The notes below the pieces were generated by a model. The model was not told the origin of the DNA, searched no databases, and worked only from the letters and a program-made list of their open reading frames with translations. A stretch of DNA of 64,000 nucleotides from Propionicimonas sp. (GTDB lineage: Bacteria > Actinomycetota > Actinomycetes > Propionibacteriales > Propionibacteriaceae). Position numbers and translations under genes: made by a program. Each line of letters starts with the position of its first letter. The first letter of the stretch is position 1. Shown piece after piece: positions 1 to 64,000 of this stretch. The stretch lies in the NCBI GenBank assembly GCA_013791955.1, contig VMSW01000007.1, forward strand, positions 1,116,001 to 1,180,000. Reading direction: 5' to 3'.

Positions 1-1479
<1,479 letters not shown>

Positions 1480-1498
1480 TCACATCCTCAGGCGTTGG

Positions 1499-2278
1499 TC
1501 ACGCCAGTGCCCGCAGCGCGGCCACTGCAGCCCGCGGATCACCATGGCGTACCAGCAACTCCCCCACCAGGATCGCATCGGCACCCGCGGTGCGCATCCG
1601 AGCCGCGTCCTGGGCCGAAAGGATGCCGGATTCGGCCACCTTGGTCGCCTCGTCACCAATGAGCGCTGCCATCTGTTCAAAGTTGGCCAGATCGACTTCA
1701 AGAGTCTTGAGATTGCGGTTGTTCACACCGATAAGGGTGGCGCCCGCGGACAGCGCGCGTTCCACCTCGCCGGGCGTATGGGTCTCCACCAGAGCGGTCA
1801 TCCCAAGCTCTTTGGTCAGGGACAGCAGTTCCGAGAGCTCGGCATCTTCCAAGGCAGCCACGATCAACAAGACCAGGTCGGCACCGGCAGCCCTGGCCTC
1901 CCACAGCTGGTAGCCGCCGACCACGAAGTCTTTGCGTAGTAACGGGGTCGAGACTGCGGCCCGCACAGCCCGAAGGTCGGCGAGGCTGCCACCGAACCGT
2001 CGCTGTTCGGTCAGCACCGAGATTGCCGCAGCACCACCGGCGGCATAGGAGGCGGCCAAGGCAGCCGGATCTTCGATTGGGGCCAGCGCGCCTTTGCTCG
2101 GGCTGGATCGCTTCACTTCGGCGATCACCGAAAGGCCGGGAGCCCGCAGGGCTGGCATCGGATCGAGCGCGGGCGGCGCAGCCGTGGCCGCCTCAACCAA
2201 CTCAGTGAAGGGACGTTTGGCCTGGCGTACGGCGAGATCCTCAACCACCCCGGCGATGATCTCGTCAAGGACAGTCAT
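1499..2278 (-). CDS. trpC: Indole-3-glycerol phosphate synthase
   Basis: Converts carboxyphenylamino-deoxyribulose phosphate to indole-glycerol phosphate. The 259-residue product is the usual monofunctional length: a TIM barrel with the family signature [13 protein letters not shown] near residue 50, the catalytic Lys region LLRKDF near residue 118, and the phosphate-binding end [12 protein letters not shown] near residue 237. The ATG at 2278 overlaps the stop of the small membrane-protein gene (ATGA), which favours this start over a longer upstream reading. No TrpF domain is fused; in Actinobacteria that step is normally done by PriA (HisA/TrpF), which is not in this window. Confidence 0.97.
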
Positions 2279-2505
2279 CAGGAGTGCCCGTACCCCAACC
2301 GACGCAGAACCGACCCAGTAGCCAGCGCCAACACCAACAGCACTGACGCGGCCCACAACAGGTTCCAATTGGGTCCGAGCAGCAGAGCCACAGCAGCCAT
2401 CGCCACCGCAACGGCAGCCATGATGCTGCCGGCCCAAGCCACTAAAGAGCGTCCATTTAGATCCACAGCCGACGCGGTTACCGCTCGCTCAGCGCTTTCA
2501 ATCAT
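2278..2505 (-). CDS. Small two-helix membrane protein of the trp cluster, function unknown
   Basis: A 75-residue protein between trpE and trpC whose stop codon overlaps the trpC start. Two hydrophobic stretches, about residues 22-42 and 46-64, predict a helical hairpin; the N-terminus is short and charged (MIESAERAV) and the tail is basic (RRLGYGHS). Small membrane proteins at this place are common in actinobacterial trp operons, but the longer Trp-associated membrane protein family is about twice this size, so I do not assign it there. Tight coupling to trpC implies co-expression. Its role is unknown. Confidence 0.8.
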
Positions 2506-2706
2506 CCGTCACCCCTGGAGAATCGTGCAGTCCCGACCGAGGCACCATACTGTCCCGCTGGTGGGCAAAGCGCCAGTTGACGAGCCAAGGAAAAGCTGAA
2601 TATTCCCGGCAGCGAACGCCGTTCTTACTAGGTGTTTCACCATCGCGGCCCACGCAACGGGCAGTTTCCCTAGCCAAACCGCAGTCGCCCCGAGACCCGA
2701 ACTCAT
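2506..2706. other. Intergenic gap inside the trp cluster, possible internal promoter
   Basis: This 201-base gap separates trpE from the membrane-protein gene. A 65-codon minus-strand frame fills it, beginning right after the trpE stop, but it lacks a ribosome site, has an unremarkable composition and resembles no family I know, so I do not call it a gene. It is not Trp-rich and shows no clear terminator/antiterminator pair. Space for an internal promoter of the downstream trp genes is the simplest reading. Confidence 0.35.
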
Positions 2707-4215
2707 TCAGCCAAGACGGCGCAGCAACGTCGCCTGCGAGACCGCCGAGAGCACAGCCTTTGCCTTGTTCTGAGCCTCTAGGTCTTCATTAGCTGGCACC
2801 GAGTCGGCCACCACCCCGGCGCCGGCCTGCACATAGGCCACCGAGTTGCGAATCACCGCAGTCCGAATGGCGATCGCGGTGTCTGAGTCCCCGGCAAAAT
2901 CGAAGTAGCCAATAACCCCGCCGTAGAGGCCTCTTCTGGAGACTTCGAGCGAATCGATGATCTCCATTGCTCGCACCTTTGGCGCCCCGGTGAGGGTGCC
3001 GGCCGGAAAGCAACTCAGGGTCGCATCCAGAGCCGAACGTCCCGGCGTCAGCGTCCCGGTAACTGAGGCCTCCAAGTGCATCACGTGGCTGTAGCGGCGG
3101 ACCTTCATGAACTCCACCACCGTGACCGAACCTGGTTCACAGACCCGGCCAAGGTCGTTGCGGCCCAGATCGACCAGCATCAGGTGTTCGGCAGCTTCTT
3201 TGGGATCGGCCAACAGCTCAGCCTCGAGTGCGACATCCGTGGCCGGGTCGGCACCGCGCGGCCTAGTACCAGCAATCGGGTGGGTGGTCGCCCGTCCATC
3301 GGACACCGTCACCAGCGCCTCTGGGCTGGCCCCAACGATGGCGAATCCCGCCAACCGCAACAAGTAGAGGTAGGGGCTGGGATTACTGCGCCGCAACACC
3401 CGGTAGACGTCCAGGGCATCAGCAGGGCAATCCAACTCGAACCGCTGACTCGGCACGATCTGGAAGGCCTCACCGGCTTTGATCTGCTCGATAGCGGCAG
3501 CAACGGCGGACTCATACTCCGCCGACGTCCGCTGGCGCCGCACCTCAGCAGGCGCTGCCGCCACGGTTTTGATGGCGAGCAGGCTGGAGGCTGGCCGAAG
3601 GAGATCGGCCACCATTGCCTCGATTCGGGCCACCGCATCGGCATAGGCCTCAGTGATCCGATCAGCGGAGCCGTCGAAGTTGATGGCATTAGCCACCAAC
3701 CAAACCTCGCCGCTGTGATGGTCCAGCACGGCCACATCGGAGGCAAACATCATGCTCAGCTCGGGAATGCCCAGGTCGTCAGGGTTGCTATCCGGCAGCC
3801 GCTCCAGCCGCCGCACCACGTCGTAGCCGAGGTAACCGACCATGCCGGAAACCAGCGGCGGCAACTCCGGATCGCGCGGGGTGTGCAGTAGTTCAAGGGT
3901 CTCGGCCAGCACCTTCAGCGGGTCAGCACCGCTAGGCAGGCCGCTGATCGGACGCCCACTCCAGCGCCACTGCGCGACCCCGTCTTCCTGGGTGAGGGTC
4001 GCTGCTGAGCGGACGCCGACGAAGGAGTACCGCGACCACGCCCCGGCTTCGACCGACTCAAGCAAAAAGGTGTTCGCGCGGTCCCCACAGAGCCGATGGT
4101 AAAGCGCAACCGCGGTCAGGTCATCGGCCAGCAGGCGAGTGTAGACACTTACCACTCGGCGCTCGGCGCCAGCGGCCAGGAAGCCGTCCAGATCAGGGGT
4201 AATCGAGAGGTTCAC
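2707..4215 (-). CDS. trpE: Anthranilate synthase component I
   Basis: Aminates chorismate and eliminates pyruvate to give anthranilate, normally using ammonia from TrpG. The 502-residue protein has the N-terminal tryptophan feedback element LLESVEAG (about residue 51) and the C-terminal chorismate-binding core, with [10 protein letters not shown] near residue 292, [10 protein letters not shown] near 312, and [12 protein letters not shown] and [16 protein letters not shown] further on. The ATG overlaps the hisI stop by four bases. No trpG follows in this cluster. Retention of the LLES element suggests the enzyme is still subject to tryptophan inhibition. Confidence 0.98.
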
Positions 4216-4562
4216 TGGCCCTCCGCCAATAGCGTCTTGCCGTCGAAGCAGGTCTGGGTTCCGGTGTGGCAGGCCGGTCCGGTCTGTTTCACCTTGAACA
4301 GCAGCGTGTCCCCATCGCAGTCCAGCCGGACCTCGCGGACCACCTGGACGTTGCCGCTGGTCTCACCTTTGACCCAGTAGGCGCCTCGGCTGCGCGACCA
4401 GTAAGTGCCGCGGCGAGTCGCCAATGTGCGCCGCAGCGCCTCATCGTCGACCCAGGCCAGCATCAGCACCGCACCGGTGTCGGCCTCCTGGACGACAACG
4501 GGCACCAGCTCGTCGGCGTTTCGCTTCAACAGCGCTGCAATAGATGGATCCAGCTCGCTCAC
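4212..4562 (-). CDS. hisI: Phosphoribosyl-AMP cyclohydrolase
   Basis: Third step of histidine synthesis: opening of the purine ring of phosphoribosyl-AMP. The 116-residue protein is the monofunctional form (no HisE domain), with the metal-site motif [13 protein letters not shown] near residue 78 and the conserved cysteines in the DCDGD and [12 protein letters not shown] segments. It is translationally coupled to trpE, linking the his and trp clusters, a common actinobacterial arrangement. The GTG start has no Shine-Dalgarno but has CACAAT at 4569-4574, six bases upstream, fitting leaderless initiation from its own promoter. Confidence 0.96.
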
Positions 4563-4582
4563 CAGTTCATTGTGACAGCGGC

Positions 4583-6439
4583 TCAGGTGAGCATCGAAAC
4601 GTCCACAAGCCGTGAACGCGCATTCGGGCTACCGCCAGCTACGTTGCCCGCAGCCAACATCGCCACCGTCACCCGACCGTCTTCGCCATCAGACTCGGCC
4701 CAGTCGACCGCCAGTGAGTCGATCAGCGTGCGCCCAAGCCCGGGCCCACCGATGCTGCCGAGTGGGGTGCGGGACGCCGAAGCCTCGGTCACCCGCAGGC
4801 ACAACAGCGACTGCTGATCTGCACCAATGACCACCTCGGCGTGGGTTGCCCGGCTGTGCCGCACCGAGTTGAGCAGGATCTCCCGGACCACCTCCACACA
4901 GGCGTCAGTGAGATCAGGAGTGGCCGCCATCATGGTCAAGGCGTCTGGGCGCGCATCCAGCGAGATCGCCAGCACTCCATCCCAGACTCTGGTGACCGTC
5001 TCAAGTCGCATGCGGGGAGAGTCGGCCGGGTTTTGCTCGATCAAGTCGGCTTGTCCCAGGGTGCTGCGCACTCGCTCGATGACGGCCTGGTCCAGCGGCT
5101 GCCCAGCAGCCAGATTGTCGCGGGCCATGCCCAACAGCAGGCTGGCTGCGGTCAGATTCGCCTGAACCCGCCCGTGCAGGGCCATCGCCAACCTGCGTCG
5201 CCGGGCCCAAAGGCGCTGACGGGTGCGATGCAACTCCCAGTTGGTGCGCCGGATCAAGGACCGAGCTGCCGCGCTCTCTTCGGCCCGAATCTTGGCGAAT
5301 GCCGAAATGCCACCGCCGATCATCGCCAGCAGCGGCGGCACCAGGAAAGCCTCCAGCGGGGTGGGCGATCCCAGCGAGGACGTCAACATCAGGGCGGTCA
5401 AGCCGACCAGGTACATCACCAAGTAAACCGCGGACACCACCGAGACCCCGGCCCGCGGCGCGATACTGGCGACCCGCGGACCGAGCAGCCTTTCGGCACC
5501 GAGCAACATCAACAGATGCAGGCCCAGCACCGCGATCGACAAGGTGCTGGCGCTGTCTAGACGATGCGGAGCCGGCACCAACTCGGCCACCATCACCATC
5601 GGCAGGCAAAGCAGTCCAACCAGACCAGGCTGGAACGGTTTAGCCACCGGCCAGGCGCGGACGATTCCCGGTATGAGCTCGCGCCAACCGTGCCACAGCG
5701 ACTCAATCTGGATCTCCTCCACCTGGGTGTCCATCCGCGCCAGGTCGTGGCTGATCGGACGAACCGACCCAGCGACCACCTCATTGATCACCTGAATGCA
5801 GTCGGTCAATTCGGCCACGCTCAGGTCGTGATTCAGCCGACTTCTGATGTCGGCCAGGGTGGCATTGGTGGATTCGCGGACGGCAGCAAGCTGCACATCA
5901 GTTTCGGCCAGCGCCCGGGCGTCCTCTCCCCTGGTCAGGACTTGGCGCTCGTACTCGGTCTCTAGGCGCACCCGCTGATCACGGGCCTGGTGCCACCAGC
6001 TCACCAAGATCGCCGAGGCTGCCATCCAGATGCCGGTGTTCAAGGCCCATGAGGTGGCCACCCACCACCAGGCTTCCCAGAAGGTCCCTGCACCTTCGGT
6101 GCCGAGCACCATCACCGTCGCGGCAGCCACGCCACCGAAGGTGAAGAAGACCAACTGCAGTCCCAACGCCGAGCGAAGCCGCAACCCGCGCTTGACCAGG
6201 GGCACCACCACCCAAAGCAGCACCGTCAGCGTCGCCAACTGGGCAAGAAGTGCGAGCGCCGAAGTTGCGATTGCCTGCCACGGAGCGAGCCCGCGCTGGA
6301 CCCCGTAGAAAAGCTGGCTGGCATATAGCCATGGCGCCGGGATCGCCAACACCGGCCAGCCCACCGGGCCTTCCCAAGATGCCGACCTCAGCTCACCGAG
6401 CACTGAGCGCGGTGAAAGCCGATCAAGCGGACTGGTCAC
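4583..6439 (-). CDS. Eight-helix histidine-kinase-like sensor with degenerate ATP-binding motifs
   Basis: A 618-residue protein coupled (ATGA overlap) to the response regulator just upstream, so it is presumably its sensor. Two membrane blocks are visible: four helices in about residues 27-150 and four in about 272-382, separated by a coiled-coil stretch (150-250). A DHp-like helix has a candidate phospho-histidine at His422 ([11 protein letters not shown]). The HATPase N-box is recognisable ([10 protein letters not shown], Glu520 and Asn524), and so is a G2-like GGPGLGR at 564-570. The G1 box that should read DxGxG is instead VTEASAS at about 550-556. It may be a weak kinase, a phosphatase or a non-catalytic regulator. 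The signal is unknown. Confidence 0.8.
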
Positions 6440-7110
6440 CTGGCATTGGGCCCATGAGCGTAGTAAAGCTTGGCCAGCTGGACCCGCGGGTTGTTGGCCG
6501 AACCCTTCTCTACATTCAGCCGCAGGATCAGCCGCTGCACGATCTGCTCCACCCCGTGGCTGGACGTACCCCGTCGAGCGGCGATCTCCGCATTGGACAA
6601 CCCAGTAGCGATCAGCCGCAGCACTTCGAGTTGATCCCTGCTCAGCGCACTCAACGGGCCGGTGGAGGCCGTATCGTCGCGTCTGGGTGTCTGATCGCGT
6701 AACACTGCCTCGAGAGTCTCCAACAACAGAGCCGCATTCCCCAGCGTGCGCTTATGCAGGTAGGCGGCCCGGGCCGGAATCAGTCGGCTGTCCACCCCGG
6801 CAACCTCGGGTGAGGGGGCATTGGTCAACACCACCAAAGCGGTCCAGGGCGCGTACCGGTCGGCATAGGCCAACACCTCGGCACCACCTGGACCTTCGCC
6901 GAGATCGAGATCAACCAGAAGTGCATCAGGGTCGAAATCGCGCAGCCCGACAATCGCATCGGCCGCGGTATCCACCCCCAGCGGCTCGAACCCGGCGTTG
7001 GCCAACAGCGACAGGGTAAGCGAGCGAATCAGCGGCTCGTCCTCAACCACCAACACCCGGCGTGGAGCCGGTGTGAACGATGTCGGAGCACTGGGCGGCG
7101 TTGAGGGCAT
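6436..7110 (-). CDS. LuxR/NarL-type two-component response regulator
   Basis: A 224-residue transcription factor. The receiver domain (about residues 17-135) is intact: acidic pocket Glu23-Asp24, phospho-acceptor Asp67 (LLVDLDLGEG), Thr96 and Lys120. The C-terminal LuxR helix-turn-helix spans about 155-215 (LSRDQLEVLRLIATGLSNAE). A good ribosome site, AGGAG followed by TGCC, precedes the ATG at 7110. It is first in a two-gene operon with the sensor-like protein. Its targets are unknown; the long adjacent non-coding region is an obvious place to look for its binding sites. Confidence 0.92.
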   Translation of the reverse strand: MPSTPPSAPTSFTPAPRRVLVVEDEPLIRSLTLSLLANAGFEPLGVDTAADAIVGLRDFDPDALLVDLDLGEGPGGAEVLAYADRYAPWTALVVLTNAPSPEVAGVDSRLIPARAAYLHKRTLGNAALLLETLEAVLRDQTPRRDDTASTGPLSALSRDQLEVLRLIATGLSNAEIAARRGTSSHGVEQIVQRLILRLNVEKGSANNPRVQLAKLYYAHGPNAR

Positions 7111-7379
7111 GGCACTCCTGATCGGGATGGTGCTTTCATCCTCGCACCGTCCAAGCCCTGGAGGTGGTATTTGCGGCGCCGTGTGGGTGAGGGAATCCGC
7201 TCATTCACCACCAAAAGGGCACAACCTTCGGACAGACTTTAGGCAGGCACGCTGTGCAAAGTAGTAGACGAAGGCGAGGTCACCTTTCGAGTTTCACCCA
7301 CTTGGAGACACCGGCTGAGGAGCATGGGCGACAGCATTTGGGCTGATCGCGCAACCGACCACCTCAGCTTGCTCCTGCC

Positions 7380-7440
7380 AACTGATCGGGTGGGAAACCC
7401 GCCCCCCGCGCCATCATGCAGGCTCCCCACCTGATCAGTT
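7380..7440 (+). repeat. Nested inverted repeat, two alternative hairpins
   Basis: An outer repeat pairs 7380-7394 (AACTGATCGGGTGGG) with 7426-7440 (CCCACCTGATCAGTT), 15 pairs with one G-U. Inside it, the shorter hairpin GGGTGGG-AAA-CCCGCCC at 7388-7404 uses the same bases, so the two structures exclude each other. That is the layout of an attenuator or RNA switch, but the sequence matches no class I know. It could also be a terminator or a protein-binding palindrome. Confidence 0.5.
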
Positions 7441-7471
7441 ACCAGCCATCACGAAAGATGAAGCACTCAAC

Positions 7472-7615
7472 ATGAATCTCGACCATTTCGCGATCACCCT
7501 TCAGCGCGACCGCGCCGCAGCGCGATCTCGTCGCGAGCCCCAACAGCCCCAGCCGGCACCGGCCGCCGACCAAGTGGCCCGGCAAGGTTCGGAATACCCC
7601 AGAGCCAAAGACTGA
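7472..7615 (+). CDS. Possible small protein of 47 residues, unknown
   Basis: An ATG-to-TGA frame between the hairpin region and serC. The product is hydrophilic: it begins MNLDHFAITLQRDR, has a basic helix-like segment (RDRAAARSRREP) and a Pro/Gln/Ala-rich middle, and ends RAKD. There is only a weak purine-rich stretch upstream and no recognisable domain. The composition is compatible with coding but not proof of it. Confidence 0.3.
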   Translation: MNLDHFAITLQRDRAAARSRREPQQPQPAPAADQVARQGSEYPRAKD

Positions 7616-7693
7616 TCGCAATCTCCGGGTTCAACCGTCCAAACCCGGCGTGCAGTACCCAAGGGGCGTCACCTTGCTGAAACAATGTCTGGC

Positions 7694-8776
7694 ATGCGCG
7701 TATACAACTTCTCAGCCGGTCCCGCCATGCTCCCCCTTGAGGCCCTCACCGTGGCCCAGTCTGAGCTGACAGACTGGAAGAGTTCCGGAATGTCCGTGCT
7801 CGAGGTATCGCATCGCGGTAAGGACTTTGTCGCCTGCGCCGCCGAGACCGAATCGCTGCTGCGTGAAGTGCTGGGGATCGGCGACAACTACAAGGTGCTG
7901 TTCCTCCAAGGCGGCGCCACCGGCCAGTTCGATGCCATCCCGATGAACATCACCGCCGCCGGCGACCGGGCCGACTATCTCAACACCGGCCAGTGGTCGG
8001 TGAAGGCGATCAAGGCCGCCAAGGCTCAAGGGCTGGACGTCCACGTGTTGGCCGACCAGGCCAGCTCGAACTACACCGACGCCCCCGCACCTGGCAGCTT
8101 CACCGTTGATCCTGGTGCTGCCTACCTGCACTACACGCCAAACGAGACCATCGGCGGAGTGGAGTTCAGCTACCTGCCCGAAACTGGCGGGGTTCCACTG
8201 GTTGCCGATTTCAGCTCCACGATTCTCTCCCGGCCGATCAACGTGTCCGACTACGGCCTGATCTACGCCGGTGCGCAGAAGAACATGGGCCCCTCGGGCC
8301 TTTGCGTGGTGATCGTGCGCGACGACCTGCTCGGACGGGCCCGTCCCGGCACCCCGTCGGTGTGGAACTACGCGGCGATGGCTGAGGCCGACTCCATGCT
8401 CAACACGCCGCCGACTTTTGGGGTCTACCTGCTCGGGCTGATCCTGAAGTGGGTCGTTCAGACCGGCGGTTTGACCGCCATGGCCGAGCGCAACCGCGCC
8501 AAGGCCGAGGCGCTCTACGGGTTCATTGACGCCAGCTACTACTACCGAAACCCGGTGGCGCTGGATTCCCGTTCCTGGATGAACGTGCCCTTCCTGCAGG
8601 CCAACGGCGAACTCGACAAGACCTTTGTCGCCGAAGCCACCGCGGCCGGATTGACCAACCTGGCCGGACACCGCAGCGTCGGTGGCATGCGCGCCAGCAT
8701 CTACAACGCCATGCCCGCTGAAGGTGTGCAGGCGTTGATTGACTTCATGACTGATTTCGAACGCCGCAACGGGTGA
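7694..8776 (+). CDS. serC: Phosphoserine aminotransferase
   Basis: PLP enzyme of the phosphorylated serine pathway: 3-phosphohydroxypyruvate plus glutamate gives 3-phosphoserine. The product is 360 residues. MRVYNFSAGPAMLP is the classic N-terminus, and the PLP lysine lies in YAGAQKNMGPSG near residue 197. I prefer the ATG at 7694 over the one at 7685 because residues start exactly at the family N-terminus and AACAAT sits seven bases upstream, a leaderless arrangement; neither start has a Shine-Dalgarno. serA follows at once, and no serB is seen nearby. Confidence 0.96.
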   Translation: MRVYNFSAGPAMLPLEALTVAQSELTDWKSSGMSVLEVSHRGKDFVACAAETESLLREVLGIGDNYKVLFLQGGATGQFDAIPMNITAAGDRADYLNTGQWSVKAIKAAKAQGLDVHVLADQASSNYTDAPAPGSFTVDPGAAYLHYTPNETIGGVEFSYLPETGGVPLVADFSSTILSRPINVSDYGLIYAGAQKNMGPSGLCVVIVRDDLLGRARPGTPSVWNYAAMAEADSMLNTPPTFGVYLLGLILKWVVQTGGLTAMAERNRAKAEALYGFIDASYYYRNPVALDSRSWMNVPFLQANGELDKTFVAEATAAGLTNLAGHRSVGGMRASIYNAMPAEGVQALIDFMTDFERRNG

Positions 8777-8784
8777 GGACTGAA

Positions 8785-9954
8785 ATGACTTTCCAGATCA
8801 AAACGCTCAACGCCATCAGCAAGGTCGGGCTCAACCGCCTGCCCGAGGACACCTACGTCGTCGGGAACGATCTCGACTCCCCCGACGCGATCCTGCTGCG
8901 TTCGGCCAGCCTGCACGGCGTCGAGATTCCCGGTTCGGTGCTGGCAGTGGCCCGCGCGGGGGCGGGCACCAACAACATCCCGATCGCCGAGTACAGCGCC
9001 TTGGGCATCCCGGTGTTCAACACCCCCGGCGCCAATGCCAACGCGGTGAAGGAACTCGTCGTGGCGGCGATCTTCCTCGCCGCCCGCAACATCATTCCGG
9101 CGGCCTCCTTCGCCCATCGTCTTGACGGCGATGCCGCCAGCATGGATAAAGCGGTCGAGGCTGGCAAGAAGCAGTTCGTGGGTTTCGAGCTGCCCGGCCG
9201 CACGCTGGGAGTTGTCGGACTCGGTGCGATCGGGGTCGAGGTGGCCAATGCTGCCGTCGGCCTTGGCATGAAGGTGATGGGCTTCGACCCGGCGATCACC
9301 GTCGAGCACGCCTGGAACCTGTCGAGCAAGGTGGAGCGGGTGACCAATCTGGACGCCATGCTGAAACGGGCCGACATCGTCACCGTCCACGTCCCACTGG
9401 TGGACGCCACTAAAGGCCTGATCGGCGCCGCGCAGCTTGGCGTCATGCGCAAGTCGGCGGTGTTGGTGAACTTCGCCCGCGGCCCGATTGTTGATGGCGC
9501 GGCGGTGGTCGAGGCTTTGGAGAGCGGCAGCCTGCGTGGGTATGTGTGCGATTTCCCCACCCCAGAGCTGAACAAGCGGCCGAATGTGGTCACCCTGCCC
9601 CATCTGGGCGCCTCCACCAACGAAGCCGAAGAAAACTGCGCCTATATGGCCGCCGAGGAGCTCAAGGCCTACCTTGAGGATGGCACGATCAAGAACTCGG
9701 TGAACTTTCCCGAAGCCGAACTGGCCCGGGTCGCTGGCACCCAGCGCTTGGCTATCGCCAATAGCAATGTGCCCAACATGGTCGGCCAGATTTCCACTCT
9801 GCTGGCCGATGCCGGGCTCAACATCTCCGACCTACTCAACAAGTCGCGCGGCGAGTTGGCCTACACCCTGGTGGACGTCGACGGCGAAGTGCCGGCCAGC
9901 CTGGTCCCCAAGATCAAGAGCATCCATGGGGTGCTGTCGGCCCGAGTGATCTGA
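8785..9954 (+). CDS. serA: D-3-phosphoglycerate dehydrogenase with ACT domain
   Basis: Oxidises 3-phosphoglycerate to 3-phosphohydroxypyruvate with NAD, the committed step of serine synthesis. The 389-residue protein has the NAD-binding GxGxxG segment VVGLGAIGVEVAN near residue 145, the catalytic Arg in NFARGPIVDG and His in LPHLGAST, and a C-terminal ACT domain (about 320-389, NVPNMVGQISTLLADAGLN) that usually binds serine. It is the short form without the intervening domain of mycobacterial SerA. The ATG at 8785 has GAGG upstream, formed across the serC stop, so the pair is coupled; an in-frame GTG at 8773 is less likely. Confidence 0.96.
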   Translation: MTFQIKTLNAISKVGLNRLPEDTYVVGNDLDSPDAILLRSASLHGVEIPGSVLAVARAGAGTNNIPIAEYSALGIPVFNTPGANANAVKELVVAAIFLAARNIIPAASFAHRLDGDAASMDKAVEAGKKQFVGFELPGRTLGVVGLGAIGVEVANAAVGLGMKVMGFDPAITVEHAWNLSSKVERVTNLDAMLKRADIVTVHVPLVDATKGLIGAAQLGVMRKSAVLVNFARGPIVDGAAVVEALESGSLRGYVCDFPTPELNKRPNVVTLPHLGASTNEAEENCAYMAAEELKAYLEDGTIKNSVNFPEAELARVAGTQRLAIANSNVPNMVGQISTLLADAGLNISDLLNKSRGELAYTLVDVDGEVPASLVPKIKSIHGVLSARVI

Positions 9955-9971
9955 TCGATCAGCAGCAACCG

Positions 9972-10009
9972 CGATAGTGGCCCGTCGGGAAACCGGCGGG
10001 CCACTATCG
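9972..10009. terminator. Bidirectional hairpin between serA and the helicase gene
   Basis: A 17-pair stem (CGATAGTGGCCCG, TCGG) closed by a GAAA tetraloop, with one G-U pair, sits between the convergent 3-prime ends of serA and the helicase gene. There is no strong T-tract on either side. The position and stability argue for a terminator serving both strands. Confidence 0.8.
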
Positions 10010-10023
10010 GCGTTGCGGCGCGG

Positions 10024-11781
10024 CTAAGCGCTTTCCAGCCAACGCCGAGCCGCCTTGATCCTGGCCTCCACCTGTTCGGTGGTGGCCTGGGCCAGGGGTG
10101 GCCCGCCGACCTCGCGACGCAAGCCAGCATGCACGTGGCTGTGCGGCACTCCGCGGGAGCGGGCTACCTGGGAGACCAGGCTGTTGAGTTCCTTGCGTCG
10201 GCCCTCCAGCGCCCGGAACAGGCTCACCTCGGCCGGTTCCTTGTCCCGACGGGACTGCCGGTCGCGGCGGGCCAGCTGGCGGCGTTGCCGTTCAGCCAAC
10301 AATGCGCTCACCTGATCGGGCTCTAGCAGGCCAGGCAGGCCGAGGTATTCGGCTTCCTCGGCACTGGACGCCTCGGTCTGCAGCCCGTAGGCCCGCGCGT
10401 CGAAAAGCACATGGTCGAAGGCTGCGATTGCCTCCAGTGTTTCTTGTTCGCCTTCAAACTCCACCAATTTGCGCTGCCGGTTCGCCTCGGCCAGCAGTGC
10501 CTCCTCTGGTGCCCATAGGTCGCCGTCAGTGGCTGGCGGTTTGCCGAGCACATGATCGCGCTGCTTCTCCAGGGTGCTGGCGTGCGCTAGCAGGATCGGC
10601 ACCGTGGGCAGAAAGATGCTGGCCAACTCACCGCGTCGCCGGCTGCGGACGAAGCGCCCCACTGCTTGCGCGAAGAAGAGCGGAGTCGAGGTCGCCGTGG
10701 CATACACCCCGACCGCCAGCCGGGGTACGTCCACACCTTCGGAGACCATGCGCACCGCCACCATCCAGCGGTCCTCACTTTGGGCGAACTTCTCGATCCG
10801 ACGGCTGGCCCCAGTGTCATCACTGAGCACCACGGTCGGTCGCTGCTCACAGATCTTCTCCAGCGCCCGCGCATATGCGCGGGCCTGTCTTTGATCGCTG
10901 GCGATCACCAGCCCGCCGGCGTCGGGAATGTGGCGACGCACCTCACTAAGACGCTGATCGGCGGCCCGCAGCACCGAATGAATCCACTCCCCCGCCGGAT
11001 CAAGAGCTGTGCGCCACGCTTGGGCGGTGACGTCTTTGGTCAGCGGCTCACCGAGGTTGGCGGCCAGTTCGTCCCCGGCCCGAGTGCGCCAGCGCATCCC
11101 GCCGCCGTAAGCCAGGAAGACCACCGGACGCACCACCTGGTCGCGCAGCGCCTCGGCGTAGCCGTAGACGTAGTCAGCCTCGGAGCGACGCACTCCGTCC
11201 CCGGTATCGAGGTATCTCACGAAAGGGATCTTGTTGGTGTCGCTGCGGAAAGGAGTGCCGGTGAGCGCCAAGCGCCTGGTGGCCAGGCAGAACGCCTGCT
11301 CGATCGCCTCGCCCCAGCTGCGCGCGTCGCCGGCATGGTGGATCTCATCGAAGATCACCAGCGTCTTGGCGGCCACTGTCCGGGCTTCGTAGCTGTGCGT
11401 GGCTGCCGCCACCCCGGCATAGGTCACTGCTTGGCCGTGAAATTGCTTGCTGCGACCCCGCTTGGCACTGCCTAAACCAGGGTCGAGGTGCAGACCCACC
11501 TTTGCTGCGGCCTCGGCCCACTGCACCTTGAGGTGCTCAGTAGGGGTGACCACGATCACCTGCTCGATTCGTCGCTGCGCGAGCAGTTCGGTCGCAACTC
11601 GCAGCGCGAAGGTGGTCTTGCCCGCACCGGGGGTGGCCACGGCCAGGAAGTCGGGCGGATCGAGCTCGCGGTAGCGGCGCAGCGCAGCCACCTGCCAGGC
11701 GCGTAGGCGCGCAGCCGTGCCCCAAGCGGCGCGGCCGGGGAAGGCTGGGGAAAGCTGGTCTAGCGCAGAACTGTTCGGCAA
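10024..11781 (-). CDS. DEAD/DEAH-box superfamily 2 helicase
   Basis: A 585-residue ATP-dependent helicase-like protein. Walker A is VATPGAGKTTFA (about residue 44), the DEAD-type box is VIFDEIHHAGD, motif III is ALTGTPFRSD, and motifs V-VI are in SEGVDVPRL and AQAVGRFVRSRRR. The C-terminal 130 residues are charged and Arg-rich. The likely start is TTG 11781, four bases after the VanZ-like stop; longer readings overlap that gene. Uncharacterised helicases of this type are common in Actinobacteria; the substrate (RNA or DNA) cannot be told from sequence. It is last in the gatCAB operon direction. Confidence 0.85.
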   Translation of the reverse strand: MPNSSALDQLSPAFPGRAAWGTAARLRAWQVAALRRYRELDPPDFLAVATPGAGKTTFALRVATELLAQRRIEQVIVVTPTEHLKVQWAEAAAKVGLHLDPGLGSAKRGRSKQFHGQAVTYAGVAAATHSYEARTVAAKTLVIFDEIHHAGDARSWGEAIEQAFCLATRRLALTGTPFRSDTNKIPFVRYLDTGDGVRRSEADYVYGYAEALRDQVVRPVVFLAYGGGMRWRTRAGDELAANLGEPLTKDVTAQAWRTALDPAGEWIHSVLRAADQRLSEVRRHIPDAGGLVIASDQRQARAYARALEKICEQRPTVVLSDDTGASRRIEKFAQSEDRWMVAVRMVSEGVDVPRLAVGVYATATSTPLFFAQAVGRFVRSRRRGELASIFLPTVPILLAHASTLEKQRDHVLGKPPATDGDLWAPEEALLAEANRQRKLVEFEGEQETLEAIAAFDHVLFDARAYGLQTEASSAEEAEYLGLPGLLEPDQVSALLAERQRRQLARRDRQSRRDKEPAEVSLFRALEGRRKELNSLVSQVARSRGVPHSHVHAGLRREVGGPPLAQATTEQVEARIKAARRWLESA

Positions 11782-11785
11782 ACCG

Positions 11786-12202
11786 CTACCCGTCGTCCCG
11801 GGTGCGATGCAGCCACCACACGGCGATGCCGATGCCCACCAGATCGGCCAGACCGTCGTAGACGTCTCCGCTGCGATTGGGGATCCACCACTTCTGGGCC
11901 AACTCACTGAAGACGGCGTGGACGGCGAAGACCGCTGCGATCAGCCAGCCGCGTCCAGTCAGCCGACCCAGCACCCACACTGGGATACCGAACAGTGCGG
12001 CGTGGACCACCTTGTCGACATAGAGCGGGTCGGGAGTCGCCGGGTTGCCCGGCAGGTATAGGGCCAGCAGGTGCAAGGCCAACACCGGAACCACCAGCCA
12101 CCACAACACCCTCCGGGTCGCTGCGTCGATTCTGGGGGCAGGCTCCACCGAGCCTCCCGGCGATTCGTCGAGTGGTGAGGGCCCGGGCTGGCGATCAGCC
12201 AA
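11786..12202 (-). CDS. VanZ-like membrane protein
   Basis: A 138-residue protein with about four hydrophobic helices (about residues 33-50, 65-82, 86-104 and 118-132) and the VanZ-type segment [11 protein letters not shown] and [20 protein letters not shown]. VanZ-family proteins are associated with teicoplanin resistance in enterococci, but most chromosomal members have no known role and no vancomycin cassette is present here. The ATG overlaps the gatB stop by eight bases, so it is probably co-transcribed with gatCAB. Confidence 0.8.
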
Positions 12203-13685
12203 GTCGGGCCAGGATCAGTTCACGAACACGGGCGGCATCGGCCTGGCCGCGCATCTCCTTCATCACCGCACCGATCAGGGCGCCAGCCGCAGCGACCTTG
12301 CCTTCGCCGATCTTCGCAGCGACATCCGGATTGGCCTGAATCGCGCGATCAACTGCTGCCGCCAAGGCGCCATCGTCGGAGACAACTGCCAAGCCACGAC
12401 CGGCCACGACTGCGGCCGGGTCACCTTCCCCGGCCAGGACGCCGTCAATCACCTGGCGAGCCAACTTGTCGTTGAGGGTGCCAGCGTCGACCAACTCCTG
12501 AAGCGCGGCCACTTGACCCGGAGTGATTGGCAGTTGAGCAAGCTCGACCCCGGCTTCGTTGGCCCGGCGCGCCAACTCGGTCAGCCACCACTTGCGAGCC
12601 GAGGACGGCAAGGCCCCGGCGGCGACCGTCTCCTGGATCAGCTCCAGGGCGTCGGCATTGACGATGTCAGCGAACTCCTGATCGGCAAAGCCCCACGCCG
12701 CCTGCAGCCGTTTGCGCTTCACCGCCGGCACCTCAGGCAGGGTGGCACGCAACTGCTCCACCCATTCCGAACTCGGCGCCACTGGCACCAAATCCGGCTC
12801 GGGGAAGTAGCGGTAGTCCTCGGCCTCTTCCTTGGAACGTCCCGCAGTGGTGTAGCCCTCCTCGTGCCAGTGCCGGGTTTCCTGATGCACCTTGCCGCCA
12901 GCGGCCAGGAGCGCGGCCTGTCGGCGAATCTCGTAGTAGAGGGCGTTTTCGATGCTGCGCAGCGAGTTGACGTTCTTGGTTTCGGTGCGCAGACCGAGTT
13001 CGGTCTCGCCCTTGGGCATCAAAGAGACGTTGGCATCGCAGCGCAACGATCCCTGCTCCATCCGGACGTCGGAAACTCCAAGGGCGCGCATCAGGTCGCG
13101 CAAATAGGACACATAGGCCTTGGCCACTGCTGGCGCTTTGGCGCCGGTGCCCCGAATCGGCCTGGTGACGATCTCGATCAGCGGCGTGCCAGCCCGGTTG
13201 TAGTCAACCAGCGAGTACTCGGCATCGCCGATCCGTCCGGTCGAACCGCCAGCGTGGACGAGCTTGCCGGCGTCCTCCTCCATGTGGGCCCGCTCGATCT
13301 CGATGGCGAAGATCTCGCCGTCGACTTCGAGCTCGACCAGCCCGTTGAAGGCGATCGGCTCGTCGTACTGGGAGGTCTGGAAGTCCTTGGTCATGTCCGG
13401 GTAGAAGTAGTTCTTCCGCGCGAAGCGGCACCACCCCGCGATGTCACAACCGAGTGCCAACCCGATCCGGATCGCCGACTCAATCGCCTTGCCGTTGACC
13501 ACCGGCAACGAGCCTGGCAAGCCAAGGCAAACCGGGCAGGTGTTGGAGTTAGGCACATCGCCGAACTGATTGGCGCAGCCGCAAAACATCTTGGTCGCGG
13601 TGTTCAACTCAACGTGCACCTCCAATCCCAGCACTGGGTCGAAGGTGGCCATCGCCTCCTCGAATTCCATTAGCTCCACGCTCAT
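12195..13685 (-). CDS. gatB: Aspartyl/glutamyl-tRNA(Asn/Gln) amidotransferase subunit B
   Basis: Kinase-like subunit of GatCAB, which converts Glu-tRNA(Gln) (and Asp-tRNA(Asn)) to the amidated forms in organisms lacking GlnRS. The 496 residues include the N-terminal [10 protein letters not shown] signature, the zinc-site cysteines (CGCANQF with CPVCLGLPG), and the C-terminal YqeY-like tail (about 350-496) that contacts the tRNA elbow. The start ATG overlaps the gatA stop. The order gatC-gatA-gatB is the normal bacterial operon. Confidence 0.98.
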
Positions 13686-15208
13686 CGCGCACCCCCGTTC
13701 AGGTAGGCACCGGCCGGCGAAGCGACCAGTTGATCGAGCAGTCGCCCGCCCCAGCGATCAGTCAAGGCCTGCTCCAGCGCAGCGCCGACTCGATAGAGCC
13801 GATCGTCGGCCATGGCGGGGGCCATAATCTGAAAACCCACCGGTAATCCGTCGTCTGGGCTGAGGCCGACCGGCACTGAGATAGCGCAGTTCCCGGCCAA
13901 GTTGGACGGGATCGTACACAGATCGGCCTTATACATCGCCAGCGGGTCGTCAACCCGTTCCCCGATCTTGAATGCGGTGGTCGGGGTGGTTGGCGAGACG
14001 AGCACGTCGGCACTGGCGAACGCGGCGTCGAAATCCTGGGTGATCAGCGTCCGAACCTTCTGGGCCGAGCCGTAATAGGCGTCGTAGTAGCCCGAGGACA
14101 GGGCGTAGGTGCCGATGATGATCCGGCGTTTCACTTCGGCCCCGAATCCGGCACCACGGGTCAGGTTCATCACGTCTTCAACGCTGTTCACCCCGTCATC
14201 GCCGACCCGCAGGCCATATCGCATGGCATCGAAGCGGGCCAGGTTGGAGCTGACCTCACTGGGCATGATCAGGTAGTACGCGCTCAGCGCATAGTCGAAG
14301 TTGGGGCAGGAGACCTCAGTGATTTCGGCGCCAAGCTCGGCCAGCACCGCCAATGCTTCGTTGAACCGCTGCAGCACGCCGGGGGCATAGCCGTCACCGC
14401 CGAGTTCGCGGACCACCGCGATCTTGAGTCCCTTCACCTCAGCGTGCTTGGCAGCAGCCACCACGTCGGGCACCGCGGCGTTGATGGAGGTCGAATCCCG
14501 AGGATCCCACCCGGCAATCACCTGGTGCAGCAACGCCGCATCCAGCACCGTGCGTGCGCACGGCCCGGGAGTGTCCAGGCTCGAAGCCATCGCCACCACG
14601 CCATAGCGGGAGGTGGCGCCGTAAGTCGGCTTCACCCCGACAGTGGCCGTGACCGCAGCTGGCTGCCGAATCGAGCCGCCGGTATCGGTGCCAAGGGCCA
14701 ACGGAGCCTCGAAAGCGGCCAAGGCTGCCGCCGAGCCGCCGCCCGAGCCGCCCGGAATCCGGTCGAGGTCCCAAGGGTTGTGGGTGGTGAAGTAGCCGGA
14801 GTTCTCTGTTGATGAGCCCATCGCGAACTCGTCCATGTTGGTCTTGCCGAGCACCACGATGCCAGCCGCCAACACCTTGTCGGTAATGGTGGAGTTGTAG
14901 GGCGGCACCCAACCTTCCAGGATTCGCGACCCGCAGGTGGTTGGAGCGCCAGTCATGGTGAAGATGTCCTTCATCGCCAGCGGAATGCCAGCTAACGGGC
15001 CGAGTTCCTCACCGGCCATCCGGCGGGCATCAATCGCCTCCGCGCTTGCGAGCGCCCGGGCAGCATCGACATGCAGGAAGGCCTTCACTGCCGAATCCAC
15101 CCGCTCGATCTGCTCCAGACTCGCCTGGGTCAACTCGCGCGCGCTGAGTTGTTTTTCGGCCAGCAGCCCGCTGAGCTCGGCGGCATCGGTGCGCAGCAGG
15201 TCGCTCAT
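13682..15208 (-). CDS. gatA: Glutamyl-tRNA(Gln) amidotransferase subunit A (amidase)
   Basis: Amidase subunit that releases ammonia from glutamine. The 508-residue protein has the amidase-signature Ser-cisSer-Lys triad: Lys in PLAMKDIFT (about 79), the glycine/serine loop [10 protein letters not shown] (about 153), and the nucleophilic Ser in [12 protein letters not shown] (about 177). It overlaps gatC at the start and gatB at the end by four bases each, so all three are coupled. There is nothing abnormal in length or motifs. Confidence 0.98.
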
Positions 15209-15501
15209 GCTTCCTCCCCGAGGATTCGCGGCACTCGGAATCTTCCGTCTCCCACCGACGGTGCCCCAGCCAGGACGGCCTCAGGCGTCAGCGACGGTTG
15301 CACCACGTCCTCGCGGAAGACATTGATCAGCGCCATGGCATGCGAAGTCGGCGGCACGTCAGTTGCAGCCACCTCTGACACTCTGGCCACCGCCGTCAGG
15401 ATCACGTCCAGCTGTGGGGCGAGCTGTTCTAATTCGGAATCAGTTAGCCGGATCCGGGCCAACTCGCCCAGTCTGGCTACCTCTTTCGCCGTCAAAGCCA
15501 A
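15205..15501 (-). CDS. gatC: Glutamyl-tRNA(Gln) amidotransferase subunit C
   Basis: Small stabilising subunit that wraps the GatA-GatB interface. The 98-residue product begins [19 protein letters not shown], the typical N-terminal helix, and ends with the conserved LREDVV-like (FREDVVQPS) and FRVPRIL segments. I place the start at TTG 15501 because AGGAG lies six bases upstream; an earlier in-frame TTG at 15516 would put that ribosome site inside the gene. Confidence 0.95.
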
Positions 15502-15611
15502 GGTGAACTCCTGCAAACGATCGCGGGCGCGCGGGCGTCCGCCCGGGCCGGTGTCTCACTCTACCGGTGTGCTTTGACCCACTCGTAACACCAATAGGCC
15601 ACACTGTGCGG

Positions 15612-16232
15612 GTGTTCCTCGTACGAGTTGCCCTCCCAGATCGCCCCGGCTCCCTAGGCGCGGTGGCCACTGCGATGGGTCAAGCCCAGGCCGACATCAT
15701 GGCGGTAGAGATCGTGGAGAAGTACGAGGGCTACGCCATCGACGACTTCATGGTGGAACTGCCCACCGGCGTGGCAGCTGATGCGCTGATCACCGCCTGT
15801 GAATCTGAGCCCGGCGTTGAAGTGGTCTGGGTCTCGCATTACCCAGAGGCTTGGGGCCTGCAGGCTGATGTCGACGTGCTCACCGCGATGACTGAGGAGC
15901 CAGACCGCGCTGAGGATATCCTGACCAACCAGGCGCCCGCAGTTTTCCGGGTGTCGTGGGCGATCTTGGTCGATCGGCAAAGCGGCGAGGTACTCGCCCG
16001 CTCAGAGATGGCTCCCGACCTCGATGTGGCCGGAGTGGCCGCGCTCGGCCCGCTACATGAACTGCGTTCGGACGAACTGCCCGACGGCTGGATTCCTGGC
16101 TGGAGCGAAACGCTGATCGCCGTGGCCCCGATGCGACGCGACGCTGCCATTGTGCTCGCCCGCCGCGGTGGCCCGGAGTTCATCAAGTCGGAGTTGGCCC
16201 GCCTGCGGCACCTGGCTGCACTCGCCCTCTAG
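15612..16232 (+). CDS. ACT-domain regulatory protein, unknown ligand
   Basis: A 206-residue protein with an N-terminal ACT domain (about residues 1-75; VRVALPDRPGSLGAVATAMG is the classic first strand and ligand-binding loop, and VEIVEKYEGYAIDDFMVELP the following part). The C-terminal half (about 100-206) is less familiar and ends in a basic helix. ACT domains normally bind amino acids. It is divergent from gatC. The GTG at 15612 has CACACT six bases before it and no Shine-Dalgarno; GTG 15606 is an alternative. No enzymatic domain is visible. Confidence 0.85.
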   Translation: MFLVRVALPDRPGSLGAVATAMGQAQADIMAVEIVEKYEGYAIDDFMVELPTGVAADALITACESEPGVEVVWVSHYPEAWGLQADVDVLTAMTEEPDRAEDILTNQAPAVFRVSWAILVDRQSGEVLARSEMAPDLDVAGVAALGPLHELRSDELPDGWIPGWSETLIAVAPMRRDAAIVLARRGGPEFIKSELARLRHLAALAL

Positions 16233-16244
16233 GCCTGGCGCAGC

Positions 16245-16448
16245 TCAGCGCAGCAATGTCCACATGTAGTAGCCGTAGGTGACCACGACGGCCAGGACCA
16301 CCACTAAGCCAGCGATGGCGAACCAGCGATGCCGTTTCTTGGTGCGGGTGTTGGGTACCTCGGTCGGCCCCCATTCACCCATCGCCGGACGCACCCTTGG
16401 CGGTGCGCCCTCGTTTAGGTTCAGATTCGAGTTCAGACCTTCAGGCAC
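16245..16448 (-). CDS. Small single-pass membrane protein, unknown
   Basis: A 67-residue product with a hydrophilic, Asn/Pro-rich N-terminus (MPEGLNSNLNLNEG), a basic TKKRHRW segment before a single hydrophobic helix at about residues 43-63, and a short TLLR tail; the charge pattern predicts the N-terminus inside. It begins nine bases after the ligA stop in the same direction. TAGGAT lies six bases before the GTG, but it overlaps the ligA stop codon, so I give it little weight as a promoter. Confidence 0.7.
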   Translation of the reverse strand: MPEGLNSNLNLNEGAPPRVRPAMGEWGPTEVPNTRTKKRHRWFAIAGLVVVLAVVVTYGYYMWTLLR

Positions 16449-16457
16449 GTCGCGATC

Positions 16458-18572
<2,115 letters not shown>

Positions 18573-18595
18573 CTACGAACCGGGCGGCCAGACGC

Positions 18596-19606
18596 CTAGC
18601 GCTGGCCTAGCTCGTCGGCCAGTCGACCGGCAGTCGAACGCAACGCCGCAAACCCGGCCAACACCTGGGCCGGGCTCCAACTCGACAGCCCACAGGCCGG
18701 GGTAAGGGTGAGCGCCGACGCTGGCGGATTCCCTAACCGCTCAACCAGGCGCAGCGTCCGGTCAGTGAGTCGATCCGCGCTCAACGGCGCCACCCTGGTC
18801 GGCAATACGCCCAAATACAGCTGAGCGCCGGCATCTGCTGCGCCTCCGAGCGCGTCCAGCCCGTCCCCGCTCAGGGTGTCCACATCCAGACTCACCCCCG
18901 ACAGGCCCGCGCCGCGCTCGCCGAGCAGATTCGCCAGGGGCCAAACCTTGCCTGGGCCGATCCAGGGCGCACAACTGTGCAGGATCACTTCGTCAGTCAC
19001 CGGACGGGCGGCAGCGCTGACCCAACCCAGCGCGGCACTGATCTCGGGTAGGTCTATCGCGCGATGTCGGAAGAACCCACCCGGAGTTGGCACCGCACCG
19101 GCGGCCACCGACGGCAGCGACGGTTCGTCTATCTGCAGCACCAATACGGCCCCCGGCAGCCGTCGTCGCAGGTCGAAAAGCAGCTCCCCCACGCTCTCGG
19201 CCAGCGACTGGGCCAGGTCACGCCGAGCGCCCAAGTCGGCCAACACCCTGCCGGTGTGCGCCACCCCCAGGTTGGCTGCCAAGGTCCAGGGCCCGGTCAC
19301 CGCGACCTTGAACCGCCCAGTGAAGCCCGCAGCGTTGTCTTCCAGCTGATCCAAGTCATCGCGCCAGCACGCCCTGGCCCGGCGCTGATCGATGCCCGGA
19401 GCATCAGCCAGGCGCCATTCACCGCCTTGATGGTCCGCAGCCAGCCCCGAGGGCAGCCCGAGACCCCGTCCGATCATCGCCGACCAAGGGCCGCGAGCGG
19501 GTAGCTCAGGCAAGTAGGGAAAGTCGGGCAGCTTCTCGAAGGTCATCCGCACGGCGCTGGCGAAATCGTCTCCTGGCAGCGAGCCGATCCCGGTGAAGGC
19601 CACCAT
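18596..19606 (-). CDS. Short MetE-like cobalamin-independent methionine synthase core
   Basis: A 336-residue protein resembling only the C-terminal catalytic barrel of MetE. Candidate zinc ligands are visible in ILHSCAPW (about 210) and TPACGLSSW (about 308), and the barrel segment VLQIDEPSLPSV (about 158) matches the family's DEP motif. It lacks the N-terminal half of the classical 750-residue enzyme, as do archaeal and many actinobacterial homologues, whose methyl donor is uncertain. The start overlaps the mnmA stop (ATGA). I leave the symbol blank because activity as a full MetE is not assured. Confidence 0.82.
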   Translation of the reverse strand: MVAFTGIGSLPGDDFASAVRMTFEKLPDFPYLPELPARGPWSAMIGRGLGLPSGLAADHQGGEWRLADAPGIDQRRARACWRDDLDQLEDNAAGFTGRFKVAVTGPWTLAANLGVAHTGRVLADLGARRDLAQSLAESVGELLFDLRRRLPGAVLVLQIDEPSLPSVAAGAVPTPGGFFRHRAIDLPEISAALGWVSAAARPVTDEVILHSCAPWIGPGKVWPLANLLGERGAGLSGVSLDVDTLSGDGLDALGGAADAGAQLYLGVLPTRVAPLSADRLTDRTLRLVERLGNPPASALTLTPACGLSSWSPAQVLAGFAALRSTAGRLADELGQR

Positions 19607-20682
19607 CAGCTGTTCGTCGCGGCGATGGTGGCTGCACCGACCACCCGATCGCCGTCGTAGTGAACCGCAGCTTGGCCGGGAGCGATGCCGAAGGCCGGCT
19701 CATCGAGGGCGATTTCGAGTTGATCGGCCACCACCGAAATCGTCGCTGGCATCGCCTCGCCGTGGGCCCGCACCTGCACCAGGCCCCGCCAGCTTCCAGT
19801 TTGCGGCCGCTCGGTCCAGGTGGGTCGAATACCGGTGATGGTGCGTACCACCAAGGACGACTTCGGCCCGACGGTGACGGTGTTGGCCACCGGGTCCAGG
19901 CCCAGCACATAGCGGGGACGCCCGTCACCGGCGGGCACGGAGAGGTGGAGGCCGTGCCGCTGGCCAACGGTGAACTGGTGGTAGCCGCGATGGGCACCGA
20001 CCACCTCATCGGCTTCGTTGACGATGTCACCGACCCGCTCGCCCAGCCGATCATTGAGGAACCCCGCAGTGTCACCGGTGGGGATGAAGCAGATGTCGTG
20101 GCTGTCGGGCTTGTCGGCCACCAGTAGGCCTCGCTCAGCTGCCTCTGCCCGCAGTTCGGTCTTCGATTGCACCTCGCCAAGCGGGAACTCACACCGGGCC
20201 AGTTGCGCCGCGGTCAACACCCCCAGCACATAGGACTGATCCTTGGCCGGCTCGGCTGCGCGATACAGCGAGGGGTCCTCATCGGTTCGGTCCAGCCGGG
20301 CGTAGTGGCCGGTGGCCACCGCGTCGAAGCCCAGCGCCACCCCACGTTCGAGCACGGCAGCGAACTTGATCTTCTCGTTGCAGCGCAGGCAGGGGTTCGG
20401 GGTCCGCCCGGCGGCGTACTCGGCCACGAAGTCGGCCACCACGTCGGCAGCGAAGCGCTCGGAGAAGTCCCAAACGTAGAACGGAATACCCAGCACGTCC
20501 GCGGCGCGGCGCGCGTCGTTCGCATCGGCGATCGAACAGCAGCCACGTGAGCCGCTGCGATATAGCTCCGGGTTGCGCGACAAGGCCAGATGTACGCCGG
20601 TCACATCGTGGCCAGCCTCAACCAGGCGCGCGGTAGCCACCGCGGAGTCAACCCCGCCCGACATCGCTGCCAAGATGCGCAT
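19606..20682 (-). CDS. mnmA: tRNA-specific 2-thiouridylase
   Basis: Activates U34 of tRNA(Lys/Glu/Gln) with ATP and inserts sulfur. The 358 residues begin with the PP-loop [14 protein letters not shown]; the two catalytic cysteines are in [13 protein letters not shown] (about 100) and [10 protein letters not shown] (about 197). A strong ribosome site, AGGAGG, precedes the ATG. It lies 31 bases after a cysteine desulfurase gene that could supply the sulfur, and overlaps the methionine-synthase-like gene downstream. Confidence 0.97.
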
Positions 20683-20713
20683 CCAACCTCCTACTGAGCC
20701 CTAGGAGTCTAGT

Positions 20714-21835
20714 TCAGGCAGCAGCTCGCGCCTTAGCCACCGCTGTCGGCAACACTGCCAACGCCCGCTCGATCTCAGCCGCCGAAGTGGACGGACCGAA
20801 AGAGAAGCGCAGGCTGGAACCGGCATCAGCCAGGCTACGTCCCATCGCCAGCAATACCTCGCTGGGTTGGTGCATCCCGGCGGTGCAGGCCGACCCGGTG
20901 GAAGCGTCGATCCCGGCCGCATCGAGCAATAGCAGAACGTCATCGGCGCGGGCACCGGCGAAAGTCAGGTTCACGATGGCCGGACTCGCCAGTGCCGGTG
21001 AGTTCACCCGAACCTGATCGATCCGGGCAAGCACGCCAGCGACCAACTGCTGCTTCAACTCGGCCAAACGCTGCTGTTCTTCGGCTTGCCTGACCGCCGC
21101 CAGGCGCGCGGCCGCCGCAAAGCCGACCGCCAACGCAACCGGGACCGTGCCCGAGCGCAGCTTTGCTTCCTGCCCCCCACCGAAACCGGACGGCCGCAGC
21201 TGGATGCCGCGGCGCACCACCAGCGCGCCGATACCCACCGGGCCACCGAGTTTGTGGGCGCTGAGGCTAAGCAGATCGAGCCCACTCGCGGCGAAGTCGA
21301 TCACCAGATGACCGAAGGCCTGCACGGCATCGCTGTGGGCCCAAGCCCCAACGGCATGCGCCAAATCAGCGGCCTTGGCCACCGGCTCAATGACCCCGGT
21401 TTCGTTGTTCACCCACATCACCGAAACCAGCGCGGTTTGGGCACCGATTAGCTCGGCCAGCTCCGCGGTGACCAGGAACCCGTCGGCGTCCACCGGGAGC
21501 AACTGCACCTGGTCGCCGCGTTCACGGACTCCAGCAACCGAAGGATGCTCGATTGCCGAGATCGCCACCTGGCTACGGCCTGGACGCGGCGCGCCGAGCA
21601 GCGCCAAGTTGTTGGCTTCGGTACCGCCGGAGGTGAACACCAGCTCATCGGGACGGGCACCAACCGAGACGGCCAATGATTCCCGGGCTTCTTCCAGCAG
21701 CCGCCGTGCCGTCCGACCCGATTGATGCAGCGAGCTCGGATTGCCTGCCTGACCCATGGCTTCGACCAGCTCGGCCAGCACTTCAGCAGGCATCGGGGAG
21801 CTCGCCGCGTGGTCCAGATAGCTCCTTGCGGTCAT
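20714..21835 (-). CDS. Cysteine desulfurase (NifS/IscS family)
   Basis: PLP enzyme that takes sulfur from cysteine to an enzyme persulfide. The 373-residue product begins MTARSYLDHAASSPMP. It has the PLP lysine in LSLSAHKLGGPVG (about 200) and the persulfide-forming Cys in STGSACTAGMHQPS (about 322), with the short loop of the IscS-like group. The neighbouring mnmA suggests it supplies tRNA thiolation, possibly also Fe-S assembly. The ATG at 21835 is preceded by AGGAG at a rather long distance of 11 bases. Confidence 0.93.
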   Translation of the reverse strand: MTARSYLDHAASSPMPAEVLAELVEAMGQAGNPSSLHQSGRTARRLLEEARESLAVSVGARPDELVFTSGGTEANNLALLGAPRPGRSQVAISAIEHPSVAGVRERGDQVQLLPVDADGFLVTAELAELIGAQTALVSVMWVNNETGVIEPVAKAADLAHAVGAWAHSDAVQAFGHLVIDFAASGLDLLSLSAHKLGGPVGIGALVVRRGIQLRPSGFGGGQEAKLRSGTVPVALAVGFAAAARLAAVRQAEEQQRLAELKQQLVAGVLARIDQVRVNSPALASPAIVNLTFAGARADDVLLLLDAAGIDASTGSACTAGMHQPSEVLLAMGRSLADAGSSLRFSFGPSTSAAEIERALAVLPTAVAKARAAA

Positions 21836-21947
21836 GATTTCGGCAGCTCCTGAGCGGCTCAAACGGCGGGGAAAACCACCGGCGGAGTTTAGGCCCGGTG
21901 CTTCAATGGTCCACACTAGGTCACACTCCACCGACCGAAGGCCCTAA

Positions 21948-24116
<2,169 letters not shown>

Positions 24117-24149
24117 GTCCACTCCGCCCCAAGCTGGTGCCTCACACGC

Positions 24150-24155
24150 TAGGTT
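24150..24155 (+). promoter_or_regulatory. Candidate -10 element for leaderless glgE
   Basis: TAGGTT fits the actinobacterial TANNNT -10 consensus and ends seven bases before the glgE GTG, so a transcript starting at the usual distance would begin at or next to the start codon. No Shine-Dalgarno is present. Inferred from position only. Confidence 0.45.
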
Positions 24156-24162
24156 TGGCCTT

Positions 24163-26304
24163 GTGAGCGCGAACCAAAGACCGCCCCGCAAACGTCCAGC
24201 TCCGGCCAAGGGCGGCCGGAAGATCGGACCACCAGCGGCCACGGACCCCCCGGCCAAAACGACCCGCACCGAGGTGCCGGCCACTGATCCAGCGGCCCCG
24301 GCTCCGGACGTGCCGATCCTCGATCTATCCCCGACGCTGGCAATCACCCGCGGCTTCGGTCGCATTCCAGTGCGCGCCGTCAGCCCGGTGGTAGAAGGCG
24401 GGGCCTATCCGGCGAAAGCCGTAGTGGGCGAGCTCATTCCGATCCGCGCCAAGGTCTTCCGGGAGGGCCACGACGCGGTCAACGCCTCAGTCATCCTCAC
24501 CGCCCCTGACGGCACCGAGCAGCGGATCGACCTGACCCCGATGGAGCCTCGCGGCCTGGACCCGTGGGAGGCCTGGGTCCGCCCCGACGTCCCTGGTGCC
24601 TGGAAGTTCCGCGTCGAGGGTTGGTCGGATCCCTGGGCGACCTGGTTGCACACTGCCGAAATCAAACTGCCGGCCGGCATCGACACCGAACTGGTCTGTT
24701 TGGAGGGACGCGCACTGCTGGAACGCACCGCGACGCGGGCCGAGGAGGCTGGGCAGACCGTCCAAGCAGCCATCCTGCGGGCCACCGCGATGCTGCTGCT
24801 GCCAGAGCGCCCCGCAGCTGATCTGCTCGAAGTGGCCACCGCTGGTGGCATCGTCGCGGCGATGGAGACCTACGGCCCCCGGGAGATGCTCTCCCCCACG
24901 GCCGATTTCGAACTCTTCGTCGACCGGAAGACCGCGCTCTTTGCCAGCTGGTATGAGTTTTTCCCCCGCTCGCTCGGCGCCACCTACAACACGCGCACCA
25001 AGAAGTGGACCTCCGGCACTTTCGACTCCTGCCACGCCCGGCTGGAAGAAGTCGCCGCCATGGGGTTCGACGTGGTCTATCTGCCACCCATCCACCCGAT
25101 CGGTAAGGCCTTCCGCAAAGGTCCGAACAACACCCTCGCCCCGCAGGCCAGTGACCCCGGCTCACCTTGGGCGATCGGTTCGGCGCAGGGCGGCCATGAC
25201 GCGATTCACCCCGAGTTGGGCGATTGGGACGCCTTCGACCGCTTCGTAGCCAAGGCCAAGTCGGTGGGCATGGAAGTCGCATTGGATTTCGCCCTCCAAG
25301 CCTCGCCTGATCACCCGTGGGTGCAAGGCCATCCCGAATGGTTCACCACCCGGCTGGACGGCACGATCGCCTACGCCGAGAACCCGCCGAAGAAGTACCA
25401 GGACATCTATCCGATCAACTTCGACAACGACCCGGCCGGGATTTATCGCGAAGTGGTTCGGCTGCTGAAGCTGTGGATCTCGCATGGGGTGAAGATCTTC
25501 CGAGTCGACAACCCACACACCAAGCCGGTGCAATTCTGGGCCTGGGTGCTGAAGCAAATCCGCGACTTCGATCCGGAGGTGCTGTTCCTGGCTGAGGCCT
25601 TCACCAAGCCCGAGATGATGCACGCTCTGGGCCGAGTTGGCTTCCACTCCAGCTACACCTACTTCACTTGGCGCGACACCAAGTGGGAGTTGACTGAGTA
25701 CCTCAACGAGCTGTCCAGCGAGACCGATTCGTTCTTCCGCCCGAACTTCTTCGTCAACACCCCAGACATCAACCCGACCTTCCTGCAATCGGGCAACCCG
25801 GCCGCCTTTGCCATCCGGGCAGTGCTGGCCGCGACGCTTTCACCTGCTTGGGGTGTCTACTCCGGTTTCGAACTCTTCGAGCACCTGCCGTTGCGTGCTG
25901 GCGGAGAGGAATACCTCGACTCGGAGAAGTACGAGTTCCGTCCCCGCGATTTCGCCGCCGAGCCCAATCTGAACCTGCTGATCGGTCGGCTGAATGAGAT
26001 CCGGAAGGCGCATCCCGCCTTCCAGCAGCTGCGGCAGCTCCGCTTCCTGGTCGCCCCGCACGATGACGTCCTGGCCTTCACCAAGACCGACGGTAACGAC
26101 ACCATGATCGTGATCTGCAGCCTCAATCCAAACCAGACCGTGGAGACTGAAGTCTCCCTTGACCTGCCAGCGCTGGGCATTCCTACCGGCTCAGTGCAAC
26201 TGCGTGATGAGCTCACCGGCTCCACTTTCACTTGGAGTGAGTCCAATTTCGTCCGGCTCACCCCGGCCACCCCTGCGCACATCCTGCACGTCGTGGGACG
26301 GTGA
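24163..26304 (+). CDS. glgE: Alpha-1,4-glucan:maltose-1-phosphate maltosyltransferase
   Basis: Extends alpha-1,4-glucan using maltose 1-phosphate. The 713-residue GH13_3 protein has a Lys/Pro/Ala-rich disordered tail (about 1-50), an N-terminal beta domain, and a barrel with nucleophile Asp in KIFRVDNPHTKP (about 448) and acid/base Glu in LFLAEAFTKP (about 477); YLPPIHPIGKAFRKG (about 306) is diagnostic. I chose GTG 24163 because it follows the glgX stop and places the tail at normal length. Its substrate is made by maltokinase (next gene) or by GlgM. Confidence 0.95.
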   Translation: MSANQRPPRKRPAPAKGGRKIGPPAATDPPAKTTRTEVPATDPAAPAPDVPILDLSPTLAITRGFGRIPVRAVSPVVEGGAYPAKAVVGELIPIRAKVFREGHDAVNASVILTAPDGTEQRIDLTPMEPRGLDPWEAWVRPDVPGAWKFRVEGWSDPWATWLHTAEIKLPAGIDTELVCLEGRALLERTATRAEEAGQTVQAAILRATAMLLLPERPAADLLEVATAGGIVAAMETYGPREMLSPTADFELFVDRKTALFASWYEFFPRSLGATYNTRTKKWTSGTFDSCHARLEEVAAMGFDVVYLPPIHPIGKAFRKGPNNTLAPQASDPGSPWAIGSAQGGHDAIHPELGDWDAFDRFVAKAKSVGMEVALDFALQASPDHPWVQGHPEWFTTRLDGTIAYAENPPKKYQDIYPINFDNDPAGIYREVVRLLKLWISHGVKIFRVDNPHTKPVQFWAWVLKQIRDFDPEVLFLAEAFTKPEMMHALGRVGFHSSYTYFTWRDTKWELTEYLNELSSETDSFFRPNFFVNTPDINPTFLQSGNPAAFAIRAVLAATLSPAWGVYSGFELFEHLPLRAGGEEYLDSEKYEFRPRDFAAEPNLNLLIGRLNEIRKAHPAFQQLRQLRFLVAPHDDVLAFTKTDGNDTMIVICSLNPNQTVETEVSLDLPALGIPTGSVQLRDELTGSTFTWSESNFVRLTPATPAHILHVVGR

Positions 26305-29300
26305 CCCACTGTCCGGCGAAGAGGCGTGGCGGGCCTATCTAGAGCAGGCCCGCTGGTTCGGCGGCAAAGGCCGTCAATACCGGGTTGCTTCGTTGACCCC
26401 CCTGCCGTGGTACACCGCCTTGCCAAGTTGGCCCGCGTTGCGCTCTGAGTTGGCAGTGATCGACTACGGCGACGGTCAGACCGAGACCTACCACCTGCTG
26501 GCCGGCTACCGCCCGGTTGGATCGGCGGCGTCGGCGCCGTCCATCGGACGCCTGGTACTACCTGAGCTAGGCGAGGTGGAGTTGTTCGAGATCGCCACCG
26601 ATGCCGAAGCCCGAGCTGCTTTCGTCGCAGCGCTGGTCGAGCAACCACCCGCGGGCATGAACTGGCTTGACCACTCCTGGTTCAACAGCTCCGATCAGGT
26701 GGGACTGTTTTCCGGAGAGCAGAGCAACTCCAATCTGCTAATCGGCGACCGCGCCTTGCTGAAGGTATTCCGCCGGCTGGAACCAGGACCAAATCTGGAC
26801 GCCGAAGTGCTGGCCGCCCTAAACGGCAGCCAGCTCACTCCGGCCCTCTACGGCACGCTCAGCCACCAGGGCACCGACTTGGCGATGGTGAGCGAGCTGG
26901 TGCCCGCCGCTGGCGATGGCTGGAGCCTGGCCACCAGTGCCTGTGCCGCGGGCGCGGACTTCACCGAAGCGGCCGCCGAACTGGGCACCGCGTTGCGATC
27001 ACTGCACCTGCACTTGGCGCAGACCTACCCGGTCACGGTGGCCGCCGGCGCCGAGATCGCCGCCCAGATGCAGCGTCGGCTGGCGAGCGCACTGGCCGAG
27101 GCCCCGGTGTTGGCCCCCTACGCCGAGGCTTTGCGGGGCACCTTCGACCAACTCGACGGTGCTGAGGTTGCCGTCCAACAGATCCATCGCGACTTTCACC
27201 TCGGCCAGGTGCTGCGGCGCCGTGCGGGTGGCTGGGCGATTATCGATTTTGAGGGCGAGCCGTTGACCAGCGCCGCCGAGCGACGTCGCCCCGATTCGGT
27301 ATGGCGCGATGTCGCTGGCGCCCTACGCAGTTTCGACTACGCCCGCAGCGCCCACCAGGCACCCGATTCCGACTCGGTGCGACAGTGGAGTCGCGAGGCC
27401 AGGCAGGCTTTCCTAGCTGCTTACCTTGGATCAGACCAGCTCCCGATCCAAGTACTGCGCGCCTACGAGCTGGACAAGGCCGTGTATGAAGTTCGTTACG
27501 AACTTCGAAACCGCCCTGTTTGGGCCCACATCCCACTCAGGGCAGTCCAAGATGAACTAACCGAGCTCCCCAGCGAGCCCCCGGTTCCCAAGCAAGGAGT
27601 AGCAATGGCACACGACCCCGCAGGCGGGCTGACCGGTTGGGATCTCGAAGGATTCCACAACGGTGGGGACACCGAATGCTGGCGTCGATTGGGTGCCCAC
27701 GAAATGACCGTGTTCGACGATGCCCGAGGCGAGGTGCAGGGCACCCGGTTTGCGGTTTGGGCGCCGAACGCCCGTGAGGTTCGGCTAAATGCCGATTTCA
27801 ACTGGTGGACCGGCGATGCGATGCATCTGGTGCCCGGCTCCGGAATCTGGGCGCTGTTCGTCGAGGGCGTCGGCGCTGGAACTTTGTACAAGTTCAACAT
27901 TCTAGGCGCGGACGGTACCTGGCGGGAGAAGGTCGATCCGGTGGCGTTCTTCGCCGAAATGGCCCCGGCCAACTCCTCCATCGTCTACACCTCCAAATTC
28001 GTCTGGGGCGATGAAGAGTGGCTGAGCCGGCGCGCTCAGACTCGGCCCCACGCCGAGCCGATGAGCATCTACGAGGTGCATCTGTCCTCCTGGCGTAAAG
28101 GCAAGACCTATCTCGAGCTGGCCGATGAGCTGGTCGAGTACGTCACCTGGCAGGGATTCACCCATGTGGAGTTCATGCCGGTCACCGAACACCCTTACGA
28201 GCCGAGTTGGGGTTACCAGGTCACCAACTACTTCGCCCCCCAATCGAGGCTGGGTCGCCCTGACGAGTTCCGCTACCTCGTCGATCGGCTGCACCAGGCT
28301 GGCATCGGCGTGATTCTGGATTGGGTGCCCGGCCACTTCCCCAAGGACGAGTGGGCGCTGGGACGGTTCGACGGCACCGCGCTCTATGAGCATGCCGATC
28401 CCCGTCAGGGCGAACATAAGGAGTGGGGCACCTATATCTTCAACTACGGCCGCAACGAGGTGAAGTCGTTCCTGGTCTCCAACGCGTTGTACTGGGTGAC
28501 TGAGTTCCACATCGATGCGCTGCGGGTGGACGCGGTGGCGTCCATGCTCTACCTGGACTACTCCCGCAATGAGGGTGAATGGGTACCCAACATCCACGGC
28601 GGTCGGGAGAATTTGGACGCCATCGACTTCCTGCGCTACGTCAACAAACATCTGTACGAGCGGGTGCCCGGCGTAGTGATGATCGCTGAGGAGTCGACCT
28701 CGTTCCCCGGCGTGACCAAGCCGGTCCACGAAGGCGGCCTCGGCTTCGGTTTCAAGTGGAACATGGGCTGGATGAACGACTCGCTGCGCTACCTAGCCTT
28801 AGAGCCGATCTACCGGCAGTACCACCACAACGACATGACCTTCGCCATGGTCTATGCCCACTCGGAGAACTTCGTGCTGCCGATCTCCCATGACGAGGTG
28901 GTGCACGGCAAGGGCTCGATGATCAACAAGGTGCCCCAGGACACGTGGCGCCAATTCGCCACTTTGCGGGCCTTCTACTCCTTCATGTGGGCCTTCCCGG
29001 GCAAGAAGCTCATCTTCGCTGGGTGTGAGTTCGGCCAGCGCAGCGAGTTCAACGAAGCCGTCAGTCTGGAGTGGTGGGTGAGCGAGCTGTGGGGCCATCA
29101 CGGCCTCCAGCGCATGTTCAAGGACCTAAACGAGATCTACCGCGCCCATCCGGCCTTCTGGGAGCTCGATTCTTCTCCGGACGGCTTCCGCTGGATCAAC
29201 GCCGATGATGCTGGTGCGAACACGTTCTCCTGGGTTCGCACTGACGCTGAAGGCCGCCACCTGGCCGCAGTGGTGAACTTCTCCTCCGAGCCGTGGACGG

Positions 29301-29506
29301 CCTATCGAATCGGGTTGCCGGCCACCGGCGCCTGGACGGAGATCTACAACTCCGACGCCGGGGTTTACGACGGCACCGACAACTTCGGCAACCTTGGCCA
29401 GGTGACCGCGACCACTGAGGGCTGGAACGGGCTGCCGGCCAGCGCCACCATCGTGGTGCCGCCGCTTGGCGCGGTGTACTTCGCCCACGCTCCGGAGCAG
29501 CATTGA
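26237..29506 (+). CDS. Maltokinase fused in frame to 1,4-alpha-glucan branching enzyme
   Basis: One uninterrupted frame encodes both enzymes. The maltokinase half (about 30-450) has QARWFGGKGRQ near its start, the catalytic-loop-like QQIHRDFHLGQVL and the metal-site IIDFEGEP, and ends after the family's usual terminal ELRNRPVWAHIPLRAV. The GlgB half begins at Met457 (27605): CBM48 (TRFAVWAPNAREVRLNADF), nucleophile Asp in ALRVDAVASMLYLDYSR, acid/base Glu in MIAEESTSFPGV. A linker of about 20 residues, without a stop, joins them. The true 5-prime start is uncertain: GTG 26237 lies inside glgE, ATG 26207 is an alternative, and the homologous region starts around 26312. Mak phosphorylates maltose with ATP; GlgB makes alpha-1,6 branches. 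Confidence 0.88.
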   Translation: MSPISSGSPRPPLRTSCTSWDGDPLSGEEAWRAYLEQARWFGGKGRQYRVASLTPLPWYTALPSWPALRSELAVIDYGDGQTETYHLLAGYRPVGSAASAPSIGRLVLPELGEVELFEIATDAEARAAFVAALVEQPPAGMNWLDHSWFNSSDQVGLFSGEQSNSNLLIGDRALLKVFRRLEPGPNLDAEVLAALNGSQLTPALYGTLSHQGTDLAMVSELVPAAGDGWSLATSACAAGADFTEAAAELGTALRSLHLHLAQTYPVTVAAGAEIAAQMQRRLASALAEAPVLAPYAEALRGTFDQLDGAEVAVQQIHRDFHLGQVLRRRAGGWAIIDFEGEPLTSAAERRRPDSVWRDVAGALRSFDYARSAHQAPDSDSVRQWSREARQAFLAAYLGSDQLPIQVLRAYELDKAVYEVRYELRNRPVWAHIPLRAVQDELTELPSEPPVPKQGVAMAHDPAGGLTGWDLEGFHNGGDTECWRRLGAHEMTVFDDARGEVQGTRFAVWAPNAREVRLNADFNWWTGDAMHLVPGSGIWALFVEGVGAGTLYKFNILGADGTWREKVDPVAFFAEMAPANSSIVYTSKFVWGDEEWLSRRAQTRPHAEPMSIYEVHLSSWRKGKTYLELADELVEYVTWQGFTHVEFMPVTEHPYEPSWGYQVTNYFAPQSRLGRPDEFRYLVDRLHQAGIGVILDWVPGHFPKDEWALGRFDGTALYEHADPRQGEHKEWGTYIFNYGRNEVKSFLVSNALYWVTEFHIDALRVDAVASMLYLDYSRNEGEWVPNIHGGRENLDAIDFLRYVNKHLYERVPGVVMIAEESTSFPGVTKPVHEGGLGFGFKWNMGWMNDSLRYLALEPIYRQYHHNDMTFAMVYAHSENFVLPISHDEVVHGKGSMINKVPQDTWRQFATLRAFYSFMWAFPGKKLIFAGCEFGQRSEFNEAVSLEWWVSELWGHHGLQRMFKDLNEIYRAHPAFWELDSSPDGFRWINADDAGANTFSWVRTDAEGRHLAAVVNFSSEPWTAYRIGLPATGAWTEIYNSDAGVYDGTDNFGNLGQVTATTEGWNGLPASATIVVPPLGAVYFAHAPEQH
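27594..27607 (+). promoter_or_regulatory. glgB: Internal Shine-Dalgarno and ATG for separate GlgB
   Basis: AAGGAG at 27594-27599 lies five bases before an in-frame ATG at 27605, the best ribosome site in this cluster. Initiation here yields a 633-residue GlgB of standard bacterial length starting MAHDPAGG. It implies that free GlgB is made from the same message even if read-through makes the fused protein. Confidence 0.75.
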
Positions 29507-30279
29507 GCGCTGACCAGTTGCCATTGAGCGTCCGCGATGGGTCGGCCGTCGCCGATTTCACCGCCGACGTGCCAGCAGAGCGCTACGACGCGTTACTTGC
29601 GCAGGCTTGCGAGTTGGCTTTCGCTGATCCGGCCGTACGTCGCCTCGAGGTGCTCGTCGCCGCCCCGGACTGGCCCCGTCGCCGCGCCTTGCACCGGGCT
29701 GGCTTCCGCCTGGACGGGGTGCTGCGGGCGCGGCTGGCGGGCAACCCGGACCCCATCGATGAGTGCCACTACTCACTCCTGCGCGGCGATTCGGTCGAGG
29801 GCCGCGAGGCCTTCACTGCGGTGATGAACACCGTCACCGCCCGCAAGCGGGTGATTGCGCACCTGCTGCTCACCGACGCCGACGGACGGGTCTGCGCGCT
29901 GGAAACCACCTTCAAACCAGATTACGAGCTACCTGGCGGCATTCTCGAGCCGGGTGAGAGCCCCCGCGAGGGGCTGGTCCGCGAAGCCGTGGAGGAACTC
30001 GATTTCCCGTTGGCGGTCGGTCGACTGCTGGTGGTGGATTGGCTGGCGCCCTACCTCGGCTGGGAGGACGCCGTCGAGCTGGTCTTCGATGGTGGCGTGT
30101 TCACTGAGGCGGACGCACTGCACGCAGACGGTCGCGAGATTCGGGCGGTGCACTGGCTGGAACCTGCTGCCGCAGAAGCCGTGATGGCCCCCTACGCCCA
30201 GGGACGGCTGCGCGCGGCCCTTTCAGCGCGTGCGGCTGGCCAGACGCTGTACCTCGAAGCCGGGCAGCTGATCAGCTGA
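29503..30279 (+). CDS. Nudix hydrolase with N-terminal GNAT-like segment
   Basis: A 258-residue protein. Residues about 1-95 look like the last part of a GNAT acetyltransferase fold (RRALHRAGFRLDGVLRARL then YSLLRGD), too short for a full catalytic domain. Residues about 115-250 form a Nudix domain with the box GILEPGESPREG followed by LVREAVEELDF: GX5EX7REUXEEX with Asp in place of the final Gly. The TTG start overlaps the glgB stop (TTGA), so it is coupled to the glucan cluster. Substrate unknown; it may clean up a nucleotide sugar or be a house-cleaning enzyme. Confidence 0.82.
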   Translation: MSADQLPLSVRDGSAVADFTADVPAERYDALLAQACELAFADPAVRRLEVLVAAPDWPRRRALHRAGFRLDGVLRARLAGNPDPIDECHYSLLRGDSVEGREAFTAVMNTVTARKRVIAHLLLTDADGRVCALETTFKPDYELPGGILEPGESPREGLVREAVEELDFPLAVGRLLVVDWLAPYLGWEDAVELVFDGGVFTEADALHADGREIRAVHWLEPAAAEAVMAPYAQGRLRAALSARAAGQTLYLEAGQLIS

Positions 30280-30288
30280 GGCCAAACC

Positions 30289-31167
30289 TCAGAACAGCGC
30301 GCTGGTCAGATCACGACGAGCCTTGAGCACGGCCGGATCGGCGCCACCAACGATTTCGAACAGTTCCAGCAGCCGCAGCCGCGTCCGCTCGCGATCCTCG
30401 CCCGCGCTCACCCGGATCAACTGGATCAGCCTGGCGAAGGCAAGCTCGGCAGCCCCGGTACTCAGCTCCACGTCGGCGGCAGCTAGTTGGGCCGCCACGT
30501 CCTGTTCGGAGGCGAGGGCTGCGGCCAGCACCTGAGCTGGATCGAGTTTGGTCACCCGGGCCAGCAGAGCCGCCTGGACCCGGCCGGCCTTGGCTTCGGC
30601 ATCATTGGGCGCATTATTGAGCAGCTTGTCGAACTCAACCACCGCCGCATCGAAGTCACCAGCGGCGAGCGCGGCGTCAGCAGCAGCGAAGCGCGGATCG
30701 GGGGCAGCTTCGGCGTCAATGCTGGCTGGCTCGGCGCGTCCAACCACTCCGTTGGCCGCGGCCACCTGCAACAACTGATCGAGGTATTCCTTGGCGTCGG
30801 CCTTGTTGCGGGTGCCTTGCCACAGTGGCGCGAGTTGCCCGGCCACCACTGCGATCACCGCAGGCACCGCCTGGATTCCTAGGGCGGCAGCCACCTGCGG
30901 TTCGGCATCCACATCCACTCGCGCCAGCAGGTAGGCGCCTTGCGCCTCATTGGCCAACTCGGTCAAAGCCACCGACATCTCGGTGGCCTCAGCCCGGGGC
31001 GAGTTGAGTTCCAGGACCACCGGGTGCTTCATCGACAGCGCCACTACGGCTTCCAGGCCTTTGGCATCGACCTCGATCACATAACTCGCCCCAGGCGGGG
31101 GCGGCGGGGCCTTGGCGGCGGCAACGATGCCGGACAGATCCATCGCACCTGCGGGATTGAAGCTCAT
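30289..31167 (-). CDS. Thioredoxin-fold co-chaperone-like protein (CnoX/YbbN type) without CXXC
   Basis: A 292-residue protein: thioredoxin fold at about 35-150 (VVLELNSPRAEATEMS, VDVDAEPQVAAALGIQAVPAV) followed by a helical TPR-like region (about 165-292). Where thioredoxins have WCxxC this protein has SPRAEA, so it cannot do dithiol exchange. The fold plus TPR tail matches CnoX/YbbN holdases. The ATG at 31167 has CAGAAT six bases upstream and no Shine-Dalgarno. It is divergent from pgm and convergent with the Nudix gene. Confidence 0.82.
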   Translation of the reverse strand: MSFNPAGAMDLSGIVAAAKAPPPPPGASYVIEVDAKGLEAVVALSMKHPVVLELNSPRAEATEMSVALTELANEAQGAYLLARVDVDAEPQVAAALGIQAVPAVIAVVAGQLAPLWQGTRNKADAKEYLDQLLQVAAANGVVGRAEPASIDAEAAPDPRFAAADAALAAGDFDAAVVEFDKLLNNAPNDAEAKAGRVQAALLARVTKLDPAQVLAAALASEQDVAAQLAAADVELSTGAAELAFARLIQLIRVSAGEDRERTRLRLLELFEIVGGADPAVLKARRDLTSALF

Positions 31168-31221
31168 ACGGGCATTCTGGCATGACCGACAAAGCGGGCG
31201 CGCACAGGGCAAGATAGCTGC

Positions 31222-32850
31222 ATGGCTCATGAACGCGCCGGGCAGGTAGCCCGCCCAGAGGACCTGATCGATCCTGATGCAGTGGTCGCCGCCTACTACG
31301 ACCTGGTTCCCGATCCGGACAACCCCGACCAACAGGTCGCCTTTGGCACCTCCGGACACCGCGGTTCGAGCCTGGACGCAGCGTTCAACGAGGCCCACAT
31401 TGCCGCCACCACCCAGGCGATCGTCGAGTACCGTGCCGGTCAGGGCATCAGCGGCCCGCTGTATATCGGCAAGGACACCCACGTGCTGTCGGCGCCAGCC
31501 TGGCGGACCGCCATCGAGGTCCTGCATGCCAACGGGGTGGTAATCCGCGCCGAGCGCGACGACGACTTCACCCCGACCCCGGCGGTCTCGCGGGCGATCA
31601 TTGTCTACAACCGGGATCACTCCGGCCCACGAGCCGACGGAATCGTGGTCACCCCATCGCACAACCCACCCCGAGACGGTGGCTTCAAATACAACCCGCC
31701 CAACGGTGGGCCCGCCGACACCGATGCCACCGGCTGGATAGCTGAGCGGGCCAACGAGCTCCTGCGCGACCCGTCCGCCATCCGGCGCACGCCCTATGTC
31801 AGGGCCGCGGCTGATGTGGACCGTTTCGACTATCTCGGCGCTTACTGCTCCGACTTGGGCAATGCCATCGATTTGGACGCCGTCGCCGCAGCAGGAGTGA
31901 AGATCGGTGCCGACCCGCTCGGTGGTGCTTCGGTGCAGTACTGGGGTTACCTCGCTGAGCGCCTTGGTTTGGACCTAACCGTGATCAACCCGACCGTCGA
32001 CCCCACCTGGCGTTTCATGACCCTGGACTGGGACGGCAAGATCCGGATGGACTGCTCCAGCCCGTACGCAATGGCCAGCCTGATCGCCAATCGCGACTCC
32101 TTCGACATTTCCACTGGCAACGACGCCGACTCCGACCGGCATGGCATCGTCACTCCGGACGCCGGACTGATGAACCCCAACGCCTACCTGGCCGTCGCGA
32201 TCCAATACCTGTTTAGCCATCGACCGCAGTGGGGAGCCACCGCTGGAATCGGCAAGACCCTGGTGTCCTCTTCGCTGATCGACAAGGTGGCTACCGATCT
32301 GGGCCGCAAGCTGGTGGAGGTGCCAGTCGGCTTCAAGTGGTTCGTCCCCGGGCTGATCAGCGGTGAGTTGGGTTTCGGCGGTGAGGAGTCAGCTGGCGCC
32401 TCGTTCCTGGCCAGGGACGGCAGCACCTGGACCACCGACAAGGACGGCATCCTATTGGCCCTGCTGGCTAGCGAGATCAAGGCGGTCACCGGCTCCTCCC
32501 CCAGTGAGTTGTACGCCGAACTCGAGGCTCGCCATGGCGCCTCCAGCTACGCGCGCGTGGACGCGCCAGCCAGCAGGGAGCAGAAGGCGAAGCTGGCCAA
32601 ACTCAGCCCAACAGATGTCACCGCCACCTCGCTGGCTGGTGAACCGATCACGGCCACGCTGACTCACGCCCCGGGCAATGGGGCAGCCATTGGCGGGTTG
32701 AAGGTGACCACCGCTTCGGCCTGGTTCGCCGCCCGCCCCTCCGGCACTGAAAACGTGTACAAGATCTATGCCGAATCGCTGCGCGGCGCTGATCATCTTG
32801 CCCAGGTCCAGGCCGAAGCCAAGCTGGTGGTCGACGCCGTCCTGGCCTGA
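31222..32850 (+). CDS. pgm: Phosphoglucomutase (alpha-D-glucose phosphate-specific)
   Basis: Interconverts glucose-6-phosphate and glucose-1-phosphate, feeding glycogen and nucleotide-sugar synthesis. The 542 residues include the phosphoserine loop [17 protein letters not shown] (about 144), the metal-binding loop [10 protein letters not shown] (about 299), the sugar-binding GEESAGASF (about 390) and the C-terminal phosphate-binding [11 protein letters not shown] (about 506). The ATG has CAAGAT six bases upstream, leaderless-like. It lies near the glg cluster, which would consume its product. Confidence 0.97.
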
Positions 32851-32872
32851 TCAGATGTGCAAAGCTGGACCT

Positions 32873-33316
32873 ATGAACAACGACGATCTGTTTGTCTGCA
32901 TCGACCACGTCGGACTGGCCGTGCCCGACCTGGACGAGGCCATCAAGTTCCACACCGAAGTGCTCGGCTGGCGCGTGTTGCACCGCGAAACCAACGCCGA
33001 GCAGGGTGTCGAAGAAGCGATGCTCGGCACCGGCACCCAGGGCTCCCAAAACGCGCAGATTCAGCTGCTGGCACCGCTGAACGAGGAGTCCACCATTGCC
33101 AAGTTCATCGCCAAAAATGGCCAGGGGATGCAACAGCTCTGCTACCGCGTCAACGACCTGGACAAGGTCTCAGCGACCCTGCGCGAGCGCGGCGTCCGAC
33201 TGCTCTTCCCCGAGCCGAAGACCGGTACTGGCGGCTCGCGAATCAACTTCGCCCACCCCAAGGATGTCGGCGGCGTCCTGCTGGAAATAGTGGAGCCGGC
33301 ACCAGCCGATCACTGA
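32873..33316 (+). CDS. mce: Methylmalonyl-CoA epimerase
   Basis: Interconverts (R)- and (S)-methylmalonyl-CoA between propionyl-CoA carboxylation (or transcarboxylation) and the B12-dependent mutase. The 147-residue vicinal-oxygen-chelate protein has the metal-ligand segments IDHVGLAVPDLDEAIKFH (about 8), QNAQIQLLAP (about 60), QQLCYRVNDLD (about 85) and the final Glu in VLLEIVEPA (about 137). AAAGCT lies six bases before the ATG, with no Shine-Dalgarno. Its presence fits a propionate-type metabolism; the mutase genes are not in this window. Confidence 0.94.
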   Translation: MNNDDLFVCIDHVGLAVPDLDEAIKFHTEVLGWRVLHRETNAEQGVEEAMLGTGTQGSQNAQIQLLAPLNEESTIAKFIAKNGQGMQQLCYRVNDLDKVSATLRERGVRLLFPEPKTGTGGSRINFAHPKDVGGVLLEIVEPAPADH

Positions 33317-33331
33317 CCGATCAGAACCGCT

Positions 33332-33358
33332 GTCCAGTCCCCAAAAGGGGGACTGGAC
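33332..33358 (+). terminator. Hairpin downstream of mce
   Basis: GTCCAGTCCCC pairs perfectly with GGGGACTGGAC around an AAAAG loop, 15 bases after the mce stop. No T-run follows, as for many actinobacterial terminators. It separates mce from the coiled-coil gene. Confidence 0.65.
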
Positions 33359-33393
33359 CGGTACCATTTCGCCCTGACGAAAGGGAGGACAGC

Positions 33394-34536
33394 GTGACTT
33401 ACGACGACACTACGGGCCTGGACCTGTTTGACGAGACCGCAACGGCAGTGGGGAACTTTCCCCAATCCTTGCGCGGCTACGACAAGGGGGCGGTTGATGC
33501 CTACGTCCGCGACGTAGAGGCCCAGTTGTCTCGCGCAAAAGCGCAGATTCGCCAGCAGCAGAAGCAGCTCGCGGCGGCCACGGCAAAGGCCGACGACACC
33601 GACTTCTCCAAGCTTGGCGCCCATGCCCGCGGCATGCTCCGTTCGGCCGAGGCACAGGCCAACGAACTGCTGACCACCGCGCAGGCCAAGGCCAAGGAAC
33701 TCATCGCCCAGGCTGAGATCGAGGCTGAGCGGAAGGCTGAAGAAGTTGTCTCCGCCGCAGAGGAGACCCGCGCGAAGTCTTCGGACAGCTTCGCCGAACT
33801 GCGCAAGCAGCTGAGCGAGCAGAACGCAGCCGATCTGTCTGGCGTCAAAGATCAGGCCGCGATGATCCGCGAGGCCGCTAAGAGCGAAGCTGAGCAGATC
33901 ATCGGCGAGGCTCAGGCCCAGGCCAAGCTCATCGCTGAGAAGAACGTCACCGAGTGCGAGGCCAAGCTGGCCGAGGCCGATCGGCACTACGCCGAACAGC
34001 AGGTTGCTTTGGCCCAGCAGAAGGAAGCCGATCTGGCCTCCCTCAAGCTGGCCCAGGAAGAGGCCGCCGGCAAGCTTGAGTCGCTGGTCGAGGGTGCGCG
34101 GGAGCGGGCCGAAGGGTTCCAGGCCAAGATTGAGTCGGATTCCCAGACCTGGGATCAGCGTCGCGAAGCTGTGATCGCCGAGGCCGAGCGGATTCGCCAG
34201 GCTGCCGAGGCCGAGGCCGACAGCATCATGGTGGCCGCGCGCAAGGAGGCCAAGACCGTTCACTCGGCAGCCATCCGGGTCGCCGAGGACAAGAAGGCGA
34301 AGCTGGAATCCAGCGTCGACCTGTTGGCCGGACGACACAAGGCGATCCTCGCCCAACTCAACGAGCTCTCCGCATTGGCCGGCAAGAGCGTCGTGGAGTA
34401 CGGCGATCCCGACAAAGATGCCTTGGCGCCAGCTGAGGATCTCGAAGCCGAAGTCGCCGAACCGGCAACCTCCGAATCCCCGACCGAAGCTGCGGACGGC
34501 GAAGAAACCGCCCTCCTAGGCAAGAAGTCGGAGTAA
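33394..34536 (+). CDS. DivIVA-domain long coiled-coil protein
   Basis: A 380-residue protein. Residues about 18-45 carry a DivIVA-like motif (FPQSLRGYDKGAVDAYVRDV), the membrane-curvature or pole-binding element. About residues 45-340 are an almost continuous Ala/Glu/Lys/Gln-rich coiled coil, and the last 50 are acidic and disordered. The architecture resembles actinobacterial polarity and cytoskeletal proteins rather than Wag31 itself, which is shorter and lies by ftsZ. GGGAGG stands upstream of the GTG start. The AI-2E-type membrane gene begins six bases downstream. Confidence 0.78.
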   Translation: MTYDDTTGLDLFDETATAVGNFPQSLRGYDKGAVDAYVRDVEAQLSRAKAQIRQQQKQLAAATAKADDTDFSKLGAHARGMLRSAEAQANELLTTAQAKAKELIAQAEIEAERKAEEVVSAAEETRAKSSDSFAELRKQLSEQNAADLSGVKDQAAMIREAAKSEAEQIIGEAQAQAKLIAEKNVTECEAKLAEADRHYAEQQVALAQQKEADLASLKLAQEEAAGKLESLVEGARERAEGFQAKIESDSQTWDQRREAVIAEAERIRQAAEAEADSIMVAARKEAKTVHSAAIRVAEDKKAKLESSVDLLAGRHKAILAQLNELSALAGKSVVEYGDPDKDALAPAEDLEAEVAEPATSESPTEAADGEETALLGKKSE

Positions 34537-34541
34537 CAGCA

Positions 34542-35762
34542 ATGGCCGCAACTCCGGACGGGCCGGAAGCGGCCGAGCCGCCGCGCACCGATTCACTTGG
34601 ATCGGTGCCGGCGGGCATTCCGCTGGCCGACGGTGGCAGTCGTAGTTGGCTGCGCCGTTGGCGGCGGGTCACCCAGCCGACTCCCCCAGATCTAAACCCT
34701 GGTGCCGGCGGGCCTGATGAGCGCAAGACCAACCTGTTGGAACGCAATCCGCTCCAGATCGGTTTCCTGCTCGCGATTGGCGCACTGGCTGCCAACGGGG
34801 TGGTGCTGGCGCTGTCCTCACTTCGCTCCATCTTGATTCTGATGGTCCTTTCGATGGCGTTGGCCCTTGGGCTGAACCCCGCGGTGGCTTGGCTCCACGA
34901 TCGCGGGCTGCGCCGCGGGGTGGCGGTCGTGCTGGTCGCTCTCGGCGTGATCATCATCGTCGGGCTGGCCGCTTGGGCGCTGGTTCCGGTCGTGATTGAA
35001 CAGGTCACTTTGTTGATGACCCAGGCTCCGAGCTACTTGGAGAATTTGCGCCAGAACCCCCAAATCGCCGCCTTCGACGCCCAGTTCGGCGTCATCTCCA
35101 AGGCCGTTCAGTTCCTCACCTCCGGCGAACTGATCGCCAGCCTCTTTGGCGGCCTGGTCGGCGCCGGGCAGGCGGTGGCCAACAGCGTCTTCAGCGTGGT
35201 CGTGACCACAGTCCTGACTCTCTACTTTTTGATCGCGTTGCCTTCGATCAAAGAGGTCATCTATCAGCTGGCTCCGGCCTCCCGCCGGCCGCGAGTGAAG
35301 TACCTGGCCAACGAGATGTTCAAGAGAGTGGGCGGCTACGTCTCCGGACTCGCCATGGTGGCCATGCTCTGGATGACCGTGACGTTCATCTTCCTCAACA
35401 TCGTTGGGATCGGGCAGTTCGCCTTGGCCTTGGCCGTAGTGGTCGGATTGTTGGCGCTAGTTCCGCTAATCGGCACCACCTTCTCAACGGTGATCGTCTC
35501 GATCGTTGCCTTCGCTTTCGGCCCCACCACCGGCCTGATCACGCTGATCTTCTTCCTGGTGTATCAGCAGGTCGACGCCTACTTCATCGGGCCGCGAATC
35601 TTCGCTAGATCCGTACAGATCCCGGCGGTGGTGGTGATGATCGCGGCCATCTCCGGTGGCCTGCTGCTGGGCATTTTGGGGGCCATTCTGGCCATCCCGA
35701 TTGCGGCCGCGCTGTTGCTGCTCTACCGCGAGGTGTTGATTCCGACTCTGGATCGCCAGTAG
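34542..35762 (+). CDS. AI-2E family (PerM/YdiK-type) membrane transporter
   Basis: A 406-residue polytopic protein with a cytoplasmic N-terminus of about 60 residues rich in Pro/Arg/Gly and seven to eight hydrophobic helices from about residue 65 on. Typical family segments are LNPAVAWLHDRGLRRGVAVVLV (here split over helix 3), the central soluble part (about 155-185) and the C-terminal YQQVDAYFIGPRIFARSVQ. Family members are reported as AI-2 exporters or Na+/H+ antiporters; substrate here is unknown. It follows the coiled-coil gene closely and is probably co-transcribed. Confidence 0.88.
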   Translation: MAATPDGPEAAEPPRTDSLGSVPAGIPLADGGSRSWLRRWRRVTQPTPPDLNPGAGGPDERKTNLLERNPLQIGFLLAIGALAANGVVLALSSLRSILILMVLSMALALGLNPAVAWLHDRGLRRGVAVVLVALGVIIIVGLAAWALVPVVIEQVTLLMTQAPSYLENLRQNPQIAAFDAQFGVISKAVQFLTSGELIASLFGGLVGAGQAVANSVFSVVVTTVLTLYFLIALPSIKEVIYQLAPASRRPRVKYLANEMFKRVGGYVSGLAMVAMLWMTVTFIFLNIVGIGQFALALAVVVGLLALVPLIGTTFSTVIVSIVAFAFGPTTGLITLIFFLVYQQVDAYFIGPRIFARSVQIPAVVVMIAAISGGLLLGILGAILAIPIAAALLLLYREVLIPTLDRQ

Positions 35763-35809
35763 CTAAGGGCACTTGTCGACAAACTCCCGGCTGGCGACAC
35801 CGTCCCAGC

Positions 35810-36520
35810 TCAGAACAGCCGTTCCTCGGCGTTATCCAGACCGCGCAGCGCGTTGTAGTCGACCAGTAGGCAGTCGATGTCCCGGGTGCCGGCCAGGGTG
35901 CGCGCCTGCGGCTTGATCTGCTGAGCGGCGAACACTCCCCTCACTGGGTTAAGCAGCGGGTCTGCCTTCATCAGGTCCAGATAGCGAGTCAGCTGCTCCA
36001 CACCGTCGATTTCGCCGCGCCGCTTCACCTCAACAGCCACGTAGGCTCCCTCGGCGTCGCGGAACAGTAGATCCACCGGTCCGATCGGAGTCAGGTATTC
36101 CCGTTGTACCAGGCACCATCCCTCGCCGAAGGTCGCCGGATTTTCGGCCAGCAGGGCCTGCAGGTGGGCTTCCACTCCGTCCTTTTGCAGCCCGGGGTCG
36201 AATCCGAGCTCATGGGCGGAGTCATGAAAGACCTCGCCGATGGCGATCTGGAGGGTGTCCCCGTCGTTGTTGCGCACTTCCCAGACCTGGGTCAGGCCGG
36301 ACTCCTGGGCAGCCACCACCGCCTCGACATCCGCCGGTGGCGGGCTCACCGTCAGCCGGCAAGGTGCGCTCATCCAGTTCAGCGGCTTGTAGGCCCGGTC
36401 ATCGGCGTGAATAGAAACCGAACCGTCGGCCTTCACCATGATCAAGCGGGTGGCCATCGGCAGGTGTGCGGTGAGTCGTCCGGCATAGTCGACCTGGCAA
36501 CGGGCTATCAGCAAACGCAC
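35810..36520 (-). CDS. nucS: Mismatch-specific endonuclease NucS/EndoMS
   Basis: Cuts both strands at G-T, G-G and T-T mismatches and substitutes for MutS/MutL in Actinobacteria. The 236-residue protein has the N-terminal DNA-binding half ([32 protein letters not shown]) and the RecB-like nuclease core with [25 protein letters not shown] (Asp, Glu and Lys of the active site, about 155-175). GTG start with TAAGTT six bases upstream, leaderless-like. The full catalytic set appears intact. Confidence 0.95.
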
Positions 36521-36585
36521 CCGGCTAACTTACCCTCGCCGCGCCCAACTTGCCCATCGCGGCGCGATGGCATAGGACTTCAGTT

Positions 36586-36861
36586 ATGGCCAAGCGACCA
36601 TCAAAGCACCTGCGCCCGCCGCGTCCGCTTACGGTGGGCGCTTTCGCACGCTCAGAGCAGAAGCAGGACGGCGCCTGGATGGTTCAGGCTATGGCGGCCG
36701 ATTCGGCCACTAAGACCTACCGCTGCCCGGGCTGTAGCCGCAGCGTCTCACCTGGCGTCGCCCACGTGGTTGCCTGGCCTCGCCAGGCCAGCATCGGCTC
36801 AGTCTCCGGAGTGGAAGAGCGACGCCACTGGCACACCGCCTGCTGGAGCAAGCGGCCATGA
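36586..36861 (+). CDS. Small putative zinc-binding protein, unknown
   Basis: A 91-residue basic protein common in Actinobacteria but without known function. It has a disordered N-terminus (MAKRPSKHLRPPRP) and a compact domain with CPGC (about 49-52), a histidine in GVAHVVAWP, and RRHWHTACW (about 80), a likely Cys/His zinc site resembling an HNH-type ribbon. Its stop overlaps the alpha/beta hydrolase start (ATGA), implying co-expression. Some databases call such proteins ATP/GTP-binding, which the sequence does not support. Confidence 0.75.
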   Translation: MAKRPSKHLRPPRPLTVGAFARSEQKQDGAWMVQAMAADSATKTYRCPGCSRSVSPGVAHVVAWPRQASIGSVSGVEERRHWHTACWSKRP

Positions 36862-37646
36862 GCGGGTTGGCAACGGCTTCAGTCGGGGATGGACCTGTTC
36901 GCTTCGCTTTCCTGCACGGGTTGTTTGGCCGCGGTCGGAATTGGACCCAGATTGCCCAGGGTTTGGCCGCCTTAGGCCACGGCTCAGTGCTCTTCGACCT
37001 GCCCAATCACGGGGCCAGCCCGTGGACGACAACCTTCAGCTACCCCGAGTCGGCCGCGGCAGTCTGTGCCGAGATTGATCACCGCCTCGCTGGGAAGCCA
37101 CTGATCCTGGTAGGCCATTCGATGGGCGGCAAGGTCGCGATGATCAGCGCCTTGAGGCGGCCGGAGTTGTTCGCTGGCCTGGCCGTGGTGGACATCTCAC
37201 CGACCGAATCCGGGCAGGTGAGCAGTTTTGGGCCCTACCTGACGGCGATGCGCGGCATCGACTTGACCACGCTGACCGGCAAGGCCGATGCCGACCGCCA
37301 ACTCAGTGCCACGGTGGCGAACCCGGCGGTGCGCCAGTTCCTGCTCACCAATCTGCGGGATCGCGGCGGCTGGCATTGGCAGCCCAACCTGGAGCTGTTG
37401 GCCACCTCGCTACCCGAGCTGGCCGGCTGGCCCGAGATTGGCCCAGTCCCCTTCGAGCACCCGACCTCCTGGGTGGTCGGCGAGCGCTCCCCCTACTACC
37501 GGGCCGAGGATCTGACGCTGATGCAGCGATACTTCCCCTCGGTTCACAAAGTGGTGATTCCGGACGCTGGCCACTGGGTGCATGCCGACAATCCGTCAGC
37601 AGTGATCACCGCGCTTGCTGAGCTCAGCGCGGCTTCACCGAGCTAA
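36858..37646 (+). CDS. Alpha/beta-fold hydrolase
   Basis: A 262-residue single-domain hydrolase. The nucleophile Ser is in LVGHSMGGKVAM (about 94), the oxyanion region in FLHGLFGRGRNW (about 18), and the catalytic His in DAGHWVHADNP (about 237); the acid is probably in the preceding strand (WVVGERSPYY). The family is broad (esterases, YbfF-like thioesterases, MenH), so no substrate is given. It is coupled to the small zinc-binding gene; its 3-prime end overlaps that of the convergent cyclophilin gene by 23 bases. Confidence 0.88.
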   Translation: MSGLATASVGDGPVRFAFLHGLFGRGRNWTQIAQGLAALGHGSVLFDLPNHGASPWTTTFSYPESAAAVCAEIDHRLAGKPLILVGHSMGGKVAMISALRRPELFAGLAVVDISPTESGQVSSFGPYLTAMRGIDLTTLTGKADADRQLSATVANPAVRQFLLTNLRDRGGWHWQPNLELLATSLPELAGWPEIGPVPFEHPTSWVVGERSPYYRAEDLTLMQRYFPSVHKVVIPDAGHWVHADNPSAVITALAELSAASPS

Positions 37647-38289
37647 TGACAGCTGGGGTTTTGGGCTTGCCCACGCCCATCGCCTCAGAGTCATCGGTAC
37701 CGTTTGCGGCGAGCTTGGTGAGTGCCTTCAGCCCGTCGCTGTCGATCTTGCCGAAGACGGTGTAGTCGGGGTCCAGCTGAGTGTCACCAAACACCAGAAA
37801 GAACTGCGATCCCGAAGTGCCCGGCCGAGAGGTGCGCGCCATTGCAAGGGTGCCTGCGGGGTAGGTTTCGGTGCCGCTGAGCTCTTCGGCGAACTGGTAA
37901 CCCGGCCCGCCGCCGCCGGTGGCCTCCGGATCACCGCATTGCAGCATCTGGAATCCAGCCGGCGTGCCCAGGCGGTGGCAGGAGGTGTTGTCGTAGAAGC
38001 CTTGGGCAGCCAACGAGGTGAACGAGTTGACCGCACACGGCGCTGAGTCGCGAAGTAGCTTCAAACCCACCGGCTGCCCGTTCAGCGTCAGCACATAGTC
38101 AACGGTGCCGCTGTTCGAAACCCCAGTGGTCGGCGGTAGCTTCGCCGGTCTACTGGCCGTGCCGGCCACGTTGTAGACACAAGTCGTGGTGCCCGGCGCA
38201 TTCGAGGCCGATGGGCTAGCAGGCGCGGAGCCGCAGCCGGTGGCAACGATGGTCAACGCGATCAGGACGGCGGTCTTAGTCAGATTCAC
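37624..38289 (-). CDS. Secreted cyclophilin-type peptidyl-prolyl isomerase, lipoprotein
   Basis: A 221-residue exported protein. The signal peptide (NLTKTAVLIALTIVATG) ends in ATGCGS with the Cys at about residue 19, a slightly atypical lipobox. A Pro/Ser/Ala linker precedes a cyclophilin domain (about 62-215) with CHRLGTPAGFQMLQCGDP, YPAGTLAMARTSRPGTSGSQFF and TVFGKI. Active-site Arg and Phe/Gln positions are altered from eukaryotic cyclophilin, as in other bacterial secreted forms. GTG start; CAGGCT stands seven bases upstream. It may fold secreted or cell-wall proteins. Confidence 0.88.
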   Translation of the reverse strand: MNLTKTAVLIALTIVATGCGSAPASPSASNAPGTTTCVYNVAGTASRPAKLPPTTGVSNSGTVDYVLTLNGQPVGLKLLRDSAPCAVNSFTSLAAQGFYDNTSCHRLGTPAGFQMLQCGDPEATGGGGPGYQFAEELSGTETYPAGTLAMARTSRPGTSGSQFFLVFGDTQLDPDYTVFGKIDSDGLKALTKLAANGTDDSEAMGVGKPKTPAVISSVKPR

Positions 38290-38365
38290 CCGGCCAAGCC
38301 TGCCATAACCCGCGTCCGGGACCCCGGTTTGACACCGCTCGCGCCACCGGTGTTGATTGGCTGCC

Positions 38366-39130
38366 ATGGTCAAGCTCACGCGCATTTACACCCGCACCGG
38401 GGACGCCGGCACCACCAAGCTTTCGGACTTCTCTGATGCGGCCAAGACCGACGCTCGGGTTCAGGCCTACGGGCACGTGGACGAGGCGAACTCGATCATC
38501 GGGGTGGCGCTCGCCCAGCCAGACCTCCCCACCGAGGTGGCCGAAGTCTTGCGGCACATCCAAAACGAGCTCTTCGACTGCGGCGCTGACCTTTCCAACC
38601 CGCTCAAAGCCGACGATGAGGAGTCGCTGCGGATCATCCAGCCCTATGTTGATCGGCTGGAGCGCTGGTGCGATGAGTTCTCCGAGGGTCTACCCGAACT
38701 CCAGTCGTTCATCCTGCCGGGGGGCTCGGGCGCCTCTGCTTGGCTTCAGGTGGCCCGCACGGTTGTCCGCCGCGCTGAGCGGACGGCGTGGGCTGCGGCC
38801 AGCATTTACGGCAACAAGCCCGCGACCGAAGAACGCCCTGGTGGGGTGAATCTGTTGGCGTTGGCCTACCTGAATCGGCTCTCGGACCTGCTGTTCATCC
38901 TGGCCCGGGTTGCTGGCCAGCAGGTTGGCGAGGTGCTGTGGGTGCCAGGCAAAGACCGTCTCGCCCCAAACCCCAAGGCGGCCCGGCTGCGGGAGTCCAT
39001 TACCGGTGACCCCGAGTCGCAGCCCAGCGTTGACCAAGAGGCCGGCGTTGATCTGGAGGTCGCTGACGACCAGGAGCTGGCCGATGATCAACCGGTCGGC
39101 GAGCCAGCCAGTCCAGCTACCCCCGAGTAG
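38366..39130 (+). CDS. PduO-type cob(I)alamin adenosyltransferase
   Basis: Transfers adenosyl from ATP to cob(I)alamin to make coenzyme B12. The N-terminal 190 residues of the 254-residue product are the family domain, with IYTRTGDAGTTKLSDF (ATP-binding, about 6), YGHVDEANSIIG (about 36) and the conserved Arg/Glu segment VRRAERTAWAA (about 135). The last 60 residues form an acidic low-complexity tail not needed in the family. The ATG at 38366 is chosen for homology; TTG 38357 is possible. It serves B12-dependent methylmalonyl-CoA mutase or similar enzymes. Confidence 0.93.
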   Translation: MVKLTRIYTRTGDAGTTKLSDFSDAAKTDARVQAYGHVDEANSIIGVALAQPDLPTEVAEVLRHIQNELFDCGADLSNPLKADDEESLRIIQPYVDRLERWCDEFSEGLPELQSFILPGGSGASAWLQVARTVVRRAERTAWAAASIYGNKPATEERPGGVNLLALAYLNRLSDLLFILARVAGQQVGEVLWVPGKDRLAPNPKAARLRESITGDPESQPSVDQEAGVDLEVADDQELADDQPVGEPASPATPE

Positions 39131-39145
39131 AACCAGGCGGTCAGT

Positions 39146-39592
39146 TCAGCGGTAGCGGGCCCCGGGCGGGGAGGACTCCAGCCAGCTCAGCAGCCCGGTC
39201 ATCGAGGCGGTGGACATCGCCAACTCCCAAGACCGGCCGTCCGCCAGGTCCAGGCCGATAATCCGCTGTTCGTTGGTCAACACGACGGCTTCGATTGCGT
39301 CCGGCTCACGCTGGGTGCCAGCCTGCGATATTGAGCGAGGAAAGATGAACCGCGGTCGCAGCGAGGGCGAGAACACCCGGAACCACTCCAGATTGTCCCC
39401 GGAATAGCGCGCGACGCCCAGGACCCAACCGGCCCCGGGCGTCGTCGTCGTTAAGCGCAAACTGCAGTCGAACAACCCACCTTGACGAGAGAGCCAGCGG
39501 CGTCGGGTTGCCAGGAACAGCACCGGAACCAGCAGCACCACTGCGATAACCAGTGCCGCCCATTCGGCTATCCCCAACAGTTCCACTGGCAC
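39146..39592 (-). CDS. DUF2550-type membrane-anchored protein downstream of ATP synthase
   Basis: A 148-residue protein with one N-terminal helix (about 10-28) followed by a soluble domain containing FDCSLRL, WVLGVARYSGDNLEWFRVFS and LDLADGRSWELAMSTA. This matches the actinobacterial DUF2550 family, found regularly after atpC; its function is unknown. It lies 11 bases after atpC in the same direction and so may be the last gene of the atp operon. Confidence 0.82.
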   Translation of the reverse strand: MPVELLGIAEWAALVIAVVLLVPVLFLATRRRWLSRQGGLFDCSLRLTTTTPGAGWVLGVARYSGDNLEWFRVFSPSLRPRFIFPRSISQAGTQREPDAIEAVVLTNEQRIIGLDLADGRSWELAMSTASMTGLLSWLESSPPGARYR

Positions 39593-39603
39593 TTATCCGA
39601 TAC

Positions 39604-40008
39604 TCAGTGACCCTGCGCCATTCGAGCAGCCTTCACTTGAGCCTGCGCGCGCAGGAAGTGGTGCCTGGTCTCGTCGTCGATCTCGCCAGCATTAAGCCGC
39701 TTCTCGGCCGCGACCAGTTCGTGCTCGGCGGCCTTCAGATCGATCTCGGCGGCGATTCGAGCCCCGGGGCTGAGCAACGAGACCCGATTGTCGGCAACTG
39801 AGATGAACCCACCATCGAGCACCACAACCTCACGGTTGCCGTCGGTGGTGAGTACCTCGGCCGCACACGGCAGCAACGAGGCCAGCATCGGCTCGTGATT
39901 CGGCAGCACGCCGATATCGCCTTCTGTGGTGCGGGCGATCACGCTGAGAGCGTCGCCCTCCCAGGCGATGCCCTCAGCTGCGACTACCTCTACCCGAAGT
40001 ACCGACAC
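39604..40008 (-). CDS. atpC: ATP synthase F1 epsilon subunit
   Basis: Central-stalk subunit that couples rotation and inhibits ATP hydrolysis. The 134-residue protein has the N-terminal beta sandwich (VEVVAAEGIAWEGDALSVIARTT cut at about 25, DIGVLPNHEPMLASL) and a C-terminal helical part (AEHELVAAEKRL onward). The GTG start lies one base after the atpD stop. Confidence 0.96.
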   Translation of the reverse strand: MSVLRVEVVAAEGIAWEGDALSVIARTTEGDIGVLPNHEPMLASLLPCAAEVLTTDGNREVVVLDGGFISVADNRVSLLSPGARIAAEIDLKAAEHELVAAEKRLNAGEIDDETRHHFLRAQAQVKAARMAQGH

Positions 40009-40009
40009 G

Positions 40010-42387
<2,378 letters not shown>

Positions 42388-42390
42388 TGA

Positions 42391-44034
42391 TCAGCCCCGC
42401 TTCTTCTGAACCACGATCTGCTCGTGGCTCAGGTCCTCTTCGGCGATGGCCGTCGCAGCCTGGTCCCCGGAGACTAGCGGCACACCGTCGTTGCCGATGT
42501 ACTGACCGATGAAAGCTGCCAGGGCGTCTTCGGCGGCCTTCTGAGTGTCGTCACTAAACACCCCGGTCTCGGTGATCACTTCCAACACCTTGGTGTGGTG
42601 CTTCAAGTAGGCCAGATACTCCTGCTCGAACCGCAGCACCTCCTTGACCGGAACCTCATCGAACTTGCCGGTGGTGCCAGCCCAGACGGTGATCACCTGA
42701 TCAGCCACCGGGTAGGGGCTGTACTGCGGCTGCCGAAGCAACTCGACCAGCCGCGCGCCCCGCTCCAGCTGGCGCCGCGAAGCGGCATCCAGGTCAGAGG
42801 CGAACATCGCGAACGCCTCCATGTCGCGGTACTGCGCCAGGCCGATCTTCAGCGTGCCGGAGACACCCTTCATCGCCTTGATCTGAGCAGAGCCGCCCAC
42901 GCGGGACACCGAGATGCCCACGTCAATGGCCGGACGCTGGTTGGCGTTGAACAGGTCGGACTGCAGGAAGATCTGGCCGTCGGTGATCGAGATCACGTTG
43001 GTCGGGATGTAGGCCGATACGTCGTTGGCCTTGGTCTCGATGATCGGCAGGCCGGTCATCGAACCGCCGCCCAGCGCGTCGGACAGCTTCGCGCAGCGCT
43101 CCAGCAACCGGCTGTGTAGGTAGAAGACGTCACCGGGGTAAGCCTCACGGCCCGGCGGACGCCGCAGCAGCAGCGACATCGAGCGGTAGGCCTCGGCCTG
43201 CTTGGTCAGATCGTCGAACACGATCAGGACATGCTTGCCGGCATACATCCAGTGCTGGCCGATCGCGGAGCCGGTGTAGGGCGCGATGTACTTGTAGCCA
43301 GCCGGATCGGAGGCCGGCGAATGCACGATGGTGGTGTATTCCATCGCGCCGGCTTCTTCGAGCTTGGTGCGCAGGGCCGCGATGGTCGAGCCCTTCTGGC
43401 CGATCGCCACGTAGATGCAGCGAACCTGCTTCTTCGGGTCACCGGTGGCCCAAGCGGCCTTCTGGTTGATGATCGTGTCGACAGCGATCGCGGTCTTGCC
43501 GGTCTTGCGGTCACCGATGATCAACTGACGCTGGCCACGGCCGATCGGGGTCATCGAGTCGATGGCCTTGATGCCGGTCTGCAGCGGCTCGTTGACGCTC
43601 TGGCGATCCATGACGCCGGCAGCCTGGAGCTCAAGCTCACGGCGCTCGGGAACGTCGGTGAGCTCACCGAGGCCGTCGATCGGGTTACCCATCGCGTCAA
43701 CGACGCGACCAAGGTAGCCGTCGCCGACGGGCACGCTAAGGACCTCACCGGTGCGGCGAACGACGCCGCCCTCTTCGATGCCCTCGGAGTCGCCCAGGAC
43801 CACGACGCCGATTTCCCGGACGTCCAGGTTCAGCGCGATGCCCAGCGTGCCATTTTCGAACTTCAACAGTTCGTTGGCCATCGCCGAAGGCAGTCCCTCC
43901 ACCCGAGCAATGCCGTCACCGGAGGTCACCACGACACCAACCTCGTCGCTGCTGGCAGCCTCGGGGTTGAAGTTCGCTACGAACGTGTCCAGAGCATCCC
44001 GGATTTCTTCGGGGCTGATGGTCAGATCGGCCAT
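42391..44034 (-). CDS. atpA: ATP synthase F1 alpha subunit
   Basis: Non-catalytic nucleotide-binding subunit. The 547 residues include the P-loop [13 protein letters not shown] (about 172), the ALVD-like hinge region, and the arginine-finger segment [15 protein letters not shown] (about 375). The C-terminal 40 residues are longer than in E. coli and charged ([16 protein letters not shown]), a typical actinobacterial extension. It lies three bases ahead of atpG. Confidence 0.99.
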
Positions 44035-44058
44035 TTGTGCACCTTCTGCTTTCGATTC

Positions 44059-44852
44059 TTACTGGGTCAGTTGTTGTTCTGCGGCGGCCAATCTGCCGAC
44101 GACGGTGCCCTCGATCACCTCGTCACCGACCTTCACCCGCGCGCCGCCAAGCACATTGGGATCCACCACGACCTGGAGGTTCACTGAACGGCCCAACTTA
44201 CCGATCAGCACCTCCTGAAGCCGCCGCTGCTGTTCTTCACTCAGCGGACGGGCCACAGTCACGGTGGCGATTGCCCGCTGGCGAGTCGCCGCGGCCAGCC
44301 TTAGGTATTCATCAAGCGTCCGCTCAAACGCGCGACGCGCGGAGGCGACGGCACGCTGGGCCAACTTAACGGTGATCGGCTCTGCCTTCTTGCCGAGCAA
44401 GTCGGTAACCAACTGCTGGCGAACCATCACCGGGGCATTGCGGTTGTCGAGTGCTGCCCGCAGGTCTGGATCGGCGGCCACGGCTCGACTGAACCGGAAC
44501 AACTCCTCCTCGACCGAATCAAGCTTCTTAGCGGCCAGCGCAGCCCCGAACATGACCCGAAGGCCCTGTCGTTCAACTGCCGCGGCCAACCGGGAACCGG
44601 TTCCCCAGCGCAGTGTTGCCGCCTCAGCGACCACAGCGATGGTGGCTTTTCCGGCCCGCTTGGCTAAAACGGCTTCCGCCATTGCGCGCCGCCGAGCGTC
44701 CGAACTGGTGGTGTCGGCCAAGGCGTTGCGCAGCGTGGAGTGCCCGGTGAGCAAATCGGCCACCGCGAACAGTTCCTCAGCGAGGCCCGTGCTGAGCTTG
44801 TGGGCATCAGTAGCCCGATCTAGCTCAGACAGTCGGGCCTCAGCTGCGGCGT

Positions 44853-44856
<4 letters not shown>
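44059..44856 (-). CDS. atpH: ATP synthase delta subunit
   Basis: Peripheral-stalk subunit linking F1 and b. The 265-residue product is longer than the 175-180 of E. coli delta; the extra N-terminal part (about 1-85) is of the kind seen in other Actinobacteria, where it is not fused to b as in mycobacteria. The C-terminal core carries EEQQRRLQEVLIGKLG and VDPNVLGGARVKVGDEVID-like (VIEGTV) motifs. The ATG overlaps the atpF stop. Confidence 0.95.
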
Positions 44857-45655
<799 letters not shown>

Positions 45656-46501
45656 TCAGTGCTCATCGGCGAGTGCCGTGGCGACGTATTGTGCGGTGAG
45701 GACCGTGAAGATGTAGGCCTGCATCACCGAGACGAACAGCTCCAGCGCGAACAGGGCGAAGCTGAAGATCAGCGAGAAGCCGCCAGCGGCTTGCAGCAGC
45801 CAAATCGGCTTGCCCGCCAGCTCCTCGGTGGTGGTTAGCAGCAGCGTGCCGCCGACCACGAAAACCAGGATCACGAGGTGGCCGCCGAACAGGTTGGCGA
45901 AGAGTCGCAGCCCCAGCGTGATCGGCCGAATGATGAAGTTCGACAAGAACTCCAGCGGGATGATCAGGGGGTACATCCACCACGGTACGCCAGCGGGAAT
46001 GGTGTTGTTCTTCAGGTACTTGACGAAGCCGTGCTTGTGAATGCCAACGCCGTTGTAGACCACGAAGGTCAACAGGGCCAGCGCCCAGGCGTAGCCGATC
46101 TTGGAGAAGGTTGGGAACATGAACAAGAAGAACTGCCCGAACAGGTTGTTCACCAGGATGAAGCTGAACAGCGCCACCAGGTAGGGCAAGAACTTGCGGT
46201 ATTCATGGCCGAGCATGTCGCGGGCGATGCCGTTGCGGATGAAGTTGTAGGACAACTCCCCGAAGAACTGACGCTTACCCGGAACCACCTTGTGCCCGTG
46301 AGCCATCCACAACCAGAACCCGATTACCAGGACTGCGCCGATCACGGCTTGGAACAACTGATTGTTGATCTCTACTGGCGCGCCGTCCCACAACGGGCGT
46401 GAGCAGAAGCTCGCGACTCCCGGAGCGAAACCTTCGTGCTCGGTGTCCGCGGTACACGCGGTCCACTCCAGCGGGATCAACAAGCCGATCAGGCCGGGCA
46501 T
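45656..46501 (-). CDS. atpB: ATP synthase F0 a subunit
   Basis: Stator channel subunit. The 281-residue protein has five to six hydrophobic helices; the essential Arg lies in RPITLGLRLFANLFGGHL (about 195). GGAGG four bases before the ATG at 46501 fixes this start over an upstream in-frame GTG/ATG. It is the first core subunit gene of atpBEFHAGDC. Confidence 0.97.
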   Translation of the reverse strand: MPGLIGLLIPLEWTACTADTEHEGFAPGVASFCSRPLWDGAPVEINNQLFQAVIGAVLVIGFWLWMAHGHKVVPGKRQFFGELSYNFIRNGIARDMLGHEYRKFLPYLVALFSFILVNNLFGQFFLFMFPTFSKIGYAWALALLTFVVYNGVGIHKHGFVKYLKNNTIPAGVPWWMYPLIIPLEFLSNFIIRPITLGLRLFANLFGGHLVILVFVVGGTLLLTTTEELAGKPIWLLQAAGGFSLIFSFALFALELFVSVMQAYIFTVLTAQYVATALADEH

Positions 46502-46523
46502 GCAACCTCCTCTGTCAGGCCGA

Positions 46524-46718
46524 TCATTCGATGCGTCCATAGCGGGCGATTACCAGGTACACCCCAGCGGCAACGCCAACGATGATCCCCAGTACGAATA
46601 ACCAAGAAGTGTGCAGCCAGTAGTCAAGCAGCCAGCCGATCCCACCGTAGAAGATGGGGCCTGCAAGCATCATGCTCAACGCTCGATAGCCCTCGCCTGA
46701 ACCACCGCGCTCACTCAT
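46524..46718 (-). CDS. AtpZ-like small membrane protein
   Basis: A 64-residue product beginning MSERGGSGEGYR with two hydrophobic helices (about 14-30 and 36-56) and a GGIGWLLDYWLHTSWLF segment like the AtpZ/F0F1-ATPase subunit family, thought to assist assembly or ion supply. It sits directly upstream of atpB. A longer start at 46733 is possible; neither has a clear ribosome site. Confidence 0.75.
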   Translation of the reverse strand: MSERGGSGEGYRALSMMLAGPIFYGGIGWLLDYWLHTSWLFVLGIIVGVAAGVYLVIARYGRIE

Positions 46719-46768
46719 GGATGGCAGAACCATAGCAGTACGTAAGAGCTCCAATTTCCATGATGTTA

Positions 46769-47206
46769 CTAATGCATCTGGCCTTGTGGCGGGTCGAACG
46801 CGGGGATGCGCAGTCTGGTGAACGCCCAGATCTCCGCAGCGATCCAGCCGAGAGCCACGGCGATCACCGTCAGGGCCACTGCCAAGCCGTTCAGATCCGG
46901 CAATACCTTAGTGAGCACCAGCGAAACCAACACCAAGCCGCCCACCCGGACGACGTAGGACAACATCGCTGACATCATCGAGATCATCGGATCGGCCTCG
47001 GCCAAGCTGACCTGAACCAGTTGCCCCAACGCGAAGAAGGCCAAGGTGGTCACGCCTGCCAGAGCTGCCGAAGCCAGGGCCACTGTTCCCTGCGTCGCAC
47101 CGAAGCCCACCAGGGCCAACGACCAGGCAGCGACCCCACCAATGGCGCCACCAGCCAGCAGCCACCACGCCCGGCCCCGATTCGTCTTTGGCTGCCGCCT
47201 AGTCAT
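46769..47206 (-). CDS. AtpI-like membrane protein
   Basis: A 145-residue protein with four hydrophobic helices (about 17-36, 41-63, 76-100 and 105-125) preceded by a basic N-terminus (MTRRQPKTNRGR). Its position between wecA and the AtpZ-like gene and its four-helix layout fit the ATP synthase I chain family, an assembly factor for the c-ring. The ATG overlaps the wecA end by eight bases. Confidence 0.75.
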   Translation of the reverse strand: MTRRQPKTNRGRAWWLLAGGAIGGVAAWSLALVGFGATQGTVALASAALAGVTTLAFFALGQLVQVSLAEADPMISMMSAMLSYVVRVGGLVLVSLVLTKVLPDLNGLAVALTVIAVALGWIAAEIWAFTRLRIPAFDPPQGQMH

Positions 47207-48308
47207 CCGCCGCACTCACCTTCGTCGATCGCTTGCCCCAGGTGAGGAAGGCCGCCAAGGCCAGTCCCCCCACTAAGACCACTGCCGTGACCCAGGGCGG
47301 CGCAAACCCAACCAACACCACGCCATAGGCGATCACCGCCGACCACAGCCACAGCAGACCCACCGCGCGTCGGTGGCTGTGACCCAGATTCAGCATTCGG
47401 TGGTGCAGATGCTGCTTGTCGGCCTGATACCAGAGCTTCCCCGCCAGGGTTCGTCGGACGTAGGCCAGCACCAGATCGCCGAAAGGTAGCGCCATCGCGG
47501 CCAGCGGCAGCAACAACGGCAGATAGGCACCCCAGGCTCCGAGACCAAATGCGTTCAGCCGGGACGGGTCCAGCTGGCCGGTCAAACTGATGGTCGAAGT
47601 GGCCAGCAGGAAGCCCAACAACATCGAGCCGGAATCGCCCATGAACATCCGGGCAGGGTGAATGTTGTAGGGCAGGAAGCCCAAAGCGATACCCACGGTG
47701 GCCACGGTGATCAGGCTGGCTGCGGTGGCCCGCACCAGTTCCTGCTCCCAGCTCAACCAGTAGGCGTAGATGAAGAAGGCACTCGCCCCGATTGCCACTA
47801 CCCCGGCGGCCAGGCCGTCCAGGCCATCAATGAGGTTGATCGCGTTGACCGTGACGAAAATCATCACCAAAGTCACCACGATCGAGGAACCGTCATCGAG
47901 GGAGATGATCGTGTCCGGCAGCGGGATCCAGTAGATCTTCACCCCATTCAGCACCACCACTCCGGCCGCTAGGAGCTGCCCGGCCACTTTGGCCAAGGCG
48001 TTCAACTCGAACATGTCGTCCAGGACGCCCACCGCACAGATCAACCCGCCAGCCAGCAAGATGGCCTGGGCATCGTGATTGACCTGCGGGAACCCACCCA
48101 GCCAGGGCAGAGTCGAGGCCACCAGCAGGGCGGCCGTCAGCCCGAACCACATCGAGATGCCACCAAAGTACGGAATCGGCCGGGTGTGCACATCGCGATC
48201 ACGGACCATCGCCACTGCGTTGTAGCGGAATGCCAACCGTCTGGCCAGCCCACTGAGCAGGTAGGTCACAACCGCGGCGACCAATAACACCAACAGATAG
48301 ACGCGCAT
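47199..48308 (-). CDS. WecA-like undecaprenyl-phosphate GlcNAc-1-phosphate transferase
   Basis: A polytopic 369-residue member of the MraY/WecA family, which attaches a sugar-1-phosphate to the undecaprenyl carrier for wall polymers. Diagnostic cytoplasmic motifs are GVLDDMFELNAL (about 90), the nucleophile-region NAINLIDGLDGLAAG (about 150), FMGDSGSMLLGF (about 220) and HLHHRMLNLGHSHRR (about 297). In Actinobacteria this gene is regularly upstream of the atp operon. The product could initiate arabinogalactan-like or teichoic-type linkage; the acceptor polymer is not inferable. Confidence 0.93.
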   Translation of the reverse strand: MRVYLLVLLVAAVVTYLLSGLARRLAFRYNAVAMVRDRDVHTRPIPYFGGISMWFGLTAALLVASTLPWLGGFPQVNHDAQAILLAGGLICAVGVLDDMFELNALAKVAGQLLAAGVVVLNGVKIYWIPLPDTIISLDDGSSIVVTLVMIFVTVNAINLIDGLDGLAAGVVAIGASAFFIYAYWLSWEQELVRATAASLITVATVGIALGFLPYNIHPARMFMGDSGSMLLGFLLATSTISLTGQLDPSRLNAFGLGAWGAYLPLLLPLAAMALPFGDLVLAYVRRTLAGKLWYQADKQHLHHRMLNLGHSHRRAVGLLWLWSAVIAYGVVLVGFAPPWVTAVVLVGGLALAAFLTWGKRSTKVSAADD

Positions 48309-48310
48309 CC

Positions 48311-48955
48311 TCAGCCCTGCGCCAACTCGGGTAGCACCTCGGCCAACGCGGCCGCAGAGATGCGGCCCTGGCGAAGAATCCGCGGCGGACCGGTCAGATC
48401 CAGGATCGTGCTCGGCGCCGCGTCGTTGGCCGGACCGCCGTCAAGGTAGATCTCCACTGATCGCCGCAACTGGGCTTTCGCCTCCGCAGCGGTGGTGGCG
48501 GCCGGTTCCCCAGAGACATTTGCGCTACTCACCGCCAGTGGCCCGGTGGCTCGCAGTAACTCGCGAGTGAAATCGTGATCAGGGATGCGGACGGCCACGG
48601 TCTGGCCGCGCTCCCCCAGGTCCAGACGCAGGCTGGGCTGAGCCCGGACGATGATGGTCAGGGCGCCGGGCCAGAAGGCCTCGGTCACCGCCTCGATTTC
48701 GTCAGTCACCTCTTCGGCCAGAGTGCGCAGCGCCAGCGGATCGGCGATCAGCACCGGCGGCGGCAGGTCGCGACCGCGCTGCTTGGCATGCAACAGCCGC
48801 TGCACAGCGTCGCCATTGAAGGCGTTGGCACCGATTCCGTAAACGGTGTCGGTGGGCAGCACGATACAAAGGCCGTCGGCCACCGCCGCTGCGGCCGCCT
48901 CAATCGCAGCTTCTGGGTCGAGGCTGATGTCGAGAGTGCGCGGCATGGGGCTCAT
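48311..48955 (-). CDS. L-threonylcarbamoyladenylate synthase (Sua5/YrdC family)
   Basis: Makes threonylcarbamoyl-AMP from threonine, bicarbonate and ATP for the t6A37 modification of ANN-decoding tRNAs. The 214 residues contain LPTDTVYGIGANAF (about 34) and the basic pocket KQRGRDLPPPVLIAD, plus VRIPDHDFTRELL and PLAVSSANVSGEPA. It is the short YrdC/TsaC-like form without a Sua5 C-terminal domain. The start overlaps the prmC stop region, tying it to prfA-prmC. Confidence 0.95.
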   Translation of the reverse strand: MSPMPRTLDISLDPEAAIEAAAAAVADGLCIVLPTDTVYGIGANAFNGDAVQRLLHAKQRGRDLPPPVLIADPLALRTLAEEVTDEIEAVTEAFWPGALTIIVRAQPSLRLDLGERGQTVAVRIPDHDFTRELLRATGPLAVSSANVSGEPAATTAAEAKAQLRRSVEIYLDGGPANDAAPSTILDLTGPPRILRQGRISAAALAEVLPELAQG

Positions 48956-49788
48956 CCTGCCAGGTTGGCGGCTCGAACGGCGGTCACGAACCGGGGACGG
49001 TCATTGAGGTCGGGGTGATCAGCGATCTTGGTGAACGCGCGGGCGTCAGCGAAGACCTGCACCACCGATTCGGCCTGCACCTCGGCGTGTTCGGCACACA
49101 CCACCCCACCTGGGCGCAACAGCCTTGCGGCGACTCCTGCCACCACGCGCAACGCGTCCAGTCCGTCCAGGCCAGAAAACAGCGCCAGCTCCGGCTCGTG
49201 GGTGCGGACGTCGACGGCAACCCCGTCCCAGGCCTCCAGCGGGATGTAGGGCGGGTTGGCGATCACGAGATCTACGCCGGAGTTCAACTCATGGAAAGCA
49301 TCAGCCATATCACCGGTGCGCAGGTCGACCCCGCTGCCGGCAAGGTTCCGGCTCGCCATCCGGGTCGCAGTCTCCGACAGTTCCACCGCGTACTGCTCGG
49401 CCCCGGGCGCCTCAGCCGCGATCGCTGCCGAGATCGCTCCGCTACCGGCGCACAACTCAACCACCACTGGGTTGGGCAACTTGCGGATTTGCTCGATCGC
49501 CCAGCCGGTCATCACTTCGGTTTCTGGACGCGGAATGAACACTCCGGGGGCGACGCCGACCTCTACGGTGCGAAAGGCGGCGCGTCCGGTCAAATACTGC
49601 ACCGGCTCACCGGCGGCGCGCCGACGCACCAGAGCCCGGTAGTCGCAAACCGCACCTTCGCCGATCCCAGGCAGCAGCGCCAACCTGCTCAGCTCCACCC
49701 CGGCGGCGTGCGCGAGCAGCGTGCGCGCCTCGGCCGTCGAACCCAATAACTGGCTACCCTCAGTGACCAGGGCGGAGGTGTTGATCAC
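48952..49788 (-). CDS. prmC: Peptide chain release factor N5-glutamine methyltransferase
   Basis: Methylates the Gln of the GGQ motif in release factors with SAM. The 278-residue enzyme has the N-terminal helical domain, the SAM loop [12 protein letters not shown] (about 110) and the catalytic [10 protein letters not shown] (about 180). It overlaps prfA, its substrate gene, by four bases, the usual bacterial pairing. Confidence 0.97.
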
Positions 49789-50858
49789 GCTGAGGCCGAT
49801 CCCAGGCGTTCGGCCAGGTCAGCAGCCTGCAAGGCCTCAATCAGTGCCGACAGGTCGCCAGCCAACACCTGATCGAGGTTGTAGGCCTTGAACCCGATTC
49901 GGTGGTCGGCGATCCGATTCTCGGGGTAGTTGTAGGTGCGGATCCGCTCGGATCGATCCACGGTGCGCACCTGCGACTTGCGGGCCGCCGAAGCCGCGCT
50001 CTCGGCTTCTTCCTCGGCGCGGGCCACTAGGCGCGAGCGCAACATCCGCATCGCCGACTCCTTGTTCTGCAGCTGGGAGCGTTCGTTCTGACACGACACC
50101 ACGATGCCGGTAGGCAGATGCGTGATCCGAACCGCCGAGTCGGTGGTGTTGACGCCTTGGCCGCCAGGACCCGAGGACCGGAACACATCGATGCGCAGGT
50201 CATCGTCGTTGATCCCGACTTCGGTGGCCTCAACTTCGGGCATCACCAGCACCCCGGCTGCCGAGGTGTGCACGCGACCCTGGGACTCAGTGACCGGCAC
50301 TCGCTGCACCCGATGCACCCCGCCCTCGAACTTCAGCACCCCATAAGGGGCACTTTCGGGATCCGGCACCCCGGTGGCCTTCACCGCTGCCGTAATCGAC
50401 TTGTAGCCGCCCAGATCGGTCTCCTGGGCATCCAGGACCTCGATCTTCCAGCCACGGGTCTCGGCGTACTTGGCGTACATGTGGAACAGGTCGCCAGCAA
50501 AGAGCGCCGACTCCTCCCCGCCTTCACCGGATTTGATCTCGATCAGGGCATCAGCCGAGTCGTTGGGGTCGCGCGGGGCCAACAGCCGGGTGAGCTTCTC
50601 CTCCACCACAGCCAGTTCGGCGGCGATCGATTCGGCCTCCACCGCGAAGGAGGCGTCTTCGCCTGCCAACTCCCTGGACGCAGCCAGATCAGCGCTCAAT
50701 TGCGCGTGGGCGTCCAGGTTCTTCACGATCGGAGTGAGCAAGGCGTAGCGACGTCCCACCTTGCGCGAAGCCGCCGGGTCAGCGTGAATCGCCGGATCGG
50801 AGAGCTTGCGCTCCAACTCGGCGAACTCGATCTTCAGGTCTGCCGCTGCCTCGAACAT
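49785..50858 (-). CDS. prfA: Peptide chain release factor 1
   Basis: Recognises UAA and UAG stop codons. The 357-residue protein has the tripeptide anticodon PVT in [13 protein letters not shown] (about 188) and the catalytic GGQ in [15 protein letters not shown] (about 234). A purine-rich GGGGGAGAG ribosome site precedes the ATG at 50858. It lies downstream of rpmE, separated by a hairpin. Confidence 0.98.
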
Positions 50859-50908
50859 CTCTCCCCCAAGGGCGCTGGAAACGGACTGCTGGACGCAAAC
50901 AATGACGA

Positions 50909-50943
50909 ACGCCGGGCCCCAGGTGAACCCTGGGACCCGGCGT
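50909..50943 (-). terminator. Hairpin between rpmE and prfA
   Basis: ACGCCGGG plus CCCAGG pair with CCTGGG plus CCCGGCGT across one mismatch and a five-base loop, nine bases after the rpmE stop. A T-rich stretch (TCATTGTTTG) follows on the minus strand. It probably terminates or attenuates rpmE transcription before prfA. Confidence 0.7.
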
Positions 50944-50951
50944 CGGCGAAG

Positions 50952-51164
50952 CTACTTGCCTTTTTTGGCGTACCGGCGCTCGAACCGGGCCACGCGGCCG
51001 CCGGTGTCGAGAATCTTCTGCTTGCCGGTGTAGAACGGGTGGCAGGCAGCGCAAACTTCGGCGTGCATCACGCCGTTCTTCGCGGTGCTGCGGGTGGTGA
51101 ACGTGTTGCCACAGGTGCAGGTCACCTGGGTCTCCACGTACTCGGGGTGAATGCCTTGCTTCAT
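50952..51164 (-). CDS. rpmE: 50S ribosomal protein L31 (zinc-binding form)
   Basis: A 70-residue ribosomal protein. Cys16, Cys18, Cys38 and Cys41 are all present, marking the zinc-containing C+ paralogue; the zinc-free paralogue lacks them. The core [17 protein letters not shown] and HPFYTGKQK motifs are standard. GGAGAG precedes the ATG at 51164. Its place ahead of prfA is conserved in Actinobacteria. Confidence 0.98.
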
Positions 51165-51297
51165 GGTCTCTCCTGTTCGCGGATACCGGGTCGCCTGCTT
51201 TGGCTTGGATGAGCCCTGGCGTGAACCGGTACCGACCAAACATTCTCCCCCATCGCGCCATAGATGTGCAAAAGCGGCGAACTGGCACACTGGCCCA

Positions 51298-52578
51298 ATG
51301 GCGCAACTACCCCAACCTTTCACCCCACCGGACGGCTTCAGCGAGGTCGTGGTCACCCAAGCGATGGCTGCCGACATCCTCACCCTGGACACCTGGGCCT
51401 TCCCGACTCCGCAGAGCATCGAGGAGTTACTTGGCTGGGCCTCTCCCCTGGACTGGTCCCGCGCCCGGGCGCTGCGCTCGGTGGAGCGCGAGACCCTGGC
51501 CGCCATGCACGCCTCCTATGCATTCAGCCGCTTCCCGGTGCCGGGTGCGACGCTGCCCGCAGCCGGGCTCACCTGGGTTGGCGTCCATCCGGAGTTTCGT
51601 CGGCGAGGTCTGCTCAAATCGATGATCGCCACCCACCTGGCCGACTGCCGCGATCGCGGCGAGGCGATCTCGGTGCTCACTGCCTCCGAACCGGCCATCT
51701 ATGGCCGTTTCGGCTATGGCCTGGCCAGCCAGGTGGTTTCCCTAGCCCTGCCAAGGGGTGCTGCGCTGCGGCCGGTCCCGGCAAGCGAACAAGTAGCGGT
51801 CACCTTTGAGGTGTTCGATCCGGCCAAGCACCTCGCCCTGGTCACTGACCTGCATCAGCGCAGCGGTGCGCTGCCGCCAGGCCGTCCCGGGTGGGCCACT
51901 CGCGAGACCACCCAGCTGCAGGAGTTCTTCGCCGATGATCCCGAGTCGCTGCGGGACGGATTCGAATCGGTGCGAATCCTGGTCGCCAGCACCGACCAGA
52001 CCCCCACCGGCTACGCCTTATTCCGTCGCAAGCTCGACTGGGGCCCGACCGGTCCTAATGGAGTCATTTCGGTACGGGAGGTCGTGGGGCTGGATCCGGC
52101 CACGGTGCACGCATTGTGGTCACGACTGCTCGATATTGACCTCACCACGAAGGTGAATATTCGGCTGGTGGTATTGGATGACCCACTGCTCAGCCTCCTG
52201 GTTGACCTGCGGGCCACCCAGCCAAAGCTGAGTGACAACCTGTGGCTACGGGTGGTGGATGTGCCGGCCGCATTGGCGGCCCGGCGCTACGCCGCGCCGG
52301 TGGACGTTACCTTGGGCGTCACCGACGCGGTGCTCCCAGCCAACAACGGTGCCTGGCGGATTCGGGCCGCTGCCTTCTCAGCTGAGGTGTCGATCACCAA
52401 GGTCGACAGCGCCGAGATCAACCTGGACGTCCGCGAGCTCGGCTCGCTCTACCTCGGCGGAACCTCCGCTGCCGCGCTGGCCACGGCCGGGCTGCTCACC
52501 GGTCCACCGGACCAGGTGCAGCAGCTCACCAGCGCCTTCGCTTGGCCGCTCCAACCCGGATCCAGCTGGATCTTCTGA
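51298..52578 (+). CDS. Eis-like GNAT N-acetyltransferase
   Basis: A 426-residue acetyltransferase of the three-domain Eis family (two GNAT folds plus an SCP2-like C-terminal domain). The acetyl-CoA loop is in [15 protein letters not shown] (about 98), and the general-acid Tyr region is [12 protein letters not shown] (about 138). The protein ends SSWIF, so a terminal Phe carboxylate is available, as used for catalysis in mycobacterial Eis. Eis enzymes acetylate aminoglycosides and protein or polyamine amines; the natural substrate here is unknown. CACACT six bases before the ATG suggests a leaderless message. Confidence 0.88.
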
Positions 52579-52590
52579 TCACCTACGACC

Positions 52591-52625
52591 AGGGGCCCAC
52601 ACCGACATCGTCGGTGTGGGCCCCT
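52591..52625. terminator. Bidirectional terminator between eis-like gene and rho
   Basis: A perfect 16-pair stem, AGGGGCCCACACCGAC with its complement, around a three-base loop, placed between the convergent ends of the two genes (13 bases after one stop and 19 after the other). Short T-rich sequence flanks only one side. Confidence 0.85.
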
Positions 52626-52643
52626 TGATCAGTCTTGGTCGAT

Positions 52644-54419
52644 CTACTCCGGGTTCGGCGTGGTCTTGGAGATGACCATCAAGAACTCGCGGTTCGACTG
52701 GGTTTTGCGCATCCGGTTGAGCAGCATCTCCAGGCCCTGCTGGACGTCCTGACCGCTGAGCACGCGGCGCAGCTTCCAGATGATCGCCAACTCGTCACGT
52801 CCCAGCAACAGCTCTTCCCGGCGGGTGCCGGAAGCGACCGGGTCGATAGCCGGGAAGATCCGGCGGTCAGCGAGCTCACGGCGCAGGCGCAGTTCCATGT
52901 TGCCGGTGCCCTTGAACTCCTCGAAGATCACCTCGTCCATCTTCGAACCCGTCTCGATCAGCGCCGTGGCCAGGATGGTCAGCGAGCCGCCATCCTCGAT
53001 GTTGCGGGCGGCACCGAAGAACTTCTTCGGCGGGTAGAGCGCCGCTGAGTCGACACCACCCGACAGGATCCGACCAGAAGCCGGAGCAGCCAGGTTGTAG
53101 GCCCGGCCCAGTCGCGTGATGCCGTCGAGCAGCACCACCACGTCGCGACCCATTTCGACCAGGCGCTTGGCCCGCTCGATGGCCAGTTCGGCGATCGTGG
53201 TGTGATCCTCGGCCGGACGGTCGAAGGTGGAGGCGATAACCTCACCGCTGGTGGTCCGCTGGAAGTCAGTGACCTCTTCGGGACGTTCGTCCACCAGCAC
53301 CACCATCAGGTGAACCTCGGGATTGTTCTGGGCGATGGCGTTGGCGATTGCCTGCATGACCAAGGTCTTGCCAGCCTTCGGTGGCGAGACGATCAGACCA
53401 CGCTGGCCTTTGCCGATGGGGGAAACCAGGTCGATGATCCGGCCGGTCATGTTCAGCGGCGTGGTCTCCAAGCGCAGGCGCTCCTGCGGGTAGAGCGGGG
53501 TCAGCTTCTGGAACTCAGGACGGTCCTTGGCCTTCTCCGGAGCATCAGCGTTGATCGTGTCGATCCGCACCATCGGGTTGAACTTCTCGCGACGCTCGCC
53601 CTCTTTCGATGCCTTGATGGCGCCGGTGAGGATGTCGCCCTTACGCAGGCCGTACTTGCGCACCATCGAAAGGGAGACGTAGGCGTCGTTCGAACCGGGC
53701 AGGTAGCCGGAGGTACGGACGAAGGCGTAGTTGTCGCGGACGTCGAGGATGCCGGAGATCTCCACCACTACGTCGTCCTCGCCAACCACGGGCTCGGCGT
53801 CCATGCGCTCCAGACCGTTCAGTCCGCCGCCCATGCCACCGCTGGGCCGACGACGGTTCTGCCGATCACGATTGCGACGACGGCGGCTTCGACGGCTACC
53901 GCCGGGGCCAAACTCATCGTCGTCGCGTTGCTGCGACTGCTGCGAACGCGACTGGTCGTTGTTGCGCGACTGGTCATTGCCGCGGGACTGCTCGTTGCTG
54001 CGGGACTGCTCGTTGCCGCGCGACTGTTCGCCTTCGCCTTCGGCGTTGTTGGCGTTGTTATTGCGCCGGTTGCGGCTGCGGCCACCATCGGCGGCCTTGA
54101 GCGCCTCCAGGCGCGCGGCCACTTCATCAACACCGGAGTTGCCACCATCTGAGGGCGGCAATTGCGGCTGCTCAGTGTCGCCAGCGGGCCGCTCTTCACG
54201 ATTCTTCTGGCGCCGGCCGCGGTCCTCGCGGTCAGCGCTGGGCTCAGACTTGCCACCTTGGGCGGCCTTGATCGCGTCGATCAGTTCGCCCTTGCGCATC
54301 GAGCCGGCGCCCTTCAGCCCCATCGCGGCGCCGAGCTGCTTCAGCTCGGGAAGGAGCATGCCGGTAAGACCGGAGCTGCGCCCGGCCTTTGGGCTCGTGG
54401 CTTCGACAGTGTCGGTCAC
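52644..54419 (-). CDS. rho: Transcription termination factor Rho with disordered repeat insertion
   Basis: Hexameric RNA helicase that ends transcription. The 591-residue protein has an N-terminal SAP-like Rho_N domain (about 17-52, [18 protein letters not shown]), then a polar, Arg/Asn/Gln-rich insertion of about 150 residues including five NEQSRG-type repeats, a cold-shock RNA-binding domain (about 225-290), and the RecA-type motor with Walker [14 protein letters not shown] and Walker [14 protein letters not shown]. Such insertions are known in actinobacterial Rho and widen RNA binding. GTG 54419 is chosen because AAGGA lies just upstream. Confidence 0.97.
53947..54036 (-). repeat. Five 18-base tandem repeats inside rho
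   Basis: Units at 53947, 53965, 53983, 54001 and 54019 each encode six residues: [30 protein letters not shown]. They differ at several third positions and a few coding positions, so expansion is not recent, but their regular length makes copy-number change likely. Confidence 0.9.
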
Positions 54420-54660
54420 GGGATTCCTTTCGGAAAGGGAGGTCCGCCGGTCTATCCAGGCAGGCTCGCCCACGCTCAGGTACGAGCGATTTGAAATGTC
54501 ATCCAGATCTGGAATCCAGCCGGACTCAATGGTTCACTGCTGGGATTCCTCAACGAGACTCCTGCTACCCCGCACTCGTTCGGCCCGATCTGAGGGGCCT
54601 TGCGTTCGAGACGCGAGTCAACTGTAGCACCGCGCCACCACGGTGCCCTATTCCGGACAG
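54420..54660 (-). promoter_or_regulatory. Leader and promoter region of rho
   Basis: A 241-base gap between thrH and rho. Just after thrH there is a short hairpin (GCACCG/CGGTGC, 54627-54646), then on the minus strand TACAGT at 54621-54626, a possible -10, and TTGACT directly after it. A 12-base palindrome, TCCAGATCTGGA, lies at 54502-54513. A long rho leader would allow autoregulation, as known for rho in other bacteria; here that is inference. Confidence 0.45.
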
Positions 54661-55263
54661 CTACCCGGCGAGCGCTTTGGTAAAGGCCAACCGGAGTTGG
54701 TCATAGTCGGTCACCACCGGAAACTGGCCGAACTCGGCGATTACGTTTGCTGGCGGTCGGAACAGGATGCCCGCATCCGCCTCACTCAACATCGCGGTGT
54801 CGTTGTAGGAATCACCGGTGGCAACAACGGCGAAGTTGAGTTCGTGAAATGCCTGAACCGCAGCCCGTTTGGCGTTGGGCTGCCGCAAGCTGTAGCCCAC
54901 GATCTGATCATCACTCACCTGGAGTTGGTGGCACAGCAGCGTCGGGAAGCCGAGCTGAGCCATCAACGGCATCGCGAACTCATAGAAGGTGTCCGACAGG
55001 ATCACCACCTGAAACCGCTCGCGCAGCCAGTCCAGGAACTCTGCGGCACCTGGCATCGGCCCCATCTCGGCGATGACCGACTGAATTTGACTCAGTTTGA
55101 TGCCCGCCTCGGCCATCACCTTGATCCGGTGCCGCATCAACTCGTCGTAGTCGGCGATGTCGCGGGTGGTCAGCCGCAGTTCGGCGATACCGGTTACCTC
55201 GGCGACCCGGATCCAGATTTCGGGAACCAGGACCCCTTCAAGATCGAGGCAGGCAACGTTCAT
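54661..55263 (-). CDS. thrH: ThrH: phosphoserine phosphatase / homoserine phosphotransferase
   Basis: A 200-residue HAD protein that reads very like the characterised Pseudomonas ThrH across its length (LDLEGVLVPEIWIRVAE, QVVILSDTFYEF, FPTLLCHQL). Motif I is Asp7-x-Glu9, the ThrH variant of the usual DxD; Ser90, Lys132 and Asp151/Asp155 (TGDSYNDTAML) complete the site. ThrH can hydrolyse phosphoserine and move its phosphate to homoserine. It lies two bases after hom, with GGAG upstream of the ATG, in the place where thrC-thrB usually sit. Confidence 0.92.
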   Translation of the reverse strand: MNVACLDLEGVLVPEIWIRVAEVTGIAELRLTTRDIADYDELMRHRIKVMAEAGIKLSQIQSVIAEMGPMPGAAEFLDWLRERFQVVILSDTFYEFAMPLMAQLGFPTLLCHQLQVSDDQIVGYSLRQPNAKRAAVQAFHELNFAVVATGDSYNDTAMLSEADAGILFRPPANVIAEFGQFPVVTDYDQLRLAFTKALAG

Positions 55264-55264
55264 C

Positions 55265-56554
55265 TCAGGCTCCTTCTACCCGCATCAACGAGATGCCGGG
55301 GTGCACTTCCGGCATCGAGTTCAGGTCGGCAATGGCGCCGTCCACCTCACGGTGCAGAGCCAGGTGAGTCATCACTCCGAGCCGGGCCTGCTCGCCCGTG
55401 CTCTCCTGCCGGACGGCCTGCAGCGACACCCCGTGCCGCGCGAATGCGGTCGCCACCTGCGCCAACACCCCGGGCTCGTCGTGGACGGTCATCGAGGCGT
55501 AGTAGCGCGAACGCACCTCGCCGGCTGCGGTAATCGCCCGACCGGAATAGATCGACTCCCCCGGGCCACGGCTGCCGCGGACGCGGTTGCGCGCGGCGGT
55601 GACCAGGTCACCCAGCACCGCCGATGCCGTGGGCGATCCGCCAGCACCCTTACCCATGAACATCAGCCGACCCGCGTTGCGAGATTCAATGAAGATCGCG
55701 TTGTAGGCACCGGGAATGCTGGCTAGCGGATGAGCCACCGGCACCATCGTCGGATGGACGCCGACCGCAATCGTGCCGTCCTCGCTGAGCGCGCAGCGGG
55801 CCAACAGCTTGATCACACAGCCCATTTCTTTGGCTGCTTGAATGTCAGCGGACTTCACCCCAGTGATGCCCTCCCGGCTCACCTCCGACAGTTTCACCCG
55901 GGAGTGGAAGGCCAGGCTGGCCAGAATGGCTGCCTTGGCTGCGGCATCAAAGCCCTCGACGTCCGCGGTCGGATCAGACTCGGCGTAGCCAAGGCGCTGA
56001 GCCTCAGCGAGCACGTCGTCAAAGTCGGCCCCGTCGGTGTGCATCTTGTCGAGGATGAAGTTCGTGGTGCCGTTCACGATGCCCATCACTGCGGTCACTT
56101 CGTCGCCAACCAGCGATTCGCGCAGCGGACGCACGATCGGGATCGCACCGGCGACCGCCGCTTCGAAGTAGACATCCACCCCGGCTTCCTCGGCTGCGGA
56201 GTAGATCGTCGGGCCGTCCTCGGCCAGCAGTGCCTTGTTTGCGGTGATCACCGACGAGCCGGCATTGATCGCGGCCAAGATCAAGGTGCGAGCAGGCTCG
56301 ATTCCCCCCATCAGCTCGATCACCAGATCCACATCGGGCCGCGAAGCCAAACCAATGGCGTCATCGGTGAGCAGTGCCGAATCGATTCCCGGCCGCTCAA
56401 CATTGAGTCGGCGCACCGCGATACCAACTAGATCAAGGGGACGACCGACGCGGGCCCGCAGGTCATCGGCCTGCTCCAACAACTGCCGCGCGACTTGGGA
56501 TCCGACTACGCCACAACCCAGCAGCGCCACCTTCAGTGGCGTCGACTTGCCCAT
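55265..56554 (-). CDS. hom: Homoserine dehydrogenase
   Basis: Reduces aspartate semialdehyde to homoserine for threonine and methionine. The 429 residues have the Rossmann loop ALLGCGVVGSQVA (about 10), the catalytic lysine region GYAESDPTADVEGFDAAAK (about 200), and a C-terminal ACT domain (about 345-425, VHDEPGVLAQVATAFARHGV) for feedback control, usually by threonine. GAGG precedes the ATG at 56554, one base after lysA. thrC and thrB do not follow. Confidence 0.97.
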   Translation of the reverse strand: MGKSTPLKVALLGCGVVGSQVARQLLEQADDLRARVGRPLDLVGIAVRRLNVERPGIDSALLTDDAIGLASRPDVDLVIELMGGIEPARTLILAAINAGSSVITANKALLAEDGPTIYSAAEEAGVDVYFEAAVAGAIPIVRPLRESLVGDEVTAVMGIVNGTTNFILDKMHTDGADFDDVLAEAQRLGYAESDPTADVEGFDAAAKAAILASLAFHSRVKLSEVSREGITGVKSADIQAAKEMGCVIKLLARCALSEDGTIAVGVHPTMVPVAHPLASIPGAYNAIFIESRNAGRLMFMGKGAGGSPTASAVLGDLVTAARNRVRGSRGPGESIYSGRAITAAGEVRSRYYASMTVHDEPGVLAQVATAFARHGVSLQAVRQESTGEQARLGVMTHLALHREVDGAIADLNSMPEVHPGISLMRVEGA

Positions 56555-56555
56555 C

Positions 56556-57971
56556 TCATGCCTCGTTCTCAAGCCCGGCATCAAGTGCCAGGACGTCATC
56601 AAGGGACTCACGACGCAGGACCGTGGTGATCAATCCGTCGCGAACCGCGACCACTGGTGGCCGCGGGGTGTGATTGTAGTTGTTGGCCATCGACCGGCTG
56701 TACGCCCCTGAGGCGGGCACCGCCAGCAGATCTCCCACCCCGACATCGGCGGGCAGGAACTCATCGCGCACCAAAATGTCGCCGCCCTCGCAATGGACGC
56801 CGACCACCCGGGAAACCACCGGATCGGCCGCCGAGTTGCGATTGGCCAAGGCGGCTGAGTACTCCGCCGCATACAGGGCCGGACGAATGTTGTCGCTCAT
56901 GCCGCCGTCCACTGACAGATAGCGGCGGGTCAGGCCGCCACCGATATCTACCGGCTTCACTGTGCCCACCCGGTAGACCGCCATCCCGGCGGTGCCAACG
57001 ATGGCCCGTCCCGGTTCCAAGGAAATCTCGGGCTGGGTCAATCCGAACGCCCGGCACTCGTGCGCCACAATCTCGCGCAGGCCAGCGGCCAGGTTCTCCG
57101 GGGTGGAGGGGTCGTCCTCCTTGGTGTAGGCGATGCCGAAGCCGCCGCCAAGGTCGAGTTGCGGCATCTCCTGCCCGGTCGCCTCTTTGAACTGGGCGAA
57201 CAGCTTGAGCGTGCGGCGGGCAGCCACCTCGAAACCGTGGGTGTCGAAGATCTGGCTGCCGATGTGGGAGTGAATCCCCATCAATTCCAGGTAGGGGCTG
57301 TGGTGGCAGCGGAACATCCCGACCAGAGCTTGCCCCGAGGCGATCGAGAAGCCGAACTTCTGATCCTCATGCGCGGTGGCGATGTACTCATGGGTGTGGG
57401 CCTCCACTCCAGTGGTGACCCGCACCATCACTTTGGCTTTGACGCCAAGTTCTGCGCACAGCTCTTCCAGCCGTGAGATCTCATCTGATGAGTCGACGAT
57501 GATGCGTCCGACCCCGCGGGTCAACGAAATCCGTAGCTCCTCGACCGACTTGTTGTTGCCGTGATGGCCGATCCGGGCCGGGTCGAAGCCGGCGCGCAGT
57601 GCCACCGTCAGCTCACCGAGCGAGGCGACATCCAGGTACAGGCCTTCCTCAGCTACCCACTTGGCGATGGTGCCGCTCAGAAAAGCCTTGCCGGCGTAAT
57701 AGACCGTCCAACCTTCAAAGGCCTGCTTCCAAGCCCGGGCCCGGGCCCGGAAATCGTCCTCATCCAGGACGTAGACCGGGGTGCCCACCTGGGCAGCCAG
57801 CTCGGTCAGCCGGACGCCACCGACCTCGATCGCGCCGTCCTCGCCGCGCCGGGTGGTCGAGCTCCACAGCTTCATAGTCAGCGCATTGACATCTTCGGGC
57901 CGAGTCAGCCACACCGGTGCTGGTGAGGCGGCCTCGGCATGAATCTCGCCGGCTACGTGCATATGCGTCAT
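56556..57971 (-). CDS. lysA: Diaminopimelate decarboxylase
   Basis: Last step of lysine synthesis; PLP enzyme. The 471-residue protein has the PLP lysine in VYYAGKAFLS (about 92), the glycine-rich PLP-phosphate loop LDLGGGFGIAYT, and the partner-subunit Cys region VGVHCEGGDIL (about 395). The ATG at 57971 has CACAGT seven bases upstream and no Shine-Dalgarno; GTG 58016 and ATG 57962 are alternatives. The usual upstream argS is absent, with a tRNA-Arg in that position on the opposite strand. Confidence 0.96.
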   Translation of the reverse strand: MTHMHVAGEIHAEAASPAPVWLTRPEDVNALTMKLWSSTTRRGEDGAIEVGGVRLTELAAQVGTPVYVLDEDDFRARARAWKQAFEGWTVYYAGKAFLSGTIAKWVAEEGLYLDVASLGELTVALRAGFDPARIGHHGNNKSVEELRISLTRGVGRIIVDSSDEISRLEELCAELGVKAKVMVRVTTGVEAHTHEYIATAHEDQKFGFSIASGQALVGMFRCHHSPYLELMGIHSHIGSQIFDTHGFEVAARRTLKLFAQFKEATGQEMPQLDLGGGFGIAYTKEDDPSTPENLAAGLREIVAHECRAFGLTQPEISLEPGRAIVGTAGMAVYRVGTVKPVDIGGGLTRRYLSVDGGMSDNIRPALYAAEYSAALANRNSAADPVVSRVVGVHCEGGDILVRDEFLPADVGVGDLLAVPASGAYSRSMANNYNHTPRPPVVAVRDGLITTVLRRESLDDVLALDAGLENEA

Positions 57972-58105
57972 GTGGGCAACTGTGCCAGAGTCGCCGCCCG
58001 AGCCGTCGATCGCCACCTCGATCTGGACTTAACCCGCGCCGGGCCCGCCGATGCGACTGCCTCGGCCAGACTTTGCTACAGTGCGTGACGGCCCTTTTGG
58101 GCCCG

Positions 58106-58177
58106 GCCCCCGTAGCTCAGGGGATAGAGCACCGCCCTCCGGAGGCGGGAGCGCGCGTTCGAATCGCGCCGGGGGCG
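58106..58177 (+). tRNA. tRNA-Arg (anticodon CCG)
   Basis: A complete 72-base cloverleaf: acceptor GCCCCCG/CGGGGGC, D arm GCTC/GAGC, anticodon arm CCGCC/GGCGG with loop CTCCGGA (anticodon CCG, reading CGG), four-base variable loop, T arm GCGCG/CGCGC with TTCGAAT. The discriminator is G and the 3-prime CCA is not encoded (CCG follows). No repeat of its 3-prime end that would mark an integrated element was seen in the window. Confidence 0.97.
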
Positions 58178-58483
58178 CCGTTACTCAATTTCGCGTAGGT
58201 GCGTTTGGCACCAATCCGCCTGCATTTCCAGCGCCGAGAGCGTTGGCTTTCACCTCAGCTGGTGCTCCCCGGACAGTGTTGGGCCAAGCCGTCGCCAAAT
58301 GCCCCGTGCGCATCGACGGCAAGACCGGCATGAGAGGTTGTAAATACAAGGGCTTGTAGCGACATTGACCGCCCTGACAACGCATTTTGAAACTCACCGG
58401 GCCAGTGGTTCAATCCTTGTGGCGGCATATGTAACATCTATGCCGATAATCCGCGAGCACTGAGTGCAGGGAAGAAGAAGACC
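58178..58483 (+). promoter_or_regulatory. Upstream region of kgd with candidate promoter and inverted repeat
   Basis: Roughly 300 non-coding bases. TTCAAT at 58409-58414 and TAACAT at 58432-58437 are spaced by 17 bases and form a reasonable promoter. CGGCATA at 58423-58429 is repeated inverted as TATGCCG at 58439-58445, with nine bases between, overlapping the -10: a likely operator. The first 200 bases after the tRNA show nothing I recognise beyond a weak GGTGC/GCACC hairpin at 58197-58211. Confidence 0.5.
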
Positions 58484-61400
58484 GTGGCTGAGCCGCATCA
58501 GAACCCAGAATCAAGCAACGTCGCCGACCAGTTCGGCGCGAACGACTGGTTGATCGACGAGATGCGCGAGCGGTACCTGGCAGACCCCGGCTCAGTCGAC
58601 CCCGCCTGGGTCGCCTTCTTCCAGCGCGCTGAGGGGTCAGTAGCCACCCCGGCGGCAGCTACTCCCCCGGCCGCACCCGTCCCAACACCCGCCGCACCAG
58701 CGACGGCCCCGGCCGCGCCAGTGGCCGCTGCGCCCGCGCCAGCTGCCGCAGCAGGCGTGGCCCCGACCGCTGAGCCCAGCCCATTCTCCAAATCCGGCCC
58801 GCAGGGTCCCGGATCCGGAACCGGCGTTTCGGCTGATCGGCCGCGCCAGCAGCCGCAGTCGTCCAAAGCCGCGGTCGAGCCGGTCCGCACCCCGCTCCGT
58901 GGCGCGCCGATGCGCACCGCCCAGAACATGGACGCCTCCCTGGCCGTGCCGACAGCCACCAGCGTCCGCGACGTACCGATGAAGCTGGTCATCGACCAGC
59001 GGCAGTTGATCAATGCCCATCTGGCTCGCACGACCGGCGGCAAGGTGTCCTTCACCCACCTGATCGGTTGGGCCATGGTTCAGGCGCTCAAGGCCGTACC
59101 GCAGATGAACAACTCCTACGAAGTAGTCGACGGCAAGCCAATGCTGGTTACCCCGGCCTCGATCAATCTCGGCCTGGCCGTGGACATGAAGAAGTCTGAC
59201 GGCACCCGTCAGCTGGTCGTACCCAACATCAAGAACTGCGAGGACCTCGATTTCGCCGGCTTCTGGAGCGCCTACGAGGCCCTGATCGCCAAGGCTCGCA
59301 AGGGCAAGCTGGAGGTCTCCGATTTCGCTGGCTCGACCGCATCTCTGACCAACCCCGGCGGTATCGGCACCAACCATTCGGTGCCACGGCTGATGGCTGG
59401 CCAAGGGGTGATCCTCGGAGTCGGCTCGATCGACTACCCGCCGGAGTTCCAGGGTGCCAGCGTGGTCCGGATCAACGAGTTGGGCGTCTCGAAGGTGACC
59501 ACGCTCACCTCTACCTACGACCATCGCGTGATCCAGGGTGCCCAATCCGGTGAGTTCCTCAAGCACCTCCACGAGCTGCTCATTGGGAAGCACGCCTTCT
59601 ACGACGGCATCTTCGACTCCCTGCGGGTGCCCTACGCCCCGATTCGTTGGACACCGGACAACAGCGACGCCCGCGACGGCTCCATCCCGCGGGCTGCCCG
59701 GGTCTTCTCGCTGATCGACGCCTACCGCACCCGCGGCCACTACCTGGCCGATGTCGATCCGCTGGAATACCGTCAGCGCAGCCACCCCGAACTCGAACTG
59801 GAGCACCACGGGCTGAGCCTTTGGGATCTTGACCGCGAGTTCCCGGTGGGCAACTACGCCGGGTTGACCGGCCAGGTGCGCCCGCTGCGCGACATCGTGG
59901 CCGGGCTACGCGACTCCTACTGCCGCACCGTCAGCGTGGAATACATGCACATCGATGACGAGGAGGAGCGCACCTGGATCCAGGAGCAGTTCGAGCGGCC
60001 CTTCGTGCCGCTGCCCCGCGAGGAGCACCTGCGGATCCTGGACAAGCTCAACGAGGCTGAGGTCTTCGAGACCTTCCTACAAACCAAGTTCGTCGGGCAG
60101 AAGCGCTTCTCCTTGGAGGGCGCCGAATCCACGATCGTCTTCCTCGATGAGGTTTGCGAACAGGCCGCCGATGGCGAGGTGGACGAAGTGGTCATCGGGA
60201 TGCCCCACCGCGGACGCCTGAACGTGCTGGCCAATATCGTCGGCAAGTCCTATGCCCAGATCTTCCGCGAGTTCCAGGGCAACTACGACCCCCGCCTGAC
60301 CCAGGGCTCCGGCGATGTGAAGTACCACCTGGGCGCCGAGGGCGAGTTCAAAGCAGCCAGCGGCCGCACCATCAAGACTTCGGTGGCCGCCAACCCGTCC
60401 CATTTGGAGGCGGTCAACCCGGTGGTCGAGGGCATCGTGCGCGCCAAGATCGACCAGATCGGCAAGCGCCCCGACTGGCCGGTCATGGCCATTCTGCTGC
60501 ACGGCGATGCTGCCTTCTCCGGGCAGGGCGTGGTCTACGAGACTCTGCAGATGAGCCAACTGCGCGCCTTCAAGACTGGCGGCACGATCCATCTGGTGGT
60601 GAACAACCAGGTGGGCTTCACCACCTCGCCGGTCGAGTCCCGCTCCTCGGTGTACTGCACTGATGTGGCCAAGTCGATCCAGGCGCCGGTCTTCCACGTC
60701 AACGGTGATGACCCTGAGGCCGTGGCCCGAGTGGCCCAGATTGCTTTCGCCTACCGGCAGCGCTTCAACCGCGACGTGGTAGTCGATCTGATCGCCTATC
60801 GCCGCCGCGGACACAACGAGGGCGATGACCCGAGTTTCACCCAGCCGCTGATGTATGACCTGATCGAGCAGAAGCGCAGCAGCCGCAAGCTCTACACCGA
60901 GGCCTTGATCGGTCGCGGTGACATCACCACCGAGGACGCCGAGCGAGTGCTGGCCCGCTTCCGCGAGCGGCTTGAGGGTGTGTTCAAGGAGGTCCGTGAG
61001 GCTGGCGAAGTACCGGCCGAAGAGCCCAAGACCCCCTACTACCCGCCGAAGCTCGGCGAGGCGAAGGGCACCGCGATCACCGCTGAGCAGATGGAGATCG
61101 TTGCCCGCGCCCACCTCACCTTCCCCGAGGGATTCACCCCGCATCCGAAAGTGCTCAGCCAACTCCAGCGCCGAGCAGAGAGCATCCGGACCGGCCCTAT
61201 CGACTGGGCGACTGCGGAACTGCTGGCCTTCGGCTCGCTGCTGATGGAAGGGCGCCCGGTTCGCCTGGAAGGTCAGGACAGCCGTCGGGGCACCTTCAGC
61301 CAGCGCTTCGCCGGCATCGTCGATCGGGTCACCGCCCGCGCCTACGTGCCGTTGAAGCATTTGACCGCTGACCAGGGAAACTTCCACGTATTCGACGCAC

Positions 61401-62245
61401 TGCTCAGCGAATACGCCACCATGGGCTTCGAGTACGGCTACTCGGTGGCCGCACCGGACGCGCTGGTGCTGTGGGAGGGCCAGTTTGGCGATTTCGCCAA
61501 TGGCGCGCAGACCATCGCCGATGAGTTCATCTCTTCGGGCAATGCGAAGTGGACCCAGAAGTCCGGGGTAGTACTGCTACTCCCCCACGGCTTCGAAGGA
61601 CAGGGCCCCGACCACTCCTCAGCTCGCCTGGAGCGTTGGCTGACGCTGTGCTCCGAGGGTGCCCTGGCCGTGAGCCAGCCCTCCTCTCCAGCCAGCTATT
61701 TCCACCTGCTGCGGACCCACGCCTACGTGAACTGGCACCGTCCGGTGGTTATCGCTACACCCAAGTCGATGCTGCGGAGCAAGGCCGCGGCATCCTCGGT
61801 CGATGAGTTCATCAACGGACGCTGGCGCCCGGCCCAAGGCGACCCGACGATCACCGATCCGAGCAAGGTGAAGCGGATCCTGATCTGCTCTGGCAAGATC
61901 CGCTGGGAGCTGGTCGCAGCGCGTGCCAAGGCCGGACTGGACGACCAGGTGGCCATCTTGTCGCTGGAGCGGCTCTACCCGATCCCAGCCCCGGAACTGG
62001 CTGCCGAACTGGCCAAGTACCCCCAGGTCACCGACATCCGTTGGGTGCAGGACGAGCCCGAAAACCAGGGCGCCTGGTGGTTCCTGCAGTTGCATCTGCC
62101 GGCGGCGGTCGCTGCCCAACTGCCTGGCTACGAATTGTCACTCACCGGAATAACTCGGCCAGCCGCTTCAGCTCCGTCGGTCGGATCGGTTAAGGTACAC
62201 CTCGCCCAAGAAGCCGAACTGCTTCGAGCAGCGTTGGCCGAATGA
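58484..62245 (+). CDS. kgd: Multifunctional 2-oxoglutarate decarboxylase/dehydrogenase E1 with E2-like domain
   Basis: The actinobacterial OdhA/Kgd enzyme of 1253 residues. Order: N-terminal E1 helix (about 15-45, NDWLIDEMRERYLADPG), Ala/Pro linker (45-125), E2 acyltransferase-like domain (about 145-370; LTSTYDHRVIQGAQSGEF holds the catalytic His), then the thiamine-dependent E1 core with IGMPHRGRLNVLANIVGK (about 570), LLHGDAAFSGQGVVYETL (about 672) and VVNNQVGFTT. No lipoyl domain is present, as usual. GTG start with a weak GGGAAG site. The FHA regulator OdhI/GarA is not nearby. Confidence 0.97.
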   Translation: MAEPHQNPESSNVADQFGANDWLIDEMRERYLADPGSVDPAWVAFFQRAEGSVATPAAATPPAAPVPTPAAPATAPAAPVAAAPAPAAAAGVAPTAEPSPFSKSGPQGPGSGTGVSADRPRQQPQSSKAAVEPVRTPLRGAPMRTAQNMDASLAVPTATSVRDVPMKLVIDQRQLINAHLARTTGGKVSFTHLIGWAMVQALKAVPQMNNSYEVVDGKPMLVTPASINLGLAVDMKKSDGTRQLVVPNIKNCEDLDFAGFWSAYEALIAKARKGKLEVSDFAGSTASLTNPGGIGTNHSVPRLMAGQGVILGVGSIDYPPEFQGASVVRINELGVSKVTTLTSTYDHRVIQGAQSGEFLKHLHELLIGKHAFYDGIFDSLRVPYAPIRWTPDNSDARDGSIPRAARVFSLIDAYRTRGHYLADVDPLEYRQRSHPELELEHHGLSLWDLDREFPVGNYAGLTGQVRPLRDIVAGLRDSYCRTVSVEYMHIDDEEERTWIQEQFERPFVPLPREEHLRILDKLNEAEVFETFLQTKFVGQKRFSLEGAESTIVFLDEVCEQAADGEVDEVVIGMPHRGRLNVLANIVGKSYAQIFREFQGNYDPRLTQGSGDVKYHLGAEGEFKAASGRTIKTSVAANPSHLEAVNPVVEGIVRAKIDQIGKRPDWPVMAILLHGDAAFSGQGVVYETLQMSQLRAFKTGGTIHLVVNNQVGFTTSPVESRSSVYCTDVAKSIQAPVFHVNGDDPEAVARVAQIAFAYRQRFNRDVVVDLIAYRRRGHNEGDDPSFTQPLMYDLIEQKRSSRKLYTEALIGRGDITTEDAERVLARFRERLEGVFKEVREAGEVPAEEPKTPYYPPKLGEAKGTAITAEQMEIVARAHLTFPEGFTPHPKVLSQLQRRAESIRTGPIDWATAELLAFGSLLMEGRPVRLEGQDSRRGTFSQRFAGIVDRVTARAYVPLKHLTADQGNFHVFDALLSEYATMGFEYGYSVAAPDALVLWEGQFGDFANGAQTIADEFISSGNAKWTQKSGVVLLLPHGFEGQGPDHSSARLERWLTLCSEGALAVSQPSSPASYFHLLRTHAYVNWHRPVVIATPKSMLRSKAAASSVDEFINGRWRPAQGDPTITDPSKVKRILICSGKIRWELVAARAKAGLDDQVAILSLERLYPIPAPELAAELAKYPQVTDIRWVQDEPENQGAWWFLQLHLPAAVAAQLPGYELSLTGITRPAASAPSVGSVKVHLAQEAELLRAALAE

Positions 62246-62262
62246 GTAAAGACTGACGTTCG

Positions 62263-62297
62263 GGTTGCGGCGCTGGATCACCTCCAGCGCTGCAACC
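62263..62297 (+). terminator. Hairpin downstream of kgd
   Basis: GGTTGCGGCGCTGGA pairs over 15 positions (one G-U) with TCCAGCGCTGCAACC around a TCACC loop, 17 bases after the kgd stop. No T-run follows. Confidence 0.75.
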
Positions 62298-62363
62298 AGG
62301 ACACCCGGCGTGAGCATCGCTGGGCACCCTGGAGGGGATCGAATCTCTCCAGATGTGCAATTT

Positions 62364-62389
62364 GGGGTGTCACCCCTTGTGCTCACAAG
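62364..62389 (+). promoter_or_regulatory. Two abutting palindromes in the whiB1 promoter region
   Basis: GGGGTG-T-CACCCC (62364-62376) runs directly into CTTGTG-CT-CACAAG (62376-62389), sharing one C. Both are perfect. TAGAGT at 62391-62396, just downstream, is a plausible -10 for whiB1, so proteins bound here would sit over the promoter core. The half-sites partly resemble CRP-type TGTG/CACA but with a two-base spacer instead of six, so this is not a standard CRP box. Confidence 0.55.
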
Positions 62390-62491
62390 CTAGAGTTGTC
62401 ACCCTGTACTGCGGAGTGAGCCGAAGAACCGCGCCGGCCACCCGTTGCCGCGTGCAATGCGGACCCATCGATCTTAGGGAGTGGTTTTTTC

Positions 62492-62752
62492 ATGGACTGG
62501 CGCCATCGGTCTGCCTGCTTGACCGAGGACCCAGAGCTGTTCTTCCCGATCGGCAATACTGGTCCGGCTCTGATGCAGATTGCAGAGGCAAAGAAAGTTT
62601 GTCGCCGCTGCGATGTCCGCGAAGCCTGCCTGCAATGGGCTCTGGACGCCGGGCAAGACCACGGTGTTTGGGGCGGCCTGAGTGAAGACGAGCGTCGCGC
62701 CATGAAGCGTCGGGCCGCCCGCATGCGGGTGCGCGCCAACGCCGGTAGCTGA
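62492..62752 (+). CDS. whiB1: WhiB1-type iron-sulfur transcriptional regulator
   Basis: An 86-residue Wbl protein. Cys9, Cys37, Cys40 and Cys46 coordinate a 4Fe-4S cluster; the GVWGG turn is at 58-62; the tail is basic (RRAMKRRAARMRVR) for DNA contact. The N-terminus MDWRHRSACLTEDPELFFP and overall spacing match mycobacterial WhiB1, an essential, NO-sensitive partner of the primary sigma factor. AGGGAG lies ten bases before the ATG. pdtaS follows convergently, as in Mycobacterium. Confidence 0.95.
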   Translation: MDWRHRSACLTEDPELFFPIGNTGPALMQIAEAKKVCRRCDVREACLQWALDAGQDHGVWGGLSEDERRAMKRRAARMRVRANAGS

Positions 62753-62784
62753 GGACGAACTCTCCCGACTTAGGTTGCCCTGGC

Positions 62785-64000
62785 TCAACGCTGCCATGGC
62801 GCTTGAGCCAAGGGCAGGCTCACCGAAGCGACGGTCGATTCCGCGGTCGAGGTCAGGCTGAACTCGCCACCAAGGTCCGAAACCAGGGTGCTCACAATCG
62901 ACAACCCCAGACTGGTCGATTGGGCCAGGTTGAAATCAACCGGCAGCGGCTCACCGAAGTTCTCTACTGCCACCACCAGGCGTCCATCTTCTTGGTGTGG
63001 CTTGATGAACACCTGGCCCGAGGCCGAACCAAGGCCATGCTCGATCGCGTTCTGAGCCAGCTCGGTCAACACCAAAGACAGGCTGGTAGCCACATCGGCC
63101 GGGACCGATCCGAACGAGCCTTCCCGCACCATCTGGACGTGACCGCCCGTCGCCGCAACGTCGCTGACCATTCGCAGCAACCGGTCGGCGACATCGTCGA
63201 ACTGAACCTCAGAGTCGAAGCCCTGGCTGAGCATTTCGTGCACCACCGCGATCGCGGCCACCCGCTGCATCGCATCGTCAAGAGCGGCCTTGGCCTCGGC
63301 TGAGGAGATCCGGCGCGATTGCAGCCGCAACAACGCGGCCACCGTTTGCAGATTGTTCTTGACCCGGTGATGGATTTCCCGGATCGTGGCGTCCTTGGTG
63401 ACCAGTTGCCGCTCCCGGGAGCGCAGCTCGGTAGTGTCGCGGCACAGGACCACGTAGCCAGCCTGCAGCGTGCCGTCGAGCAACGGCAGCACCCGCACGC
63501 GCACATTGGCGCGATCAGTCTCCAGATCGACTTCAGCCGCGCCAACTCCGGTAAGCAGGTCCGATGCTGAGCGCTCCACTGGTGCCCGCTCCGGCAGTAG
63601 CGCCCGGCTCATCGCCACGAAGTCTTCACCGAACAGGTCACCGGCCAAGCCGAGCCGGCGGAACGCGCTGACCGCATTCGGGCTGGCGTAGGCGATGGTG
63701 CCGTCCCGCTTCACCCGGATCATCCCGTCACCGACCCGAGGGGAGACCCAGGGCACCCGCCGTTCGCCGGGGTCGGGGAACTGATGGTGGTGCACCATGC
63801 CCACCAGTAGCTGGGCGGCCTCTAGGTAGGAGTCCTCCAGAATGCCGGGCGATCGCAGGCCCATTCGGTTGGAGTGCATCTCCAGCACGGCCATACTGCG
63901 GCCGCGGTTCATGATCGGAATTGCTGACACGTCCACCGGCAGACCAGCATCGGCCGAGTGCTCGCTGGAGTGGCAGATCTTCCCTGAAAGGAAAGCCTCG
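62785..64000 (-). CDS. pdtaS: PdtaS-type sensor histidine kinase, N-terminus beyond the window edge
   Basis: The open frame runs to the right edge, so the first residues are missing (about 405 residues present). A GAF domain end is visible (LPVDVSAIPIMNRGRSMAVL), then a PAS domain (about VGDGMIRVKRDGTIAYASPN to VVLCRDTTEL), a HisKA_2 dimerisation segment REIHHRVKNNLQTVAALLRL with the phospho-His, and an HWE/HATPase domain (LTELAQNAIEHGLG, SLGLSIVSTLV). It is soluble. In mycobacteria PdtaS signals to PdtaR, an RNA-binding antiterminator; no such regulator is in the window. Confidence 0.93.
   Translation of the reverse strand, partial: EAFLSGKICHSSEHSADAGLPVDVSAIPIMNRGRSMAVLEMHSNRMGLRSPGILEDSYLEAAQLLVGMVHHHQFPDPGERRVPWVSPRVGDGMIRVKRDGTIAYASPNAVSAFRRLGLAGDLFGEDFVAMSRALLPERAPVERSASDLLTGVGAAEVDLETDRANVRVRVLPLLDGTLQAGYVVLCRDTTELRSRERQLVTKDATIREIHHRVKNNLQTVAALLRLQSRRISSAEAKAALDDAMQRVAAIAVVHEMLSQGFDSEVQFDDVADRLLRMVSDVAATGGHVQMVREGSFGSVPADVATSLSLVLTELAQNAIEHGLGSASGQVFIKPHQEDGRLVVAVENFGEPLPVDFNLAQSTSLGLSIVSTLVSDLGGEFSLTSTAESTVASVSLPLAQAPWQR

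Follow-up and report, generated by a model that had tools for sequence, protein, structure and literature searches.

An in-frame maltokinase-GlgB fusion with a retained GlgB start and a probable dual product in Propionicimonas sp.

What is made from a single open frame in which a maltokinase (Mak) is joined to the branching enzyme GlgB, when the start signals of GlgB still stand inside that frame? The question is raised by the window, the 64,000-nucleotide stretch of Propionicimonas sp. DNA analysed here, which covers positions 1116001-1180000 of contig C1 of a 3.1 Mb genome in 11 contigs (G000). All features described lie on its forward strand. The debranching enzyme gene glgX (21948-24116; TIGR02100 above cut-off) lies 5' of glgE, which encodes a maltosyltransferase (24043-26304; PF11896 and PF21702), and the 3' end of glgE overlaps a frame (26237-29506) that is stop-free across a Mak (Mak/Pep2) domain (26309-27565) and a GlgB domain (27605-29506). 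Within 27542-27604 this frame alone is free of stops, the other two carrying TAA 27558 and TAG 27600, and TGA 27553, respectively. An earlier note on this DNA had claimed that no stop separates the two domains; the uninterrupted frame was confirmed, and it is also open in G118, a second genome of the same genus.

The identity of each half was assessed by comparison with known families and structures. The GlgB half scored above three NCBIfam equivalog cut-offs (PRK05402, 901 versus 741 bits; PRK12313, 858 versus 577; TIGR01515, 844 versus 464) and matched the solved structure 3k1d with an E value of 1e-231, which confirmed it as a predicted branching enzyme GlgB (GH13_9). Counted from ATG 27605, GlgB would have ~633 residues and a mass of 72 kDa. 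The expectation that a free GlgB would be of normal length thus held for its own family, in which this length is usual, but not by the standard of M. tuberculosis GlgB, which carries ~100 extra N-terminal residues before the matched region that the window GlgB is without. For the Mak half, phmmer returned three solved relatives, all of them maltokinases (4u94, 4o7o and 5jy7; best 4u94, E value 4e-51). The catalytic Asp, the Mg-binding Gln (Gln310), the DFE motif and the phosphate-binding Lys all aligned to 4u94, with the motifs IHRDFHLGQ, DFE and ALLKVF, and HGD appears here as HRD; the roles of these residues are those given in the available text of PMC4306142. The Mak half was confirmed as a predicted maltokinase (EC 2.7.1.175).

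The start of Mak is uncertain, the candidates being GTG 26237, ACG 26288 and CTG 26309. By eye, most relatives have an ATG or GTG within ~12 codons 5' of the first conserved Mak residues, and no ATG or GTG was seen in the corresponding stretch of the window. GTG 26237 lies 68 nt inside glgE and has no Shine-Dalgarno (SD) sequence evident by eye. ACG 26288 is present in both G000 and G118, at the place where the relatives G008 and G109 carry ATG. The single G000/G118 difference in 26237-26288 is silent in GlgE (GCC to GCT, by eye) and in the Mak frame replaces Pro with Leu, so that GTG 26237 is weakly disfavoured as the Mak start.

To place the open junction among its orthologues, 30 genomes of the same genus were searched. 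G118 was the second open fusion, with a protein 97% identical to that of the window, and the two loci aligned over 6267 columns with 0 gaps and 339 differences (5.4% DNA divergence). Junctions were read in 25 of the 30 genomes (all except G121, G124, G131, G132 and G135), seven of which had no Mak in the retrieved locus. Among the 18 loci with Mak beside GlgB, the junction was open in two (G000 and G118), and in the other 16 the Mak stop falls before or at the GlgB start; the stop-free junction is conserved in the sister genome but not across the genus. Stop positions wander across relatives, with offsets from -2 to -22. The free GlgB of these relatives resembles that of the window in the position of its start codon, in a similar SD and in sequence (80-89% identity), but is encoded by a separate gene. 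In eight of the 16 unfused relatives Mak ends in Lys-Glu-stop or Lys-Glu-X-stop, the Lys-Glu being encoded by the GlgB SD AAGGAG itself, as in the AAG GAG TAG that ends Mak of G129. The length of the Mak tail, from GATGA(A/G) to AAGGAG, was measurable in the 10 of 25 loci in which both motifs were found. Seven unfused loci have 36 or 39 nt; G000 and G118 both have 37 nt. The exception is G119, whose 40 nt put Mak in the frame seen in the window, where a TGA ends it. The tail of 37 nt versus 36 or 39 nt suggests that a net +1 change shifted Mak into the GlgB frame. This fits the earlier proposal that the frame changed recently and that the out-of-frame TAG overlapping the SD is a trace of it; by comparison with the unfused relatives, the TAG at 27600-27602 is probably what remains of the former Mak stop. 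In a GlgB tree of 61 rows, G000 and G118 were sisters (support 100/99) amid unfused relatives, and the window fusion is derived and young in its lineage.

The best overall explanation, to which we give a probability of about 0.75, is that a +1 change fused mak to glgB and that both the fused protein and free GlgB are made. In the ancestor of G000 and G118 the reading frame would have changed by a net +1 close to the 3' end of mak, bringing mak into frame with the downstream glgB and bypassing the old stop. Ribosomes from the mak start would then pass through a flexible linker into glgB, giving a Mak-GlgB of ~119 kDa, and the intact old ribosome-binding site of GlgB with ATG 27605 would probably allow internal initiation and so yield free GlgB of 72 kDa. 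The outcome would be an enzyme that supplies maltose-1-phosphate covalently linked to the branching enzyme, together with a separate surplus of GlgB relative to Mak. The frame is open in two genomes with both domains under purifying selection, and we infer that the ~119-kDa protein is made. With no stop beside the GlgB start the usual stop-start coupling is lost, and the production of free GlgB may be weakened as a result.

The fused product was modelled with AlphaFold2 from a 59-row alignment (mean pLDDT 79.9, pTM 0.55). Mak was confident to residue 416, counted from 26315, with pLDDT mostly above 85, and the GlgB part was of mixed confidence, with several loops below 50. Residues 418-432, which include the GlgB Met along with the frame-shifted tail, had pLDDT below 50. 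The junction linker (27566-27604), which we read as the frame-shifted Mak tail, is probably disordered, and the model fits a flexible tether between Mak and GlgB; it predicted no relative placement of the two domains.

Fusion of Mak to GlgB is not confined to this genus. The earlier note had held that the enzymes of the pathway are otherwise separate or joined only as TreS-Mak, which is wrong: the NCBIfam family NF011293 (PRK14705; 1224 positions), described only as a branching enzyme, has the same Mak-GlgB architecture, and such fusions are common in one other actinobacterial family. Its GlgB part has an extra N-terminal region that the window GlgB is without, and the window protein, which scored 1031 bits against a cut-off of 2376 with its best stretch in the GlgB part (607-1223), shares the architecture and is not classed as a member. 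G144 matched NF011293 positions 1-1224 above cut-off, the first half being a Mak match. Among 81 genomes of the G144 genus, 77 were above the NF011293 cut-off and 79 carried the whole fusion as a single open frame, the two with partial matches (G873 and G896) being dropped; in the G144 family, presumably that of Arthrobacter going by PRK14705, at least 41 of 149 genomes had a single stop-free match across both halves. In the window genome's own family of 117 genomes, in which long open frames and some others were followed up, at least five were fused, or six with G118; these include at least G034, G009, G004 and G019, and the 61-row GlgB tree implied at least four changes to or from the fused state. 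Fusions were also found in G144, G372, G276, G415, G453, G444, G522, G298, G443 and G934, and in Leekyejoonella antrihumi and Ornithinimicrobium laminariae. NF011293, the 79 of 81 genomes and the further fused genomes ruled out an unprecedented fusion: the architecture is already known and recurs in actinobacteria. The GlgE-pathway genes were reportedly surveyed by Chandra and colleagues in 2011. In Arthrobacter sp. PAMC25564 a branching-enzyme gene at 4148869-4145174 is about 3.7 kb long, the size of the fusion (PMC8171050), and the term maltokinase did not turn up in the available main text of that paper.

Recurrence bears on whether the joining matters. The strongest competing view, which we hold to be possible though clearly the less probable one, is that joining follows any shift of the Mak tail, with selection on the separate activities only and the fusion itself without a role. 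The wandering stop positions and tail lengths of the relatives agree with it, as does G119, which shares the frame but has a stop. So does the linker, where the 21 codons that precede the ATG differed between G000 and G118 by four nonsynonymous changes and one synonymous change; tail and linker together had six differences in 66 bases, these being just two genomes of the lineage. For the two domains, dN/dS was 0.09 (Mak) and 0.02 (GlgB) at a dS of about 0.2, and both are under purifying selection. Against drift, the fusion was kept over this dS of about 0.2 and is the rule in the G144 genus. The linkage presumably has a use. Drift is a claim about function, not about whether the fusion exists, and two products could be made under it.

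The case for two products rests chiefly on the internal start of GlgB. A strong start had been claimed for the boundary, and the comparison agreed: AAGGAG (27594-27599) lies five bases 5' of ATG 27605, is read inside the fused frame as CAA-GGA-GTA-GCA-ATG, and outdid all 186 same-length control windows, and none of the ORF's other ATGs has an equal SD. The same comparison was applied to 46 fused ORFs, in each of which an ATG between the Mak end and the first GlgB anchor was scored for its SD against windows of the same length from the rest of the ORF. Two ORFs fused by frame were left out, L132 with a partial Mak match and L166 cut off at the locus edge; L318 and L333 were outside the set, and L320 and L321, in which the Mak match in the open GlgB window is out of the GlgB frame, were not counted as fused. 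Of the 16 fused ORFs outside family f3, 12 had a boundary ATG with a stronger SD than any control window (G000, G118, G034, G009, G019, three from f48, two from f40, G298 and G443, not all of them independent); in G522 the control-window fraction was 0.18. Within f3 the boundary ATG beat all control windows in five of 30. Over all 46 ORFs the fraction was 0.1 or less in 27, and 11 had no boundary ATG, among them G004, Leekyejoonella and Ornithinimicrobium. Some ATG-less ORFs, such as L238, keep a GTG preceded by an SD, and L221 has a GTG with an SD beside a weak ATG. Judged on these ORFs, an inner GlgB start is common in Mak-GlgB fusions but not universal, and since the inner ATG is missing in 11 of 46 and few f3 ORFs beat their controls, two products are not obligatory.

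Codon constraint was assessed in the G144 genus (g31) with 86 fused ORFs, all distinct (L155, L211-217 and L240-317), whose median codon identity was 0.44 over 400 sampled pairs. The boundary start is ATG in 85 of the 86 and GTG in one. The SD codons GAA-GGT, which with the preceding G make GGAAGGT, are invariant in all 86, and the codons that flank them on both sides vary in amino acid. Of 517 amino-acid-invariant columns (Met and Trp excluded), nine were codon-invariant: four Phe, two Asp, one Asn, and the GAA and GGT of the SD. These last two are the only codon-invariant columns among 36 for Glu and 68 for Gly, respectively, and GGT accounts for 1620 of the 11087 Gly codons in the set. If columns of the same amino acid are taken as exchangeable, the chance that exactly this GAA and this GGT would be the invariant ones is ~1/36 x 1/68. 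The simplest cause would be selection on the internal ribosome-binding site for free GlgB. By analogy, this synonymous conservation supports the view that free GlgB is probably made from ATG 27605 as well. The dual product put forward in the earlier note, which we regard as its most valuable part, thus gained strong support from constraint on the same internal start in g31, and for the window genome itself we infer two products.

These data also bear on the view that only the fusion is made, all GlgB being produced as Mak-GlgB and the internal SD and ATG being a decaying relic, which we consider improbable. It would suit the 11 of 46 ORFs that have no internal ATG, among them G004, with a Pro-rich linker without a start, and the window fusion is young enough for relics to persist. 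In the window, however, the SD duplex energy with the anti-SD is -8.0, inside the range of -4.2 to -9.1 for 23 same-genus relatives besides G118, and the interval from -1 to +98 around ATG 27605 is the second-longest run without differences between G000 and G118 in the ORF, from a comparison of two genomes. A relic would also not be under the absolute synonymous constraint seen at the internal SD of g31. The view that the two genes are in truth separate and only appear joined through a spurious base in the mak tail, the one-base error raised earlier, draws on the stop in 16 of 18 loci, the C runs in the mak tail and the Mak matches in several frames in the relative G058, as errors would give, but is very improbable, since G118 has the same open junction at 5.4% divergence without indels, with a tail of equal length and differently composed C runs, both domains are under purifying selection, and further open fusions occur in G034, G009, G004 and G019. 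As the only cause of the open frame, error was ruled out by G118.

Bacterial genes that give two proteins by in-frame internal initiation include infB (IF2), ClpB and CheA, and further examples are SpaO and AerR. The fused gene resembles these in having an in-frame internal SD and start that would give a shorter C-terminal product, and differs in that the inner start is a former gene start kept after fusion, the short form being a complete enzyme. In the GlgE pathway, TreS-Mak (TreS-Pep2) fusion proteins are described in the available text of PMC11046441, PMC4306142 and PMC6509496; as in the window, Mak is covalently joined to a pathway neighbour, but there the partner is TreS and Mak is C-terminal. 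TreS above family cut-off was not found in the window genome. Neither a Mak-GlgB fusion nor an internal GlgB start was found described in the literature searched, most subscription papers lying outside it, and a description may exist elsewhere. That many Mak-GlgB fusions keep the GlgB SD and start inside the fused frame is new here.

For the actinobacteria more widely, we lean towards the view that Mak-GlgB genes are nested genes in many lineages, each encoding a bifunctional Mak-GlgB together with free GlgB from a kept internal ribosome-binding site, the ratio of linked to free enzyme being set by translation; the window would then show such a gene newly formed, one net frame change having joined two adjacent genes. 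If this is true, proteins annotated merely as long branching enzymes would be bifunctional and accompanied by an unannotated short form, and the locus would offer a clean example of two genes fusing while the inner one goes on being translated independently. It would also explain how the fusion was tolerated at birth, with no GlgB lost, and the reason why Mak and GlgB are joined would become testable by comparing the fused and free forms.

Upstream of the fused frame that encodes maltokinase (Mak) and the branching enzyme GlgB, the frames of glgX and glgE overlap by 74 nt (24043-24116), with 24043 taken as the putative glgE start. Downstream, an ORF (29503-30279) that overlaps the end of GlgB appears, by eye, to consist of two halves, the first acetyltransferase-like and the second NUDIX-like. 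In the stretch 26237-26311, no ATG, GTG or TTG lies immediately upstream of the point where conservation of Mak begins. An ACG at 26288 occupies the position of the ATG in the relatives G008 and G109, and a CTG at 26309 comes after the glgE stop. It is possible that Mak is translated from a non-canonical start codon. A search with TIGR02456 for TreS, a candidate source of maltose for Mak, in the genome that carries this fused frame returned no protein that reached the cut-off of 678 bits; the top score was 237 bits, and the loci concerned are L335 (contig C2, 210672-212180) and L334 (contig C2, 230155-230775).

Mak was absent from the fetched stretch upstream of GlgB at seven same-genus loci (L025, L066, L067, L032, L034, L068 and L069), the genomes of which, at 1.6-2.7 Mb, are smaller than those of most other congeners. 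In genomes G032 and G102, a Mak match was found on a different contig. The Mak matches at locus L054 of G058 were spread over several frames, indicating that mak is broken there or that the assembly contains indels.

In G004, a genome of the same family, a Pro/Ala/Asp-repeat linker joins Mak to GlgB (L192), and this fusion, unlike the family's other fusions, lacks an internal start. The junction in the same-genus relative G119 (L057) is a near-fusion, in which Mak and GlgB share a frame, the tail from GATGA(A/G) to AAGGAG is 40 nt, and Mak is stopped by an in-frame TGA 15 nt upstream of the GlgB ATG.
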